64,000 bases of DNA from positions 1-64,000 of the forward strand of contig NZ_AMXE01000008.1 in NCBI RefSeq assembly GCF_000310205.1, written 5' to 3'. Positions 1 to 64,000 of this stretch are shown piece after piece. The notes under the pieces were generated by a model. It made no database searches. It was given only the letters and a program-made list of their open reading frames with translations, and was not told the origin of the DNA. The translations under genes were made by a program, and so were the position numbers. The number at the start of each line of letters is the position of its first letter. The first letter of the stretch is position 1. This stretch comes from Thauera linaloolentis 47Lol = DSM 12138. GTDB taxonomy: Bacteria; Pseudomonadota; Gammaproteobacteria; Burkholderiales; Rhodocyclaceae.

Positions 1-1
1 C

Positions 2-1615
2 GCTGCGCTGCCATTGCCCGGCGCGGACAGCGCGGCGCTGGCCAGCCGCGACGAGCGCAGCGGCCCCGCGCGCGTGCCGGGGCGCTTAGAGTCGGCCGGT
101 TGGATCACCCGCAGCGCGATGTGCGCCGAGCCGCGCGGCGGTCTGCTGCACCTCTTCATGCCGCCCACCGCGGCGCTGGAGGATTATCTCGAGATCGTCG
201 CCGCGGTCGAGGCCACGGCCGAGGAGTTCGCGCTGCCGGTCGTGCTCGAAGGCTACGAGCCGCCGTCCGACCCGCGCCTGTCGCACTTCCGCATCACCCC
301 CGACCCCGGCGTGGTCGAGGTCAACATCCACCCGGCCGGCTCCTGGGACGAACTGGTCGAGCGCACCACGACGCTCTACGACGAGGCCCGCCAGTCGCGC
401 CTGTCGACCGAGAAGTTCATGCTCGACGGCCGCCACACCGGCACCGGCGGCGGCAACCACTTCGTCCTCGGCGGCGCCACGCCGGGGGATTCGCCCTTCC
501 TGCGCCGGCCCGACCTGCTGCGCAGCCTGGTGAGCTACTGGCACAACCATCCCAGCCTGTCCTACCTGTTCTCCGGCCTGTTCATCGGCCCCACTTCGCA
601 GGCGCCGCGCGTCGACGAGGCGCGCCACGACTCGGTGCATGAGCTGGAAGTCGCCTTCCAGCAGTTCCCTGACCCCGGCGTGCAGGTGCCGCCCTGGCTG
701 ATCGACCGCCTGCTGCGCAACCTGCTGATCGACGCCACCGGCAACACCCATCGCGCCGAGTTCTGCATCGACAAGCTCTACAGCCCGGACGGCCCCACCG
801 GCCGCCTCGGCCTGCTGGAACTGCGTGCGTTCGAGATGCCGCCGCATGCGCGCATGAGCCTGGCGCAGCAACTGCTGCTGCGCGCGCTGATCGCCCGCTT
901 CTGGCGGCGGCCCTACGCGCCGGATCGCCTGCGGCGCTGGGGTACCGAGCTGCACGACCGCTTCCTGCTGCCGCACTGGGTGGCGGAGGACTTCCGCGAC
1001 GTCATCGACGAACTGCGCGAATCCGGCTACCCGGTCGAATTCGGCTGGTTCGCGCCGCATTTCGAGTTCCGCTTCCCGAAGTACGGCGAGTTCGCCGCGC
1101 GCGGCGTGCAGGTCGAACTGCGCATGGCGCTCGAACCGTGGAACGTGATGGGCGAGGAGGGTGGCGCCGGCGGCACGGTGCGCTACGTCGATTCCTCGGT
1201 GGAGCGCCTGCAGGTCAAGGTCAGCGGCCTCAACGACGACCGCCACGTGCTGAGCTGCAACGGCCGCGCCGTGCCCCTGCAGCCGACCGGCGTGGCGGGC
1301 GAGTTCGTCGCCGGCGTGCGCTACCGCGCATGGCAGCCGCCGTCCTGCCTGCACCCGACGATCGGCGTGCATGCGCCGCTCGCCTTCGATCTCGTCGATG
1401 GCTGGATGCAGCGCTCGATGGGCGGCTGCGTGTATCACGTCGCCCATCCGGGCGGGCGCAACTACGAAGCCTACCCGGTCAATCCGTACGAGGCCGAAGG
1501 GCGGCGCCTGGCGCGCTTCGCCGCCACCGGCCATACGCCGGGCCGCATCGCGCCCGTGCCGGCCGAGCGCAATGCCGACTTCCCCTTCACCCTCGACCTG
1601 CGCCGCCAGGGCTGA
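2..1615 (+). CDS. Transglutaminase/DUF2126 family protein, C-terminal part (partial)
   Basis: The frame is open from base 2, so the 5' end lies outside the window; about 537 codons remain. Complete members are ~1,100 residues, with an N-terminal transglutaminase-like domain and a C-terminal DUF2126 domain. The visible part is the DUF2126 half (for example [14 protein letters not shown] and the stretch around [13 protein letters not shown]-like residues in its first third). The biochemical role of DUF2126 is not established; the family is known to travel with ATP-grasp, alpha-E and Anbu genes and is thought to act with them in making or cutting peptide conjugates. It ends 7 nt before the ATP-grasp/alpha-E fusion gene and is probably cotranscribed with it. 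Confidence 0.88.
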
Positions 1616-1622
1616 ATCGGCC

Positions 1623-4295
1623 ATGCAGGTCCAGCCGCAACATCCGCCCGAGCTGCTCGCCCGCTATGCCGCGCGGCCGGACCGCTACGACGAACTGTGC
1701 CAGCGCATCGGCAGCGTCGTGGTGGTGCGGCCGCACTGGCGAGATTTCTTCCAGCGCCTGGCCGCCATGCCGCCGGCCGAGACGGCGGCGCGGCGGGCGA
1801 CCTTGCGCCGCCAGGTGCACGAGAACGGCATCACCTACAACGTGTATGCCGATCCGCGCGGCTTCGAGCGGCCGTGGGACCTCGACCTGCTGCCCTATAT
1901 CCTGCCGGCGGCGGAATGGGCGCAGATCGAGGTCGCCGTCATCCAGCGCGCGACGCTGTTCAACCTCATCCTTGCCGACCTCTACGGCGAGCAGGCCCTG
2001 CTGCAGCGCGGCCTGATCCCGCCCGCGCTGATTTACGGTCACAGCGGCTTCCTGCGGCCGCTGGTGGGCGTGAAGCAGCCGCGCGACCTGTTCCTGCACC
2101 TGTATGCGGTGGATCTGGCGCGCTCTCCCGACGGTCGCTGGTGGGTGGTGGCCGACCGTACGCAGGCGCCGTCCGGCGCCGGCTACGCGCTGGAGAACCG
2201 CGGCGTGGTCGCGCGCGCACTGCCCGAGCTGTACCGCGCGGCCGGTGCGCAGCCGCTGGTGCCTTTCTTCGAGGGCTTCCGCGACAGCCTCGCCGCGCTG
2301 GCGCCGTCCGGCGCGGCGGACGATGGCGAAGGGAACGGCGAAGGCGCGGCGCCGCTGATCGTGGTGCTGACCCCCGGGCCGTACAACGAGACCTACTTCG
2401 AGCACGCCTTCCTCGCCCGCGAGTTGGGCTTCCCGCTGGTCGAGGGGCAGGACCTGACCGTGCGCGACGAGAGGGTTTTCCTGCGCACGCTCGACGGCCT
2501 GCGCCGGGTGCACGTCATCCTGCGCCGGGTGGACGACATCTGGTGCGACCCGCTGGAGCTGCGCGACGATTCGGCGCTGGGCGTGGCCGGGCTGGTGGCG
2601 GCGGTGCGCGCGGGCGGGGTCACGGTTGCGAACGCGCTCGGCAGCGGCATCCTCGAAACCGGGGCGCTGCTGGGCTACCTGCCGCGCCTGGCCGAGCACC
2701 TGCTGGGGCAGAAGCTGAAGATGCCGTCGGTGGCGACCTGGTGGTGCGGCGAGAAGGCAGCCTGTGCCTATGCGCTGGCGCACCTGCGCGAACTGGTGGT
2801 CAAGCCCGCCTACCCGGCCATGCGCGGCGGCCCCGTGTTCTGCCGCGACCTGCCGGCGGCCGAGCTCGCTGCGCTGGCCGCGCGCATCGCCGAACGGCCT
2901 TTCGAGTTCGTCGCGCAGGAAATGGTCAACATCTCGCAGGCGCCGGTGCTGGCCGACGACGCCGATGCGCGGCGCGGGCTGGTGGCGCGCAACATCGGCC
3001 TGCGCGTGTTCGTCGCCGCGTCGCCCGACGGGTTCCGCGTGATGCCGGGCGGCCTCGTCCGCGTCGCGCCCGAGAGCGACATGCGCGTGGTGTCGATGCA
3101 GCAGGGCGGCGGCAGCAAGGATGCATGGGTGCTGAGCGACACCGCGTCCGTGGCGCGCCGGCCGGTGCCGGCGGTGCCGGGCCAGATCGCGCCGCGCGAG
3201 CGCAGCATGCCGGTGCCCGGCCTGGCGAGCCGGGTGGCCGAGAACTTCTTCTGGCTCGGCCGCTACAGCGAGCGCGCCGACAGCGCGGCGCGCCTGGGGC
3301 GGGAGACCCTGCGCCGGCTCGGCGGCCTGGCGGAACTGGAGCATCCGGCGGCCGAGGCGCCGGACGATGCGGACGGGCCGTGGGCGACGCCGACGCTGGC
3401 GGCGCTGGCCAGCCTGTGCCAGCGCTGTGGCCTGCGCCTGTCCCCGCCGGAGGACGAGGCGGACGAGGCCGTGCCGGACGCATCGCCGCCGCCCGCCGGA
3501 CGTCCGCCGGGCACCGAGTGCGGCATCGAACTGCTGGCCGGCGCCTTGTTCGACGCGCGCCACAGCGGCAGCGTGGTGGCCAACCTGCGCGGGGTGCTGC
3601 GCCTGGCGTCGCAACTGCGCGACCGCCTGTCGCCCGACAGCTGGCGCATCTACAACCGGCTGGCGGAGTTCGCCGCGCCCGTGCCCGCCGCGCCTGGCCT
3701 GGGCGAGGCGATGCAGCGGCTGGATGAGTCGCTGCTGTCGCTGGTGACCTTGTCGGGCTTCGTCATCGAGAGCATGCCGCGCGATGCTGGCTGGCGCTTC
3801 CTGTCGATCGGCCGGCGCATCGAACGCCTGCAGTTCCTGACCTCGGCGCTGTCCGCCCTGCTGCCGGTGCCCGAGCCGGGCGCGCTGGAGGCGCTGCTGG
3901 CGGTCACCGACGGCGAGGTCCGCTACCGCAGCCGCAACACGCGCGGGCTCGCGCCGCGGCCGGTCGCCGAACTGGTGATGTTCGATTCCGACAATCCGCG
4001 CGCATTGCGCTACCAGATCGAGTCGCTGGTCGGGCACGTCGCCCGCCTGCCGGATGGCAGGGCGCTGGGCGAACCCTTGCAGGCTCTGCTGGCCGAACTG
4101 GATGCCGAGCGCCACTGCGCCTGCCTCGACGACCTGTCGCTCGACCCTGCGCAGCCGGCCGCGCGCGAGGCGCGCGAAGCCGTCGGGTCCTTGCTGGGGC
4201 GCATCTGGGGGGCGGGCAACGCCCTGGCCGACGCGGTCTCGCACCGCTACTTCACCCACCTGGATGCGCGCAGCCATGCAACCGCCTCGCGCTGA
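1623..4295 (+). CDS. Circularly permuted ATP-grasp + alpha-E domain fusion protein
   Basis: An 890-residue two-part protein. Residues ~1-480 are a circularly permuted ATP-grasp amidoligase-like domain (DUF404/DUF407 type; YNETYFEHAF motif near residue 254). Residues ~535-890 are an alpha-E helical domain (SRVAENFFWLGRYSERAD). The ATP-binding loop that reads HGAGGYG in the stand-alone paralogue downstream reads AYPAMRGGPVF here, so this ATP-grasp half may differ in activity. An acidic, proline-rich insert (roughly residues 580-640) interrupts the alpha-E part. ATG 1623 is chosen over an upstream in-frame start because it lies 7 nt after the preceding stop. Known family inference: peptide-bond-type ligation; the substrate is unknown. 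Confidence 0.9.
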   Translation: MQVQPQHPPELLARYAARPDRYDELCQRIGSVVVVRPHWRDFFQRLAAMPPAETAARRATLRRQVHENGITYNVYADPRGFERPWDLDLLPYILPAAEWAQIEVAVIQRATLFNLILADLYGEQALLQRGLIPPALIYGHSGFLRPLVGVKQPRDLFLHLYAVDLARSPDGRWWVVADRTQAPSGAGYALENRGVVARALPELYRAAGAQPLVPFFEGFRDSLAALAPSGAADDGEGNGEGAAPLIVVLTPGPYNETYFEHAFLARELGFPLVEGQDLTVRDERVFLRTLDGLRRVHVILRRVDDIWCDPLELRDDSALGVAGLVAAVRAGGVTVANALGSGILETGALLGYLPRLAEHLLGQKLKMPSVATWWCGEKAACAYALAHLRELVVKPAYPAMRGGPVFCRDLPAAELAALAARIAERPFEFVAQEMVNISQAPVLADDADARRGLVARNIGLRVFVAASPDGFRVMPGGLVRVAPESDMRVVSMQQGGGSKDAWVLSDTASVARRPVPAVPGQIAPRERSMPVPGLASRVAENFFWLGRYSERADSAARLGRETLRRLGGLAELEHPAAEAPDDADGPWATPTLAALASLCQRCGLRLSPPEDEADEAVPDASPPPAGRPPGTECGIELLAGALFDARHSGSVVANLRGVLRLASQLRDRLSPDSWRIYNRLAEFAAPVPAAPGLGEAMQRLDESLLSLVTLSGFVIESMPRDAGWRFLSIGRRIERLQFLTSALSALLPVPEPGALEALLAVTDGEVRYRSRNTRGLAPRPVAELVMFDSDNPRALRYQIESLVGHVARLPDGRALGEPLQALLAELDAERHCACLDDLSLDPAQPAAREAREAVGSLLGRIWGAGNALADAVSHRYFTHLDARSHATASR

Positions 4296-4329
4296 CGATT
4301 CCTGCGTGCCGGGCGATGGCGCCGCGCCG

Positions 4330-5268
4330 ATGCAGTTCTACGAGATCACCCACGACACCACCTACCGCTATGCCAGCCCGGTCCTGCTGTCGCAGCAGAT
4401 CGCCCACCTGAGCCCGCGCGCGATGCCGCGCCAGCGCCTGTGCGGGCATCGCCTCACGATCGCGCCGCAGCCGTCCACGCGCAGCGAGCGGCTGGATTTC
4501 TTCGGCAACCCGACGACCCGCTTCGGCCTCTACATGCCGCACGAGCTGCTTTGCGTGCAGGCAGTGAGCCATGTCGGCGTGCACGCCCGGGACTGGCCCG
4601 AAGCCGCGCGCAGCCTGCCGTGGGAAGCCGCGCGCGACCATCTGCGCGATGCGCTGTCGGGCCACGCGCCGCTGCAGGCCGACGCGCGGGACGCCGGGCA
4701 GTACCGCTTCGCCTCGCCCTTCGTCGCGCTCGGCGCCGAAACGGCGATCTATGCCGCGTATGCGGCGCGCTGCTTCAGGCCGTGGCGCCCCTTGCTGGAG
4801 GCGGTGCAGGCCTTGTCGGCGCTGATCCACGCCGAGTTCCGCTTCGACCCGGCGGCGACCAGCGTCGCCACGCCGGTGGCCGAGGTCTTCGCCGAGCGCC
4901 ACGGGGTGTGCCAGGACTTCTCCCACATGATGATCGCCTGCCTGCGAGCGCTGGGCCTGGCGGCGCGCTATGTGTCCGGCTACCTGCTCACCGAGCCGCC
5001 GCCCGGGCAGCCGCGGCTGGTTGGTGCCGATGCGTCCCATGCCTGGGTCGCGGTGTGGTGCCCGGGCATGGGCTGGGTCGAGTTCGACCCCACCAACGAC
5101 GTGCAGCCGGGCCTGGGCCACATCACACTGGCCTGGGGGCGCGATTACGGCGACGTGTGCCCGCTGCGCGGGGTGATCCTGGGCGGAGCCAGCCATGCCG
5201 TGGACGTCGCGGTGACGGTAATGCCGGTGGAGGAGGGGAGATGCGGCGACTTGCACGCACCACGATGA
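4330..5268 (+). CDS. Transglutaminase-like cysteine protease family protein
   Basis: 312 residues. An N-terminal beta domain (MQFYEITHDTTYRY) is followed by a papain-like transglutaminase core with the full triad visible: Cys194 (HGVCQDFSHMM), His237 (ASHAWVAV) and Asp253 (EFDPTND). It probably cleaves or transfers peptide amide bonds rather than cross-linking proteins. An alternative ATG at 4276 would overlap the upstream gene by 20 nt; 4330 matches the usual N terminus of the family. It is the last gene of the first block of the locus, and a 129-nt gap carrying an NtrC/sigma-54 promoter follows. Confidence 0.9.
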   Translation: MQFYEITHDTTYRYASPVLLSQQIAHLSPRAMPRQRLCGHRLTIAPQPSTRSERLDFFGNPTTRFGLYMPHELLCVQAVSHVGVHARDWPEAARSLPWEAARDHLRDALSGHAPLQADARDAGQYRFASPFVALGAETAIYAAYAARCFRPWRPLLEAVQALSALIHAEFRFDPAATSVATPVAEVFAERHGVCQDFSHMMIACLRALGLAARYVSGYLLTEPPPGQPRLVGADASHAWVAVWCPGMGWVEFDPTNDVQPGLGHITLAWGRDYGDVCPLRGVILGGASHAVDVAVTVMPVEEGRCGDLHAPR

Positions 5269-5291
5269 TGCATCGGATGCCAAGCTGGTGC

Positions 5292-5306
5292 GCACCAGCG
5301 CGGTGC
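5292..5306 (+). promoter_or_regulatory. NtrC-type enhancer site
   Basis: GCACC-N5-GGTGC, a perfect inverted repeat matching the half-sites of classical NtrC sites. An extra half-site GGTGC directly abuts it at 5287-5291. The centre lies about 83 bp upstream of the start predicted from the sigma-54 promoter at 5355. Assignment to NtrC is by motif only. Confidence 0.65.
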
Positions 5307-5354
5307 ACACGCGGCGATCATGCGCACGCGCCGCATTCCGTGTGGTCCGGTAAG

Positions 5355-5371
5355 TTGGCACGCTTTCTGCT
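5355..5371 (+). promoter_or_regulatory. Sigma-54 (RpoN) -24/-12 promoter
   Basis: TTGGCACG-CTTT-CTGCT, with GG and GC separated by exactly 10 nt as RpoN requires. It matches the -24 element completely and the -12 element at 4 of 5 positions. The predicted start (~5382) leaves a ~16-nt leader that is mostly the ribosome binding site GGAAGGGAG of the ATP-grasp gene at 5398. Confidence 0.8.
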
Positions 5372-5397
5372 GAGATGGCTTGGAAGGGAGTCCAACC

Positions 5398-6846
5398 ATG
5401 ATCGCAGACAGCAAAATGACCGCCGCGAAACCCTATGACGAAATGCACGCCGCCGACGGCTCGGTCCGGGCGCACTATCTCGGCTACGCCGAATGGCTGG
5501 CGGGAATACCGCGCGAGCGCATCGAACGCAAGCGCAGCGAGGCCGACGTCGCCTTTCACCGCGTCGGCATCACCTTCAACGTGTATGGCGCCGAGGGGGG
5601 CAAGGAGCGCCTGATTCCATTCGATCTGCTGCCGCGCATCATCCCGGGCGACGAATGGACGGCGCTGGAGGCCGGCCTGCGCCAGCGCGTGAAGGCGCTC
5701 AACGCCTTTCTCGCCGACATCTACCACGGCCAGGAGATCCTGCGCGCGGGCCGCATCCCCGCCGACCAGGTGCTGAACAACGCCCAGTTCCGCACCGAGA
5801 TGAAGGGCGTGGACGTGCCCGGCGGGCTGTACGCGATGATCGCCGGCATCGACCTGGTGCGGGCGGCGGGCGCGGACGGCAAGGGCGAGTACTACGTGCT
5901 GGAGGACAACCTGCGCGTGCCCTCGGGGGTCAGCTACCTGATCGAGAACCGCAAGATGATGATGCGGCTGTTCCCCGACCTGTTCTCGCGCTACCGCGTG
6001 CAGCCGGTGGAGCACTACCCCGACCTGCTGCTGGAAACCCTGCGCGCCGTGGCGCCGGCCGGCGTGCTCGACCCCACCGCCGTGCTGCTGACGCCGGGTG
6101 CCTACAACAGCGCGTATTTCGAGCACAGCTTCCTCGCCCAGCAGATGGGCGTCGAGCTGGTCGAAGGGCAGGATCTGTTCGTCGACGACGACACGGTCTG
6201 GATGCGCACCACGCAGGGGCCGCGGCGGGTCGATGTCATTTATCGCCGGCTCGACGACGATTTCCTCGATCCGCAGGTGTTCCGCCCCGATTCCATGCTC
6301 GGCGTGCCCGGACTGATGTCGGCCTACCGCGCGGGCCGGGTGACGCTGGCCAACGCCGTCGGCACCGGCGTCGCCGACGACAAGTCGATCTACCCCTACG
6401 TGCCGGAGATGGTGCGCTTCTACCTGGGCGAGGCGCCCATCCTCAACAACGTGCCCACCTACATGCTGCGCGAGAAGGACGACCTGGCCTACGTGCTCGA
6501 CCACCTGCCCGAGCTGGTGGTGAAGGAAGTTCATGGCGCAGGCGGCTACGGCATGCTCGTCGGGCCGGCCGCGACCCGCGCCGAGATCGAGCATTTCCGC
6601 CAGCTCATCGTCGCTGCGCCGGAAAAGTACATCGCCCAGCCGACGCTGTCGCTGTCGACCTGTCCGACTTTCGTCGAGGCCGGCATCGCGCCGCGCCACA
6701 TCGACCTGCGCCCCTTCGTGCTGTCGGGCGGCAAGGAAATCCGCATGGTGCCCGGCGGCCTCACCCGGGTGGCGATGCAGGCCGGCTCGCTGGTGGTGAA
6801 CTCATCGCAGGGCGGGGGCACCAAGGACACCTGGGTCGTCGGCTGA
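5398..6846 (+). CDS. Circularly permuted ATP-grasp protein (DUF404/DUF407)
   Basis: 482 residues, a stand-alone version of the ATP-grasp half of the fusion at 1623. Visible landmarks: ITFNVYGAEGGKERLIPFD near the N terminus, YNSAYFEHSFLAQQMG in the middle, and an intact glycine-rich loop VVKEVHGAGGYGMLVGP near residue 380. It belongs to the amidoligase-like ATP-grasp families thought to make peptide or peptide-tag bonds; the substrate is unknown. ATG 5398 is chosen because GGAAGGGAG sits 7 nt upstream; a TTG at 5380 is also in frame but would lie at the predicted transcription start. First gene of the RpoN-controlled block. Confidence 0.92.
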   Translation: MIADSKMTAAKPYDEMHAADGSVRAHYLGYAEWLAGIPRERIERKRSEADVAFHRVGITFNVYGAEGGKERLIPFDLLPRIIPGDEWTALEAGLRQRVKALNAFLADIYHGQEILRAGRIPADQVLNNAQFRTEMKGVDVPGGLYAMIAGIDLVRAAGADGKGEYYVLEDNLRVPSGVSYLIENRKMMMRLFPDLFSRYRVQPVEHYPDLLLETLRAVAPAGVLDPTAVLLTPGAYNSAYFEHSFLAQQMGVELVEGQDLFVDDDTVWMRTTQGPRRVDVIYRRLDDDFLDPQVFRPDSMLGVPGLMSAYRAGRVTLANAVGTGVADDKSIYPYVPEMVRFYLGEAPILNNVPTYMLREKDDLAYVLDHLPELVVKEVHGAGGYGMLVGPAATRAEIEHFRQLIVAAPEKYIAQPTLSLSTCPTFVEAGIAPRHIDLRPFVLSGGKEIRMVPGGLTRVAMQAGSLVVNSSQGGGTKDTWVVG

Positions 6847-6901
6847 GCCCGGGCCGAATCCTGTATCCGCATCCGTATCCGATCACGCTGGGAGAACGAC
6901 C

Positions 6902-7849
6902 ATGCTGAGCCGCACCGCCGACCACCTCTACTGGATGGCGCGCTACACCGAGCGCGCGGAAAACACCGTGCGCATGCTCGACGTTTCGTACCGCATGTCG
7001 CTGCTGCCGCGCAACAACGGCAACGGCGACGATGGCTGGGGCGCGATCCTCGCGATCAGCGAACTGACCGAGGCATTCGCCCGCAGCGGCCGGCCGCTGA
7101 GCGCGCGCGACGTCATCGATTTCGTCGTGCTCGACCGCGGCAACCCGTCGAGCGTGTGGAACTGCCTGCGCGCGGCGCGCGAGAACGCGCACGCGGTGCG
7201 CGGCACGCTGACCGCGGAGATGTGGGAAACCACCAACGCCACCTGGCTCGAGATCCGCGACATGACGCCCGAGAAGCTGCAGGCGACCGACCTGGGCGAA
7301 TTCTTCGAATGGGTCAAGTTCCGCTCCCACCTGCTGCGTGGCGTCACCTTCGGCACCATGCTGCACGACGACGCCTTCCAGTTCGTGCGCCTGGGGACCT
7401 TCCTGGAGCGCGCCGACAACACCGCGCGCCTGCTCGACGTGAAGTACCACAGCTTGTTGCCGCAGCACGAAAGCCCGACCGGCACCACCGACTACTACCA
7501 GTGGGGCGCGCTGCTGCGCTCGGTGTCGGCGTTCGAGACCTACCGCCATGTGTATCGCGACGTCATCACCCCCTACAAGGTGGCCGAGCTGCTGATCCTC
7601 AACGACGCCATGCCGCGCTCGTTGCACGCCTGCGTCGACGAGGTCAACGACATCCTCGGCCAGATCGCCAACCTGCACTCGGCCGAGGCCGCGCGCCAGG
7701 CCGGCGAACTGCACGCCGCACTGCACTACGGCCGCATGGACGACATCTTCGAGACCGGCCTGCACCCTTGGCTCGAACGCTTCCTGGAGCGCATCAACCG
7801 CTTGGGGGACCGCATCGGCGACAACTTTCTCGTTCCGGTTGCCGCCTGA
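6902..7849 (+). CDS. Alpha-E domain-containing protein (DUF403)
   Basis: 315 residues, all-helical alpha-E family, starting MLSRTADHLYWMARYTERAEN. It pairs with the ATP-grasp protein encoded 55 nt upstream, as the two halves are fused in the gene at 1623. The family is found almost only beside such ATP-grasp and transglutaminase genes and its activity is not established. A GGAG ribosome binding site precedes the ATG. Probably cotranscribed with the ATP-grasp and Anbu genes. Confidence 0.92.
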   Translation: MLSRTADHLYWMARYTERAENTVRMLDVSYRMSLLPRNNGNGDDGWGAILAISELTEAFARSGRPLSARDVIDFVVLDRGNPSSVWNCLRAARENAHAVRGTLTAEMWETTNATWLEIRDMTPEKLQATDLGEFFEWVKFRSHLLRGVTFGTMLHDDAFQFVRLGTFLERADNTARLLDVKYHSLLPQHESPTGTTDYYQWGALLRSVSAFETYRHVYRDVITPYKVAELLILNDAMPRSLHACVDEVNDILGQIANLHSAEAARQAGELHAALHYGRMDDIFETGLHPWLERFLERINRLGDRIGDNFLVPVAA

Positions 7850-7922
7850 ACGATTCGTGGCGCCGCCCCCGGCCGGGGTGTCGGAGCGCGGCGCCGAGCA
7901 ATGACCCGACAGGACCGCCTGC

Positions 7923-8735
7923 ATGACCTATTGCGTTGCGATGTGCCTCGACGAGGGGCTTGTCTGTCTGTCCGACTCCCGCACCAACGCGGGCGTCGAC
8001 CACATCAACACCTTCCGCAAGATGACCGTCTTCGAGCGCGCCGGCGACCGCGTGCTGGTACTGATGGGCGCTGGCAACCTCGCCATCACCCAGGCGGTCA
8101 TCAACATCCTGCGCGAGCATGCCGCGGTGCAGGACCGCCAGAGTCTGTGGAACGCGCCGACGATGTTCGAGTGCGCGCGCCTGGTGGGCGACACCATCCG
8201 CCGCGTGCACCAGCGCGACGCCGAGGCGCTGCAGCAGTTCGGCGTCGACTTCAACGCGTCCTTCATCCTGTGCGGGCAGATCGCCGACGAGCCGCCGCGG
8301 CTGTTCAACATCTATGCCGCCGGCAACTTCATCGAGGCTTCGTGCGACACGCCCTATTTCCAGATCGGAGAATCCAAGTACGGCAAGCCCATCCTCGACC
8401 GCGTCGTCCATTGCCGAACCTCGCTCGACGAGGCCGCCAAATGCGCGCTGATCTCGATGGACTCCACGATCCGCTCGAACCTGTCGGTTGGCTTGCCGCT
8501 CGACCTGCTGATCTACAAGCGCGACAGCCTGAAGGTGGGGCGCCACGTCAGCATCGATGGCGACAACCCCTATTTCGACATGATCCACAACCAGTGGGGT
8601 GCCAGCCTGCGGCGCGTTTTCGCCGAGCTGCCCGATCCTGACTGGACGACCTGGTCGAACGAGGCCGCGCCGCGCCCGTGCCTGCAGGGCGTGGGTGAGC
8701 CGGGGGTGTGCGAGCGCGCCGGCAGCGGCGCCTAG
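7923..8735 (+). CDS. anbu: Proteasome-like peptidase Anbu
   Basis: 270 residues, N-terminal-nucleophile hydrolase of the Anbu (ancestral beta subunit) family. After removal of Met1 the new N terminus is Thr1; Asp17 and Lys32 (mature numbering, from LSDSRTN and TFRKMTVFE) match the proteasome catalytic Thr/Asp/Lys set. Family structures form open helical or ring oligomers, and substrates are not settled. Position directly after the ATP-grasp and alpha-E genes is the classic Anbu context. The ~25-residue C-terminal tail beyond the fold is low in complexity. The locus likely makes and then processes a peptide modification. Confidence 0.93.
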   Translation: MTYCVAMCLDEGLVCLSDSRTNAGVDHINTFRKMTVFERAGDRVLVLMGAGNLAITQAVINILREHAAVQDRQSLWNAPTMFECARLVGDTIRRVHQRDAEALQQFGVDFNASFILCGQIADEPPRLFNIYAAGNFIEASCDTPYFQIGESKYGKPILDRVVHCRTSLDEAAKCALISMDSTIRSNLSVGLPLDLLIYKRDSLKVGRHVSIDGDNPYFDMIHNQWGASLRRVFAELPDPDWTTWSNEAAPRPCLQGVGEPGVCERAGSGA

Positions 8736-8784
8736 CAAGGCATCTTCAATCCTTGCGGGCGGGTGTAACAAAATGCTTGCCTAA

Positions 8785-8809
8785 ATTTATGTTGCAGTGC
8801 AACATAAAT
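8785..8809. promoter_or_regulatory. 25-bp palindrome in the phasin promoter region (possible PhaR operator)
   Basis: Perfect 12-nt arms ATTTATGTTGCA and TGCAACATAAAT around a single central G. The core TTGC-N3-GCAA resembles the TGC-N3-GCA half-site layout reported for PhaR, the polyhydroxybutyrate-granule repressor. It starts 71 nt upstream of the phasin ATG, with a weak TTGCCT -35-like element just before it. Protein identity is inferred from the target gene. Confidence 0.55.
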
Positions 8810-8855
8810 GCACACCACAGAACTTCTCCGGTGTCACCAGACCAAGGAGCACACC

Positions 8856-9437
8856 ATGACCGCGTCACCCGAAAAAATCCTCGCCACGTTCAAGACCACT
8901 GCCGAGGCGCGCGTCAACGACGTGTCTGCCGCCAGTGACAGCCTGTTGTCGACCGTCGAGCACCTCACCGCGTTGAACCTGAACACCACGCGTTCGATTC
9001 TCGACGACACGATCGCGTTGAGCCAGGCCGCGCTTGCCGTGCGCGATCCCAGGGCCCTGGCCGCGCTGCAGCTCGGCACCATCACCCCGGCGCTGCAGAA
9101 GGGTTTTGCCTATGCCAAGGCATTCACCAGCGTCGCCAGCCAGAGCCAGGCCGAACTGCTGAAGCTGGCCGAGGCGGGCATGTCGCAATGGCTGCAGAGC
9201 GTCATCGTGGCGCTCGAGGGCCTCAACCGCAATGTGCCGGTGGGCTCCGACCTCGCCGTCCGGGCGCTGAAGACCGCGGTGGTCAATGCATCGTCGGCCT
9301 ACGAAGGTGCGACCCAACTGGTCAAGCAGGTGTCCGAAGCCGCACAGGCCAACGTGGATCAGGCCGCCGCAGCCACGGTCGATGCGGTCAGCAAGGGCAC
9401 GACAGCCACGGCCACGCTGCTGAAGAGCGCCGCCTGA
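8856..9437 (+). CDS. Phasin family protein (PHB granule-associated)
   Basis: 193 residues of alternating amphipathic helix without signal peptide or membrane segment. It has the phasin pattern (LNLNTTRSILDDTIALSQAAL, then alanine-rich helices) and an alanine/threonine-rich C terminus. Phasins coat intracellular polyhydroxyalkanoate granules and control their size. The ATG at 8856 has an AAGGAG site 6 nt upstream; an upstream in-frame ATG at 8808 lies in the palindrome and is rejected. Followed by a strong hairpin terminator at 9529. Probably controlled by a PhaR-like repressor. Confidence 0.88.
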   Translation: MTASPEKILATFKTTAEARVNDVSAASDSLLSTVEHLTALNLNTTRSILDDTIALSQAALAVRDPRALAALQLGTITPALQKGFAYAKAFTSVASQSQAELLKLAEAGMSQWLQSVIVALEGLNRNVPVGSDLAVRALKTAVVNASSAYEGATQLVKQVSEAAQANVDQAAAATVDAVSKGTTATATLLKSAA

Positions 9438-9528
9438 CCGATTTCCGCATTTGATTGACCGCTTTGCCGGATGGGAGGAGCCGGCCGGCAGTGCCGGCTT
9501 TCTCGCCGGCAGTGCAAAGCGGCAATGC

Positions 9529-9571
9529 AAAAACGGAACGCCAACCCCGAAGGATTGGCGTTCCGTTTTTT
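9529..9571. terminator. Bidirectional intrinsic terminator between phasin and tRNA-Asp
   Basis: Stem ACGGAACGCCAA / TTGGCGTTCCGT with an A5 tract on the left and a T6 tract on the right, so it can end the phasin transcript (plus) and the tRNA transcript (minus). The stretch 9438-9528 before it holds only GCCGGC-rich inverted repeats. Confidence 0.85.
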
Positions 9572-9577
9572 GATGCT

Positions 9578-9654
9578 TGGCGGAGTGGACGGGACTCGAA
9601 CCCGCGACCCCCGGCGTGACAGGCCGGTATTCTAACCGACTGAACTACCACTCC
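9578..9654 (-). tRNA. tRNA-Asp (GTC)
   Basis: 77 nt including an encoded CCA. Acceptor GGAGTGG/CCACTCC, anticodon GTC, and the T-arm GGGTTCGAGTCCC are all visible on the minus strand. Identical in structure to the copy at 9996; the D-loop differs by one base. Confidence 0.97.
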
Positions 9655-9720
9655 GCACTGAACTGCACCGGCAATCTGCCGGCCTGCTTTCCAGCCCGAA
9701 AGGGCTGAAACGCCTTGAAT

Positions 9721-9796
9721 TGGCGTCCCCACGGGGATTCGAACCCCGGTTATCGCCGTGAAAGGGCGGTGTCCTAGGCCTCTAGACGATGGGGAC
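9721..9796 (-). tRNA. tRNA-Glu (TTC)
   Basis: 76 nt including CCA. Acceptor GTCCCC..., anticodon TTC in loop CTTTCAC, D-arm GTCTAGAGGCC, and T-arm GGGGTTCGAATCCCC. Lies between tRNA-Ala and tRNA-Asp in one transcript. Confidence 0.97.
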
Positions 9797-9826
9797 TGCG
9801 GTACTGCAACCACTTTTACTTCGACT

Positions 9827-9902
<76 letters not shown>

Positions 9903-9916
9903 ACAACGAGCCGTGC

Positions 9917-9946
9917 ATTGTAGCAAACCACTAACGCTTTTTACAA
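9917..9946 (-). promoter_or_regulatory. Sigma-70 promoter of the tRNA Ala-Glu-Asp group
   Basis: On the minus strand TTGTAA, 18 nt, TACAAT. The -10 element ends 14 nt before the mature 5' end of tRNA-Ala. Confidence 0.6.
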
Positions 9947-9995
9947 GATCTTCGGCCTTTGAAAATCTTGCTCAAGCATGGCTCGAACTTGAAGC

Positions 9996-10072
9996 TGGCG
10001 GAGTGGACGGGGCTCGAACCCGCGACCCCCGGCGTGACAGGCCGGTATTCTAACCAACTGAACTACCACTCC
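9996..10072 (-). tRNA. tRNA-Asp (GTC), second copy
   Basis: 77 nt including CCA with the same acceptor stem and GTC anticodon as the copy at 9578. Last gene of the upstream tRNA group. Confidence 0.97.
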
Positions 10073-10107
10073 GAACTTGCGCGCCTAGTGGAGCGCAAGG
10101 ATGAAAC

Positions 10108-10183
10108 TGGAGCGGGAAACGAGTCTCGAACTCGCGACCTCAACCTTGGCAAGGTTGCGCTCTACCAACTGAGCTATTCCCGC
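10108..10183 (-). tRNA. tRNA-Gly (GCC)
   Basis: 76 nt including CCA. 5' GCGGGAATAGCTC, anticodon GCC in stem CAACCTT/AAGGTTG, and a complete T-arm. Confidence 0.97.
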
Positions 10184-10200
10184 GTAAACCCTGGACTGCC

Positions 10201-10275
<75 letters not shown>

Positions 10276-10314
10276 AGATCCTGCCTGCTCCCGATCGATC
10301 AACTTTCGGGAGCG

Positions 10315-10343
10315 AAAAGGCCGACCCTTTCGAATCGGCCTTT
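10315..10343 (-). terminator. Terminator-like hairpin after tRNA-Lys
   Basis: Minus-strand AAAGGCCGA / TCGGCCTTTT stem and loop between tRNA-Lys and tRNA-Thr. A second 8-bp hairpin GCTCCCGA/TCGGGAGC follows at about 10287-10313. No separate promoter is visible before tRNA-Thr, so it may be an RNA-processing or partial terminator. Confidence 0.5.
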
Positions 10344-10351
10344 CATCTATC

Positions 10352-10427
<76 letters not shown>

Positions 10428-10472
10428 GGTGCCTTGCGGCGGATCGGCGTTTCCGTCGATCAAGAGCCGCGA

Positions 10473-10501
10473 ATTATAGAGAGGCTTGCCATCCGGCGCA
10501 A
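10473..10501 (-). promoter_or_regulatory. Sigma-70 promoter of the tRNA Lys-Thr-Gly-Asp group
   Basis: Minus-strand TTGCGC, 17 nt, TATAAT, followed by a GC-rich discriminator (TCGCGG) typical of stringently controlled stable-RNA promoters. The -10 element ends 45 nt before mature tRNA-Lys. Confidence 0.75.
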
Positions 10502-10517
10502 TATCCGCGCGGATATT
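10500..10517. repeat. 18-bp perfect palindrome beside the tRNA promoter
   Basis: AATATCCGC/GCGGATATT, overlapping the edge of the -35 element of the tRNA promoter and 7 nt beyond the ruvC stop. It is followed by T's on the plus strand, so it could stop antisense transcription; it could equally be an operator. Confidence 0.5.
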
Positions 10518-10523
10518 TTTTGA

Positions 10524-11081
10524 TCAGGCCAGGATGCGGCCCGCGCGCCGCCGCGTACCGGCGCCCGCCAGCCCGCCGAGCCCCTGCGCGCCGTGCGCAT
10601 GGCAGATGGCGCAGGCGAGTGCGTCGGCGGCGTCCGGGCCGGGGCTGGCATCGAGCGCCAGCAGGCGCTGCACCATGTGCTGCACCTGTTCCTTGGCCGC
10701 CTTGCCGTAGCCGACCACCGACTGCTTGACCTGCAGCGCGGTGTACTCGGCCACCGGCAGTTCGCAGGAGACGGCGCCGCAGATCACCGCGCCGCGCGCC
10801 TGGCCCAGCAGCAGCGTCGATTGCGGGTTGACGTTGACGAAGACCTTCTCGACCGCGACCACGTCGGGCCGGTAGGTGGCGATGACTTCGCGCACGCCGT
10901 CGAGCAGGGTCTTGAGGCGGCCGGGCAGTTCGCCGTCCTGGGTCTTGATGCAGCCGCTGGCGACGTAGCGCAACTGGCTGCCGAGCTGGTCCACCAGGCC
11001 GAAACCGGTGATGCGCAGCCCCGGGTCCAGCCCCAGGATGCGGGTGGCGACGCTGCGCGAGGCGGAGGGTGCGGCGCTCAA
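10524..11081 (-). CDS. ruvC: Holliday junction endodeoxyribonuclease RuvC
   Basis: 185 residues. It cuts Holliday junctions as the nuclease partner of RuvAB. The acidic catalytic set is present: Asp19 (RILGLDPG), Glu78 (VVAVEKVF) and the two Asp of the C-terminal DAADALAC motif. The only start that fits the family length is TTG at 11081, which overlaps the stop of the upstream ybjQ-like gene in TTGA. It lies ~18 kb from ruvAB. Confidence 0.93.
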
Positions 11082-11395
11082 GTCTGCACGGCGGTGCCGC
11101 TGACGCACACCATCAGCATGCCGTTGTCCGCGCCGAGCACTTCGTAGTCCACGTCGATACCGATGATCGCGTTGGCGCCGAGCTTCTTCGCTTCGGCCTG
11201 CATCTCGTCCATCGCGATGCGGCGGGCGTCGGACAGCGTGCGTTCGTAGGCGCCGGCACGGCCGCCGACGACGTTGCGGATCGACGCGAACATGTCCTTG
11301 AAGATGTTCGCGCCGATGATGGCTTCGCCGTTGACGACCCCCAGATACTGGCGCACCGGGCGGTTCTCGAGCGTGGAAGTGGTGGTCATCAGCAT
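11078..11395 (-). CDS. YbjQ/UPF0145 family protein
   Basis: 105 residues of the YbjQ (DUF74, 'heavy-metal-binding domain') family, with the typical [18 protein letters not shown] and [14 protein letters not shown] segments. Members assemble as pentamers; the function is unknown and metal binding is only inferred from the family name. ATG 11395 has GGAG 8 nt upstream. It overlaps ruvC by 4 nt and is probably cotranscribed. Confidence 0.88.
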
Positions 11396-11427
11396 GGTCC
11401 GTTCTCCGCTGTGGGGGAAGCCGCATT

Positions 11428-12321
11428 CTAGCCCTTGCGCGCCAGCCATACGCCAGCCACGGCCACGCCCATGCCGGCGAGCGCGATGCCGGTCAGCGTC
11501 TCGCCGAACATCGCCCAGGCGATCAGCGCGGTGGTCGGCGGCGTGAGGTAAAACAGGCTGGCGACGTTGACCGCGCTGCCGCTGCGGATGAGCAGATTGA
11601 GCAGGCTGATCGCGCCCAGCGACAGCACCAGCACCAGCCACAGCAGGGCGAAGATGAATTCGCCGCTCCAGTCGATGGCCATCGTTTCGGTCTGGCTGGC
11701 GATCAGTGCGGTGACGGCCAGCGTGGGCAGGAATTGCACCACCGAGCCGGTGCGCAGGTCGAAGCGCGGGCAAAAGCGCTTCTGGTACAGGGTGCCGGCG
11801 GTGATGCCGACCAGCGCCGCCAGCGCCGGCGCCAGCATGTGCAGCAGGGCGCCGGACGCGACGCCGTCCATCGTTGCCTTGCTGCCGACGACCAGGCCGA
11901 CGCCGGCAAAGCCCATCGCCAGCCCCAGCCATTGCCGCGGCGAGACGCGTTCGCCCAGCAGCAGGCCGGCGCAGGCCGCAGTCAGCAGCGGCTGCATGCC
12001 CACCACCAGCGCCGACACACCGGCGGGCAGGCCGCGATCGATGGACATGAACACGCCGCCCAGGTACAGCGCGTGCACCAGCAGGCCGGTGACGCCGATG
12101 TGGAAGGCCTCACGCGGGCTGGCGGGCCAGGGCGCGCGCATCGCCAGCGCCAGTGCCGTCATCAGCGTGATCACGAGCACGTAGCGGGCGAGCAGGAAGG
12201 TCAGGGGCTCGGCATAGGGCAGGCCGAACTTGGCGCCGATGAAGCCGGTGCTCCACAACAGCACGAACAGCAGCGGGGTCAGGCGCTGGGCCCAGGAAGC
12301 AGGAGAGGCGGGATGCGGCAT
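11428..12321 (-). CDS. DMT superfamily (EamA) transporter
   Basis: 297 residues with ten predicted membrane segments in two EamA repeats (first [17 protein letters not shown], second after residue ~160). Inner-membrane exporter of unknown substrate; amino acids or metabolites are usual for the family. It ends 33 nt before the ybjQ-like gene. A second, unrelated-in-detail EamA protein is encoded at 14839. Confidence 0.88.
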
Positions 12322-12343
12322 GATCGGGTGGCGGGGCCGGCGG

Positions 12344-12371
12344 AAAAAAGAAAGCGGCGCCGGGCGCCGCT
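12344..12371 (-). terminator. Intrinsic terminator of yebC
   Basis: Minus-strand stem AGCGGC/GCCGCT with loop GCCCGGC, followed by TTCTTTTTT, 32 nt after the yebC stop. Confidence 0.75.
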
Positions 12372-12402
12372 CTCGGATTCTTGCGGATCGATCGGCGACA
12401 GC

Positions 12403-13128
12403 TTACTCGCCGATTTCCGCCGAAGTGTAGACCTCCTGCACGTCGTCCAGGCTTTCCAGCGCGTCGAGCAGCTTCTGCATGCGCACGGCTTCGTCGCCGG
12501 CCAGTTCGATGGCGTTTTCCGGCTTCATCGTCACTTCGCCGAATTCGGCGGTGAAGCCGGCCTTTTCCAGCGCTTCCTTCACCGTGGTGAATTCCCACGG
12601 GCCGGTGACGACCTCGATCGAGCCGTCCTCGTTGGTGACGACGTCCTCGGCGCCGGCTTCGAGCGCGGCTTCCATCAGCGCATCCTCGTCGGTGCCGGGG
12701 GCGAACAGCAACTGGCCGCAGTGCTTGAACTGGAAGGCCACGCAGCCGTCGGTGCCCATGTTGCCGCCGTACTTGGAGAAGGCGTGGCGCACGTCGGCGA
12801 CGGTGCGGGTCTTGTTGTCGGTCAGGCAGTCGACGATGATCGCCGAGCCGCCGATGCCGTAGCCCTCGTAGCGCGTTTCCTCGTAGGTGACGCCTTCGAG
12901 TTCGCCGGTGCCCTTCTTGATCGCGTTGTCGATCTTGTCCTTGGGCATGTTGACGCCCTTGGCCTTGTCCACCGCCAGGCGCAGGCGCGGGTTGAAGCCG
13001 GGGTCGCCCCCGCCCATCTTGGCGGCGACGGTGATTTCCTTTGCCAGCTTGGAGAATGCGGCGCCGCGCTTTTCGTCCTGGCGCCCCTTGCGGTGCTGAA
13101 TATTGGCCCACTTCGAATGACCAGCCAT
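12403..13128 (-). CDS. yebC: YebC/PmpR/TACO1 family protein
   Basis: 241 residues beginning [18 protein letters not shown], the family signature. YebC-type proteins are described as transcriptional regulators and, more recently, as ribosome-associated factors that help translate proline stretches; both are family knowledge. The frame stays open far upstream on the minus strand, but the conserved N terminus fixes the start at 13128. The end [10 protein letters not shown] is also typical. Divergent from the ATPase gene at 13324. Confidence 0.95.
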
Positions 13129-13323
13129 ATGACCCTCGATACTGCCGTAAGCGATTGAAAGTTGCGCAGTATACAACCCGGGGGCGGCAGGCCGCACGCG
13201 GCATCGTGCCGTTCGTCCCGCGGTGCGTGCGGCCACGTCGCGGGGGGCAGCGTGCGCCTGATAAACTCGGGGGCGATGCGGGCAGCCCCCGCGACGACCA
13301 CGTGACCATTCCGGAGTGATGCG

Positions 13324-14826
13324 ATGACCGAAGCGCTGCTGATTGCCAAGACCGCCGACAAGGAGGTTCTCCTGCTGCCGCGCCTGGCCAACCGCCACGG
13401 GCTCATCACCGGCGCCACCGGCACCGGCAAGACGGTGACCTTGCAGAAGCTGGCGGAGTCCTTCGCCGCCATCGGCGTGCCGGTCTTCATGGCCGACGTC
13501 AAGGGCGACCTCTCCGGCATCGGCGCGGCGGGGACGAAATCCGACAAGCTGATGCAGCGCCTGGCCGCGATCGGCATCACCGAATATGCGCCGCGCGCCA
13601 ATACCGCGGTGTTCTGGGACGTGTTCGGCGAACAGGGCCACCCGGTGCGCGCCACCATCTCCGACATGGGGCCGCTGCTGATTTCCCGCCTGCTCAATCT
13701 CAACGACACCCAGACCGGCGTGCTGACGCTGGTGTTCAAGGTCGCCGACGACAACGGCCTGCTGCTGCTCGACCTGAAAGACCTGCGCGCGATGGTGCAG
13801 TACGTGGGCGAGAACGCGAAGACCTTCACCACCGAATACGGCAACATCTCCACCGCCTCCATCGGCGCCATCCAGCGCAACCTGCTGGCGCTGGAAGAGC
13901 AGGGCGGCGATGTGTTCTTCGGCGAGCCGATGCTCGACATCGCCGACCTGATGCAGACCGATGCCGACGGCCGCGGCGTCATCAACGTGCTCGCCGCCGA
14001 CCGCCTGTACCACTCGCCCAAGCTGTATTCCACCTTCCTGCTGTGGATGCTGTCCGAACTGTTCGAGCAGTTGCCGGAAGTGGGCGACCTCGACAAGCCG
14101 AAGATGGTGTTCTTCTTCGACGAAGCCCACCTGCTGTTCAACGACGCGCCCAAGGCGCTGATCGAGAAGATCGAGCAGGTCGTGCGCCTGATCCGCTCCA
14201 AGGGCGTAGGGGTGTATTTCGTCACCCAGAACCCGCTCGACGTGCCCGAGACCGTGCTCGGCCAGCTCGGCAACCGCGTGCAGCACGCGCTGCGCGCCTT
14301 CACCCCGCGCGACCAGAAGGCGGTCAAGACCGCCGCCGACACCATGCGCCCCAACCCGGCCTTCGACGCCGCGGCGGCGATCACCGAGCTGGGCGTGGGC
14401 GAGGCGCTGGCGTCCTTCCTCGACGACAAGGGGCGGCCGCAGGTGACCGAACGCTGCTTCGTCATCGCGCCGGATTCGCGCCTCGGGCCGCTGAGCACGG
14501 CGGAGCGCCAGGCGGCGGTCACCGGTTCGGTCATCTACGGCCATTACGAGAAGGCGGTCGACCGCGAATCGGCCTACGAAATCCTGCGCGCCCAGGCCGA
14601 CAGCAAGGCCGCCGCCTCGGCGCAGGCGAAACCGGGCGCAGCCGGCGGTGGTGATAGTGGCAGTGCGCTCAACGACATTCTGTTCGGCTCCACCGGCCCG
14701 CGCGGCGGCCAGCGCGACGGCCTGGTGCAGATCGCGGCGAAGACGGTGACGCGCACCATCGGCAGCAACCTGGGCCGCCAGATCGTGCGCGGCCTGCTCG
14801 GCTCCTTGCTCGGCGGCAAACGCTGA
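13324..14826 (+). CDS. HerA/FtsK-like ATPase of the DUF853 (YjgR) family
   Basis: 500 residues. Walker A GATGTGKT at residues 30-37, Walker [13 protein letters not shown] near 260, and an arginine-rich sensor region later (FTPRDQKAV). The C terminus ends in a basic glycine-rich segment ([18 protein letters not shown]). DUF853 proteins resemble the DNA translocase HerA; the cellular role is unknown. An ATG with GGAGTG upstream supports the start. It probably forms an operon with the EamA gene 12 nt downstream. Confidence 0.92.
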
Positions 14827-14838
14827 GGAGCGCCATCG

Positions 14839-15738
14839 GTGATCTTGCGCGGTAGTAGCGCCGGGCTCGGCTTCGCGGTGCTGGGCGCGGTGGGTTTTTC
14901 GTTCAAGGCGATCCTGGTCAAGCTCGCCTACCGCCATGGCGTCGATGCCGAAACCCTGCTGGCACTGCGCATGGCGTTTTCGCTGCCCTTCTTCCTGGTC
15001 ATGGGCGTGCTCGCCAGCCGCAGCGCGGCTTCGCCGCTGAGCGGCGGCGACTGGGGCTGGATGGCGGGGCTGGGCTTCTTCGGCTACTACCTCGCCAGTT
15101 ATCTCGACTTTCTCGGCCTGGACTACATCAGCGCGGCGCTCGAACGGCTGATCCTGTTCAGCTACCCGACCATCGTCATCGTGCTGTCGGCGCTCTTCCT
15201 CGGCAAGCGCATCACTGCGCGTACCGTGTGGGCCCTGGCGCTGTGCTATCTGGGCATCGGTTTCGCCGTCGGGCACGACCTGCGGATATCGGGCGAGTTC
15301 GGCGACGTTGTGCTCGGCAGCGTGCTCGTGTTCGCCAGCGCGGTGAGCTATGCGCTGTACCTGATGGGCAACGGCCAGGTGGTCGGCCGCCTGGGTTCGG
15401 CGCGCGTCACTGCCTTTGCCAGCACTTTCGCCTGTGTGTTCAGCCTGGTGCAGTTCTTCGCGCTGCGGCCGGCGGAGGCGCTGTTCGCGCAGCCCTGGCA
15501 GGTGTACGGCCTGTCGCTGGCGATGGCGGTGTTCAGCACCGTGGCGCCGGTGTGGCTGGTGTCGGAGGCGATCCGCCGCCTGGGGGCGGGGCCGGTGTCG
15601 CTGACCGGCACGCTGGGGCCGGCGATCACGATCCTGCTCGGCTGGCTGATGCTGGACGAGGCAATCGGCCTCGCCCAGCTGGCCGGTACGGTGATGGTGG
15701 TGGCGGGCGTGTTGGTGATGGCGCGCCAGCGCGGCTGA
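14839..15738 (+). CDS. DMT superfamily (EamA) transporter
   Basis: 299 residues, GTG start with GAGGAG 8 nt upstream. Ten hydrophobic segments in two EamA repeats ([22 protein letters not shown] at the N terminus exceeds a single helix; second repeat from about residue 150). Inner-membrane exporter, substrate unknown. Convergent with metF. Confidence 0.88.
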
Positions 15739-15756
15739 GGCGTGCTGCGGCCGGGG

Positions 15757-16593
15757 TCAGCGCGCGAGTCCCAGCCGTTTGCAGATCTCGGTGGTCGGGC
15801 CGGCCATGTTCATGCTGTAGAAATGCAGGCCGGGCGCGCCCGCGGCGATCAGCTTCTCGCACAGGTGGGTGACGACGTCGAGGCCGAAGGCACGGATCGA
15901 GTCGGTATCGTCGCCGTAGCTCTCGAAGGTCTTGCGCATCCAGCGCGGGAGCTCGGCGCCGCAGGCGTCCGAGAAGCGCGCCAGCTTGCTGAAGCTGCCG
16001 ATCGGCATGATGCCGGGCACGATGGGGATGTCGATGCCCATCCCGCGTACCGTGTCGACGAAATACAAGTAGGCGTCGAGGTTGTAGAAGTACTGCGTGA
16101 TCGCCGAATTGGCGCCGGCTTCGGCCTTGCGCTTGAAGGCGAGCAGATCGTCCTGCGGGCTGCGCGCCTGCGGGTGCCATTCCGGGTAGGCGGCGACTTC
16201 GATCTGGAAGCGGTCGCCGGTTTCCGCGCGGATGAACGCCACCAGTTCGTTGGCATAGCGGAATTCGCCAGGGTCGACCACGCCCGAGGGCAGGTCGCCG
16301 CGCAGCGCGACGACGCGGCGGATGCCGGCGCCGATGTATTCCTGCAGGATTTCGCGGATGTTGTCGCGGGTGGAGCCGACGCAGGACAGGTGGGGCGCGG
16401 CCTCGAAGCCGGCGGCGGCGATTTCCTTCACCGTGGCGAAGGTGCGCTCGCGCGTCGAACCGCCGGCGCCATAGGTGACGGAGAAGAAGGCCGGCTTCAG
16501 CGCCGCCAGCTTGTCGCGCGTGGCGCGCAGCTTCTCTGCGCCCTCGGCCGTGGTGGGTGGGAAAAATTCGATCGAGATTTCGGTGCTGTTCAT
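15757..16593 (-). CDS. metF: Methylenetetrahydrofolate reductase
   Basis: 278 residues. It reduces 5,10-methylene-THF to 5-methyl-THF, the methyl donor for methionine synthesis. The FAD-dependent TIM-barrel landmarks are seen: ISIEFFPP at the start, FFSVTYGAGGS, HLSCVGSTRDNIREIL, LRGDLP, and NSAITQYFYN. Its ATG overlaps the stop of tlyA (ATGA), so it is translationally coupled. With ahcY and metK in the next 7 kb it covers three steps of the methyl cycle. Confidence 0.97.
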   Translation of the reverse strand: MNSTEISIEFFPPTTAEGAEKLRATRDKLAALKPAFFSVTYGAGGSTRERTFATVKEIAAAGFEAAPHLSCVGSTRDNIREILQEYIGAGIRRVVALRGDLPSGVVDPGEFRYANELVAFIRAETGDRFQIEVAAYPEWHPQARSPQDDLLAFKRKAEAGANSAITQYFYNLDAYLYFVDTVRGMGIDIPIVPGIMPIGSFSKLARFSDACGAELPRWMRKTFESYGDDTDSIRAFGLDVVTHLCEKLIAAGAPGLHFYSMNMAGPTTEICKRLGLAR

Positions 16594-17444
16594 GGCGTGT
16601 CGGGGTGGATGCCGCCGCCCGGTGTGCGGATGGCGTGGAAGAAGAATTCGCGGTTGCCGTCGCCGCCGGTGATCGGCGAGTCGAACCAGTCGAGAAGGGT
16701 GAGCCCGGCCGCGTGCGCGGCGGCGCGTAGTTTTGTCTCGACCTCGGCGTACAAGGCGGTATCGCGCACGATGCCGCCCTTGCCGAGGCCTTGCGGGCCG
16801 ACCTCGAACTGCGGCTTGACCAGCGCCAGCACGTGGCCGTCCGCGGACAGCAAGGCGGGCCACTGCGGCAGCAGCAGCGTCAGTGAGATGAAGCTGGCGT
16901 CACACACCAGCAGGTCGAAGCCGCGTGGCGGAAAATGCTCGCCCAGATCGGCAGCGCCGAGCTGGCGGGCATTTATGCCTTCGAGCGTGACGCAGCGCGG
17001 CTCCTTGCACAGGCGCGGATGCAACTGGCCGTGGCCGACCTCCACCCCCACCATGCGGTGCGCGCCGGCCTGCAGCAGGCAGTCGGTGAAGCCGCCGGTG
17101 GACTGGCCGATGTCGAGGCAGACCGCGCCGCGCACGTCGAGCCCGCTATGTGCGAGCGCACCTTCGAGCTTGAGCGCGCCGCGCGACACGAAGCGGTCGC
17201 TGTCGTCCGGCGCCACCTGCAGCCGCGCGGAAGCGGGCAGTTCCTGCGCGGGTTTGGCCACCGGTCGGCCGTCCCAGCTCACCCGCCCGGCTTCGATCAG
17301 CGCCCGCGCCGCGGTGCGCGATGGGGCCAGCCCTTGCGTCACCAGCAACTGGTCGGCGCGTGGTTGGCCGTGGCGCGTGGCTGGTGCCCTGGTGGCTCCG
17401 GCTGCCTCGCGTGACTGCCCTTGGCGGGCATGGAAGGAGTTCAT
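16590..17444 (-). CDS. tlyA: TlyA family rRNA 2'-O-methyltransferase
   Basis: 284 residues. An N-terminal S4 RNA-binding domain (ADQLLVTQGLAPSRTAARALIEAGRV) precedes a Rossmann-like SAM methyltransferase domain (CLDIGQSTGGFTDCLLQAGA; catalytic-type KPQFEVGPQGLGKGG). TlyA proteins 2'-O-methylate cytidines in 16S/23S rRNA; those called hemolysins were misnamed. ATG 17444 is preferred over TTG 17450. Coupled to metF by a 4-nt overlap; SAM use links it to the neighbouring methyl-cycle genes. Confidence 0.9.
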   Translation of the reverse strand: MNSFHARQGQSREAAGATRAPATRHGQPRADQLLVTQGLAPSRTAARALIEAGRVSWDGRPVAKPAQELPASARLQVAPDDSDRFVSRGALKLEGALAHSGLDVRGAVCLDIGQSTGGFTDCLLQAGAHRMVGVEVGHGQLHPRLCKEPRCVTLEGINARQLGAADLGEHFPPRGFDLLVCDASFISLTLLLPQWPALLSADGHVLALVKPQFEVGPQGLGKGGIVRDTALYAEVETKLRAAAHAAGLTLLDWFDSPITGGDGNREFFFHAIRTPGGGIHPDTP

Positions 17445-17459
17445 GGACAAGGTGTTGGC

Positions 17460-17876
17460 TCAACCGAGAAAAGGGTTGAACACCATCACGCCGTCGTAGT
17501 TCTGACCATGCTTGAGGTCTTCACTGATGACGGTGTGGGCGCCCAGGCGGCCGGCGGCGCACAGGATGGCCGCATCCCAATGGCTGAGGTGCCAGCGCTC
17601 GCGCAAGGCCAGTGCCTCCAGCACCAGTTCCCGGTCCATGGGCTGCACCGGGCGGTGGCCCGCGAACTGCTCCACCAGGCGGCGCGGCGCATCCGCCGGA
17701 AGGCCGTGGCGGGGCTGCCGGGCGTTGGCGTAGAACTCCATCAGCACCTGGGTGGATAGGCCCCAGTCGGTGCTTGCCACCCAATCCCGCGCCAGCGCCC
17801 GCCGGCCGGCGTGGTCGGCGGCGAGCGAGGTCGCGTAGATCAGGATGTTGGTATCCAGGAAGTAGTTCGGATTCAT
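17460..17876 (-). CDS. PIN-domain toxin (VapC/FitB type)
   Basis: 138 residues. The PIN acidic pocket is complete: Asp8 (FLDTNILIYA), Glu47 (VLMEFY), Asp of HWDAAI and Asp of ISEDL. This predicts a Mg-dependent RNase toxin. The ATG overlaps the stop of the antitoxin gene (ATGA), the standard coupling. Ends 15 nt upstream of the tlyA start region, so the pair is wedged between tlyA and ahcY. Confidence 0.88.
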   Translation of the reverse strand: MNPNYFLDTNILIYATSLAADHAGRRALARDWVASTDWGLSTQVLMEFYANARQPRHGLPADAPRRLVEQFAGHRPVQPMDRELVLEALALRERWHLSHWDAAILCAAGRLGAHTVISEDLKHGQNYDGVMVFNPFLG

Positions 17877-18229
17877 CGGCGGTAGGCGGCGTGCCGTTCC
17901 TGCACGAGGTGATCGATTTCGCGCGTCAGGCCTCGATCGTTGGCCTGCTCGCGGCTCAGCAGAGGCGCATCGCCCCAATGCGTGCCAGCGACGATGCGAT
18001 CGAGTTCGGCGAGCAAGTCGTCCGATTCTTCCGCGCGCGCAGGCGCTATCTGCAGGTTTGCACTCGGTTCCGGCGACATTGCTCCGAGCGGGCTGTCCTG
18101 AGTCGCCAGCAAGGTTTCCAGCGTGTGCATCAGCTCGCCCTGGATGGAGCGATGGTTGCGCGCGGCCAGCGCCCGCAAGCGTGCGGCAAGCTCGTCGGGC
18201 ACTTGCTTGATCGTCAAGGTCACGGGCAT
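17873..18229 (-). CDS. Ribbon-helix-helix antitoxin (FitA/VapB type)
   Basis: 118 residues. An N-terminal RHH DNA-binding domain (LTIKQVPDELAARLRALAARNHRS) is followed by an acidic linker and a C-terminal toxin-binding segment ending QERHAAYRR. It should neutralise the PIN toxin downstream and repress its own promoter; tandem repeats at 18243 are the likely operator. ATG 18229 follows a GGAGG site. Confidence 0.85.
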   Translation of the reverse strand: MPVTLTIKQVPDELAARLRALAARNHRSIQGELMHTLETLLATQDSPLGAMSPEPSANLQIAPARAEESDDLLAELDRIVAGTHWGDAPLLSREQANDRGLTREIDHLVQERHAAYRR

Positions 18230-18242
18230 GAGTTGGCCTCCA

Positions 18243-18262
18243 ATGGTTCCAATATGGTTCCA
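18243..18262. promoter_or_regulatory. Tandem operator-like repeats of the toxin-antitoxin promoter
   Basis: Two copies of ATGGTTCCA spaced by exactly 11 bp (one helical turn); the first lies 14 nt upstream of the antitoxin ATG. ATGG-N2-CCAT symmetry within each suits a ribbon-helix-helix dimer. Confidence 0.6.
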
Positions 18263-18338
18263 TTTATAGCCCCATTATGGCTGGCGAGGGTGCCGGTATC
18301 AAGCTGCCCCGCGGGCATTGCCGCAGGGCAGTCCTGGA

Positions 18339-19748
<1,410 letters not shown>

Positions 19749-19831
19749 GTGATGCTCCGTGCTATGGCCGGGGGGAAGGGGGAAGAACAGTCGGCTCACC
19801 CGGCATCCCGAACCCGGCAAGGTTGAGGAAA

Positions 19832-19850
19832 GAAACGCAAGAGGCGTTTC
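19832..19850 (-). terminator. Hairpin in the ahcY leader (possible expression platform)
   Basis: Minus-strand stem GAAACGC/GCGTTTC, loop of 5, followed by TTTCC; it begins 1 nt after the riboswitch core. The short U-tract makes termination uncertain. Confidence 0.4.
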
Positions 19851-19851
19851 G

Positions 19852-19946
19852 GGCGAGCGCCGTTCGAACCGCGGCGGCTTGCCCGCGGGTTTCCGAGCCT
19901 GGGGGCCTGGGCTGAATTGCCCGGCGCCTCGCAGCGCTCCTCGGAA
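19852..19946 (-). ncRNA. S-adenosylhomocysteine (SAH) riboswitch
   Basis: The minus-strand leader of ahcY contains the conserved SAH-aptamer elements in order: CCGAGGAGCGCTGC, then CCCAGGCTCGG (closing the CCGAG/CTCGG stem), then AACGGCGCTCGCC (pairing with GAGCGC to make the pseudoknot-type interaction). SAH binding is known to turn on ahcY expression in proteobacteria. The first base lies ~8 nt after a TATAAT box, so the transcript starts almost at the aptamer. Confidence 0.9.
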
Positions 19947-19954
19947 GAACTGCA

Positions 19955-19960
19955 ATTATA
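19955..19960 (-). promoter_or_regulatory. -10 box of the ahcY promoter
   Basis: Perfect TATAAT on the minus strand, 8 nt before the riboswitch. No convincing -35 hexamer is seen at 16-18 nt. The whole gap 19749-20185 between ahcY and the chemoreceptor gene holds the riboswitch, this box and the sigma-28 promoter. Confidence 0.6.
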
Positions 19961-20065
19961 GCTGGGGATTCGTGGGTTTGCGGCTAGATGTGCGGCAGAG
20001 AAGGCAGCTGGGGGCGGGCATTGCATGAAAGGCGCGGAGAGATGTATCGGGCGTGACGCCGTGCC

Positions 20066-20092
20066 TACAGGTTTTCATCGGATTGCCGATAT
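20066..20092 (+). promoter_or_regulatory. Sigma-28 (FliA) promoter of the chemoreceptor gene
   Basis: TACAGGTT, 11 nt, GCCGATAT: 6 of 8 and 7 of 8 matches to the flagellar sigma-28 consensus with ideal spacing. It is ~94 nt upstream of the chemoreceptor ATG. Confidence 0.7.
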
Positions 20093-20185
20093 CTTCGATA
20101 AGAATGTGCTTATTTATTTTCCTTATCCATCCTGGGGCGCTGCCGTGGTGGCGGGCCGCCCCGGACCAAGTGCAAGAGAGCGAAC

Positions 20186-21820
20186 ATGGCGCTGAAAACA
20201 CTGTCCGTCCGGTCGCAGCTGGTGTTGCTCGCGGTGGCAACCTGCAGCTTGCTCGTGCTCGCCCTGGGCGGGGCGCTGTGGCAGATGCAGGCGGGAGGCG
20301 AGCGCCTGTCCGGCTTCATCGATACCGAACTTGCCGTCGAGCGGGACGTCATGCGCGCCTATGCGAACGGCCTCCAGATGGGGCAGGCGCTGCGCAATAT
20401 CCTGCTCGACCCGGCCAACCCGAAGGCCTATGAGAATTTCGACGGGGCGAAGAAACTGTTCGACGAGGCGCTCGCCCAGGTCGTGGGGCGGGCACGAGTG
20501 CTCGAAGGCGGCGCCGAGGCCGCGGACAGGATGCAGGAGATCGTCCGGCGCTGGGGGCCACTGCAGGCGCGGGTGATCGAGAACGTGCGGGCGGGCGATT
20601 CGGCGGCTGCACGGGGGGTGTTGGTGCAGGGTGAAACGCCGGCCTGGCGAGAGATCCGCGCCGAACTGCTGAAGCAGATCGCCCATCTCGAGCAAGTGAC
20701 GAGCAGCATGCGCACGGAATCGGCGCAGGCGCTGGAGCGTGGCCGCCTGATGGTGGCGGTGCTGGGCGGGATCGCGCTGTTGGTGTGCGTGCTGACATCG
20801 GTGTCCGTGACCCGTAGCCTGCTCGGGCGTTTGGGCGGCGAGCCGGCCTATGCGGCGGCGGTCGCGCGTCGTATTGCCGATGGCGACCTGCAGCAGCCGG
20901 TCGTGGTCGAGGGGGGCGATGCGCGCAGCCTGCTCGTCGCGATGCGGGACATGCAGGCGGGGCTGGAGGCGATCATACGCGGCATCCGCGCCGATGCCGG
21001 CCGGCTCGTGAGCGCGGCGGAGGCGCTGCGCAGCAATGAGGAAAAGGTTGCCGCGGCATCGCTGGCGCAGACCGACGCGGCACAGGCGATTGCCGCGTCG
21101 GTCGAGCAACTGAGCACCAGCATTTCCGTGGTGGCCGAGCATGCCGGGGATGCCGATCGCCTCAGCGGCGACTCGGAGGGGCAGGTCAGGGCCAGCGTCG
21201 CGGTCATCAATCAGGCGGTGGCGACGATCGGCCAGGTCGCGCAGCGCATGAGCGCCTCCGCTGCGGTCGTGGCGGACCTGGGCGTCAGCGCGGACAGCAT
21301 CTCCAGCATCGCGCAGGTCATCGAGGGGGTTGCGGAGCAGACCAACCTGCTGGCGCTGAATGCCGCGATCGAGGCGGCGCGGGCCGGCGAGCAGGGGCGG
21401 GGCTTTGCCGTGGTTGCCGACGAAGTGCGCAAGCTCGCCGAGCGCACCCGCCAGTCGACGCACGAGATCAACGCGATGATCGAGCGTGTGCAGGTCAATG
21501 CGCGCCAGGCGGTGGAAACGATGGAGGACGGCCGCAGGTTGGCCGGGCAGGGCGCTGAAAGCGCCGAGCAGGCGCGCGTCGCGGTCGCCGCGCTGGAGGG
21601 AGGCGCCACGCAGGTGCGCGAAGTCGTCGGCTCGATCGACACGGCCTTGGCCGAGCAGCGCCAGGCCAGTACCGAGATTGCCCGCAGCGTCGAGCACATC
21701 GCGCGCATGAGCGAGGAAAGCCATGGCGCGACGCGGGATTCGCTGCAGTGCGCTGGGGAACTGACGCAGCTTGCCGACGCGCTCGAGCAGGCGGTACGCC
21801 GCTTCCGCGTATCGGCCTGA
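20186..21820 (+). CDS. Methyl-accepting chemotaxis protein
   Basis: 544 residues. TM1 ~10-32, periplasmic four-helix-bundle-like sensor ~33-190, TM2 ~191-212, then a HAMP-like segment (residues ~213-265, GDLQQPV) and a cytoplasmic signalling hairpin whose tip ([18 protein letters not shown], then [16 protein letters not shown]) contacts CheA/CheW. No CheR/CheB-binding pentapeptide at the C terminus (ends RFRVSA). It sits alone between ahcY and metK; the sigma-28 promoter ties it to the flagellar regulon. Ligand unknown. Confidence 0.95.
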
Positions 21821-21849
21821 AGACCGCGCTGGAGGCTCGGCCGGCGCAG

Positions 21850-21884
21850 AAAAAAGCGCCCCCGGCCGTTATGGCGGGGGGCGC
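21850..21884 (-). terminator. Intrinsic terminator of metK
   Basis: Minus-strand GCGCCCCC...GGGGGCGC stem followed by T6, 28 nt after the metK stop; convergent with the chemoreceptor gene. Confidence 0.85.
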
Positions 21885-21911
21885 GTGTCGTGCCCGGGGT
21901 GGGCCGCTGGA

Positions 21912-23075
<1,164 letters not shown>

Positions 23076-23093
23076 GTTGTTTGCTCCAGAAAC

Positions 23094-23144
23094 AAAAAAT
23101 CCCCGATCAGCCAATGACTTGCGTCTGCGGCCAGCTCCGGGGAT
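23094..23144 (-). terminator. Terminator-like hairpin inside the metK leader
   Basis: Minus-strand ATCCCCG...CGGGGAT stem (7 bp, 32-nt structured loop) followed by TTTTTT, ending 18 nt before the metK start codon. A terminator here can only make sense as an attenuator. Confidence 0.6.
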
Positions 23145-23243
23145 CTTGTCGGGCAGCCGACGCTTTAGCAGTATTTCTGCGCGCTTCGGCAGATGCGCGC
23201 ACCCGCCCTGCAAGTTGTCGATTTAACTCGGCGGAGTGGCTGG

Positions 23244-23273
23244 ATTATAGACCGGGATCGCCGGGTGTGTAAG
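23244..23273 (-). promoter_or_regulatory. Sigma-70 promoter of metK
   Basis: Minus-strand CTTACA, 18 nt, TATAAT. Predicted start ~23237, giving a leader of ~160 nt. Confidence 0.6.
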
Positions 23274-23385
23274 CATTCGAGGCTGGGCGCAACGTGATCG
23301 ATTGCGCAAGCCTTGGCGCGGGGCGGCTTCGCCGCTGCGTTTTCTTCCTCTGTTTCTGCACACCTGTCCTGGGTCCGATTCCGAC

Positions 23386-24237
23386 GTGCTGGTCGATCTT
23401 TCGTTTCGTCTCCTGTCTCGCCTGCCGTTGTCCTGGTTGCACCGCCTGGGCGGCTGGGCCGGCTGGCTGGTCTATCACGCCTCGCCCTCGTATGCGCGGC
23501 GCCTGCGCGCCAACCTGTTCAATGCGCTCGGCCGCGAGGATGACGCGGTGCTGCGTGCCGCGATCGCCGAAGCCGGCCGCCAGGCACTGGAGCTGCCGTG
23601 GATCTGGCTGCGTCCGGCCGATGAAGTGGTGGCCAGCGCGGTACGCACCGAGGGCTGGGAACTGGTCGAGCAGGCGCGCGCGGAAGGTGCCGGCATCCTG
23701 TTCATCACGCCGCACCTGGGCTGTTTCGAGATCACCGCGCAGTGCATCGCGGCAAGGATACCGATCACCGTGCTCTACCGCCCGCCGCGCAAATCCGCGC
23801 TGCAGCCGCTGATGGAGGCGGGCAGGGCGCGCGGCCAGATGCGCACCGCGCCGGCCGACCTGTCGGGCGTGCGCAAGCTGGTGAAGACGCTGCGCGGCCA
23901 CGAGGCGGTGGGCATGCTGCCCGACCAGGTGCCGGGCGAGGGCGAAGGCGTGTGGACACCCTTTTTCGGCAAGCCCGCGTGGACGATGACGCTGGCGGCG
24001 CGGCTGGCCGCGGTAAAGGGCGTGCGCGTGATCTACACCTGGGCCGAGCGCCTGCCGCGCGGCGAGGGCTACCTGTTCCGCCTGCAGGCGCCGACCGAGG
24101 CGCTGAGCGGCGAGCTGGAGACGGATGTGGCGATCATCAACCGCGAGGTGGAGCGCATCATCCTGCAATGCCCGCAGCAATACCTGTGGGGCTACAACCG
24201 CTACAAGCAGCCGCGGGGCGGGGAGGCGGGCCAATGA
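23386..24237 (+). CDS. Lysophospholipid/lipid A acyltransferase (LpxL/HtrB superfamily), copy 1
   Basis: 283 residues from GTG 23386; a TTG at 23302 would add 28 residues without family support. One N-terminal membrane anchor, then the acyltransferase motif HLGCFE (HX4E) near residue 110. The family transfers fatty acyl chains to Kdo2-lipid IVA or related lysophospholipids at the inner membrane. Its stop overlaps the start of copy 2 (ATGA), so the pair is cotranslated and may add the two secondary acyl chains of lipid A. Confidence 0.85.
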
Positions 24238-25106
24238 GCCGTCTTGCCATCGGTTTGTTCTGGCTGTTGCACTGGCTGCCGCTGACGGTGCTGTCGCGCA
24301 TCGGCGAGGCGTTCGGCCTGCTGCTCTACGTGTTCGTGGTGCCGCGGCGCAAGGTGGTGCTGATCAACCTGCGGCTGTGCTTTCCCGAACTGTCCGAAGC
24401 CGAACGCCGCGCACTGGCGCGGCGCCACTTTGCCGCCAATGGGCGCAGCGTGCTCGAACGCGGCCTGGCGTGGTGGGCCGGCCCCGCGCGCCTGCGCCGG
24501 CTGGTGCGCATCGAAGGGCTCGACCGCCTGCAGGCGCTGAAGGCGGCGGGCACGCCGGTGATCCTGCTCACGCCGCATTTCGTCGGCCTCGACATGGCTG
24601 GCACGCGCTTGTCGATGGAAGGCGATTTCGTCAGCGTCTACGCGCCGCAGAAGAACAAGGTCTTCGACCGCTGGCTGCACCATGGCCGCAGCCGCTTCAA
24701 CGATCAGTTGCTGCTCGCGCGCACCGACGGCGTGCGCGCCACCGTGAAGGCGATGAAGTCCGGCCGCCCGCTGTACTACCTGCCCGACCTCGACTATGGC
24801 CGCAAGGAATCCATCTTCGTGCCCTTCTTCGGCGTGCAGACCGCCACCATCACCGGCCTGCCGCGGCTGGCGCGGCTGGCGGGCGCGGCCGTGATGCCCA
24901 GCGTGGTGCGCATGCTGCCTGGCGGCGGGGGCTACGTGCTGGAACTCGGCGAGCCCTGGGCGGGTTATCCATCGGACGACGTCGAGGCCGATACCCGGCG
25001 CATGAATGCCTGGCTCGAAGGCGTGGTGCGCACCATGCCCGAGCAGTATTACTGGGTGCATCGCCGCTTCAAGACCCGCCCCGAGGGCGAGCCGCGTATC
25101 TATTGA
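24234..25106 (+). CDS. Lipid A biosynthesis acyltransferase (LpxL/HtrB superfamily), copy 2
   Basis: 290 residues. N-terminal membrane helix ([19 protein letters not shown]), then HFVGLD (HX4D) at residue ~118 and the [13 protein letters not shown] and [18 protein letters not shown] segments typical of LpxL. Likely Kdo2-lipid IVA lauroyl-type transferase; acyl specificity cannot be read. Its ATG overlaps the stop of copy 1. Confidence 0.9.
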
Positions 25107-25189
25107 TGTCCCGCTGTGGACGCTGGTCGGAGGGTGAAGGACAATCGCGGCTCGCGGACGGCGTGCGTCCGTCCTGCCATGGAATTGCG

Positions 25190-26023
25190 ATGAAACTGCG
25201 CTTCACCAAGATGCACGGCCTCGGCAACGACTTCGTCGTCATCGACGCGACCCGTGCGCCGGTCGAACTCACGCCCGCGCGCGTCGAGGCGATCGCCGAC
25301 CGCCATTTCGGCGTTGGCTGCGACCAGTTGCTGGTGGTCGAGCCGGCGACGCAGGCGGGGGTCGATTTCCGCTATCGCATCTTCAATGCCGATGGCGGCG
25401 AAGTGGAGCAGTGCGGCAATGGCGCACGCTGCTTCGTCCGCTTCGTGCACGACAAAGGCCTGAGCGAAAAGCGCGAGCTCCGCGTCGAGACGTGCTCGGG
25501 CATCATCGCCCCGCGCCTGCGCGACGATGGCCTGGTGACCGTAGACATGGGCGTGCCCGAACTGGCGCCGGCCAGGATCCCCTTCGTCTCCGATTCCGAT
25601 GCCGTCGTGCAACCCCTGCAGGTGGGCGGGGACACGCTGGCGATCACCGCGGTGTCGATGGGCAACCCGCATGCGGTGCAGGTCGTGGCCGACGTCGATG
25701 CCGCGCCGGTGGCCGGGCAGGGGGCGCTGATCGAGCGCCATGCGCGCTTTCCGGCGCGGGTCAATGCCGGCTTCATGCAAGTGGTGGATTCGCACCATGT
25801 GCGTCTGCGCGTGTTCGAACGCGGCGCGGGCGAGACACTGGCCTGCGGCACGGGCGCCTGCGCCGCGGTGGTCGCCGGCATCCTGCGCGGGCTGGTGGAG
25901 TCGCCGGTACGGGTCGACACCCGTGGCGGCGAACTCGAGATCGCCTGGGCCGGGCCGGGGGCGCCGGTGCTGATGACCGGACCCGCAGTGACCGTTTTCG
26001 AGGGCGAGGTGGAGCTTGATTGA
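25190..26023 (+). CDS. dapF: Diaminopimelate epimerase
   Basis: 277 residues. Converts LL- to meso-diaminopimelate for lysine and peptidoglycan. Both catalytic cysteines are visible in their motifs: [10 protein letters not shown] and [27 protein letters not shown] fixes the start at 25190. First gene of the conserved dapF-DUF484-xerC order. Confidence 0.97.
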
Positions 26024-26112
26024 CGGCGCGGCCGACGGCCCGCCGGCATCCTGGTTGCCGCCCGCCGAACCGTTGATGCCGGGCGGCCTTGGCGCCCGGC
26101 CGGAGTGATGAC

Positions 26113-26751
26113 ATGAATGCCGACGACGTCGCCCGCTATCTGCGCGACAACCCCGATTTCCTCGTGCAGCACGGCGAGTTATTCACCCGGCTCACCGTGC
26201 CGCACCCGCAGCACGGCGGCCAGGCCATCTCGCTCGCCGAGCGCCAGCTCCATGCGCTGCGCGACAAGATCCGCCAGCTCGAGTTGAAGCTTGCCGAGCT
26301 GATCCGCTTCGGCGAAGAGAACGACGACATCAGCACCAAGGTGCATCGCCTCGCCGCCGCGCTGATCGAGGCCGGCGGCGCGGATGCCGTCCGTCGTGTG
26401 CTGGTCGGCAGTCTGCAGGAAGACTTCTCGGTGCCGCACGTCGCGCTCGAAACCTGGGGGCTGCCGGGCGATGCCTCGCATCTCGGCGAGGCGCTCCGCC
26501 GCCAGCTCGATGCGCTGCGCAATCCTTATTGCGGCGCGCCCGAGAACATCGAACTGCTGGCCTGCTTCGGCGAGGTGGCGCCGCACGTGCGCTCCGTCGC
26601 GCTGATTCCGCTGCGGCGCCAGGGCGCTGCTTTCGGCGTGCTGGCGCTGGGCAGTGCCGAGGCCGAACGCTTCTATGCCGATATGGGGACGCTCTACCTC
26701 GGGCGCATCGGCGAACTGGCGGCGGCGGCGCTGTCCACCTCCCGCGCTTGA
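26113..26751 (+). CDS. DUF484 family protein
   Basis: 212 residues. Begins MNADDVARYLRDNPDFL, followed by a coiled-coil stretch (LHALRDKIRQLELKLAELI) and a GAF-like C-terminal half. Function unknown; it is conserved between dapF and xerC in many proteobacteria. ATG 26113 chosen over an upstream in-frame start at 26089 by family alignment. Confidence 0.92.
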   Translation: MNADDVARYLRDNPDFLVQHGELFTRLTVPHPQHGGQAISLAERQLHALRDKIRQLELKLAELIRFGEENDDISTKVHRLAAALIEAGGADAVRRVLVGSLQEDFSVPHVALETWGLPGDASHLGEALRRQLDALRNPYCGAPENIELLACFGEVAPHVRSVALIPLRRQGAAFGVLALGSAEAERFYADMGTLYLGRIGELAAAALSTSRA

Positions 26752-26752
26752 G

Positions 26753-27694
26753 ATGAATGCGGCTCGGGGCGTGAAGCCGGCGGCTGTGCCCGACCCCGAG
26801 GCGGCAGCGGTCCCCTTGCCGCCCGAGGCCGAAGCCTGGCTGGGCTGGCTCGCCAGCCAGCGCCGCGCCGCAGGGCTGACCCTGCAGGCTTACCGCCGCG
26901 ACCTCCAGGCCCTGCTGCGCCTCGCCGACGGCCGAGGGCTCGCGACGCTGGCGCCGCACGACATCCGCCGCTTTGTCGGGCGCCTGCACGGGGAAGGCTT
27001 GTCCGGGCGCTCGATCGCGCGCCACCTCAGCGCCTGGCGGGGGTTCTACCGCTGGCTGGTGCGCCACCAGGGCCTGGCGGCCAATCCGGTGGATGGCATC
27101 CGGGCGCCGAAGTCGGCCGTCACGCTGCCACGCGCGCTGTCGCCCGACCAGGCGCAGGCCCTGCTCGAGGGCGAGGCCGAAGGGCTGCTCGAAATGCGCG
27201 ATCTGGCGATGTTCGAGCTGTTTTATTCGTCGGGCCTGCGCCTTGCCGAGCTGGCCGCGCTCGATGTCGGTGGCGGCCTCGATCTGGCCGAGGCGATGGT
27301 GACGGTGACCGGCAAGCGCCAGCGCCAGCGCAGCGTACCGGTGGGCGGCAAGGCGCTGGATGCCCTGCGTGCATGGCTGGCGGCGCGGGAGCAGATGGCG
27401 CCGGCGGATGAACGCGCCGTTTTCGTGTCGCGCACGGGCACGCGCCTGTCGCCGGCCGGAATCCGCAGCCGGCTCGCGCTCCGCGCCAGGCAGATCGGCC
27501 TTGGCGTCCATGTCCACCCGCACATGCTGCGGCACAGCTTTGCCAGCCATCTGCTGCAATCGAGCGGCGATCTGCGCGCCGTTCAGGAATTGCTCGGGCA
27601 TGCCAGCATCCGCAGTACGCAGGTCTATACACACCTCGATTTCCAGCACCTTTCGCAGGTCTACGACAAGACCCACCCGCGCGCGCGCAAGTGA
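26753..27694 (+). CDS. xerC: Tyrosine recombinase XerC
   Basis: 313 residues. Resolves chromosome dimers at dif with XerD. N-terminal SAM-like core-binding domain (~30-115), C-terminal catalytic domain with Arg (SGLRLAEL), Lys (TGKRQRQR), HMLRHSFASHLL and nucleophile Tyr in STQVYTHLD. The ATG lies 2 nt after the DUF484 stop. A hairpin terminator follows at 27711. About 25 N-terminal residues are low-complexity and may be a late start. Confidence 0.95.
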   Translation: MNAARGVKPAAVPDPEAAAVPLPPEAEAWLGWLASQRRAAGLTLQAYRRDLQALLRLADGRGLATLAPHDIRRFVGRLHGEGLSGRSIARHLSAWRGFYRWLVRHQGLAANPVDGIRAPKSAVTLPRALSPDQAQALLEGEAEGLLEMRDLAMFELFYSSGLRLAELAALDVGGGLDLAEAMVTVTGKRQRQRSVPVGGKALDALRAWLAAREQMAPADERAVFVSRTGTRLSPAGIRSRLALRARQIGLGVHVHPHMLRHSFASHLLQSSGDLRAVQELLGHASIRSTQVYTHLDFQHLSQVYDKTHPRARK

Positions 27695-27710
27695 ATGTCA
27701 ATTGCCGCGA

Positions 27711-27733
27711 TTTTGCCCACATTGGGCATTTTT
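27711..27733 (+). terminator. Intrinsic terminator of the dapF-DUF484-xerC operon
   Basis: Stem TGCCCA/TGGGCA with a 3-nt loop followed by TTTTT, 17 nt after the xerC stop. Confidence 0.8.
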
Positions 27734-27783
27734 GCGTATGTTGCCGGTAAAGCGCTGAGTTATGCTCCGCGTGTTGTATGACG

Positions 27784-27826
27784 TTCATGGATATTCAATT
27801 CATGAATATTCACTATAAGAATAGTG
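27784..27826. promoter_or_regulatory. Operator-like repeats upstream of the winged-helix gene
   Basis: Direct repeats TTCATGGATATTCA and TTCATGAATATTCA at a 15-bp period, then the inverted repeat CACTAT-AAGA-ATAGTG. This AT-rich block is unlike the surrounding GC-rich DNA and ends 40 nt before the ATG at 27866. Confidence 0.5.
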
Positions 27827-27865
27827 CACGGCCAACCCGGAGAGGATGGCCGGCTCCGGGAAGTC

Positions 27866-28414
27866 ATGTCAAATAAAGCCAGCCCCAAGGCGGTATCCAG
27901 CAGGGAGGGTGCAGTCGAGGGTGGGAAGCGGACTTCGGCGTCTTCCCATTGCGCAACGCGCGCGGTCGCGCTGCTGCTCGTCCGTCACCAGATCCGCAAT
28001 TTGCGCCGCTGGTTCGAAGAGTTCGATCGCGACATCCTGTTGCCGATCCTGCTTGGCGAAATCGCGCTGCACAACATCGGTGTATTCGAGAACGGCAATA
28101 CGCCGGCCGCCGTCGCGGACATGCCGTCCGGCCGGACGCCTATCTCGGCCGACATGTCGATGCCCGAAACCTGTAGCCTTCGTCCATGCAACGCCTATTC
28201 CATCGCGGCAGCCACCGATCTGCCGCGCGAAACCGTAAGGCGCAAGATCGCCCGCCTGGTCGAGCTGGGGTGGGTGACACGCCGTGACAACGGCCATCTG
28301 TTCGTCACCGAGGCCGCGATCGAGCATTTCGGCTCGGTGCTGAGTTCGCGCGAGCTGACCGAATTGATCGACGCCGCCGACCGCGCCCGCAAGCTGATGC
28401 CCGAATACGGCTGA
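27866..28414 (+). CDS. Putative winged-helix DNA-binding protein
   Basis: 182 residues; no named family recognised. The C-terminal third has a winged helix-turn-helix: SIAAATDLPRETVRRKIARL (recognition helix) followed by ELGWVTRRDNGHLFVTEAA (wing). The middle (VRHQIRNLRRWFEEFDRDILL) may be a dimerisation helix. No membrane or catalytic motif. Isolated between the xerC terminator and convergent genes. The repeats just upstream suggest autoregulation. ATG 27866 is preferred; 27824 is an alternative inside the repeats. Confidence 0.75.
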   Translation: MSNKASPKAVSSREGAVEGGKRTSASSHCATRAVALLLVRHQIRNLRRWFEEFDRDILLPILLGEIALHNIGVFENGNTPAAVADMPSGRTPISADMSMPETCSLRPCNAYSIAAATDLPRETVRRKIARLVELGWVTRRDNGHLFVTEAAIEHFGSVLSSRELTELIDAADRARKLMPEYG

Positions 28415-28428
28415 ATCCGGGCACGTGC

Positions 28429-28803
28429 TCAGGGGGCTGGAGAGGCCTGGGGGAGCGCGGCGGCCGATGGTGGCGCGCGATATTCCGGATTCGCACCCGG
28501 CTCGGCCTGCCACAGGGCGCCGCCGAGCAGCGCCAGCGCCAGCAGCAGGATGGCGGAATAGCGGCGCTGGCCGGCCGTGTCGGGCAGCCTGCGCTCCGCG
28601 CTGTAATACATCGCCCGCAGGTACTGCCCGCCCGCCGCGGCGAGTGCCAGCAGGCCGGCGCCCAGCAGGCGTGAGGATGCCGCGTCGAACTGCAGGCCGA
28701 TGGCGGGATCGCGGCCGGGCATGAAGAAGGCCGGCGCCTGTGTCAGCAGAAACAGCCCGCCGAGCACGCACAGCATGAACATCACCGTCTGCAGCGAGCG
28801 CAT
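28429..28803 (-). CDS. Small membrane protein of unknown function
   Basis: 124 residues with three hydrophobic segments: ~5-27 (TVMFMLCVLGGLFLLTQAPA), ~45-62, and ~80-97, and a proline/alanine-rich C-terminal tail. No family recognised. It begins 12 nt after the ruvB stop on the same strand and is probably cotranscribed with ruvAB. Convergent with the winged-helix gene, 14 nt away. Confidence 0.65.
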   Translation of the reverse strand: MRSLQTVMFMLCVLGGLFLLTQAPAFFMPGRDPAIGLQFDAASSRLLGAGLLALAAAGGQYLRAMYYSAERRLPDTAGQRRYSAILLLALALLGGALWQAEPGANPEYRAPPSAAALPQASPAP

Positions 28804-28815
28804 CCGGGGCCGTGC

Positions 28816-29871
<1,056 letters not shown>

Positions 29872-29880
29872 GGCGGCAGT

Positions 29881-30480
29881 TTAGCCCCTGGACAGCAGTT
29901 TCAGTGCCTGGCGGATGCCCTCGGACACGCTGGCGCCTTCGTCCAGGCCCTTCATCGCGCCCAGCGCCTCGCGCTCGTTGTAGCCCAGCGCCAGCAGCGC
30001 GTTGAGGATGTCGCTGCGGGTGTCGGGCACCGCGCCGGGCGCGGCGGCGAGGCGGGTGCCGGCCATGCTCGGCAGCGCCTTGCCGAGCTTGTCGCGCAGT
30101 TCCAGCAGCAGGCGCTCGGCGGTCTTCTTGCCGATGCCGGGAATCTTCACCAGCCGGCCGGCCTCCTGCAGCGCGACTGCCTGCGCGAGGTCGTTGACCG
30201 ACAGCCCCGACAGCACCGCCAGTGCCATGCGCGCGCCGACGCCCGATACCTTCAGCAACTGGCGGAAGGCGGCGCGTTCCTCGTCGGTGGCGAAGCCGAA
30301 CAGGAAGTGGCCGTCCTCGCGCACCACGTGGTGCGTGTAGAGGCTGAGCTGGGCGCCGGTGGCCGGCAGGCCGTAGAAGGTGCTCATCGGCACGTCGACC
30401 TCGTAGCCGACGCCATGCACGTCGACGAGGATCTGGGGCGGGTTCTTTTCGAGCAGGGTGCCGGTGAGGCGTCCGATCAT
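29881..30480 (-). CDS. ruvA: Holliday junction-binding protein RuvA
   Basis: 199 residues. N-terminal OB fold ([28 protein letters not shown]), two helix-hairpin-helix motifs ([28 protein letters not shown]), and the C-terminal RuvB-binding domain ([16 protein letters not shown]). Upstream sequence 30475-30590 is duplicated in front of the neighbouring GGDEF gene. Confidence 0.98.
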
Positions 30481-30590
30481 GATCGTGGTTCCAGACTGGG
30501 CGGAAGGAAGCAGGTGAGGACGCGCAAGTCTAGCAGCGGCGCCCGCGGATTCCCGGTTTCATGGGTGGAAATCCATACAGTCCGGCGTGA
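30475..30590. repeat. Imperfect direct repeat, copy A (ruvA start region)
   Basis: About 115 bp matching 32218-32322, including CGATCATGATCGTG at one end, an identical GCGCAAGTCTAGCAGCG in the middle, and TTCATGGGTG near the other end. Copy A contains the ruvA start codon. Confidence 0.75.
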
Positions 30591-30655
30591 GGGGTGTGAA
30601 AACCGTGGTTGGTCCCCTCTCCCGCCATTTGAAAAGCGCTTGAACCGGACGCTTC

Positions 30656-32197
30656 CTACCCAGCCTGTTGTGCCCGCCGCGCCTGCTTGTCGGCATACAT
30701 CAGGCGATCGGCATCCTTGAGCGCGGTTTGCGGCGACGTGACGGATGGATCGAGGGTGACGATGCCAAAGCTCGCACCTAGATAGTCGAAGCTGCATTCG
30801 TCAAAGGCATAGGTGCCGGTCAGCAGCGGCGCCAGTCGGTCGCGCATCGCATCGACCGCCGCATCCGGGTCATCGGCCTGGGGCTCGGCCACCAGCCCGA
30901 TCACGACGAATTCGTCGCCGCCCAGGCGGCCCAGCATGTCGCCCGCCCGCAGGCCGGCCGACATGCGACGGCCCGCCTCGATCAGGAATTCGTCGCCGAC
31001 CTCATGGCCGTAGGTGTCGTTGATCGCCTTGAATCCATCCAGGTCGATGAACGCCACCAGCACCCACTGCCGAGTCCGCTTCGCCAGAGCGAACAGCCGG
31101 CTCAGTTCCGTCAGCACCGCGCGTCGATTCGGCAGACCGGTCAATGCGTCATGGTTGGCCGCATGCCGTTCATCCTGGCGGCGCCGCATCATCTGCCCGG
31201 CCGCGTGGCCGGAGAGCAGGATCACGACCAGACCGACCGCTGCCGCCAGCAGCGCCATGCCAAGGTGCTGCTTGCGCATCGGCTGCAGATGGTCGAGCGC
31301 AGCCAGCGTGAGCAACTGGTATTGCGTATTGGACAGCGGCTGGCGTTGCAGCAAATGGGGCTGGCCGTCGATGAGCCAAGGACCGGCCCCATCCGGATCC
31401 GCCAGCACGCGGATATCCATGGGTTCGCCCGGACCCTCGTCTCCGTCCGAAGGCCATACGGCGCCTGGCGGCAAAAGTGCCGCCACGTTGCGCAGCATGA
31501 AGGGTGGGGACGAGGAGGTGGTCACGCGCCCCTGGCGGTTCACGATCAGCGTGATGTGCCGGCCCGTCAGGTAGCGCGCCATTTCCGGCGCGTCGAACTT
31601 CACCGTGACGGAACCCTGGGGCACGCCGTCGGCGTCTTCGATGCGGCTGGCGACGAAGTAGGAGGGCGTTCTGTTCAGACGGGCGATACCGAACGAATGG
31701 CCGTTGCCGCTTCGCAATGCGTCGATGAGGTAGGGCCTGCCCGAGTAGATCATGCCCACGATGCTGTCGGGCTCGGCCCAGTTGCTGGCCGTCACGGTGT
31801 CGTCCGACAGATTGTTCATGTAGATGCGGGCGTAGCTCAGATCGCCGGACAGCGCGTTCATGAAATCGCCTACCGTGCGTACCAGTGGATCGCGGGTGAA
31901 CCGTGCGGCGCGCTGCTGGCGCGTCAGCCCGGCAGCGTCGGGCGGGTCGGTGCGATACCGGGTGGCGAGCTGGATCACCTGGCCCTGGCGCGCCACCATG
32001 TTGGCGACGCTGAGCATCTCGGTGAACAGCCGGTCCACGACACGCGCGGTGGTTTCGGCCTCGTATTCGGCGTGGGCCGCCAGATCGCTCAGCTCCGCGG
32101 CGACGATCCGCTGCGATGTCCACCACCCCAGGCCAGCCACCAGGCCCAGCCAGACCACGACCGCGCCCAGTGTCACCGTAGGCGCGATCGGCGGCAT
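30656..32197 (-). CDS. Membrane-anchored diguanylate cyclase (GGDEF)
   Basis: 513 residues. TM1 ~8-28, a ~285-residue periplasmic sensor (dCache/CHASE-like; EYEAETTARVVDRLFTEM), TM2 ~315-337, then a GGDEF domain with active site LGGDEFVVIG and an RxxD inhibitory site five residues upstream (RAGD). So it should make c-di-GMP from GTP and be feedback-inhibited. ATG 32197 is chosen because it leads straight into TM1. Flanked by ~110-bp direct repeats, suggesting a later arrival between ruvA and livK. Confidence 0.92.
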   Translation of the reverse strand: MPPIAPTVTLGAVVVWLGLVAGLGWWTSQRIVAAELSDLAAHAEYEAETTARVVDRLFTEMLSVANMVARQGQVIQLATRYRTDPPDAAGLTRQQRAARFTRDPLVRTVGDFMNALSGDLSYARIYMNNLSDDTVTASNWAEPDSIVGMIYSGRPYLIDALRSGNGHSFGIARLNRTPSYFVASRIEDADGVPQGSVTVKFDAPEMARYLTGRHITLIVNRQGRVTTSSSPPFMLRNVAALLPPGAVWPSDGDEGPGEPMDIRVLADPDGAGPWLIDGQPHLLQRQPLSNTQYQLLTLAALDHLQPMRKQHLGMALLAAAVGLVVILLSGHAAGQMMRRRQDERHAANHDALTGLPNRRAVLTELSRLFALAKRTRQWVLVAFIDLDGFKAINDTYGHEVGDEFLIEAGRRMSAGLRAGDMLGRLGGDEFVVIGLVAEPQADDPDAAVDAMRDRLAPLLTGTYAFDECSFDYLGASFGIVTLDPSVTSPQTALKDADRLMYADKQARRAQQAG

Positions 32198-32217
32198 CTG
32201 CCATCTCTTGAGCGTTC

Positions 32218-32322
32218 GATCATGATCGTGTTTCCGGGCGGAGTGCGTGGGATGCGCAAGTCTAGCAGCGCGCCTGCCGAAGCCCGCCTTCATGGGTGAA
32301 GACTCATGCAGCCTGGTGTGTA
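32218..32322. repeat. Imperfect direct repeat, copy B (upstream of the GGDEF gene)
   Basis: Second copy of the ruvA-start-region repeat, with small deletions. It retains CGATCATGATCG, which in copy A includes the ruvA ATG, but here it is not followed by ruvA coding sequence. Confidence 0.75.
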
Positions 32323-32372
32323 ATGTCTGGCATCCTCGCGGGGTTTTCTTCTGCCGGCCACTGCGCTCGGGC

Positions 32373-32378
32373 TAGAAT
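32373..32378 (+). promoter_or_regulatory. Possible -10 box of the liv operon
   Basis: TAGAAT 99 nt upstream of livK; no clear -35 partner. The rest of the gap 32323-32476 shows nothing else. Confidence 0.3.
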
Positions 32379-32476
32379 CTGGCCCGTTCGCGCGATTGCG
32401 CCCCGCTTGCACCGGCTTTTTCCGCGCAGGCTTGGCGCCGTGCCCGCCCTGTCGAAAAAATCGAGGAGACTCCCGC

Positions 32477-33637
32477 ATGCCGCAGATGAAGTTTCTGGCC
32501 GCCGCCCTGGCGCTGTGTGCCGCCGCCGCCGGCCACGCCGCCGACATCAAGGTCGGCATCGCGCTGGACATTTCCGGCCCGTTCTCGGCGCTGGGCGCAG
32601 AGGCGCGCGACGGTTTCGAACTGGCGATCGAGAAGCTGGGCGGCAAACTCGGCGGCCAGCCGGCGGAGTTCCTGCGCACCGACTTCGGCGGCAGCCCCGA
32701 GCAGGCGAACCAGCTTGTCGCCCGCTACCTGCAGCGCGACAAGATCGACTTCTTCACCGGCCCGATCGGCTCGAACGCCGCGCTTGCGGTCGGCCCCGCC
32801 CTGTTCGCCGCCAAGGTGCCCTATCTGTCGAGCAATCCCGGTCCCAGCGCGTATGCCGGCGACAAGTGCAATCCGTACTTCTTCGCCCAGTACCAGAACG
32901 ACACCTACGACGAGGCCGCCGGCAAGGTCGCCAACGAAAAGGGCTACGAGAACGTGGTGCTGATCGCGCCCAACTACCCGGCGGGCAAGGACCACCTCAA
33001 CGGCTTCAAGCGCCTGTACGAGGGCGCGGTCAAGGATGAGATCTACACCCGCCTCGGCCAGATCGACTATGCCGCCGAGATCGCGCAGATCCGCGCCGCC
33101 AAGCCGGATGCGGTGTTCTTCTTCCTGCCCGGCGCGATGGGCATCAACTTCGTCAAGCAGTTCGTCGGCGGCGGCCTGAAGGACGTGCCGCTGATCGCGC
33201 CGGGCTTCTCGGCCGACGAGGACGTGATCCAGGCCGTGGGCGAGCCGATGATCGGCCTGCTCAACACCGCGCACTGGACGCACGACCTGCCGGGCGAGGC
33301 CAATGCCGCGTTCGTCGCCGCCTTCCGCAAGAAATACGACGGCCGCTATCCCTCGGTGTATGCGGCGATGGCCTACGACACGCTGATGGCGATGGATGCC
33401 GCGGTGCGCGACGCCGGCGGCAAGGCCGATGACCGCGAGGCGCTGCTGAAGGCGCTGAAGAAGCCGAGCTTCAAGTCGGTGCGCGGCGACTTCGCCTATG
33501 GCGCCAACAACTACCCGGTGCAGAACTACTACCTGCGCGAAGTCGGCAAGGACGCCGACGGCCGGCTGACCAACAAGCTGGTCGGCACCACGCTGGAGAA
33601 GCACCAGGACGCCTACGTCGGCGCCTGCAAAATGTAA
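32477..33637 (+). CDS. livK: Branched-chain amino acid/amide ABC transporter, substrate-binding protein
   Basis: 386 residues. Signal peptide MPQMKFLAAALALCAAAAGHA with cleavage before ADIKVG is inferred; Leu/Ile/Val-binding fold (IALDISGPFSALGAEARDGFELA). Periplasmic binding component of the HAAT transporter encoded downstream. In this family ligands include branched-chain amino acids, amides, urea or aromatic acids, so the substrate is uncertain. GAGGAG lies 9 nt before ATG 32477. Confidence 0.92.
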   Translation: MPQMKFLAAALALCAAAAGHAADIKVGIALDISGPFSALGAEARDGFELAIEKLGGKLGGQPAEFLRTDFGGSPEQANQLVARYLQRDKIDFFTGPIGSNAALAVGPALFAAKVPYLSSNPGPSAYAGDKCNPYFFAQYQNDTYDEAAGKVANEKGYENVVLIAPNYPAGKDHLNGFKRLYEGAVKDEIYTRLGQIDYAAEIAQIRAAKPDAVFFFLPGAMGINFVKQFVGGGLKDVPLIAPGFSADEDVIQAVGEPMIGLLNTAHWTHDLPGEANAAFVAAFRKKYDGRYPSVYAAMAYDTLMAMDAAVRDAGGKADDREALLKALKKPSFKSVRGDFAYGANNYPVQNYYLREVGKDADGRLTNKLVGTTLEKHQDAYVGACKM

Positions 33638-33677
33638 ATTTCGCCTTCCCGCCTTCGGACCTGCGCGCAGGGGGCCT

Positions 33678-33700
33678 GCGGCACCGCCCCGGCGTGCCGC
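33678..33700 (+). promoter_or_regulatory. Intercistronic hairpin after livK
   Basis: Stem GCGGCAC/GTGCCGC, 9-nt loop, no T-tract, between livK and livH. Such stems often protect the abundant binding-protein mRNA from 3' decay. Confidence 0.45.
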
Positions 33701-33722
33701 GGCACGTACTTCCTCATCACCG

Positions 33723-34643
33723 ATGGATGCCATCTTCGTTTTCGAGCAGTTGCTCAATGGCTTGGGCTACGGCCTGATGCTGTTCCTGATCGCCGCCGGT
33801 CTGACGCTGGTGTTCGGCATCATGGACACGATGAACCTCGCCCACGGTTCGCTGTACATGGTCGGCGCCTATGTCGCTGCGCGCGTGCACGAGGCCAGCG
33901 GCATGTTCGCGCTCGCGGTGCTGGCCGCGGTGTGCGTCACCGTGGCGGTCGCGGCGCTGCTCGAAGTGCTGGTCGTGCGCCGCCTGTACCGGCGCGATCA
34001 TCTCGTCCAGGTGCTGGCGACCTTCGGCATCATTCTGATCGCCGACGACGCGGTGAAGGCGATCTGGGGTGTCGCGCCGCTGATGGCGACGACGCCCGCC
34101 GCGCTCGCCGGGCCGGTGCAGCTTGTCGACGGCCTGCCCTATCCGTCGTATCGCCTGCTGCTGATCGGCGCCGGCCTGCTGGTCGCGCTCGGGCTCTACC
34201 TGCTGGTCAACAGGACGCGCATCGGCATGCTGGTGCGCGCCGGCGCTTCGAACCGCCAGATGGCGGAATTCATGGGCGTGCGCGTCGGCGGCGTGTTCGC
34301 CTTCGTGTTCGCGCTCGGTGCCGCGCTGGCGGCCCTGGCCGGTGCGCTGATGGCGCCGATCAGTTCGGTGCAGATCGGCATGGGCGAGGCGATCCTGATC
34401 CCGGCGCTGGTGGTGATCGTCATCGGCGGCATCGGCTCGATCCGCGGCGCCTTCGTCGCCGCGCTGCTGGTGGGTCTGGTCGACACCGCCGGGCGCGCCT
34501 TCCTGCCGCCGGCGCTGCGCGCGGTGCTGCCGCCGTCGGTGGCGGCGGATCTCGGTCCGGCGCTGGCCGGCATCGCCATGTACGTGCTGATGGCGGCCGT
34601 GCTGACGCTGAAACCCGCGGGCCTGTTCCCCGCCCGCGCCTGA
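33723..34643 (+). CDS. livH: Branched-chain amino acid/amide ABC transporter permease LivH
   Basis: 306 residues, about eight membrane segments, with the family N terminus (QLLNGLGYGLMLFLIAAGLTL) and the GGIGSIRGAF coupling-type segment near residue 240. Inner-membrane permease pairing with LivM. Confidence 0.95.
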   Translation: MDAIFVFEQLLNGLGYGLMLFLIAAGLTLVFGIMDTMNLAHGSLYMVGAYVAARVHEASGMFALAVLAAVCVTVAVAALLEVLVVRRLYRRDHLVQVLATFGIILIADDAVKAIWGVAPLMATTPAALAGPVQLVDGLPYPSYRLLLIGAGLLVALGLYLLVNRTRIGMLVRAGASNRQMAEFMGVRVGGVFAFVFALGAALAALAGALMAPISSVQIGMGEAILIPALVVIVIGGIGSIRGAFVAALLVGLVDTAGRAFLPPALRAVLPPSVAADLGPALAGIAMYVLMAAVLTLKPAGLFPARA

Positions 34644-34652
34644 GACGAGCCC

Positions 34653-35684
34653 GTGAGCCATCCTGTTTCCGATCCGCCGCGCCTCTCCGTCTCTGCGGCC
34701 GGCGGGCGTCCACGGCAGCCCCTTGCCGTGCGCTTCCCGGGCTTCGCGCGCCGCCTGCCCTGGCTGGTACTGGCTTCGCTGGCCTTGTTTCCGCTGCTGG
34801 CGCCGGCGCTGGGGCTGGAGTACTACGTCGGCTTCGTGCGCCGTTTGCTGATCGTCGCCATCGCCGCCAGCAGCCTCAACTTCATTCTCGGCTATGGCGG
34901 CATGGCCGCGCTCGGCCATGCCGGCTTCATCGGCGTCGGCGCCTACGCCGTCGTCGCACTGGTCGAGGCGGGCTTTTCTTCGGCCTGGCTGGCCTGGGGC
35001 GCGGCGCTGGCCGTCGCCGGCGTGTTTGCCGCGCTCATCGGCGCGGTGTCGCTGCGCACGCGCGGGGTGTATTTCATCATGATCACATTGGCTTTCGCGC
35101 AGATGCTGTATTACCTGGCGGTGTCGCTGCGCACCTATGGCGGCGATGACGGCTATGGGCTGTACACCCCGCTGCGACTGGGCGCCTGGCTGGACGGCGC
35201 GCATCCGGACGTCTTCTACTGGGTCGTGCTGGCGATCGCGGCGCTGGTGTTCGCCGGCTTCAGCCGCGTCGCCCATTCGCGCTACGGCCATGCGCTGCGC
35301 GGCATCCGCGACAACGAGACGCGCATGGTCGCGCTCGGCTATCCGGTGTATCGGCTCAAGCTCGCCGGCTTCGTCGCGGCCGGCGCGGTCGCCGGCCTGG
35401 CGGGCGGGCTGCTGGCCAGCCACAACGCCTTCGTCAGTCCGTCGATGATGCACTGGACGCAATCCGCGCTGCTGCTGGTGATGGTGATGCTCGGCGGTCT
35501 GGGCCGGCGTTGGGGGGCGCCGCTGGGCGTGGCGCTGTGGCTGACGCTGGAAGAGGTGCTGAAGATGCACACCGACTACTGGCACTGGCCGCTCGGCATG
35601 TTGCTGCTGCTCGTGGTCTTCCATGCGCCGCAGGGCCTGGCCGCCTTGTTCGAGCGCCGGGGCGGACAGGAGGGTGTCCGATGA
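34653..35684 (+). CDS. livM: Branched-chain amino acid/amide ABC transporter permease LivM
   Basis: 343 residues, GTG start 9 nt after livH. Around ten membrane segments after a ~35-residue polar N terminus; FILGYGGMAALGHAGFIGVGA and the GLGRRWGAPLG loop are family marks. Its stop overlaps the livG ATG (ATGA). Confidence 0.94.
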   Translation: MSHPVSDPPRLSVSAAGGRPRQPLAVRFPGFARRLPWLVLASLALFPLLAPALGLEYYVGFVRRLLIVAIAASSLNFILGYGGMAALGHAGFIGVGAYAVVALVEAGFSSAWLAWGAALAVAGVFAALIGAVSLRTRGVYFIMITLAFAQMLYYLAVSLRTYGGDDGYGLYTPLRLGAWLDGAHPDVFYWVVLAIAALVFAGFSRVAHSRYGHALRGIRDNETRMVALGYPVYRLKLAGFVAAGAVAGLAGGLLASHNAFVSPSMMHWTQSALLLVMVMLGGLGRRWGAPLGVALWLTLEEVLKMHTDYWHWPLGMLLLLVVFHAPQGLAALFERRGGQEGVR

Positions 35685-36430
35685 GCCTGTTCATGGCCGT
35701 GGGCCTGGTCAAGCGCTTCGGCGGCCTGCTTGCCACCGACCATGTGGACCTGGCGGTGGAGCAGGGTGAAATCCATGCCCTGATCGGCCCCAACGGCGCC
35801 GGCAAATCGACGCTGGTCAATCTGATCTCCGGCCTGCTGCCGGCCGATGCCGGCCGCATCGTGCTCGACGGCGTCGATCTGACGGGGTTGGCACCGCACC
35901 AGCGCGTGCGCCACGGTCTGGCGCGCTGCTTCCAGATCACCAGCGTGTTCCGCAACGATCCGGTGCGCGACAATCTGCTGCTCGCGGTGCAGGCGCAGGC
36001 CGGTTCCAGCTTCCACTGCCTGCGGCGGCGCGAGGCCGAGACGGCGCTGATGGATGCGGCGCTGGCGCTGGCGGACAAGACCGGGCTGGCCGAGGTGCTC
36101 GACCGCCCCGCCGGCGTGCTGCCGCACGGCATGCAGAAGCGGCTCGACCTCGCGCTGGCGCTGGCGGCGCGTCCCAGGCTGCTGCTGCTCGACGAACCGA
36201 TGGCCGGCATGGGGCCGGAGGATTCGCTGCAGATGATCGAGCTGATCGGCCGGCTGCGCAGCGAAACCGCGATCCTGTTGATCGAGCACGACATGGACGC
36301 GGTGTTCCGGCTCGCCGACCGCATCTCTGTGCTGGTCTATGGGCGGGTGCTGACCTCGGGGGATGCCGCGCACGTCAAAGGGCATGCCGAAGTGCAGTCG
36401 GTCTATCTGGGCACCGAGGCACACGCATGA
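35681..36430 (+). CDS. livG: Branched-chain amino acid/amide ABC transporter ATPase LivG
   Basis: 249 residues. Walker A GPNGAGKST, Walker B LLLLDEP, and the LivG-type end. The signature motif reads LPHGMQKRL instead of the usual LSxGxQ, a degenerate form worth noting. Overlaps both livM and livF by 4 nt. Confidence 0.94.
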   Translation: MSLFMAVGLVKRFGGLLATDHVDLAVEQGEIHALIGPNGAGKSTLVNLISGLLPADAGRIVLDGVDLTGLAPHQRVRHGLARCFQITSVFRNDPVRDNLLLAVQAQAGSSFHCLRRREAETALMDAALALADKTGLAEVLDRPAGVLPHGMQKRLDLALALAARPRLLLLDEPMAGMGPEDSLQMIELIGRLRSETAILLIEHDMDAVFRLADRISVLVYGRVLTSGDAAHVKGHAEVQSVYLGTEAHA

Positions 36431-37143
36431 ATGCCGTGCCGCTGCTGCGCTGCCGCGGCCTGGAGGCCGGCTACGGCGCCAGCCGGGTGCTGTTCGGGCT
36501 CGACTTCGACATCCGGCCGGGCGAGGTGGTGGCGCTGCTCGGCCGCAACGGCATGGGCAAGAGCACCACGATCAAGACCCTGGTCGGCGGCCTGAGGCCG
36601 CAGTACGGCGAAATCCTGTTCGATGGCCGGCCCATCCATGCCGCGCGCGCCGACCACATCGCCCGCCTCGGTGTGGCGATCGTGCCCGAGGGCCGGCAGT
36701 GTTTTCCGAACCTGACGGTGCGGGAACACCTGGTCGCCTTCGCCGCCCGGCGCAACGGCGCGGCCGAACCGTGGACGCTGGCACGACTGTATGGCTTGTT
36801 TCCCCGTCTGGCCGAGCGCGCCGGCCACATGGGCAACCAGCTTTCGGGTGGCGAGCAGCAGATGCTGGCAATCGCGCGGGCGCTGTCGACCAACCCGCGG
36901 CTGTTGATCCTCGACGAGGCCACCGAAGGGCTGGCGCCGGTGATCCGCGACGAGATCTGGCGCTGCCTGGCCTTGTTGAAGGCCCAGGGCCAGACCACGC
37001 TGGTGGTCGACAAGTACGTGGAAAAGCTGCTGCCGCTGGCCGACCGCGCCCTGATCCTGGAGCGCGGACGCATCGCATGGCAAGGCAGTTCCGCCGCGCT
37101 GGATGCGCGGCGGGAGCTGTGGAGCCGCTACCTGGGGGTGTGA
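36427..37143 (+). CDS. livF: Branched-chain amino acid/amide ABC transporter ATPase LivF
   Basis: 238 residues. Walker A GRNGMGKST, canonical signature LSGGEQQML, and Walker B LLILDEATEGLAP. Last gene of livKHMGF. Confidence 0.95.
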   Translation: MNAVPLLRCRGLEAGYGASRVLFGLDFDIRPGEVVALLGRNGMGKSTTIKTLVGGLRPQYGEILFDGRPIHAARADHIARLGVAIVPEGRQCFPNLTVREHLVAFAARRNGAAEPWTLARLYGLFPRLAERAGHMGNQLSGGEQQMLAIARALSTNPRLLILDEATEGLAPVIRDEIWRCLALLKAQGQTTLVVDKYVEKLLPLADRALILERGRIAWQGSSAALDARRELWSRYLGV

Positions 37144-37210
37144 GCGGCGCCCCACTCCGTTGGCACCCGGCAACCCCATGGGGGCTTCTCCGGGGCTTCT
37201 TGCGGCACCC

Positions 37211-37281
37211 CGTAGGAGCGAGCGGCTTCAGCCGCGAATGGTGCGTTCGGCGCGCAGACCGTTTCGCGCGCCTGCGGGGAC
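37211..37281. repeat. REP-like palindromic element, copy 1
   Basis: GTAGGAGCGA then GCGGCTTCAGCCGCGAA (37222-37238), closing with CCTGCGGGGA (37271). The 17-nt core and the closing box recur at 49313-49387. It fills the livF-to-prenyltransferase gap (37144-37323). Confidence 0.65.
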
Positions 37282-37323
37282 GGATTTCCGGTCCGGGTTG
37301 AAGGCGAGGCCATCGGTCGCGGT

Positions 37324-38280
37324 TCAACTGAATGCCAGCGCGCCAGCCAGGATCAGTCCGTGCAGGTTGGCGGCAAGGATGGTGCGCTTGATGGCCGGGC
37401 CGAGTTCGGTGGGGGCGGCGGCGTGCTCCAGCAGCTCGCGCCCGGCCGAGAAGGACAGCACCAGCGTCATTGCCGCGGCGGCGGTCTTTTGCGGCAGCGT
37501 GCCGTTGCCGCTCATGCCCACCAGCCAGCCGTAGGCGACGATGGCGATCAGCAGATAGCCCCACTTGGCCACCTGCGGGCCGAGCTTCACCACCAGCGTG
37601 TTCTTGCCCGCCGCGGCGTCACCGGCGTGGTCGGGAAACTGGTTGATGAACAGCAGGTTGGCGACGAGCAGCGCATACGACAGGCCGGCGATGGCGGGCA
37701 ATGCAGCGAAGCTGCCGCGCTGCACGTAGTCGCTGCCGACCACCACCAGCAGCCAGCCGGCGGCGATCGCCAGTTCGCCCAGGCCGCGGCTCATCAGCTT
37801 GAGCGGCGGCGCGGAGTAGGCCCAGCCGGCGAACAGCCCGCCGGCGCCGATCAGCAGCAGGCCCGGCCCCGCCTGCCAGGCCAGCCACAGCCCGGCCGGG
37901 ATCACCGCCGCCAGCAGGGCATGGCCGAAACGTCCTGCCTGGGCGGCGGTCAGCACGCCGTTCTGGATGAAGCGGCTACCGCCGGTGAAGGGGTGCAGGC
38001 GCTCGGTGTTGGCCGCGTCCGCGCCGCTCAGCGCGTCGTGGTAGTCGTTGACGACGTTGACGCCGGCATGGGCGACGAGGGCGAACAGGACGGTGATGAC
38101 GGCCGTTGCCGCATCGATGCCGGCGCCGCTGCGCCAGGCGCTGGCCAGCCCGATCAGGCAGGCCACCAGCGTCACCGACAGGAAGGCGGGCCGGGTCGCG
38201 GCGAAGTAGCGCGCGAAGGCGCCGGCGAAGCGGCCGGGATGCGGCTCGGCCGGGTGTGGGCGGGGCGTCGGCCGGCTCAC
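37324..38280 (-). CDS. UbiA-family prenyltransferase (MenA-like)
   Basis: 318 residues, about eight membrane segments. Both Asp-rich motifs that bind prenyl diphosphate are visible: NDYHDALSGAD (residue ~78) and DHAGDAAAGK (~217). The sequence type is MenA-like (1,4-dihydroxy-2-naphthoate polyprenyltransferase) rather than UbiA, but no other men gene lies in the window, so the acceptor is uncertain. Stands alone. Confidence 0.85.
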   Translation of the reverse strand: MSRPTPRPHPAEPHPGRFAGAFARYFAATRPAFLSVTLVACLIGLASAWRSGAGIDAATAVITVLFALVAHAGVNVVNDYHDALSGADAANTERLHPFTGGSRFIQNGVLTAAQAGRFGHALLAAVIPAGLWLAWQAGPGLLLIGAGGLFAGWAYSAPPLKLMSRGLGELAIAAGWLLVVVGSDYVQRGSFAALPAIAGLSYALLVANLLFINQFPDHAGDAAAGKNTLVVKLGPQVAKWGYLLIAIVAYGWLVGMSGNGTLPQKTAAAAMTLVLSFSAGRELLEHAAAPTELGPAIKRTILAANLHGLILAGALAFS

Positions 38281-38359
38281 CGGGCTGCCCTCCGGCCGCT
38301 GGCGCGAGCACCTGCGCGGAGGAGGAGGGTGCCGCCTTCGGGCGGCCGGGCGACGGTGC

Positions 38360-39814
38360 TCACAGCAGCACGATGTCGTACTGTTCCTGCGTGTAGCTGG
38401 ATTCGGCGTGCAGCGAGATCTTCTTGCCGATGAAGTCCGACAGCATTGCCAGCGACTGGCTTTCCTCGTCCAGGAACAGGTCGATCACGTCCGGCGCGGC
38501 GAGCACGCGGAACTCCCTGGCATTGAACTGGCGCGCCTCGCGCAGCAGTTCGCGCAGGATCTCGTAGGCCACGGTACGCGCGGTCTTGACCTCGCCGCGG
38601 CCGCCGCAGGTGGGGCAGGACTCGCACAGCAGGTGGGCGAGGGATTCGCGCGTGCGTTTGCGCGTCATTTCCACCAGGCCGAGCGCGGTGAAGCCGTTGA
38701 TGCTCATCTTGGTGTGGTCGCGCGACAGCGCCTTGCGGAACTCGTCGAGCACCATTTCGCGGTGCTCGGTGTTCTCCATGTCGATGAAATCGATGATGAT
38801 GATGCCGCCCAGGTTGCGCAGCCGCAGCTGGCGGGCGATGGCCTGGGTGGCTTCGAGATTGGTCTTGAAGATGGTGTCGTCGAAGTTGCGCGCGCCGACG
38901 AAGCCGCCGGTGTTCACATCCACCGTGGTCATCGCCTCGGTCTGGTCGATGATCAGGTAGCCGCCCGACTTCAGGTCCACGCGGCGGGCGAGCGCCTTCT
39001 GGATTTCTTCCTCGACGTTGTAGAGCTCGAACAGCGGGCGTTCGCCGGCATAGTGTTCGAGCAGCGGCAGCACCTTGGGCGTGTATTCCTCGGCGAAGGC
39101 GGTGAGCTTCTGGAAGTTCTCCCGCGAGTCGACGCGGATGCGCGTGGTTTCCTCGTTGGCGAGGTCGCGCAGCGCGCGCTGGCCCAGGCCGAGGTCTTCG
39201 TGCAGCAACTGGGGCGGGAACAGACCGGCGGTGCTGTTGCCGATCTCGCCCCACAGCTTGCGCAGGTAGGCGATGTCGGCGCCGAGCTCGGCGTCGGAGG
39301 CTGATTCGGCCATCGTGCGCACGATGAAGCCGCCGGGCTCGTCGGCGGGCACCAACGCGCTCAGCCGGTCGCGCAGGGCGATGCGCTCGGCTTCGTCCTC
39401 GATGCGCTGCGAAATGCCGATGTGCTTTTCCTGCGGCAGGTAGACCAGCAGGCGGCCAGCCAGGCTGATCTGCGTCGACAGCCGCGCGCCCTTGGTGCCG
39501 ATCGGATCCTTCAGCACCTGCACCATCAGGCTCTGGCCTTCGGCCAGGATGCGTTCGATGGGGCGTGCGGGCTCGCCGTTCTGGCGGTCGCTCCAGATGT
39601 CGGCGACGTGGAGGAAGGCGGTGCGCTCCAGGCCGATGTCGATGAAGGCCGACTGCATGCCGGGCAGCACGCGCACGACCTTGCCCAGATACACGTTGCC
39701 GACGATGCCGCGGCTGGCGGTGCGTTCGACGTGGAGCTCCTGCACCACGCCCTGCTCGATGATCGCGACCCGCGTTTCCTGCGGAGTGAAGTTGATGAGG
39801 AATTCGATGCTCAT
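38360..39814 (-). CDS. rng: Ribonuclease G
   Basis: 484 residues. S1 domain ~35-125 (VYLGKVVRVLPGMQSAFIDIG), catalytic Asp pair in TVDVNTGGFVGARN and IIIIDFIDMENTEHR, and a zinc-link CPTCGG. Endoribonuclease that matures 16S rRNA 5' end and decays mRNAs. Length matches RNase G, not RNase E. ATG 39814 is the family N terminus (MSIEFLINFTPQETRVA). Last gene of the nadD-rsfS-rlmH-maf-rng cluster. Confidence 0.96.
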   Translation of the reverse strand: MSIEFLINFTPQETRVAIIEQGVVQELHVERTASRGIVGNVYLGKVVRVLPGMQSAFIDIGLERTAFLHVADIWSDRQNGEPARPIERILAEGQSLMVQVLKDPIGTKGARLSTQISLAGRLLVYLPQEKHIGISQRIEDEAERIALRDRLSALVPADEPGGFIVRTMAESASDAELGADIAYLRKLWGEIGNSTAGLFPPQLLHEDLGLGQRALRDLANEETTRIRVDSRENFQKLTAFAEEYTPKVLPLLEHYAGERPLFELYNVEEEIQKALARRVDLKSGGYLIIDQTEAMTTVDVNTGGFVGARNFDDTIFKTNLEATQAIARQLRLRNLGGIIIIDFIDMENTEHREMVLDEFRKALSRDHTKMSINGFTALGLVEMTRKRTRESLAHLLCESCPTCGGRGEVKTARTVAYEILRELLREARQFNAREFRVLAAPDVIDLFLDEESQSLAMLSDFIGKKISLHAESSYTQEQYDIVLL

Positions 39815-39943
39815 GAAAGCCTGCGTCAATGGGAAATGCGCAAGGACGGCCCGCCTTTCCTGCCGGGGCTGCCCTTGCGTATTGCTCATCCATCAGGGCT
39901 CGATCATCGGCAAGCCCGTATTTCCTACGGTGAATTGCGCGGG

Positions 39944-40555
39944 TTACAGAGGATAGCCGAAGGCCCCGAGCAGTTGCGCGGTTTCGAACAGCGGCAGGCC
40001 CATGATCCCCGAGTGGCTGCCGTGGATCTCCTCGATGAAGATCGCGGCCTTGCCCTGGATGCCGTAGGCGCCGGCCTTGTCCATCGGTTCGCCGGTGGCG
40101 ACGTAATGGCGGATTTCGAGGTCGGAGAGCACGCGGAACTTCACCGTGTTCACCGACAGCTTGCTGCGCGTGCGTTCGCCGTCGCTGACCGCCAGCGCGG
40201 TCAGCACGCGGTGGCTGCGGCCGGACAGGCGGCGCAGGATGGTGTGGGCATCGGCCGTATCGACCGGCTTGCCGATGATCTCGCCATCCAGCTCCAGCGT
40301 CGTGTCGGCCGCCAGCACCGGGTGGCGCAGCATCTTGCGCCACTGGATGCGGCGCATGCCGGCCTGGGCCTTGGTCAGCGCGAGGCGTTCGACGTAGCGT
40401 TCGACGCCTTCGCCGGAGAGCGGGGTTTCATCGACGTCGGCGTCGTCGCCGCGCTCGCCGCTGCGGAAGGTCAGGACGTCGAACTGCACGCCGATCTGGC
40501 GCAGCAGTTCGCGCCGGCGCGGGCTCTTGGAGGCAAGGTAGATGCGGGAAGTCAT
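39944..40555 (-). CDS. maf: Maf-family nucleoside triphosphate pyrophosphatase
   Basis: 203 residues. Motifs LASKSPRRRELL at the N terminus and ADTTLELDGEIIGKPVD with the catalytic acid. YhdE-type Maf proteins hydrolyse dTTP/UTP and modified nucleotides. ATG 40555 is chosen; an upstream start at 40615 would overlap rlmH. Confidence 0.94.
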   Translation of the reverse strand: MTSRIYLASKSPRRRELLRQIGVQFDVLTFRSGERGDDADVDETPLSGEGVERYVERLALTKAQAGMRRIQWRKMLRHPVLAADTTLELDGEIIGKPVDTADAHTILRRLSGRSHRVLTALAVSDGERTRSKLSVNTVKFRVLSDLEIRHYVATGEPMDKAGAYGIQGKAAIFIEEIHGSHSGIMGLPLFETAQLLGAFGYPL

Positions 40556-40575
40556 CGGCGGCAGAAAAGGCAGGC

Positions 40576-41046
40576 TTATTCGCGGTGGTAGGGGTGGTTG
40601 CGCAGCACGGTCCATGCGCGGTACAGCGCCTCGGCCAGCAGCGGGCGCACCAGGGCGTGCGGCAGGGTCAGGCTGGAGAGCCGGATCGACTCGTGGGCCG
40701 TGGCCTTGAAGGCCGGCGCCAGCCCGTCCGGGCCGCCGACGACCAGCGCCACGTCCTGGCCTTCGCCCTGCCAGGCTTCAAGCTTGCGCGACAGCGCCAG
40801 GGTGCTCAGGTCGGCGCCGCGCTCGTCGAGGATGACGCGGCGGCAGCGTGGCGGCAGCGCGGCTTCGATGCGTGCGGCCTCGGCCGTCATCATCGCTTCC
40901 ACCGTTTTGCCGCTGGCGCGCGGCTCGGCTTTGACCTCGACCAGTTGCAGCGGCAGTTCGCGCGGCATGCGCCGGGCGAATTCGTCGAAGCCGGCCTCGA
41001 CCCAGGACGGCATGCGGTGGCCCACGGCGACGACGAAGAGTCTCAA
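40576..41046 (-). CDS. rlmH: 23S rRNA (pseudouridine1915-N3)-methyltransferase RlmH
   Basis: 156 residues, SPOUT methyltransferase. SAM-knot segment [10 protein letters not shown] and the C-terminal [18 protein letters not shown]...HPYHRE are diagnostic. The start is TTG at 41046, 1 nt after the rsfS stop; no ATG or GTG fits the family N terminus ([13 protein letters not shown]). Confidence 0.95.
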
Positions 41047-41047
41047 C

Positions 41048-41410
41048 TCACTTGCCTGCTGTGGCGTGCGCCGGCTTGCGCGAGGCGGGCGCGGTGTTCC
41101 ACAGCTCCTCCAGGCGGTAGTGGGCGCGGATGGCGGGCTGCATGATGTGGACCACGATGCTGCCGAGGTCGACCAGTACCCATTCGCCGCCGTCCTCGCC
41201 TTCGATGCTGAGGACGTCGGCGCCGGCTTCGCGTGCCTTGTCATGCACGTTGCGGGCGAGGGCGCGGGTCTGGCGGCTGGATTCCGCGCTGGCGACGACG
41301 ATGCGGTCGAACAGCGGCGTATTGCGTGAGGTGTCGATGACTTCGATGTCGCGCGCCTTGATGTCTTCGAGGGCGGAAACGACGAGCTGCTGCAGGGCGG
41401 GAGTATCCAT
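41048..41410 (-). CDS. rsfS: Ribosome silencing factor RsfS
   Basis: 120 residues ([34 protein letters not shown]). Binds L14 (uL14) and blocks subunit joining in slow growth. Between nadD and rlmH, the conserved order. Confidence 0.96.
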
Positions 41411-41502
41411 CAAAGGGCGGTCTGTCCAGGTGGGTGGCGGCGCGGCGGCGGCCGGAAAGGGGAAAACGAAAGGGGAAAACAAAAGGGCTTCATGTCCGCA
41501 CG

Positions 41503-42189
41503 TCAGCGGTAAAGCCCATGCGCCCCAATATAGTCGAGAACCGAATCGGGCAGCAAATAGCGCGCGCTGTGGCCGTGGCCGATGAGGTCGCGGATCAGCG
41601 ACGCCGAAATGGCCAGCGGCGTCATGTCGAAAGGAATGACGCGGCCCGCGGGGGCGGCGCGCAGGTCCGCGGGGTCGGACGTATGGCGGTCCTGGCACAG
41701 CGCGGCGAGTTCCGGCGACAGCGTGGCGGGCCAGCGGCGGGCGTGGGGCGCATAGCCGGGGCGGTTGGCGATGGCGATGTGGGTGAGCGCGAACAGTTCC
41801 TGCCAGCGGTGCCACCCCGGCAGGCCCTCGAAGGCATCTGCGCCGAGGATCAGCACCAGCGGGCGTCGCGGGCCGAGTTCCGCGCGCAGGCGTTCGAGTG
41901 TCGGCACGGTATAGCTCTTCTGCCGGGCGCGCACTTCGCCGTCGTCGATTTCGAGCCCCGGGTTGCCGGCCGTGGCGAGGTGGGCCATGGCCAGGCGGTC
42001 GTCGGCGGTGCTGCCGGGTTCGCCACGATGCGGCGGCCGGCCCGCGGGGATGAGGCGCACGCATTCCAGCGCCAGGGTTTCGCGTGCTTCTTCCGCCAGG
42101 CGCAGATGGCCGAGGTGGATCGGGTCGAAGGTGCCGCCGAGCAGGCCGATGGGGCGGAGCGGAGCGGCGTCCGCGCGTTCAGCGGCCAT
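41503..42189 (-). CDS. nadD: Nicotinate-mononucleotide adenylyltransferase
   Basis: 228 residues. Nucleotidyltransferase motif GGTFDPIHLGHL and the C-terminal ISASLIRDLI. Makes deamido-NAD. It overlaps the membrane-protein gene upstream by 11 nt, so its start may lie slightly later. Gap 41411-41502 to rsfS shows no feature. Confidence 0.95.
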   Translation of the reverse strand: MAAERADAAPLRPIGLLGGTFDPIHLGHLRLAEEARETLALECVRLIPAGRPPHRGEPGSTADDRLAMAHLATAGNPGLEIDDGEVRARQKSYTVPTLERLRAELGPRRPLVLILGADAFEGLPGWHRWQELFALTHIAIANRPGYAPHARRWPATLSPELAALCQDRHTSDPADLRAAPAGRVIPFDMTPLAISASLIRDLIGHGHSARYLLPDSVLDYIGAHGLYR

Positions 42190-42994
42190 TGCCGAGGTCC
42201 GCCGGCGGGTTGGCGGGCGGATGCCCTGCCCGTGCGCTACCGTCCCCGGGCAGTCCGAAGACGTCGCGTGTATTTGCGTAGAAGCTGGCGAACAGCACCG
42301 GTACCAGCACCAGCGGCAGCGGGAAGGAGGTGAGCGTGGCCAGCATGGGCGAGACCATGCCCAGCACGCCGATGATCAGGCCGGGCAGGAAGGCGCCGAA
42401 CAGCAGCACGCCGATCGAATAGGCGAGGAAGGGGCGCCAGTTGCGCAGGCAGGCGTAGAAGCTGAAGAACATCGCCTTTGCCGCGGGAAGCTTCCACCAC
42501 GCGGCCAGCATCGGCGCGAACCAGTAGGCCATCATCAGCGGCGTGGACAGCAGCATGGCCACCAGCAGCGTGAAGCCGAGGTTGGAATCGGCCATGACGG
42601 CTTCGTCGATTTCGCCGCCGCGCATGATTTCCGCCAGCGTGCCGTCGTCCACCATCGACACCAGCAGCAGCACGACGATGGAGCCGGCCAGGTAGAGGCC
42701 GCCGATGGCGAGCAGCGCGGGCAGGTTGGTGCGAAAGCCGGAGAACAGTACGTCCGGCCCCGTCTTGCGTCCGGCCTCGACCGCGCGGCAGGCGTTGAGC
42801 ACGCCGACCGACAGCGCCGGCATGATCAAGGAGGCGGCGATCTGGCCGATGAACGGAAACAGGCTGACGAGCAGCAGCGTGAGCAGGTAGCCGAAGGCGG
42901 CGAAGGTGATCAGCGCGGGGCTCCTGCGCCACAGTTGCAGGCCTTCGCGCAGCCAGTTCCAGCCGCGTGACGAGGGAAGCGTTCTTGCTTGCAT
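42179..42994 (-). CDS. BPSS1780-like membrane protein, copy 1
   Basis: 271 residues, six or so membrane segments, beginning with a cytoplasmic WLREGLQLWRRSPALITFAAFGY segment shared with copy 2 (WLADGWRLFMKAPVIWALQAF). Betaproteobacterial family of unknown function. C-terminal tail is proline/glycine-rich. Confidence 0.8.
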   Translation of the reverse strand: MQARTLPSSRGWNWLREGLQLWRRSPALITFAAFGYLLTLLLVSLFPFIGQIAASLIMPALSVGVLNACRAVEAGRKTGPDVLFSGFRTNLPALLAIGGLYLAGSIVVLLLVSMVDDGTLAEIMRGGEIDEAVMADSNLGFTLLVAMLLSTPLMMAYWFAPMLAAWWKLPAAKAMFFSFYACLRNWRPFLAYSIGVLLFGAFLPGLIIGVLGMVSPMLATLTSFPLPLVLVPVLFASFYANTRDVFGLPGDGSARAGHPPANPPADLGNGR

Positions 42995-43006
42995 GAGGGT
43001 GGATCT

Positions 43007-43786
43007 TCAGTTCGGGTTGGCGCCGTCGGCTGGTTCAGGCAGCACGGGCAGCAGGGGGGCGAAGGTTTCCTTCCAGGCCGCGTACAGCGCGCCGGCGATC
43101 ACCGGCAACAGTGCCAGCATGCCCAGTCCGGCGGGAATCAGCGCCACCCATGCGAGCACGTAGAGCAGCGCGGCGAGCACGATGAAGGCGAGCAGGTTGT
43201 GGAAGCAGGCGCGGGCCGACAGCATCATCGCGTCGAGCGGCGCGACGTCGTGCAGCATCACCAGCGCGGGGGCGAACCACAGCGCCATCATCAGCAGCGC
43301 CCACAGCACGGTGAATACCAGCACGCCGAACATCATGCCGCCCGCGGCCATGCCCGCGCCCGGGACGCTGCCGACGACCATGCCGGCCAGCACCGCGCTG
43401 CTGCCGATCGCGGCGGCGATCAGGGCCGCCAGCAGGGCGCCCAGCAAGTGGAAGGTGCCCACCAGCAGCAGGTTGCCGGCATGGCGGCGGATGCCGTCGA
43501 AGAGGTGGCCGACGTGCAGCGCTTCGCCGCGGTCGAGCACCTGGGCGCCGGACAGCATGCCCGCGATCAGCAGCGGCAGCGCGATTGGCGCCGCGGCCCA
43601 GCCGAGGATGGGCAGCATGCCCAGCGCGGCGAGGATGATGAAGAAGATGAAGGCCTGCAGCGCCCAGATGACGGGGGCCTTCATGAACAGCCGCCAGCCG
43701 TCGGCGAGCCATTGCAGGGCATGGCCGGGGGCGACGTCGCCGGGGGCGGGCGGAGGGGGATGGCGGGGGCGGCGGGATATGTTCAT
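43007..43786 (-). CDS. BPSS1780-like membrane protein, copy 2
   Basis: 259 residues with the same layout as copy 1 (12 nt downstream): cytoplasmic start, then six hydrophobic segments. Tandem paralogues of unknown function. Its ATG overlaps the thrB stop (ATGA). Confidence 0.8.
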   Translation of the reverse strand: MNISRRPRHPPPPAPGDVAPGHALQWLADGWRLFMKAPVIWALQAFIFFIILAALGMLPILGWAAAPIALPLLIAGMLSGAQVLDRGEALHVGHLFDGIRRHAGNLLLVGTFHLLGALLAALIAAAIGSSAVLAGMVVGSVPGAGMAAGGMMFGVLVFTVLWALLMMALWFAPALVMLHDVAPLDAMMLSARACFHNLLAFIVLAALLYVLAWVALIPAGLGMLALLPVIAGALYAAWKETFAPLLPVLPEPADGANPN

Positions 43787-44739
43787 CGTGGCAGGGGCGG
43801 CACGCCCGCGGCCCGCAGGCGCAGGATGTCGCGGTATTCGTCCGGGTCTTTCACCAGCACCATCTCGCCGCTGCGGGGGCGGTGAAAATCGGCCGCGCGC
43901 GATAGCCAGAAGCGCAGCGCGGCGGCGCGCAGCATGGCCGGCCAGGCGGCGTGTTCGTCGGCGCCGAAGGGACGCTCGGCATGATAGGCGTCGAGCAGGG
44001 CGCGGGTGCGCGCCGGGTCGAGCTGGCCGTCGGCTTGCGTACACCAGTCGTTGACGGTGACGGCGACGTCGAACAGCAGGGCGTCGAAGCCGGCGAAGTA
44101 GAAATCGATGACGCCGCCGATGTGCGGCGTGCCGTCCTCGTCCCGGTCCCACAGCACGTTGTCGCGGAAGAGGTCGGCGTGGATCGCGCCCGCGGGCAGG
44201 GCGGTGGCGTCCACCGTGGCCTGGAAGGCGAGTTCGGCGTCGAGCAGGGCCTGCTCGCCTGCCGGCAGGAAGGGGCGCACGGCCTGCGCGGTGGCGTCGC
44301 GCCAGCCCGCGCCGCGCGGGTTTTCCTGGCGGCGGCCGTAGGACTGGCCGGCCAGGTGCAGGCCGGCGAGCATGGCGCCGACTTTCTCGCAGTGCGTGAT
44401 GCCGGGCTGCATCTCGGACCCCCCCGACAGGCGCACGACCAGCGCGGCGGGGCGGTCCTGCAGCGTGCCGAGGTATTCGTTGTCGCGGTTAGCGATCGGG
44501 CCGGGCACCGGCAGGCCGTGGCGCGACAGGTGCGCCATCAGGTGCAGGTAGTAGGGCAGCTCGGCGCGCGGCATGTCTTCGAACAGCGTCAGCACGTAGC
44601 GGCCGAGCGTGGTGGTGACGAAGAAGTTGCTGTTCTGCACGCCGGCCGAAATGCCCTTCAGCTCCACCAGCCGGCCGATGGCGTAGCCTTTCAGCCAGTC
44701 GGCGAGGACGGGTTCGGGAACGGGGGTGAAGACGGACAT
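43783..44739 (-). CDS. thrB: Homoserine kinase (ThrB type II, choline-kinase-like fold)
   Basis: 318 residues. Aminoglycoside-phosphotransferase fold: Brenner-type motif HADLFRDNVLWD and metal-binding IDFYFAG. Phosphorylates homoserine on the way to threonine. MSVFTPVPEPVLADWL is the usual betaproteobacterial start. Confidence 0.94.
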   Translation of the reverse strand: MSVFTPVPEPVLADWLKGYAIGRLVELKGISAGVQNSNFFVTTTLGRYVLTLFEDMPRAELPYYLHLMAHLSRHGLPVPGPIANRDNEYLGTLQDRPAALVVRLSGGSEMQPGITHCEKVGAMLAGLHLAGQSYGRRQENPRGAGWRDATAQAVRPFLPAGEQALLDAELAFQATVDATALPAGAIHADLFRDNVLWDRDEDGTPHIGGVIDFYFAGFDALLFDVAVTVNDWCTQADGQLDPARTRALLDAYHAERPFGADEHAAWPAMLRAAALRFWLSRAADFHRPRSGEMVLVKDPDEYRDILRLRAAGVPPLPR

Positions 44740-44771
44740 GCGGGGGCTCCAGAGCTTGCTGCGCGGGCGCT

Positions 44772-45353
44772 TCAGGCTGCCTGCGCGGCAGCGGAGGGAA
44801 GGGTGAGGGGCGTGGAGGCGCCGCTGGCCGAAGCGGCGGCCTGGCGCACTGCCTGCCAGGCGGCAAGCTTGGCCTCGGGGCCAAGCGCGGCATGCGCCGG
44901 GCTGGTCGAGGGCAGGCGGGTGAACTGCAGCCCGGACGGCAGCGCGACACGGTTCAGCACGTGGCGGCGGAAAGACGTTTCGGCGGTGGTGCCGTTGAAG
45001 AACACATGGCCGATCGCCGGGCTTTCGCGGAACAGGCGGGCGAAGTCGTTTGCCTCGATGCTGGCGGGGGTGATGGCGCTGTCGAGGCTGCCGCTGCGTT
45101 CGCAGGCGGCGATGACGTCCCACAGCGCGACGCCGGCCGCATTCAGCCGCGCCAGGCGTTCGGCGTAGGGCAGGGCGGGGCCGGCGCCGAACAGCGCGCC
45201 CATGATCGGCCAGAAGGCGTTGCGCGGATGGGCGTAATACTGCGCGGCGGCGAGCGAGGCCGCGCCCGGCATGCTGCCGAGCACCAGCACCCGCGCGTCG
45301 GTGCGGGCCGCCGGCGCGAAGCTGAACAGGCGGGGCGCCGCGGCCGTGCTCAC
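44772..45353 (-). CDS. DNA-deoxyinosine (hypoxanthine) glycosylase, UDG superfamily
   Basis: 193 residues. Active-site segment VLGSMPGAASLAAAQYYAHP and C-terminal LPSTSPAHA fit the hypoxanthine-DNA glycosylase branch of the uracil glycosylase superfamily, which removes deaminated adenine. GTG 45353 overlaps the upstream stop (GTGA); ATG 45371 is possible but would overlap by 22 nt. Confidence 0.88.
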   Translation of the reverse strand: MSTAAAPRLFSFAPAARTDARVLVLGSMPGAASLAAAQYYAHPRNAFWPIMGALFGAGPALPYAERLARLNAAGVALWDVIAACERSGSLDSAITPASIEANDFARLFRESPAIGHVFFNGTTAETSFRRHVLNRVALPSGLQFTRLPSTSPAHAALGPEAKLAAWQAVRQAAASASGASTPLTLPSAAAQAA

Positions 45354-45670
45354 CAGGACTTGATCACCCACATCGGCACCGCCAGGCTGGGGAGGGCGTC
45401 CTCGCGCACCATCTGGCCGTTGCCTTCCTTGTCGATCAGGTAATAGGGCACGCCATGCAGCGGCGTCACCTTGACCATGTAGAGCTGGCCGCGGATGCGG
45501 TACTCGGTGACGGTGTCCTCGCCGCGCTGGATGATGGTGACCTCGGGTTCTTCGACCACGCCTTCGCCCGGCATGGGCGGCGGCTCGGGGATCGGTTCGA
45601 GGGCGGGGGGCTGCTGGGCGTAGGCCGGCATGGCGGCGGCGAGCAGCAGGGCGATCAGGGTGCGGCGCAT
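45350..45670 (-). CDS. DUF2782 family secreted protein
   Basis: 106 residues. Signal peptide MRRTLIALLLAAAMPAYA, a proline-rich linker, then a small domain with IRGQLYMVKVTPLHGVPYYLID. Periplasmic, function unknown. Regularly found next to polA and thrB in Betaproteobacteria, as here. Confidence 0.9.
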   Translation of the reverse strand: MRRTLIALLLAAAMPAYAQQPPALEPIPEPPPMPGEGVVEEPEVTIIQRGEDTVTEYRIRGQLYMVKVTPLHGVPYYLIDKEGNGQMVREDALPSLAVPMWVIKSW

Positions 45671-45739
45671 GGTGTTCTCCTGGAGATGCGGTGATTCTAT
45701 CCGTTTGGGCGGCAGGCTGCTGCCGTGGGCGGGGCCGCC

Positions 45740-46465
45740 TTACAGGTTCAGCATCATGTCGTGTTCCGCGGGCAGGGGCTGGAAGCCGCGCCGCTCGTAG
45801 TGCTTGAAGATCGCCTCGACGACGTCCTCGGGCCTGTCGATGACCTGCACCAGGTCGAGATCCTCGGGGTTGATCATGCCGTCGGCGACGAGGCGGTCGC
45901 GGAACCAGTCGAGCAGGCCCTGCCAGAAGGGGCCGTGCACCAGGATGATGGGGATCTTCTGGCTCTTCTTGGTCTGGATCAGGGTCATCGCCTCGAGCAG
46001 TTCGTCGAGCGTGCCGAAGCCGCCGGGCATGACCACATAGGCGGCGGCGAACTTCACGAACATGAACTTGCGCGCGAAGAAGTGGCGGAAAGTCTGCGAG
46101 ATATCCTGGTAGGGGTTGGCGCTCTGTTCCAGCGGCAACTGGATGTTCAGCCCCACCGACGGGCTCTTGCCGAAGAAGGCGCCCTTGTTGGCTGCCTCCA
46201 TGATGCCCGGCCCGCCGCCGGAAATGACGGTGAAGCCCGAATCGGACAGCAGGCGCGCGATCTGTTCGGTGAGCATGTAATACGTGTGGTCCGGCGGCGT
46301 GCGCGCGCTGCCGAAGATCGACACTGCGGGGCGGATCGCGGCCAGGCGGTCGGTTGCCTCCACGAACTCTGCCATAATTCCGAAGATACGCCAGGATTCG
46401 CGCGCGTTGTAGCGCGGCGCGGAAGCGTCTGGCTCGCTGCGGGGGAGTTTGTCTTTCGCGGTCAT
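45740..46465 (-). CDS. LOG-family protein (TIGR00730-type phosphoribohydrolase)
   Basis: 241 residues. Lysine-decarboxylase-like Rossmann fold with SGGGPGIMEAANKGAF and PGGFGTLDELLEAMTLIQ (the LOG signature). Members split cytokinin or nucleotide 5'-monophosphates into base and ribose 5-phosphate; older names call them lysine decarboxylases. Divergent from polA, 50 nt apart. Confidence 0.93.
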   Translation of the reverse strand: MTAKDKLPRSEPDASAPRYNARESWRIFGIMAEFVEATDRLAAIRPAVSIFGSARTPPDHTYYMLTEQIARLLSDSGFTVISGGGPGIMEAANKGAFFGKSPSVGLNIQLPLEQSANPYQDISQTFRHFFARKFMFVKFAAAYVVMPGGFGTLDELLEAMTLIQTKKSQKIPIILVHGPFWQGLLDWFRDRLVADGMINPEDLDLVQVIDRPEDVVEAIFKHYERRGFQPLPAEHDMMLNL

Positions 46466-46515
46466 GTTGTTGTTCTCGTGTTGTTGTCCGGCCCCGTTCC
46501 CGAGGATTGTCCAGA

Positions 46516-49266
46516 ATGCCGACCCTGCTGCTCGTCGATGGCTCCAGCTATCTCTATCGCGCCTTCCATGCGCTGCCCGATCTGCGCAATTCGCAGGGCG
46601 AGCCGACGGGGGCGATACGAGGGGTGCTGTCGATGCTACGTCGGCTGGAAAGCGACTACAAGGCGGAATTTCGCGCCTGCGTGTTCGACGCCAAGGGCAA
46701 GACCTTCCGCGACGACTGGTATCCCGAATACAAGGCGCAGCGCCCGCCGATGCCCGACGACCTGCGCGCGCAGATCGCGCCGCTGCACGAGGCGGTGCAG
46801 GCCGAAGGCTGGCCGCTGCTGTCGGTCGAGGGCGTCGAGGCCGACGACGTCATCGGCACGCTGACCCGCCAGGCGCTGGAGCGCGGCTGGGAAGTGGTCA
46901 TCTCGACCGGCGACAAGGACTTGACCCAGCTCGTGCGCCCCGGCGTGCAATGGGTCAACACCATGAGCGAGGAAGTGCTGGACCCGGCCGGCGTCGAAGC
47001 CAAGTTCGGCGTGCCGCCCGAGCGCATCGTCGACTACCTGGCGCTGGTCGGCGATACCGTGGACAACGTGCCGGGCGTGGAAAAATGCGGCCCCAAGACC
47101 GCGCTGAAGTGGCTGGCCGAATATGGCGACCTGGATACGCTGATCGCCAACGCCGACAAGGTCGGCGGCAAGGTCGGCGAGAACCTGCGCAGGCATCTGG
47201 ACTTCCTGCCGCTGGGGCGCAGGCTGGTGACGGTGGCGACCGACGTCGAATTGCCGGTGGCGGTGGACGAACTGCCCGCGCGCGGCGACGACAAGGCGGC
47301 GCTGCGCGCGCTGTACGAGCGCTTCGAGTTCCGCTCGTGGCTGAAGGACCTCGACGCCGGAGCCGCCAGTGTCGCCGAATCGAAAGCCGCCACCGACGCG
47401 CGCCGCTTCGCCCCGGATGAGGACGGAAAGGGCACGGAGCCGGCCGACCCCGGCGCCCATCGCGGCAACTACGCCGCGATCCTCGACTGGCCGGCGTTCG
47501 ACGCCTGGCTGGACCGGATCACCGCGTCCGGGCTGACCGCCTTCGACACCGAGACCACCAGCCTCGACCCGATGGCGGCGCAACTGGTCGGGATGTCCTT
47601 CGCCGTCGAGACGGGCGAGGCCGCCTACCTGCCGCTGGCGCACCGCGGCGCCGAAGCGCCCGGGCAACTGCCGCTGGCCGAGGTGCTGGACAAGCTGCGG
47701 CCCTGGCTGGAGTCCGACGCCCACGCCAAGCTCGGCCAGAACCTGAAGTACGACGCCCATGTGCTCGCCAACCACGGCATCGCGCTGCGCGGCATCGCCC
47801 ACGACACCCTGCTCGAATCCTACGTGCTGGAAAGCGACCGGCCGCACGACATGGATTCGCTCGCCAAGCGCCATCTCGGCCTGACGACGATTCCCTACAC
47901 CGAGGTCTGCGGCAAGGGCGCCAAGCAGATCGGCTTCGATGAAGTGGCGGTCGAGCGTGCCACCGAATACGCCGCCGAGGACGCCGACGTCACGCTGCGC
48001 CTGCACCGCCACCTGTGGCCGCGGCTCGAAGCCGAGCCCGCGCTCGCCGCGCTGTACCGCGACATCGAACTGCCGGTGCTGTCCGTGCTGCAGCAGATGG
48101 AACGCAACGGCGTGCTGATCGATCCCTTCCTGCTCAGCCAGCACTCCGAGGAACTCGGCCGCCGCCTGCACGCACTCGAACTGCAGGCGCACGAACTGGC
48201 CGGCCAGCCCTTCAACCTCGGCTCGCCCAAGCAACTCGGCGAAATCCTGTTCGGCAAGCTCGGCCTGCCGGTGGTCAAGAAGACCGCCACCGGCCAGCCT
48301 TCCACCGACGAGGAAGTGCTGGAAAAGCTCGCCGACGACTACCCGCTGCCCAAGCTGCTGCTGGAGCACCGCAGCCTGGCCAAGCTCAAGAGCACCTACG
48401 CCGACAAGCTGCCGCGCATGGTCAACCCGCGTACCGGCCGGGTGCATACCAGCTTCTCGCAGGCCACCGCCGTCACCGGGCGGTTGTCGAGTTCCGAGCC
48501 CAACCTGCAGAACATCCCGATCCGCACGCCCGAAGGGCGCCGTATCCGCGCCGCCTTCATCGCCCCGCGCGGACACCTGATCGTGTCCGCCGACTATTCG
48601 CAGGTCGAACTGCGCATCATGGCCCACCTGTCGGGCGACGCCCGCCTGCTGGAGGCTTTCGCCCGCGGCGAGGACGTGCACCGCGCCACCGCCGGCGAAG
48701 TCTTCGGCGTGCCGCCGGCGGAGGTCAGCAGCGAGCAGCGCCGCTACGCCAAGGTCATCAACTTCGGCCTCATCTACGGCATGAGCGCGCACGGTCTGGC
48801 GAAGAACCTCGGCATCGAGCGCGCCGCCGCCCAGGGCTGGATCGACCGCTATTTTGCGCGCTATCCCGGCGTCGCCGACTACATGGAGCGGACCCGCGTC
48901 GAGGCGCGCGACAAGGGCTACGTCGAGACCGTGTTCGGCCGCCGCCTCTACCTGCCCGACATCCGCGCCGCCCAGGTCGGCCGCCGCCAGGCCGCCGAGC
49001 GCGCGGCGATCAACGCGCCCATGCAGGGCACGGCCGCCGACCTGATCAAGAAGGCGATGATCGCCACCCGCGACTGGCTGGCCGAGACCGGGCTGCAATC
49101 GAAGCTGGTGTTGCAGGTGCACGACGAACTGGTGCTTGAAGCGCCCGAGGCCGAACTGGAAACCATCCGCGCCGAACTGCCCCGGCTGATGGGCGGCGTT
49201 GCGCAGTTGAGGGTGCCGCTGCTGGTGGAAGTGGGCGCGGGCGACAACTGGGACGAGGCACACTGA
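46516..49266 (+). CDS. polA: DNA polymerase I
   Basis: 916 residues with all three domains: 5'-3' exonuclease (~1-290), 3'-5' proofreading exonuclease with intact FDTETTS (~347), and family A polymerase (~520-916) with motif A SADYSQVELR, motif B RRYAKVINFGLIYG and motif C QVHDELV. ATG 46516 is preferred over TTG 46507. Confidence 0.99.
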   Translation: MPTLLLVDGSSYLYRAFHALPDLRNSQGEPTGAIRGVLSMLRRLESDYKAEFRACVFDAKGKTFRDDWYPEYKAQRPPMPDDLRAQIAPLHEAVQAEGWPLLSVEGVEADDVIGTLTRQALERGWEVVISTGDKDLTQLVRPGVQWVNTMSEEVLDPAGVEAKFGVPPERIVDYLALVGDTVDNVPGVEKCGPKTALKWLAEYGDLDTLIANADKVGGKVGENLRRHLDFLPLGRRLVTVATDVELPVAVDELPARGDDKAALRALYERFEFRSWLKDLDAGAASVAESKAATDARRFAPDEDGKGTEPADPGAHRGNYAAILDWPAFDAWLDRITASGLTAFDTETTSLDPMAAQLVGMSFAVETGEAAYLPLAHRGAEAPGQLPLAEVLDKLRPWLESDAHAKLGQNLKYDAHVLANHGIALRGIAHDTLLESYVLESDRPHDMDSLAKRHLGLTTIPYTEVCGKGAKQIGFDEVAVERATEYAAEDADVTLRLHRHLWPRLEAEPALAALYRDIELPVLSVLQQMERNGVLIDPFLLSQHSEELGRRLHALELQAHELAGQPFNLGSPKQLGEILFGKLGLPVVKKTATGQPSTDEEVLEKLADDYPLPKLLLEHRSLAKLKSTYADKLPRMVNPRTGRVHTSFSQATAVTGRLSSSEPNLQNIPIRTPEGRRIRAAFIAPRGHLIVSADYSQVELRIMAHLSGDARLLEAFARGEDVHRATAGEVFGVPPAEVSSEQRRYAKVINFGLIYGMSAHGLAKNLGIERAAAQGWIDRYFARYPGVADYMERTRVEARDKGYVETVFGRRLYLPDIRAAQVGRRQAAERAAINAPMQGTAADLIKKAMIATRDWLAETGLQSKLVLQVHDELVLEAPEAELETIRAELPRLMGGVAQLRVPLLVEVGAGDNWDEAH

Positions 49267-49304
49267 GCGCACTGCCCGCTTTTTTCGCCGTACTAGCTGT
49301 TTTC

Positions 49305-49437
49305 CCGCAGGCGCGGCTTCAGCCGCGAACAGAGCTGCGATGCGGCTTCCAGGGCTGCTGCCGCGGCCAAAGCCGTTCCTGCGGGGACACGGGGCTTGAG
49401 TGAATCAATCGCCCTGATAGCCGGCCGCGGCAAAGCC
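49305..49437. repeat. REP-like palindromic element, copy 2
   Basis: Contains the same 17-nt core GCGGCTTCAGCCGCGAA (49313-49329) and CCTGCGGGGA box (49378) as copy 1, plus a degenerate third palindrome GGCCGCGGCAAAGCCGCG. Lies in the polA-gmhA gap (49267-49508). Confidence 0.65.
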
Positions 49438-49508
49438 GCGTGCTAGCATCGCTGGGATCCAGAATGCTTGCCCCGGCCTTGCGCCGGGGCCAAACCGCGA
49501 GATTACCC

Positions 49509-50564
49509 ATGAGCTTCTTCAGCCAATACATCGACAAGCACCTGGCCGCCATCGAGGCGCTGCGCGCCATCGAACCGGCGGTCGAAGCCGGCGCACGGCG
49601 CATCAGCGCGGCGCTCAACCGCGGCAACAAGATTCTGTTCTGCGGCAATGGCGGCAGCGCGGCCGATGCGCAGCACATCGCCGCCGAGCTGGTCGGCCGC
49701 TTCGTCGCCGAGCGCCGGGCCTTGCCCGGCATCGCACTCACCACCGATACCTCGATCCTGACCGCGGTGGGCAACGACTACGGCTTCGACGACGTGTTCG
49801 CGCGCCAGGTCGATGCGCTGGGCCAGCCCGGCGACGTGCTGGTCGGCATCTCCACCAGTGGCAACAGCCCCAACGTCATCGCCGCCGTCGAGGCGGCACG
49901 CCGGCGCGGAGTGGAAGTCATCGGCCTGCTCGGGCGCGATGGTGGCAAGCTGCGCGACCTGGCGGACCTGGCGGTCGTCATCGGCGTGGCCGAGACGGCG
50001 CACATCCAGGAATGCCACATCATGATCGGCCACATGTGGTGTGCCCACGTCGACGCCCACCTCGCCGCGCCGGATACGGCGAAGGCGCCGGCGGACGGCG
50101 TGCTGACGGAGGCGCAGGCCATCGAAACCGTCCGCGCCGCACGCCAGGCCGGCGAGCGCGTGGTGATGACCAACGGCTGTTTCGACATCCTGCACCCCGG
50201 CCACATCGAATATCTGGAACAGGCCCGCGCGCTGGGCCAGCGCCTGATCGTCGCCGTCAACGACGACGATTCGGTGCGCCGCCTCAAAGGCGACGGCCGG
50301 CCGGTCAACCCGCTGGCGCACCGCCTGCGCATGCTGGCCGCGCTCGGCTGCGTCGATTGGGTGGTGCCGTTCGCCGAAGACACGCCCGAGCGCCTCATCT
50401 GCGCTGTGCTGCCCGGCTTGTTGGTCAAGGGCGGCGACTACACGCCGGACCAGATCGCCGGCGGCGACTGCGTGCGCCGCGCGGGCGGCGAGGTCAGGGT
50501 GCTGGGCTTCGTCGCAGGGCATTCCACCACCGGCCTGATCGAGCGCATCCGCGACGGCGGCTGA
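49509..50564 (+). CDS. GmhA::HldC fusion: heptose 7-phosphate isomerase / heptose 1-phosphate adenylyltransferase
   Basis: 351 residues. Residues ~1-190 are GmhA (SIS fold: [35 protein letters not shown]), turning sedoheptulose 7-phosphate into heptose 7-phosphate. Residues ~200-351 are the HldE C-terminal/HldC nucleotidyltransferase ([42 protein letters not shown]). The two are normally separate genes. The kinase (HldA) and phosphatase (GmhB) of the ADP-heptose route are not in the window. Frame is continuous through the joint at ~50080. Confidence 0.92.
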
Positions 50565-50603
50565 TTCCGGAATTTACGAGGGCCGATTCCGAAGTTTACG
50601 GAG
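50563..50603. repeat. Short tandem repeat downstream of the fusion gene
   Basis: GATTCCGGAATTTACGAG and GATTCCGAAGTTTACGGAG, 22 bp apart, between the heptose gene and the Uma2-family gene. Origin unknown; could be a vestige of a mobile-element end. Confidence 0.5.
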
Positions 50604-50617
50604 CTTGAGATCCGCGC

Positions 50618-51181
50618 TCACAGCGCCTCTGCATCCATGTAGATTTCGTCCAATGTGATTTCCGCATTCAGGCAATCCAGCCGGATGCTGCCTTCGGTGA
50701 AGGTCTCGTAGCGTACCGGATCACCGAAGCGGTACACCTCCACGCTGCGCTTTTCGGGGTCGACCAGCAGGTATTCGCGCAGTGATGGCGCGGCCTGGTA
50801 GGCGAACAGCTTCTCGCGGTGGTCGATGCGTTCGGTGCTGGGCGACAGTACTTCGACGATCAAGCAGGGGCAGCGGCGGTAGTAGGGGTCGCGATCCTGC
50901 GGATCGCAGGCCAGCAGCAGGTCGGGGTAGTAGAAATAGGTCTGGCCCGAATGCTCGATGCGCACTTTCATGTCGGCCATGAAAAGCTGGCAGCCTTTGC
51001 GGCGCGCGTGGGGCAGCAATGCGGCATGGAAAGCGCCGGCGACCAGACCGTGCGTCGCACTTGCCCCACCCATCGCGACGACTTCGCCGTCCAGGTATTC
51101 GTGCTTGATGTCGCTGCGGGTTTCGCCGTCGAGATAGTCTTCGATGCTGATTCTGGTGCGGCATGCGGGAGCGCTGCTCAT
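50618..51181 (-). CDS. Uma2 family (DUF820) putative endonuclease
   Basis: 187 residues. PD-(D/E)XK-type nuclease fold; conserved YPDLLLACDP, PCLIVEVLSPST and EYLLVDPEKRSVEVYR. Family members are common in cyanobacteria and patchy in proteobacteria; roles are unknown and transfer is frequent. ATG 51181 matches the family start (RISIEDYLDGE). Sits between the heptose and dTDP-sugar genes, bounded by the short repeats at 50563. Confidence 0.87.
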   Translation of the reverse strand: MSSAPACRTRISIEDYLDGETRSDIKHEYLDGEVVAMGGASATHGLVAGAFHAALLPHARRKGCQLFMADMKVRIEHSGQTYFYYPDLLLACDPQDRDPYYRRCPCLIVEVLSPSTERIDHREKLFAYQAAPSLREYLLVDPEKRSVEVYRFGDPVRYETFTEGSIRLDCLNAEITLDEIYMDAEAL

Positions 51182-51271
51182 GCTGGCCTCCGTCGGGGGC
51201 TGGGTTCCGGGCAATGATAAGCCAGGCATGGGCGCCTGCGTTTGCTCCGGAAGCTTCTGGCCCCAAGACCC

Positions 51272-51823
51272 TCAATCGAAAACTTCGCACTCCGCCAGCA
51301 CCGTCCCGGCCTGATCCTTGGCCGACAGCAGGGGGCGGCTGCCGGCCAGCGGCCATTCCACGCCGACCGTGGGGTCGTCCCAGGCCAGGCAGCGTTCGTG
51401 CTCGGGGGCATAGTAGTCGGTGGTTTTGTACAGGACCTCGGCGGTCTCGCTCAGCACCAGGAAGCCGTGCGCGAAGCCTTCGGGAATCCACAGCTGGTGC
51501 TTGTTTTCGGCCGACAGCACGGCGCCTGTCCAGCAGCCGAAATGCGGCGAACTGCGGCGCAGGTCGACGGCGATGTCGAAGATTTCGCCCTCGATCACGC
51601 GGATGAGTTTTCCCTGCGGCTGCTGGATCTGGTAGTGCAGGCCGCGTAGCACGCCGCGTCGAGAGCGTGAGTGATTGTCCTGCACGAAAGTCGTCCGGCA
51701 AGCCGTCACCGCCTCGAAATCCCGCTGGTTGTAGCTTTCGAGGAAGAAGCCGCGTGCGTCGCCGAACACCTTGGGTTCGAGCAGCCAGACGTCGGGGAGG
51801 GGCATGCGTTTGGCAGTGATCAT
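51272..51823 (-). CDS. rfbC: dTDP-4-dehydrorhamnose 3,5-epimerase
   Basis: 183 residues. Cupin; catalytic-His segment [10 protein letters not shown] and [16 protein letters not shown]. Third step of dTDP-L-rhamnose synthesis. Its ATG overlaps the rfbA stop. rfbB and rfbD are absent from the window. Confidence 0.95.
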
Positions 51824-52701
51824 GCAGGAATTTCCTTCAGCAGCCGCAGCAGATAGCGGCCGTAGTCGTTTTGCGCGAGTGGCGCCGCCAGACGTTCGAG
51901 CCGTGCCGCGTCGATCCAGTGCATGCGGTAAGCGATTTCTTCCGGGCAGGCCACCTTGAGGCCCTGGCGGCGCTCCAGGGTGGCGATGAACTGGCTCGCG
52001 TCCAGCAGCGAGTCGTGGGTGCCGGTGTCCAGCCAGGCATAGCCGCGGCCCATGGTTTCCACCGTCAGGATGCCGTCGTCCAGATACAGCCGGTTGAGGT
52101 CGGTGATCTCCAGTTCTCCGCGTGCGGAAGGGCGCAGCGAGGCGGCCCGTGCGCTTGCGCTGCCGTCATAGAAGTACAGCCCCGTCACCGCGTAGCTGGA
52201 TTTGGGCTGCGCGGGTTTTTCCTCGATCGAGCGAACCTTGCCGTCCGCGGAGAATTCGACGACACCATAGCGTTCCGGATCATGCACGTGGTAGGCGAAT
52301 ACCGTTGCGCCTTCCGTGCTGGCGGCAGCCTTCTGGAGCAGGCGATGGAGCTCGTGACCGTAGAACAGGTTGTCGCCCAGTACCAGCGCGCTCGGCGCGC
52401 CGGCCAGGAAGGCGTCCGCGATGATCAGCGCCTGCGCCAACCCCTCCGGCTTGGGCTGGACCGCATATTGCAGCGTGATGCCCCACTGCGAGCCATCCCC
52501 CAGCAGTTGCTGAAAGCGCGGTGTGTCCTGCGGAGTGGAAATGAGCAGGATGTCGCGTATGCCGCCCAGCATCAATGTGCTGAGCGGGTAGTAGACCATC
52601 GGCTTGTCGAACACCGGCAGCAATTGCTTGCTGATGGCGAGCGTGGCCGGATGCAGGCGCGTGCCAGAGCCGCCGGCGAGAATAATGCCTTTGCGGTGCA
52701 T
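51820..52701 (-). CDS. rfbA: Glucose-1-phosphate thymidylyltransferase
   Basis: 293 residues. Pyrophosphorylase motif [20 protein letters not shown], with LGDNLFYG and the end YGRYLLRLL. Makes dTDP-glucose. ATG 52701 matches the family start [11 protein letters not shown]. Confidence 0.96.
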
Positions 52702-52753
52702 GGTCGGGTGTTCTACCTGTTCATGAGGCCGGCCGCCTGGAAAGCAGGCGGGA

Positions 52754-53086
52754 TCAGCTCTCCGGGATAAGGAAGTCGTCACGGCCATGTCCCGCTTCCA
52801 GTGCGGCCTTCATCCACTTTGGCATTACGCCGCGCCCGCTCCAGGTGCTGCCCGACAGTGGGTCCCGGTACTTTGGTTTGACTGCAGCGCGCTTCGACGG
52901 CGATGCGGGTTGGATGTCTCGTACCTGCGCGGCAGCAGCAAACCCCAGGTCAGACGCAGTCAGGTCGTAGTCGTGCATTTTCTGCTTGATTTCCGCGATC
53001 ACGTCGGCGAGTTCGGCAGTCCGGATCTCTTCGGCCTGCTTCTGCAGCGCCTCGATCTGCGCCATGATTTCCACGTATGTCGGCAT
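52754..53086 (-). CDS. H-NS family DNA-binding protein, copy 1
   Basis: 110 residues. N-terminal coiled coil ([22 protein letters not shown]), linker, and C-terminal H-NS DNA-binding motif [20 protein letters not shown]. The usual W-x-GRGR-x-P loop has GRGV here. Such proteins silence AT-rich, horizontally acquired DNA. GGAGG lies 7 nt before ATG 53086. Follows the NYN gene by 22 nt; a second copy is at 56552. Confidence 0.9.
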
Positions 53087-53108
53087 CGTTTCCTCCTTCA
53101 TCAAATGT

Positions 53109-53927
53109 TCATGCCACGACGGTGACATTGGCCGCCTTCAGTTTACCTGTTGTTTCGCCTTCTTCCAGATCGAACTCCAGCACCAGATCCCGGCTCGGCA
53201 GGGCGTCGGTACTCAGTCCCGTTGGCAGTTGGGACGCATGGAGAAAGCAGGTTTGCCACGGTGATTCCGTGTCGCGCGAATCCGTCAGCCACAAGCGTCC
53301 GGCCACCTTGCGCATGAAGCGGACGAAACCGTAGCCGTTCTCGAACTGGTAGCACACCCCGCGAGCAAAGCCGCCCGCCACGCCCCACTCGTTGTAGTCG
53401 CGGCCGTTTCGGGCACGTTCGGATGGCATGAGCTGCGGAACCAGGTAGCCGGACACGAAAGTATCCGTTGCCGCACGCAGTGCCCGCGATACGTTGCGAA
53501 AAGCCAGCCCTTCCACCCGGCAGCCCAGGCCCTGTGCAGCCTCCACCACGCGCACGAAGTCGCCATCGCCGCTTGCCAGCAGCACGGTGTCCAGGCGCGG
53601 CGCTTGCTGCAGGATGTCGATGGCGATGTCCATGTCGCAATCGGCCTTGGAGTAGCGGCCGCCTTCGCCATCGTCATACCAGCGGACGTGCTTGCGGAAT
53701 ACTTTGAAACCGTTGTCGCGCAGGGCGTCGTAGAAGCGCTGCTGGCCGGCACGATAGGCGGAATCGGTTTCGGCGCGGGCGGTATCGAAGGGCAGGTAGG
53801 CATTGAGCCGCACCAGCTCCCCGCCGTCACGCGCGGCAAAGCGGCGCAACATGTCCACCCGCATGCCGTAGCCGCCGTTCATGCCGATGTTGGCGAAATC
53901 GATGAAGATGCCGATGCGATTAGTCAA
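53109..53927 (-). CDS. NYN domain protein with C-terminal cold-shock-like domain
   Basis: 272 residues. Residues ~1-165: NYN/LabA-type PIN-fold nuclease with acidic residues in IFIDFANIG, KADCDMDIAIDIL and LASGDGDF. Residues ~195-272: beta-rich CSD/OB-like domain (GVCYQFENGYGFVRF; CFLHASQL). Predicts an RNA-binding ribonuclease; the substrate is unknown. A truncated copy of its last ~37 codons precedes H-NS copy 2. Confidence 0.82.
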   Translation of the reverse strand: MTNRIGIFIDFANIGMNGGYGMRVDMLRRFAARDGGELVRLNAYLPFDTARAETDSAYRAGQQRFYDALRDNGFKVFRKHVRWYDDGEGGRYSKADCDMDIAIDILQQAPRLDTVLLASGDGDFVRVVEAAQGLGCRVEGLAFRNVSRALRAATDTFVSGYLVPQLMPSERARNGRDYNEWGVAGGFARGVCYQFENGYGFVRFMRKVAGRLWLTDSRDTESPWQTCFLHASQLPTGLSTDALPSRDLVLEFDLEEGETTGKLKAANVTVVA

Positions 53928-53951
53928 GAAATATCCTTTAGGAGCAAATTC

Positions 53952-55151
53952 TTATGAACTCATCTTGTTCGTGCGTATGCGTGCAGTCGCCGCAACGGCA
54001 AAAGCTAGCGGGATCCAAGTAATGAACCAGCTTTCGTTCGGCCGCGAAAAAAAGTTTCCGCCTTCGGTCAGGCCGGCAGCGAGTCCGAAGACGAGCAGGC
54101 AGGATGCAACGACAACTTCCGTGTTGTTGCGATTGACGACACAGGCATGCAGCACCGAAGTGTGCATCGCGAGCCAGAGTATGAGCCCGATCAGACCTAG
54201 CTCCAAAGCAACGGCAAGCGGAATATTGTGTGGGTCACGCCAGATTCGCTTCATATTCTCTACGGGAAACGCTATGTCTCCCTCAAATCCGTAGCCAATC
54301 AGTGGATGCCCCATGATCTTGTCCAGCGCTGCGGACCAGATGTCTGGTCGCCATGACACTCCTCTGGACGTAAAGATTGTTGGCTGAACGATATAGGCCA
54401 CCAGCGCCAGCGTAGCCATCAAGGCAAGAATCCCTAAGGTGCGCCGGTTGGGACGGAGTAGGCAAAGCCAGCACAACATGGCGGCAATGCCGACCAGCGG
54501 TGTGCGCGATCCGGTCAGAACGATGCCCCACAGTAGCAGAGGACAGCACAACAAGCAGATCCAGGTGAAGCGGTTCAGCCTGTTGGAAAGCAGAACTGAT
54601 GCCATGCCAAAGACAAACATCAAACCGAGGATGTGAGACGTAAGCAGTGGATGCACAAGAACGCCTGGGCCGATGTATCGGTTATCCCAGGGTTTGCGCG
54701 GGGTTTGGATGAACTCGACTGCACTCCAGACTACGAAGGCCGTGATGACAAACATCGAGATGAGCAGCAGGTTTCGTATAGGAATAGGCGCCCGCACGGA
54801 GCCAAGGTAAGCCAGCCCCGCAATTGCCAGAAATATATACAGCGGCCGCTTGATCAGGGATGACGTTACGCCTTCGCCTTCTGCCCAGCTCAGGCTGGCA
54901 AGTACCCAGGCTGCCAGAAGCAGGAACAGCAGAACGGGAGGTTGGCGCAAGATTGGTAGCATTTCCGTTCGCGCCACGATCAAGCCGAGCAGTGCAGGGA
55001 ACGCGAACAGCAAATAAAAAGATTTCGAATAAAGGCTGCGATCAGTCAGCCAGAAGAGGCTGGTAAGCAAGGTAAACAGACCCAGGCTGAGCCAGATGCT
55101 CAGGATGTCCTTGAGTTGGCTGCGGTCTAGCACCGATAGAGTTCCACGCAA
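53952..55151 (-). CDS. O-antigen ligase/polymerase family membrane protein
   Basis: 399 residues, about eleven membrane segments and a periplasmic loop with the Wzy_C marks GSRTPLVGIAA, then WRPDIW...HPLIGYGFEGD and RDPHNIPLAVALELGL. Most like WaaL-type ligases that join O-antigen to the lipid A core; a polymerase role is the alternative. Base composition is clearly lower in GC than the neighbouring core genes. Confidence 0.85.
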   Translation of the reverse strand: MRGTLSVLDRSQLKDILSIWLSLGLFTLLTSLFWLTDRSLYSKSFYLLFAFPALLGLIVARTEMLPILRQPPVLLFLLLAAWVLASLSWAEGEGVTSSLIKRPLYIFLAIAGLAYLGSVRAPIPIRNLLLISMFVITAFVVWSAVEFIQTPRKPWDNRYIGPGVLVHPLLTSHILGLMFVFGMASVLLSNRLNRFTWICLLCCPLLLWGIVLTGSRTPLVGIAAMLCWLCLLRPNRRTLGILALMATLALVAYIVQPTIFTSRGVSWRPDIWSAALDKIMGHPLIGYGFEGDIAFPVENMKRIWRDPHNIPLAVALELGLIGLILWLAMHTSVLHACVVNRNNTEVVVASCLLVFGLAAGLTEGGNFFSRPNESWFITWIPLAFAVAATARIRTNKMSS

Positions 55152-55153
55152 GT

Positions 55154-56539
55154 TCAGTAGGCATTAGGGTTAAGGAACCCTTTGAAGATGGTCAGGAAGA
55201 TAATTTTCAGATCCAGACCGAGCGACCAGTTGTCGATGTACCACAAGTCATGTTCTACCCGGGCCTGCATCTTCTCGAGCGTATCGGTTTCTCCCCGCAA
55301 ACCATTTACCTGCGCCCAACCGGTAATTCCGGGCTTGACCTGGTGGCGCTGCATGTAAGACTCCACCAAGTCCTTGTAGTATTCATTGTGCGCCAGTGCA
55401 TGCGGACGAGGGCCAACAATGGACATGCGCCCCTGTAACACATTGAAAAACTGCGGCAGTTCGTCCAGGCTGGTGCGTCGCAAGAAAGCACCAAGCGGTG
55501 TGATGCGAGCATCGCCCTTGGTGGCCTGCGTTACCTGCCCGGATGATTCCTGATGCACCACCATTGAGCGGAATTTGTAGACCTTGAAGTGCTTGCCATT
55601 GATGCCCATTCGGTATTGCTTGAACAGTACCGGCCCTGGTGAAGTAAGCCGGATGGCCAACGCAATGACCGCGCATACCGGCAGGATCAGCAAGAAGATT
55701 AGGCCGCCGATGATAAGGTCTTCGGCGCGCTTCACGATTCGCGCGGCGCCATCCATTGGTGTGACGCTGAGATCTATCGAGTAGAACCCTGCCACACGGC
55801 TGACCTGGTGGTTGAGCAAGGGCAAATCGTTCAGTTGCGGCATGAAGCGGATCGAGACAACGTGATGTCGCAATGCATAAGCAGCGGATTGTATGTGCCC
55901 GCCCTCGCTTAGCGGCAGCATCAGCCATACTTCGTGGGCACGGGCTTCATCGACTTGCTGCGGCAGAGTATCCAGCCATTCTGGAGAATTGCTGCATCTT
56001 ACAATTGCAGCGACTGCGTACCCTTGTTCACGCAGGGTAAGTTGCGAAGGGAGGCGTAAACCCCGCCCTGCGTCCGAGCCGACCACGATAACCTGTTTCA
56101 GATTCCTTCCCGCACGGCGGGCATGGCGGAGCGCAAGGAAGGCTAGCAGGCGAAGGCTGACGCCCAGGCCGGCACTGATGAGCATGGTGTACGTGAACCA
56201 CAGGCGCGAATACTGAGCTGAAGTTTTGAGCAGAAAGCCCAGCATCGTCAGTATAGAGGCGGCGAGCAGCCACCCCCCCGCCACGCGTGTCACCTGGCGA
56301 AGGAACGACTGGCCGCGCCATGATCCATACGCCCCCATCACAAACAGGGAGGCTACTACGGTACAGGACCACGTAATGGCGGCGATCAGGTAGGGCGTAC
56401 TGAGGTCAAAGGCGTCGAAACGCAGGGAGAACGCTATGTAGGCAGCCAGCATGGCTAGCCCCGCGTCGATCAGGGCCGCGGCGAGCGGAACCGGGTAACG
56501 CTCGGCGAAGGTCGGGGAGTAATTGGAGGATCGTGGCAT
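55154..56539 (-). CDS. Polyprenyl glycosyl-1-phosphate transferase (WbaP/WcaJ type)
   Basis: 461 residues. Five membrane segments and a Rossmann-like middle region in the N-terminal half. C-terminal bacterial sugar transferase domain: VLFKQYRMGINGKHFKVYKF (phosphate binding), SLDELPQFFNVLQGRMSIVGPRP split over two runs, GITGWAQVNG and the end LNPNAY. It starts O-antigen or exopolysaccharide units by loading sugar-1-phosphate on undecaprenyl phosphate. Confidence 0.93.
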   Translation of the reverse strand: MPRSSNYSPTFAERYPVPLAAALIDAGLAMLAAYIAFSLRFDAFDLSTPYLIAAITWSCTVVASLFVMGAYGSWRGQSFLRQVTRVAGGWLLAASILTMLGFLLKTSAQYSRLWFTYTMLISAGLGVSLRLLAFLALRHARRAGRNLKQVIVVGSDAGRGLRLPSQLTLREQGYAVAAIVRCSNSPEWLDTLPQQVDEARAHEVWLMLPLSEGGHIQSAAYALRHHVVSIRFMPQLNDLPLLNHQVSRVAGFYSIDLSVTPMDGAARIVKRAEDLIIGGLIFLLILPVCAVIALAIRLTSPGPVLFKQYRMGINGKHFKVYKFRSMVVHQESSGQVTQATKGDARITPLGAFLRRTSLDELPQFFNVLQGRMSIVGPRPHALAHNEYYKDLVESYMQRHQVKPGITGWAQVNGLRGETDTLEKMQARVEHDLWYIDNWSLGLDLKIIFLTIFKGFLNPNAY

Positions 56540-56551
56540 TGGGGTGGCAGA

Positions 56552-56872
56552 TCAGATTTCTGGGACCAAGAATTCCTCACGTATGTACCCTGCTTCCAGA
56601 GCGGCTTTCACCCATCTTGGCATCATCCCGCGACTGGACCAGATCTTGCCCGAAGTTGGAACTTGGTATCTGGGCTTTACCGCGTCACGTTTGGACACAG
56701 GTACGCTACGTTTTGGTGATATCGATCTGGTAGTAGCAAAGACCAAGTTGCCCGCTGCCAGGTTGTAATCGCTAATCTCCTGCTTGACTTCGGATATCTC
56801 CGTTTGGCGTACTGCTTCAGTCTGTTTCTGCAAGGTCTTGATCTGTGCCGTAAGCTCGACATAAGTCGGCAT
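56552..56872 (-). CDS. H-NS family DNA-binding protein, copy 2
   Basis: 106 residues, homologous throughout to copy 1 (start MPTYVELTAQI; end KAALEAGYIREEFLVPEI). The DNA-binding loop reads WSSRGMMPRW, losing the first Gly and the second Arg of the W-x-GRGR-x-P consensus, so DNA affinity may be altered. Preceded by the NYN remnant, with which it is in frame. Confidence 0.85.
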   Translation of the reverse strand: MPTYVELTAQIKTLQKQTEAVRQTEISEVKQEISDYNLAAGNLVFATTRSISPKRSVPVSKRDAVKPRYQVPTSGKIWSSRGMMPRWVKAALEAGYIREEFLVPEI

Positions 56873-56899
56873 GTCTTTGTCCTTCGATGAAAAACAGTT

Positions 56900-57010
56900 T
56901 ACAACAGTGACATCTACGGCTTTGAGTTTACCGGCAGCGTCACCCTCTCCCAGAACGAGTTCCAGCACAGGATCCCGGCTGGGCAGAGAGTCGGATGAGT
57001 GTGTGATGAA
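56900..57010 (-). pseudogene. Truncated 3' remnant of a second NYN-CSD gene
   Basis: Reads FITHSSDSLPSRDPVLEL and then GKLKAVDVTVV, matching the last ~37 residues of the NYN protein at 53109 (CFLHAS...DALPSRDLVLEF; GKLKAANVTVV) with a small internal deletion. No start and no nuclease domain; in-frame stop just upstream (~57026). The NYN stop codon is lost, and the frame runs into H-NS copy 2. Confidence 0.8.
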
Positions 57011-57067
57011 GCCCCGACTACGCGTTTACCACCCCTTCGTGAGTATCTTTAATGTGCCAGGTCCAGG

Positions 57068-57958
57068 TTAAAAAGATTGCTCCAGCATCCAGCGCAAGGT
57101 GTCTTGCAGCGGTGGAGTCTCCCAGTTCCCGATCAACGAACGGAGCCTCGAGACGTCCCCGCACAAGATCTTTACTTCGTTGGCGCGCACGAAAGCCGGA
57201 TTTACCTCCACCCGGATCTTGTGGCCAGTGATCACCTCGGCCATCGCCAGCACCTCCCGTAACGAGTGGGAATGCCCCGAACACACATTCACGGTTGTCG
57301 ACACCGGACGCACTTCCAGTAGCCGCCGATAGGCGCATGCCACGGCGCGGACATCGGAAAAATCCCGCCACACGTCGAGATTGCCTAGTTCAATCACCCC
57401 GGCCCTCCGACGGAAATGCTCCACGATCTTCGGCAACAGAAAGGACTTCGATTGCCCGACGCCGGAGTAGTTGAAGGGGCGAACAATCACCAACGGCAGC
57501 TTGTCCGACCACAAATGCGCCATGTACTCCATCGCCAGCTTGCTGACGGCATACTCATTGGCCGGATTGGCTGGCATCGTCTCGTCCAGCATGCCTTCGG
57601 TCGAGTTGCCGTACACGTTCGCGCTGCTCGCCAACAGGACACAACTGGGCATTTTCCCACTGTCCGCCAGTGCCGCGAGCAGGTTACGGGTGCCGATCAG
57701 GTTGACCTTGTAGAACGACTCGGCGTCCCCATGTCCGACGAACGAGATGGCCGCCAGATGCACGACGGCGTCAGGACTTAGCTCGGCGAGCACGCTACGC
57801 ACGGCTTCGGCGTCGGTGAGATCCGCGCGCCGGTAATGTCTGTCGCCGGGCTCGTCGTGCGCCCCCATGCCCCACACTTCCCAGCCGTGGGCCTGCAACT
57901 CGGCAGCGACGTAGCGCCCGGTAAAACCTTTGATGCCGGTAACCAGTACCCGTTTCAT
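57068..57958 (-). CDS. rmd: GDP-6-deoxy-D-mannose reductase-like SDR (Rmd)
   Basis: 296 residues, extended SDR: NAD(P) loop GIKGFTGRYVAAEL, catalytic YxxxK in NEYAVSKLAMEY. Next to gmd, it most likely reduces GDP-4-keto-6-deoxymannose to GDP-D-rhamnose; fucose or talose routes would need other enzymes. 12 nt after gmd. Confidence 0.85.
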   Translation of the reverse strand: MKRVLVTGIKGFTGRYVAAELQAHGWEVWGMGAHDEPGDRHYRRADLTDAEAVRSVLAELSPDAVVHLAAISFVGHGDAESFYKVNLIGTRNLLAALADSGKMPSCVLLASSANVYGNSTEGMLDETMPANPANEYAVSKLAMEYMAHLWSDKLPLVIVRPFNYSGVGQSKSFLLPKIVEHFRRRAGVIELGNLDVWRDFSDVRAVACAYRRLLEVRPVSTTVNVCSGHSHSLREVLAMAEVITGHKIRVEVNPAFVRANEVKILCGDVSRLRSLIGNWETPPLQDTLRWMLEQSF

Positions 57959-57970
57959 CGTCTCGGGTCC

Positions 57971-59026
<1,056 letters not shown>

Positions 59027-59095
59027 TCAAATAATGCCCTTGCCGCCGAACTGTCTGATCGTGTCGAAGTCAGGCAGCACGCTGGAAAACCACAT
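59027..59095 (-). other. Possible 22-residue reading frame upstream of gmd
   Basis: ATG...TGA giving MWFSSVLPDFDTIRQFGGKG plus two Ile, in the 130-nt gap before gmd. It is GC-richer than its surroundings and has no ribosome binding site. More likely the tail of a lost gene than a leader peptide. Confidence 0.2.
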
Positions 59096-59136
59096 TGTAA
59101 TCGCTATTATGCCAAGCATGCCCCTGGCTTTTTTTT

Positions 59137-60300
59137 CTAAGATCTCGGCTCGGACCCCGATGTGCCGTGTCTTCTATTCGCCAGATTGATGGAGGAAAAA
59201 AATTCTGCATATTTTTCTTCCACGAATGCCCGGAACTCGGATTGGAAATGTGCCGTTGAAAAGGTGCAGGCATGTCTTCTTATGGCATCGGCGTCCGGTT
59301 GAAACTCTCTTTCGAAACGATCGACGGCCGCCACGATCGAGGCTTCTGTCTGCTCTGGGAAGAAGACCCCAGTCACCCCGTCCACCACGGTCTCGAGTGC
59401 TCCGCCTTTTGCGAAAGCAATGACCGGGGTTCCGCAAGCCTGAGCCTCTACAGGAGCGATGCCGAAGTCTTCCTCGGCGGCAAAAACGAAGGCCTTGGCT
59501 CTCTGGAGGTGGTCCTTCAGTACCTCGAACGGCTGGTAACCCAGAACTTCTACATTTGGGGAGGCCATTCTTTTCACTTTCTCAAACTGCGGTCCGTCAC
59601 CAATGACGACAAGTCGCTTGTCCTTCATCTGGGAAAAGGCACGAACGATCAGGTCGACTTTCTTGTAAGGAACTAGGCGGGATGCTGTGACATAAAAATC
59701 CTCCTTGCCATGAGCGAGAGGAAAGTCGTCTACCGCGACGTTGGGGTAGATCGTGACTGAATCCCTCCGATATGCCTTCTCTATTCGACGGCCGATATAG
59801 TTGCTTATGGCAATGAAGAAATCCACTCTGTTGGCGGTTCTGTAGTCCCATGCCCGCATCTTGAACAGGACATAGCGGGCCACCCACCCCTTCAACCCTT
59901 TATCCAATCCGGTTTCAGATAGATATTGATTCTGCAGGTCCCATGCGTATCTTATGGGGGTGTAGCAATAACAGATATGAAGTTGATCCGGACCCGCTAT
60001 GATTCCTTTGGCTACGGCATGGCTGCTGCTTATGATGACATCATAATTTGACAGGTCCAACTGCTCAATGGCGAAGGGCATCAAGGGAAGGTAAGTCTGA
60101 TAGCGGGTGGCAGCCTTTGGCAGTTTCTGAATGAATGTCGTCCTGGCATGCTTGCCAAGCAAGTTTTCCCTGTCCTTGTCTGAAAGGAAGTCGATGACGG
60201 AGAATAAATCTGCCTGTGGCCAAAGCCTTATTATTTCCGCCAGAACCCTCTCTGCCCCAGCGTAGGTAACCAACCAGTCGTGAATAACAGCTATCCTCAA
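59137..60300 (-). CDS. Glycosyltransferase family 4 (WbaZ-like, probably mannosyl/rhamnosyl)
   Basis: 387 residues. GT-B fold: IAVIHDWLVTYAGAERVLAE at the N terminus, ASRLVPYKKVDLIVRAF at the domain joint, and donor-site EEDFGIAPVEAQACGTPVIA with the EX7E motif. It resembles O-antigen mannosyltransferases; with gmd/rmd next door, GDP-mannose or GDP-D-rhamnose is the likely donor. Cytoplasmic side of the inner membrane. Confidence 0.9.
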   Translation of the reverse strand: MRIAVIHDWLVTYAGAERVLAEIIRLWPQADLFSVIDFLSDKDRENLLGKHARTTFIQKLPKAATRYQTYLPLMPFAIEQLDLSNYDVIISSSHAVAKGIIAGPDQLHICYCYTPIRYAWDLQNQYLSETGLDKGLKGWVARYVLFKMRAWDYRTANRVDFFIAISNYIGRRIEKAYRRDSVTIYPNVAVDDFPLAHGKEDFYVTASRLVPYKKVDLIVRAFSQMKDKRLVVIGDGPQFEKVKRMASPNVEVLGYQPFEVLKDHLQRAKAFVFAAEEDFGIAPVEAQACGTPVIAFAKGGALETVVDGVTGVFFPEQTEASIVAAVDRFEREFQPDADAIRRHACTFSTAHFQSEFRAFVEEKYAEFFSSINLANRRHGTSGSEPRS

Positions 60301-60338
60301 GATATTGACCTCATCAAAATATTAAATCTTCCAGAATT

Positions 60339-61616
60339 TTAGTCGCCGGACTTGCGTGGTGCGGAAGGCTTGACCGGATTCCTGGCCCACTTTAATGCGG
60401 GATAAGAAAGCAATGCGACCAGCAAAAATATCTGTCCATTAAGTATGGCTAGGATGTTTACCGCAGCGGCAAAGGGTAATGCAGTACATAATGCCGTGTG
60501 GAGCGGTAGGAATTCCAGGCTTCCTCTAAAGAGGTATTTATATACTCTTCCTGAATAAAATCCAATAATGCATGCTGCAAGAATGGCATAATGGCCAAAA
60601 TCGAAAAACAAAGGCCCAAAATACGTTGTGTACACATAGGGGCGAGGCATGGCCTCCTGCACACGCTCGTCCGCTGATGGAGTTATGCCAAGAATTGTGG
60701 CGGTAATCTTGAATGGGATGTAAAGGGAATATGCCCCGTCCGATGTGATATTGCTATTATTTTCTATGGCATAAAAAAATTCAAAGATGCCATGGGAAAA
60801 ATACTGGGCTATATGAACCAGACCGTAGACAAAGCCGGTTTCATCACTTTTGACAAATTCCTCACCTTCTGGTGAAATCGGAGTGAACGTGGCATAAGCG
60901 GATTGTGTCATGGAGTTGATCGGGTCTATTCCTGATTGCGATGCTCTCAAGGTAAAAGTGTACCCCAGTGCCCATACAACTGCAGGGAATAGCGCAAAAA
61001 GAATAAGGTGGCGTTTTAAAAATTTCTTTCTCTCGTAAAATAGACCAGCGGCCACCCAAATGCTAACGAGTTGGATAATGATCGGATATCGTAATCCAAA
61101 CAAAAATAGGTCCGTAATGGGATATAAAAAACAAACTAATAGCAGAAGTTTGTCGCTATTTCTTTTCCGCCCACCTGCCTTTCTTATGGCAAGGAGTGTA
61201 GGTATTACTAGGGCGAAGTGGCAGAGAAGTAATGCGAAAAACGACACCGCACTCGTTTCGGATTCTGCAACCGCTAGTCTGTTTTCCAGAAAATTTGAAG
61301 TAAAACTTGCACCGCGCAGTATGATTCGATCGATTAATCTTAGCGCGAGCCCGGTCAGCACAATAGATACAAGAACATTTATGATGATGTTCAGCCGGCT
61401 AGGGTTTATATAGATATCAATATGTGATGGAATCCTGCGTTGGCCGATTGCATAGAATGTTGCAAAAAAGAATGGGAATGAAATTCCAATCAAAATGCTC
61501 TGCGCGCTGAAATCATTCCTGCTTTCGATTGGCGCTATAAGCAGGAGAGTCAAGAGAGTCAGGTAAGAGCCAAGGAAAAGACGCAAAGGCCTGTTCTTGA
61601 ATAATCTTATTTGCAT
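60339..61616 (-). CDS. Wzy-like O-antigen/oligosaccharide repeat polymerase
   Basis: 425 residues, 11-12 hydrophobic segments, with a large loop in the second half (RASQSGIDPINSM; HGIFEFFYAIENNS). Little sequence conservation, as usual for Wzy; position with flippase, transferase and glycosyltransferase genes supports the call. AT-rich composition marks transfer. Gap 61617-61694 shows nothing. Confidence 0.75.
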   Translation of the reverse strand: MQIRLFKNRPLRLFLGSYLTLLTLLLIAPIESRNDFSAQSILIGISFPFFFATFYAIGQRRIPSHIDIYINPSRLNIIINVLVSIVLTGLALRLIDRIILRGASFTSNFLENRLAVAESETSAVSFFALLLCHFALVIPTLLAIRKAGGRKRNSDKLLLLVCFLYPITDLFLFGLRYPIIIQLVSIWVAAGLFYERKKFLKRHLILFALFPAVVWALGYTFTLRASQSGIDPINSMTQSAYATFTPISPEGEEFVKSDETGFVYGLVHIAQYFSHGIFEFFYAIENNSNITSDGAYSLYIPFKITATILGITPSADERVQEAMPRPYVYTTYFGPLFFDFGHYAILAACIIGFYSGRVYKYLFRGSLEFLPLHTALCTALPFAAAVNILAILNGQIFLLVALLSYPALKWARNPVKPSAPRKSGD

Positions 61617-61694
61617 CTTTTTGAGTGCAGAGTGATTGCTGATAAACGGCCAAGGAGATACTCGCTCTGAATTATATCCGTCATCCTGCTTTGC

Positions 61695-62954
61695 TTAAAA
61701 CGAAGATAAAAGCACTGAGCCAATGGAAATGGCGCATGAAATTAGTAGAAAAAATATTAAAAGGGGAAAGTGCTCCCCCAGGGCACGCAGACTCATATAT
61801 TGGCTTCCAATGATAGCCGCGAGACCGATAATCCATGCATAAGCAATACTATAAACGGCGTCGAGTCCAATTGCTGCGCAAACTCCGCTGATCGCTAGTA
61901 GTGTCGTGCAGCCTAGCGCTACGGAGCGTGTCTGCTTGGCCGATGCTGCAAGCCGATGGAGACAGCCCTCGAAGCAGGCTGTAACTGCCCAGAATATGAT
62001 ACCCAAGCCTATCGGTACGAGTAATCCGAAGTCTTCTGGGACTGGAATGTTGGAATGCACTTGGGGGGCGATCTTTATGAATCCGGCAGCAGCGACTGCT
62101 CCCAGTCCAACCAAGCTGACTGAAAAAGTCAAGAGCTGCTCTCTCTTGCGTGTTTCGATGTTTCCAAAGACAGTACGAAAGAACATCGTATTTATGAACT
62201 GGTGAATAAGAATGGCTACCGAAAGCCAACGAAATGCCAAAGAGAATTCGGCGACGCGCTCAGGTGTGCTCCAGATGCCTAGCAAGACTCTAGGAGCCGC
62301 CATAAAAACTCCCATTAAAGCGCTGCCGGCCATGAATCGAAAGCCGATATCAAAGAATGAGCGGTAGTTACGGCGCAGCCAGCGTGAAAAATCCGGTAGT
62401 GGGGTAACGCGTATAAGCCCCGTAGTGAGGATGGAGCCAAGAAATATTAATGTGAACGCATAGGTGCTGAAGAACTCCAATCGGATCTCCACAGCTAATA
62501 GCGCGAAAAGTAGAGAGATATAAAGGCTGCTCTCAACAGCAGAGGCCCAGGCCCCCTTGCCTAAGCCTTTCAGGCGACTGGAAAGGGTGGTCTGCAAGCA
62601 GATCAAAGCACACTGCAACGCAATCAGCCCATAAGATGCTTCTTCCCAGCTTTCGTTAAAAAACCTTACCGCCAGTGCAAACACAAACAGGGACATGGCG
62701 ATCAACAGCGTGAAAATAGTTGCCGTGCGCAGGTGCCTTTGGAGCTTTCTGCCTATTGTGCCGTAGGCTACCACTCCTGCTGCTCCCATGTTGGCCATCG
62801 GGCCCAGTGACAATGATATGGCCAGCCACCATTCAACACGCCCGTATGCAGCCTGGCTCAGGATCGTTGCTGCCAGGAGAGGAGCAAGGAAGACCGGCGA
62901 TTTAGCTAGCGCAAATAGGATGCCACGCCAAGAAAGATGCAGAAGTTTTCGCAC
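61695..62954 (-). CDS. Wzx-like oligosaccharide flippase (MATE/MOP family)
   Basis: 419 residues from GTG 62954, which lies 1 nt after the stop of the acyltransferase gene with GAAGGG upstream; the frame continues to 63125 but that would overlap the neighbour by 170 nt. Twelve hydrophobic segments (LAPLLAATILSQAAYGRVEWW near the start). Exports undecaprenyl-linked units to the periplasm. Confidence 0.8.
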   Translation of the reverse strand: MRKLLHLSWRGILFALAKSPVFLAPLLAATILSQAAYGRVEWWLAISLSLGPMANMGAAGVVAYGTIGRKLQRHLRTATIFTLLIAMSLFVFALAVRFFNESWEEASYGLIALQCALICLQTTLSSRLKGLGKGAWASAVESSLYISLLFALLAVEIRLEFFSTYAFTLIFLGSILTTGLIRVTPLPDFSRWLRRNYRSFFDIGFRFMAGSALMGVFMAAPRVLLGIWSTPERVAEFSLAFRWLSVAILIHQFINTMFFRTVFGNIETRKREQLLTFSVSLVGLGAVAAAGFIKIAPQVHSNIPVPEDFGLLVPIGLGIIFWAVTACFEGCLHRLAASAKQTRSVALGCTTLLAISGVCAAIGLDAVYSIAYAWIIGLAAIIGSQYMSLRALGEHFPLLIFFLLISCAISIGSVLLSSF

Positions 62955-62955
62955 T

Positions 62956-63717
62956 TCAAGGGCCCTTCGGGATGTGTTTATGCACGACCCTCTCGACGAG
63001 GCCATCAATTGAGACCGGGGGGTGTCGAGACGCAGCTTGGTCATAGTCAAGCTCAACAAAGCGCAATGGTTGGCTAACATAAAGGCCAACTCGATCGAGC
63101 GAACGAGAAACACAAGACGCTGCACCTATGGTAACGGCGTCCGCCACCCGAACTCCTGAGGTCAAAACGCAGGCAGAACCGATGTATACGTTATTGCCCA
63201 CTCGAATTGATCCATCGATTCTGAAACGGTCCAATCCCGCTGGAGCATGCAGGTAGCCATGTGTCCATAACTGACTTCCGTTGCCTGCGAGTATCGAGTA
63301 ATCCCCAAAGGAAACACTGCGTGTGCAATCGATGATGTGGCCAACCGTAATCTTAGAAAATTTGCCTAGCTTGAGCATTGCATGCCCCCAGCTAACTCCT
63401 TTGGGGCCACGTGTAATCTTGTTCTGATTGCCAATCCCTGCGTTTTCACATAGGACCAGCCAAAGAGGCCCCGTGGCGCGATTCAGATGCTGTATATAAG
63501 AGCGTTCGTGAAGAAGAAGAGTGTCAAGAGCAATAAAATTTCCGTGCCCTATCGTGTTGAAGCCGCGCAACTCGACGTGTCTCGCGTTAATCCAAGAAAA
63601 TCCAATTCTGCATCCTGATGGAACTTTCCATCCAAAAAAGCGCAAAAAAAAATTCTTTAACGCACATGGCGGAAAAAAAAGACAGATTAGCCCAGAGAGA
63701 CTGAAGTTCAGATGCAT
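62956..63717 (-). CDS. Hexapeptide-repeat acyltransferase (WcaF/LbetaH type)
   Basis: 253 residues. Left-handed beta-helix repeats are clear in the C-terminal half (IRVGNNVYIGSACVLTSGVRVADAV split by repeats of I/V-G-x4) with the catalytic-type His in QLWTHGYLH. Probably O-acetylates a sugar of the repeat unit. N terminus hydrophobic (LICLFFPPCALKNFFLRFFG). Overlaps the next upstream gene by 10 nt. Confidence 0.82.
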   Translation of the reverse strand: MHLNFSLSGLICLFFPPCALKNFFLRFFGWKVPSGCRIGFSWINARHVELRGFNTIGHGNFIALDTLLLHERSYIQHLNRATGPLWLVLCENAGIGNQNKITRGPKGVSWGHAMLKLGKFSKITVGHIIDCTRSVSFGDYSILAGNGSQLWTHGYLHAPAGLDRFRIDGSIRVGNNVYIGSACVLTSGVRVADAVTIGAASCVSRSLDRVGLYVSQPLRFVELDYDQAASRHPPVSIDGLVERVVHKHIPKGP

Positions 63718-64000
63718 TGTTCAGCAACCTCCGAGATGGAACGAGCAACACTCTGTACATTCTGCCGCGTCATTACGGCTGGCAAGTGTGCTGGGTCTGA
63801 AACCATCCCAGGGAAGGTCGTCCTGTAAAGGCGCTGGACCAGCCGGATACGATCCGCGTCAGATGCGGTGATGAAGAGATTCGATTCTATTTCTTGAATG
63901 ACATCCCTAATGCGGTCTATTTCGCTCAACAGTGTGCAACCCTTCCCGTTATCGACGATTCCCGGCCCAAATTGAACAACTGGTTTCGAGGACAAAACGC
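63708..64000 (-). CDS. Unidentified protein, C-terminal part (partial)
   Basis: The frame is open to the window edge; about 97 codons are visible. Contains VVQFGPGIVDNGKGCTLLSEIDRIRDVI and then RLVQRLYRTTFPGM..., and ends RSISEVAEQCI. The GPG...D...L...I layout recalls the donor end of glycosyltransferases or capsule enzymes, but I do not recognise the family. Its stop lies inside the acyltransferase start, so they are cotranslated. Confidence 0.6.
   Translation of the reverse strand, partial: VLSSKPVVQFGPGIVDNGKGCTLLSEIDRIRDVIQEIESNLFITASDADRIRLVQRLYRTTFPGMVSDPAHLPAVMTRQNVQSVARSISEVAEQCI

Follow-up and report, generated by a model that had tools for sequence, protein, structure and literature searches.

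The ATP-grasp/alpha-E/Anbu operon of Thauera linaloolentis 47Lol appears to be preceded by a classical NtrC-activated sigma-54 promoter, a reading to which we assign a probability of about 88% and which concerns a 64,000-nucleotide stretch of genomic DNA (contig NZ_AMXE01000008.1; hereafter, the window). Nitrogen control of this kind is not new, as it is already known in Pseudomonas, and the Thauera case confirms and extends it; what is added here is a distal NtrC-type site, the breadth of the promoter conservation together with its limits, NtrC-type sites before a second block of genes in the Rhodocyclaceae, the link to the NtrC regulon of Burkholderia cenocepacia and a gene cluster of Acidithiobacillus caldus. 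A preceding sequence-only reading had proposed NtrC/sigma-54 nitrogen control for this block, and the proposal has gained support from conservation among orthologues, from the NtrC and RpoN genes of the genome and from a matching glnA promoter; it also fits most of the published data on relatives (PMC8050072 and PMC3325844, with PMC5491218 for a related cluster).

All the features of the promoter region lie on the forward strand. A perfect GCACC-N5-GGTGC dyad, GCACCAGCGCGGTGC, occupies positions 5292–5306 (direct reading and motif scan), and directly into it runs a GGTGC half-site (5287–5291), which, taken as TGGTGC (5286–5291), is also the left half of the palindrome TGGTGCGCACCA (5286–5297; direct reading and alignment). 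A -24/-12 element, TTGGCACGCTTTCTGCT, is found at 5355–5371 by direct reading, motif scan, alignment and conservation counts, its GG (5357–5358) and GC (5369–5370) giving the GG-N10-GC arrangement, and 26 nt separate it from the ATG of the ATP-grasp gene at 5398. The dyad with its adjoining half-site and the near-consensus promoter element are both as the sequence-only reading had described them, and so is the upstream placement of the dyad, although the gap between the two amounts to 48 nt, slightly less than the approximately 60 bp that it gave. By the usual sigma-54 geometry, transcription would start near 5382, 12 nt past the GC of the -12 element, and a ribosome-binding site, AAGGGAG, follows at 5384–5390 (direct reading; its GGGAG is invariant in the alignment of Thauera-type loci). 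Another NtrC-type site, GCACCACGATGATGC, which has one mismatch and was seen both in the motif scan and in the Thauera-type alignment, lies 35 bp upstream of the proximal dyad (5257–5271); it had previously been overlooked.

The genes that follow, all on the same strand, encode a circularly permuted ATP-grasp type 2 protein of 482 aa (5398–6846; Pfam PF14403/PF04174, solved relative 3n6x), an alpha-E protein of 315 aa (6902–7849; PF04168) and the proteasome-like Ntn hydrolase Anbu of 270 aa (7923–8735; PF00227, structures 5loy, 5lox, 5nyw, 5nyj and 5nyf), and their order is that of the Anbu operon. Direct reading of the start of the Anbu gene finds Thr1, Asp17 and Lys32 in place, the catalytic residues being named as Thr1, Asp17 and Lys32(33) in PMC6376114. 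The four-gene operon of that paper has a transglutaminase between alpha-E and Anbu, a position at which the window has none, the gap being just 73 nt. A possible intrinsic terminator after Anbu (8757–8782, forward strand) is a weak call, since the two terminator-like sites of the stretch equal the shuffle mean of 2.0. Upstream, on the forward strand as well, lies a second block, composed of the C-terminal part of a transglutaminase-DUF2126 protein (14–1615; the contig begins at window base 1, and a matching 5' part of the gene is found on another contig, at G000:C60:23164), an ATP-grasp/alpha-E fusion protein of 880 aa (1653–4295) and a transglutaminase-like protein of 312 aa (4330–5268; PF08379/PF01841). 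A literature search for DUF2126 by that name found no paper, and NCBIfam yielded nothing.

The regulators that such a promoter calls for are encoded in the genome: NtrC at C52:13668–15035 (TIGR01818, above cut-off, 693.8 bits) and RpoN at C87:3836–5263 (TIGR02395, above cut-off). The glnA gene of the same genome, identified by Pfam, is preceded by two perfect dyads 31 bp apart and then by TTGGCACGCTTAGTGCT, and is followed by a histidine kinase gene, presumably ntrB, and the NtrC gene. The Anbu promoter is built like this Ntr promoter, both having tandem GCACC-N5-GGTGC sites upstream of a -24/-12 element, whereas they differ in detail: the glnA dyads are both perfect, with a gap of 74 nt to the promoter, while the Anbu promoter has a mismatch in one of its dyads, a spacing of 35 bp and a gap of 48 nt. 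This likeness bears on the possibility that the -24/-12 promoter is real but is activated by another enhancer-binding protein, the dyads merely resembling NtrC sites. Such a protein could be supplied by any of 12 further matches of at least 280 bits to the NtrC model in this genome; we nevertheless consider its involvement very unlikely, as the dyads match those of the genome's own glnA promoter.

Rarity within the window and the genome was weighed against a chance origin of the motifs in GC-rich DNA. The sole zero-mismatch match to TGGCACGNNNNNTGCW in the 64 kb is the -24/-12 element itself, and only this exact match is telling, because matches with up to two mismatches number 38, fewer than the 59.6 expected by chance. 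The 4.2-Mb genome contains GCACC-N5-GGTGC 38 times (three times for the reversed control) and the combination GGTGC-N35-65-TGGCAYG-N5-TGCW at a single place, before the ATP-grasp gene (control 0; the pattern matches twice there, owing to the two GGTGC half-sites). What a chance origin has on its side is that GCACC-N5-GGTGC with at most one mismatch is found 14 times in the window, against an expectation of 6.5, and that sigma-54 scores of at least 13 also precede about 2% of other ORFs. The uniqueness of the half-site and promoter combination speaks against it, as does the footprint in 11 aligned Thauera-type loci, where most invariant columns belong to the distal site, TGGTGCGC, the -24/-12 element and the ribosome-binding site, and it is rejected on conservation that far exceeds both of the controls given below (other upstream regions and shuffles), which leaves it a negligible probability.

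Within this alignment, the distal site is present in all 11 loci, one of them with a further mismatch; its GCACC-N4-TGA-N-GC is invariant, and the T of GATGC is kept in 10 of the 11. TGGTGCGC (5286–5293) is likewise found in 11/11, and the palindrome is intact in nine by direct reading, while mismatches affect the right half of the perfect dyad in three loci (two mismatches each in two of them, one in the other). It is TGGTGCGC, not the perfect dyad, that is the best conserved piece in Thauera, a point in favour of an activator other than NtrC. If any site is counted, seven of the 12 Thauera-type upstream regions contain a perfect NtrC site, and all 12 contain one with at most one mismatch. 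The Anbu proteins of the named Thauera loci are 76–92% identical to that of the window.

A broader count covered 90 orthologous operons, whose bearers were picked by protein similarity and not by promoter. The sigma-54 weight matrix follows the known consensus and gives relative scores, and the same matrix was applied to the controls, namely 738 regions upstream of mechanically found reading frames of at least 250 codons at the same loci (many of them perhaps not genes) and 1,800 shuffles. A strong sigma-54 site (score of at least 13) precedes 70/90 operons, as against 17/738 control regions (2.3%) and 0.9% of the shuffles, and an NtrC site with at most one mismatch precedes 46/90, as against 27/738 (3.7%) and 2.3%, with the reservation that the 90 loci are not independent events, because many are close relatives (about 18 are Paraburkholderia-like). 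An earlier count over a longer stretch, with the cut-off at 14, gave 50/67 operons, compared with 6/550 controls and 1.6% of 1,340 shuffles. The loss of both elements in orthologues, which the sequence-only reading had named as a finding that would count against the proposal, was looked for in this way, and the elements turned out to be widely kept. Left out of the counts were a locus with ATP-grasp on the other strand (L021), most of the short-flank loci L016–L074, whose sequence stops short of the ATP-grasp start, loci in which the ATP-grasp match starts past residue 25 (first count) or 35 (90-operon count), L164 (same contig as L076) and L189 (part of L192) in the 90-operon count, and three of 20 further regions that have no ATP-grasp gene (L166, L174 and L182).

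By taxon (groups set manually, on the basis of record titles and kinship), the sigma-54 and NtrC cut-offs are reached in 12/12 and 12/12 Thauera-type operons, 14/17 and 14/17 of other Rhodocyclaceae, 18/22 and 5/22 of other Betaproteobacteria (nearly all Burkholderiales), 25/33 and 15/33 of Gammaproteobacteria, and 1/1 and 0/1 of Acidithiobacillia; a one-mismatch NtrC site is accordingly missing in three, 17 and 18 operons of the other Rhodocyclaceae, the other Betaproteobacteria and the Gammaproteobacteria, respectively. Neither cut-off is reached in any of the five alphaproteobacterial operons, the best sigma-54 score of which is 12.2. That 17 of the 22 other Betaproteobacteria should lack an NtrC site, though 18 have a good sigma-54 site, again counts in favour of a different activator. 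The NtrC count in Paraburkholderia-type loci may, however, be an underestimate, since in ten aligned loci of this type both the promoter core and a GCAC-N-G-N3-T-N-GCGCA site are invariant, and that site exceeds the one-mismatch limit in most of them. Conserved promoter blocks are also apparent in the Pseudomonas and Klebsiella/Aeromonas alignments, and five Pseudomonas loci from species other than P. putida have a -24/-12 site together with an NtrC-like site of at most one mismatch.

The notion that Anbu genes as such carry the promoter signal was rejected on Anbu loci without ATP-grasp. No ATP-grasp homologue was found in 14 of 80 Anbu loci, two of which (L080 and L082) begin within the operon; over the 400 nt that precede Anbu in the remaining 12 (L097, L099, L100, L102, L103, L104, L109, L112, L117, with just 1.2 kb of upstream sequence, L118, L144 and L148), there is no NtrC site with at most one mismatch, and only L097 scores above 11 for sigma-54 (12.4).

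Published expression data come from the P. putida KT2440 operon PP_2685–PP_2688 (Anbu, transglutaminase, alpha-E and ATP-grasp), which has the same gene families, except that the Thauera transglutaminase closes the adjacent block instead of lying inside the Anbu block. PP_2685 and PP_2688 show log2 changes of 4.4 and 4.0 on nitrate versus ammonium (PMC8050072), PP2685–2687 are up under the nitrogen condition tested in PMC3325844, control of the operon by NtrB/NtrC has been proposed (PMC7801951), and nitrogen-induction data are cited in both Anbu structure papers (PMC5666114 and PMC6376114). Unchanged expression in an rpoN mutant, named in the sequence-only reading as what would speak against it, is what one published P. 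putida dataset reports: under nitrogen limitation, PP_2686–2688 were induced 11- to 15-fold in the wild type and 14- to 20-fold in the rpoN mutant (PMC7801951, Table 2), so that RpoN looked dispensable there, and PP_2685 (Anbu) itself rose just 1.12-fold in the wild type. These rpoN-mutant data are doubtful and are given less weight, because induction also persisted for urtA-D (6.9- to 16.7-fold in the mutant, as against 9.9- to 20-fold in the wild type) and for nasA (12.4 as against 14.6; PMC7801951); they are nonetheless a direct contrary result.

Together with the moderate constitutive expression stated for relatives (PMC5666114), the induction kept in that mutant speaks for an alternative in which a constitutive promoter of the sigma-70 type, or read-through out of the upstream block, accounts for most of the expression and the sigma-54 site plays a minor part; the upstream transglutaminase, ending 129 nt before the ATP-grasp start, also suits it. 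We hold this to be very unlikely for Thauera, given how strongly the sigma-54 element is conserved across Beta- and Gammaproteobacteria; that a consensus scan found no sigma-70-like promoter in 5150–9000 is a weak argument, since the shuffle mean is just 0.3.

The upstream block has regulatory sites of its own. In the window's own genome, a perfect NtrC dyad precedes it at C60:23005–23019, and across 21 Thauera-genus loci (the partial locus L213 being dropped), the transglutaminase-DUF2126 reading frame is preceded at 150–193 nt by an NtrC site of no more than one mismatch in 21/21, as against 2.7% of shuffles, and this site is perfect in 17. The -24/-12 element is conserved in all 21 as GCA[CT]G-N2-TCTTGC, that is, without the first G of the GG: with the full sigma-54 matrix, 0/21 reach 13 and 5/21 reach 11, and with that G unscored, 21/21 reach 11, compared with 3.5% of 1,500 shuffles. 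Elsewhere in the Rhodocyclaceae, after one of 28 loci was dropped as too near a contig end, the NtrC site is found in 20/27 and a sigma-54 score of at least 13 in 9/27. That the second block is NtrC/sigma-54-controlled everywhere was rejected outside this family, the figures for other Burkholderiales being 2/27 and 6/27; in 8/27 of these, the block may share another promoter, as an Anbu gene ends no more than 0.9 kb upstream of it.

For a related cluster, nitrogen control is supported by mutant data from B. cenocepacia. The proteins concerned include DUF404/407 and DUF403, earlier designations for the ATP-grasp and alpha-E domains. Under nitrogen limitation, the H111 ntrC mutant shows log2 changes of -8.2 for DUF404/DUF407, -9.4 for DUF403, -9.4 for a transglutaminase-like protein and -6.0 for a large transglutaminase-like protein, and the cluster, I35_5080–83, is named among the common targets of sigma-54 and NtrC (PMC5491218). 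A B. cenocepacia record has, in a row, ATP-grasp, alpha-E, an unassigned 1.1 kb stretch, transglutaminase-DUF2126, an ATP-grasp/alpha-E fusion and a transglutaminase, and upstream of them a perfect dyad, 63 nt and AAGGCACGTTCCTTGCA constitute a promoter of the same design as in Thauera; judging by content and order, this is probably the H111 I35_5080–5083 locus, which shares ATP-grasp, alpha-E, transglutaminase and the large transglutaminase protein with the window. Unlike the Thauera genes, however, the cluster is a paralogue (ATP-grasp 58% identical) that lacks Anbu, and a single promoter seems to serve all of its genes, where Thauera has sites in front of both blocks. The NtrC dependence of this cluster (PMC5491218), whose like-content counterpart in the record has a perfect dyad, argues against a different activator. 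The record's Anbu operon (L190, ATP-grasp 71% identical to that of the window) has no NtrC site with at most one mismatch and a sigma-54 score of just 11.6 at -239; since the cluster is Anbu-less and L190 is without the elements, the mutant data support nitrogen control of the enzyme family, not of the Anbu operon.

The clustering on the A. caldus plasmid mpAca1.1 independently supports a nitrogen role. There, alpha-E, ATP-grasp, DUF2126, transglutaminase and Anbu genes are grouped, with divergent glnL-ntrC, glnA, two PII genes, amt, a glutamine amidotransferase and an aliphatic amidase as neighbours. The plasmid also carries, beside these genes, a second Anbu homologue, which is 43% identical by tblastn and matches no Pfam family; between it and glnL there is a perfect NtrC dyad, and ATP-grasp is preceded at 72 nt by a -24/-12 element. 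Four transposases are annotated in the region.

The course of events that we infer for Thauera from this promoter architecture is the canonical one. When nitrogen becomes limiting, NtrC in its phosphorylated form would occupy both tandem sites, 5257–5271 and 5292–5306, helped by the half-site between them, would oligomerise and loop to sigma-54 RNA polymerase at 5355–5371, and would open the promoter, so that the three genes would be made from a short leader. Because the neighbouring block has its own NtrC sites and sigma-54-like element, the whole enzyme set would be expected to join in, the amide-bond-handling enzymes of both blocks coming on together in the Ntr response.

A promoter tells when, not what, and whether the enzymes serve storage, scavenging or turnover, all of which the sequence-only reading had considered, is not decided by it. 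Nitrogen scavenging or turnover would be the functions to infer, and we lean towards the scavenging of amines or amides over protein turnover and storage, since nitrogen-acquisition genes are numerous among the co-regulated or neighbouring genes of B. cenocepacia and A. caldus. As a tentative and rather doubtful elaboration, both blocks could form one scavenging system of the Ntr regulon, in which the ligases (ATP-grasp and DUF2126) attach nitrogen compounds, for instance amines or amides, to a peptide carrier or to glutamate, and usable nitrogen is set free when the transglutaminases and Anbu cleave these conjugates; the gamma-glutamylation pathways for polyamines are a model for such conjugation. 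If this were true, Anbu, a proteasome relative often cast as ancestral, would be a hydrolase of small conjugates and not a protein-degrading relative of the proteasome, which would fit with its inactivity on proteasome substrates (PMC6376114), with the deposition of the nearest ATP-grasp structure, 3n6x, as a putative glutathionylspermidine synthase, and with the grouping of ntrBC, glnA, two PII genes, amt and the aliphatic amidase on the A. caldus plasmid.

Two bodies of papers are joined here that, as far as their available excerpts go, make no mutual reference: NtrC does not occur in those of the two Anbu structure papers (PMC5666114 and PMC6376114), and neither proteasome nor Anbu occurs in those of the B. 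cenocepacia NtrC paper (PMC5491218). No Anbu substrate is identified in the available text of the same two structure papers, both from 2017, and nitrogen control over Beta- and Gammaproteobacteria, and of both blocks in the Rhodocyclaceae, shows the condition and the partner genes to look at.

A 12-bp palindrome, TGGTGCGCACCA (5286-5297), overlaps the perfect NtrC dyad upstream of the ATP-grasp gene. In the alignment of 11 Thauera-type loci, conservation is stronger in the left part of this palindrome than in the right half of the dyad; the palindrome may represent a candidate third NtrC contact or, alternatively, a candidate site for some other protein. The adjacent second block carries a sigma-54-like element before its transglutaminase-DUF2126 frame, and a comparison of this region across Thauera (loci L193-L214, excluding L213) showed that the -24 GG lacks its first G in all 21 of the loci, the remainder of the element being mostly invariant, which makes the missing G a conserved, if unusual, deviation from the consensus.

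On one Burkholderia cenocepacia replicon (NZ_CP091013.1; our loci L190 and L290), the Anbu-containing operon is devoid of sigma-54/NtrC elements, and a paralogous cluster without Anbu possesses both, so that the sigma-54/NtrC control seems to have ended up with one copy. Anbu genes with no ATP-grasp gene nearby were found at loci L097, L099, L100, L102-L104, L109, L112, L118, L144, L148 and L184 (the last one placed there by context only), one such gene residing on Azospirillum plasmid p2; the NtrC site is absent from those of these loci that were scanned, and such Anbu genes may have a different role or regulation. On an Acidithiobacillus caldus plasmid (NZ_CP005987.1; L192:3018-31027), Anbu, ATP-grasp, alpha-E and DUF2126 genes are clustered with ntrBC, glnA, two PII genes, amt and an amidase gene, and a second Anbu homologue is divergent from glnL, with a perfect NtrC dyad lying between the two.

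At its C terminus, the Thauera Anbu itself continues for about 30 residues (8646-8732) past the portion matched by the solved Anbu structures. Immediately downstream of its gene lies one for a phasin, a PHA granule protein (8808-9437), and among the 12 Thauera-type loci L075-L086, 9 have a phasin homologue downstream; as nitrogen limitation is itself tied to PHA formation, this phasin-Anbu neighbourhood may be meaningful.
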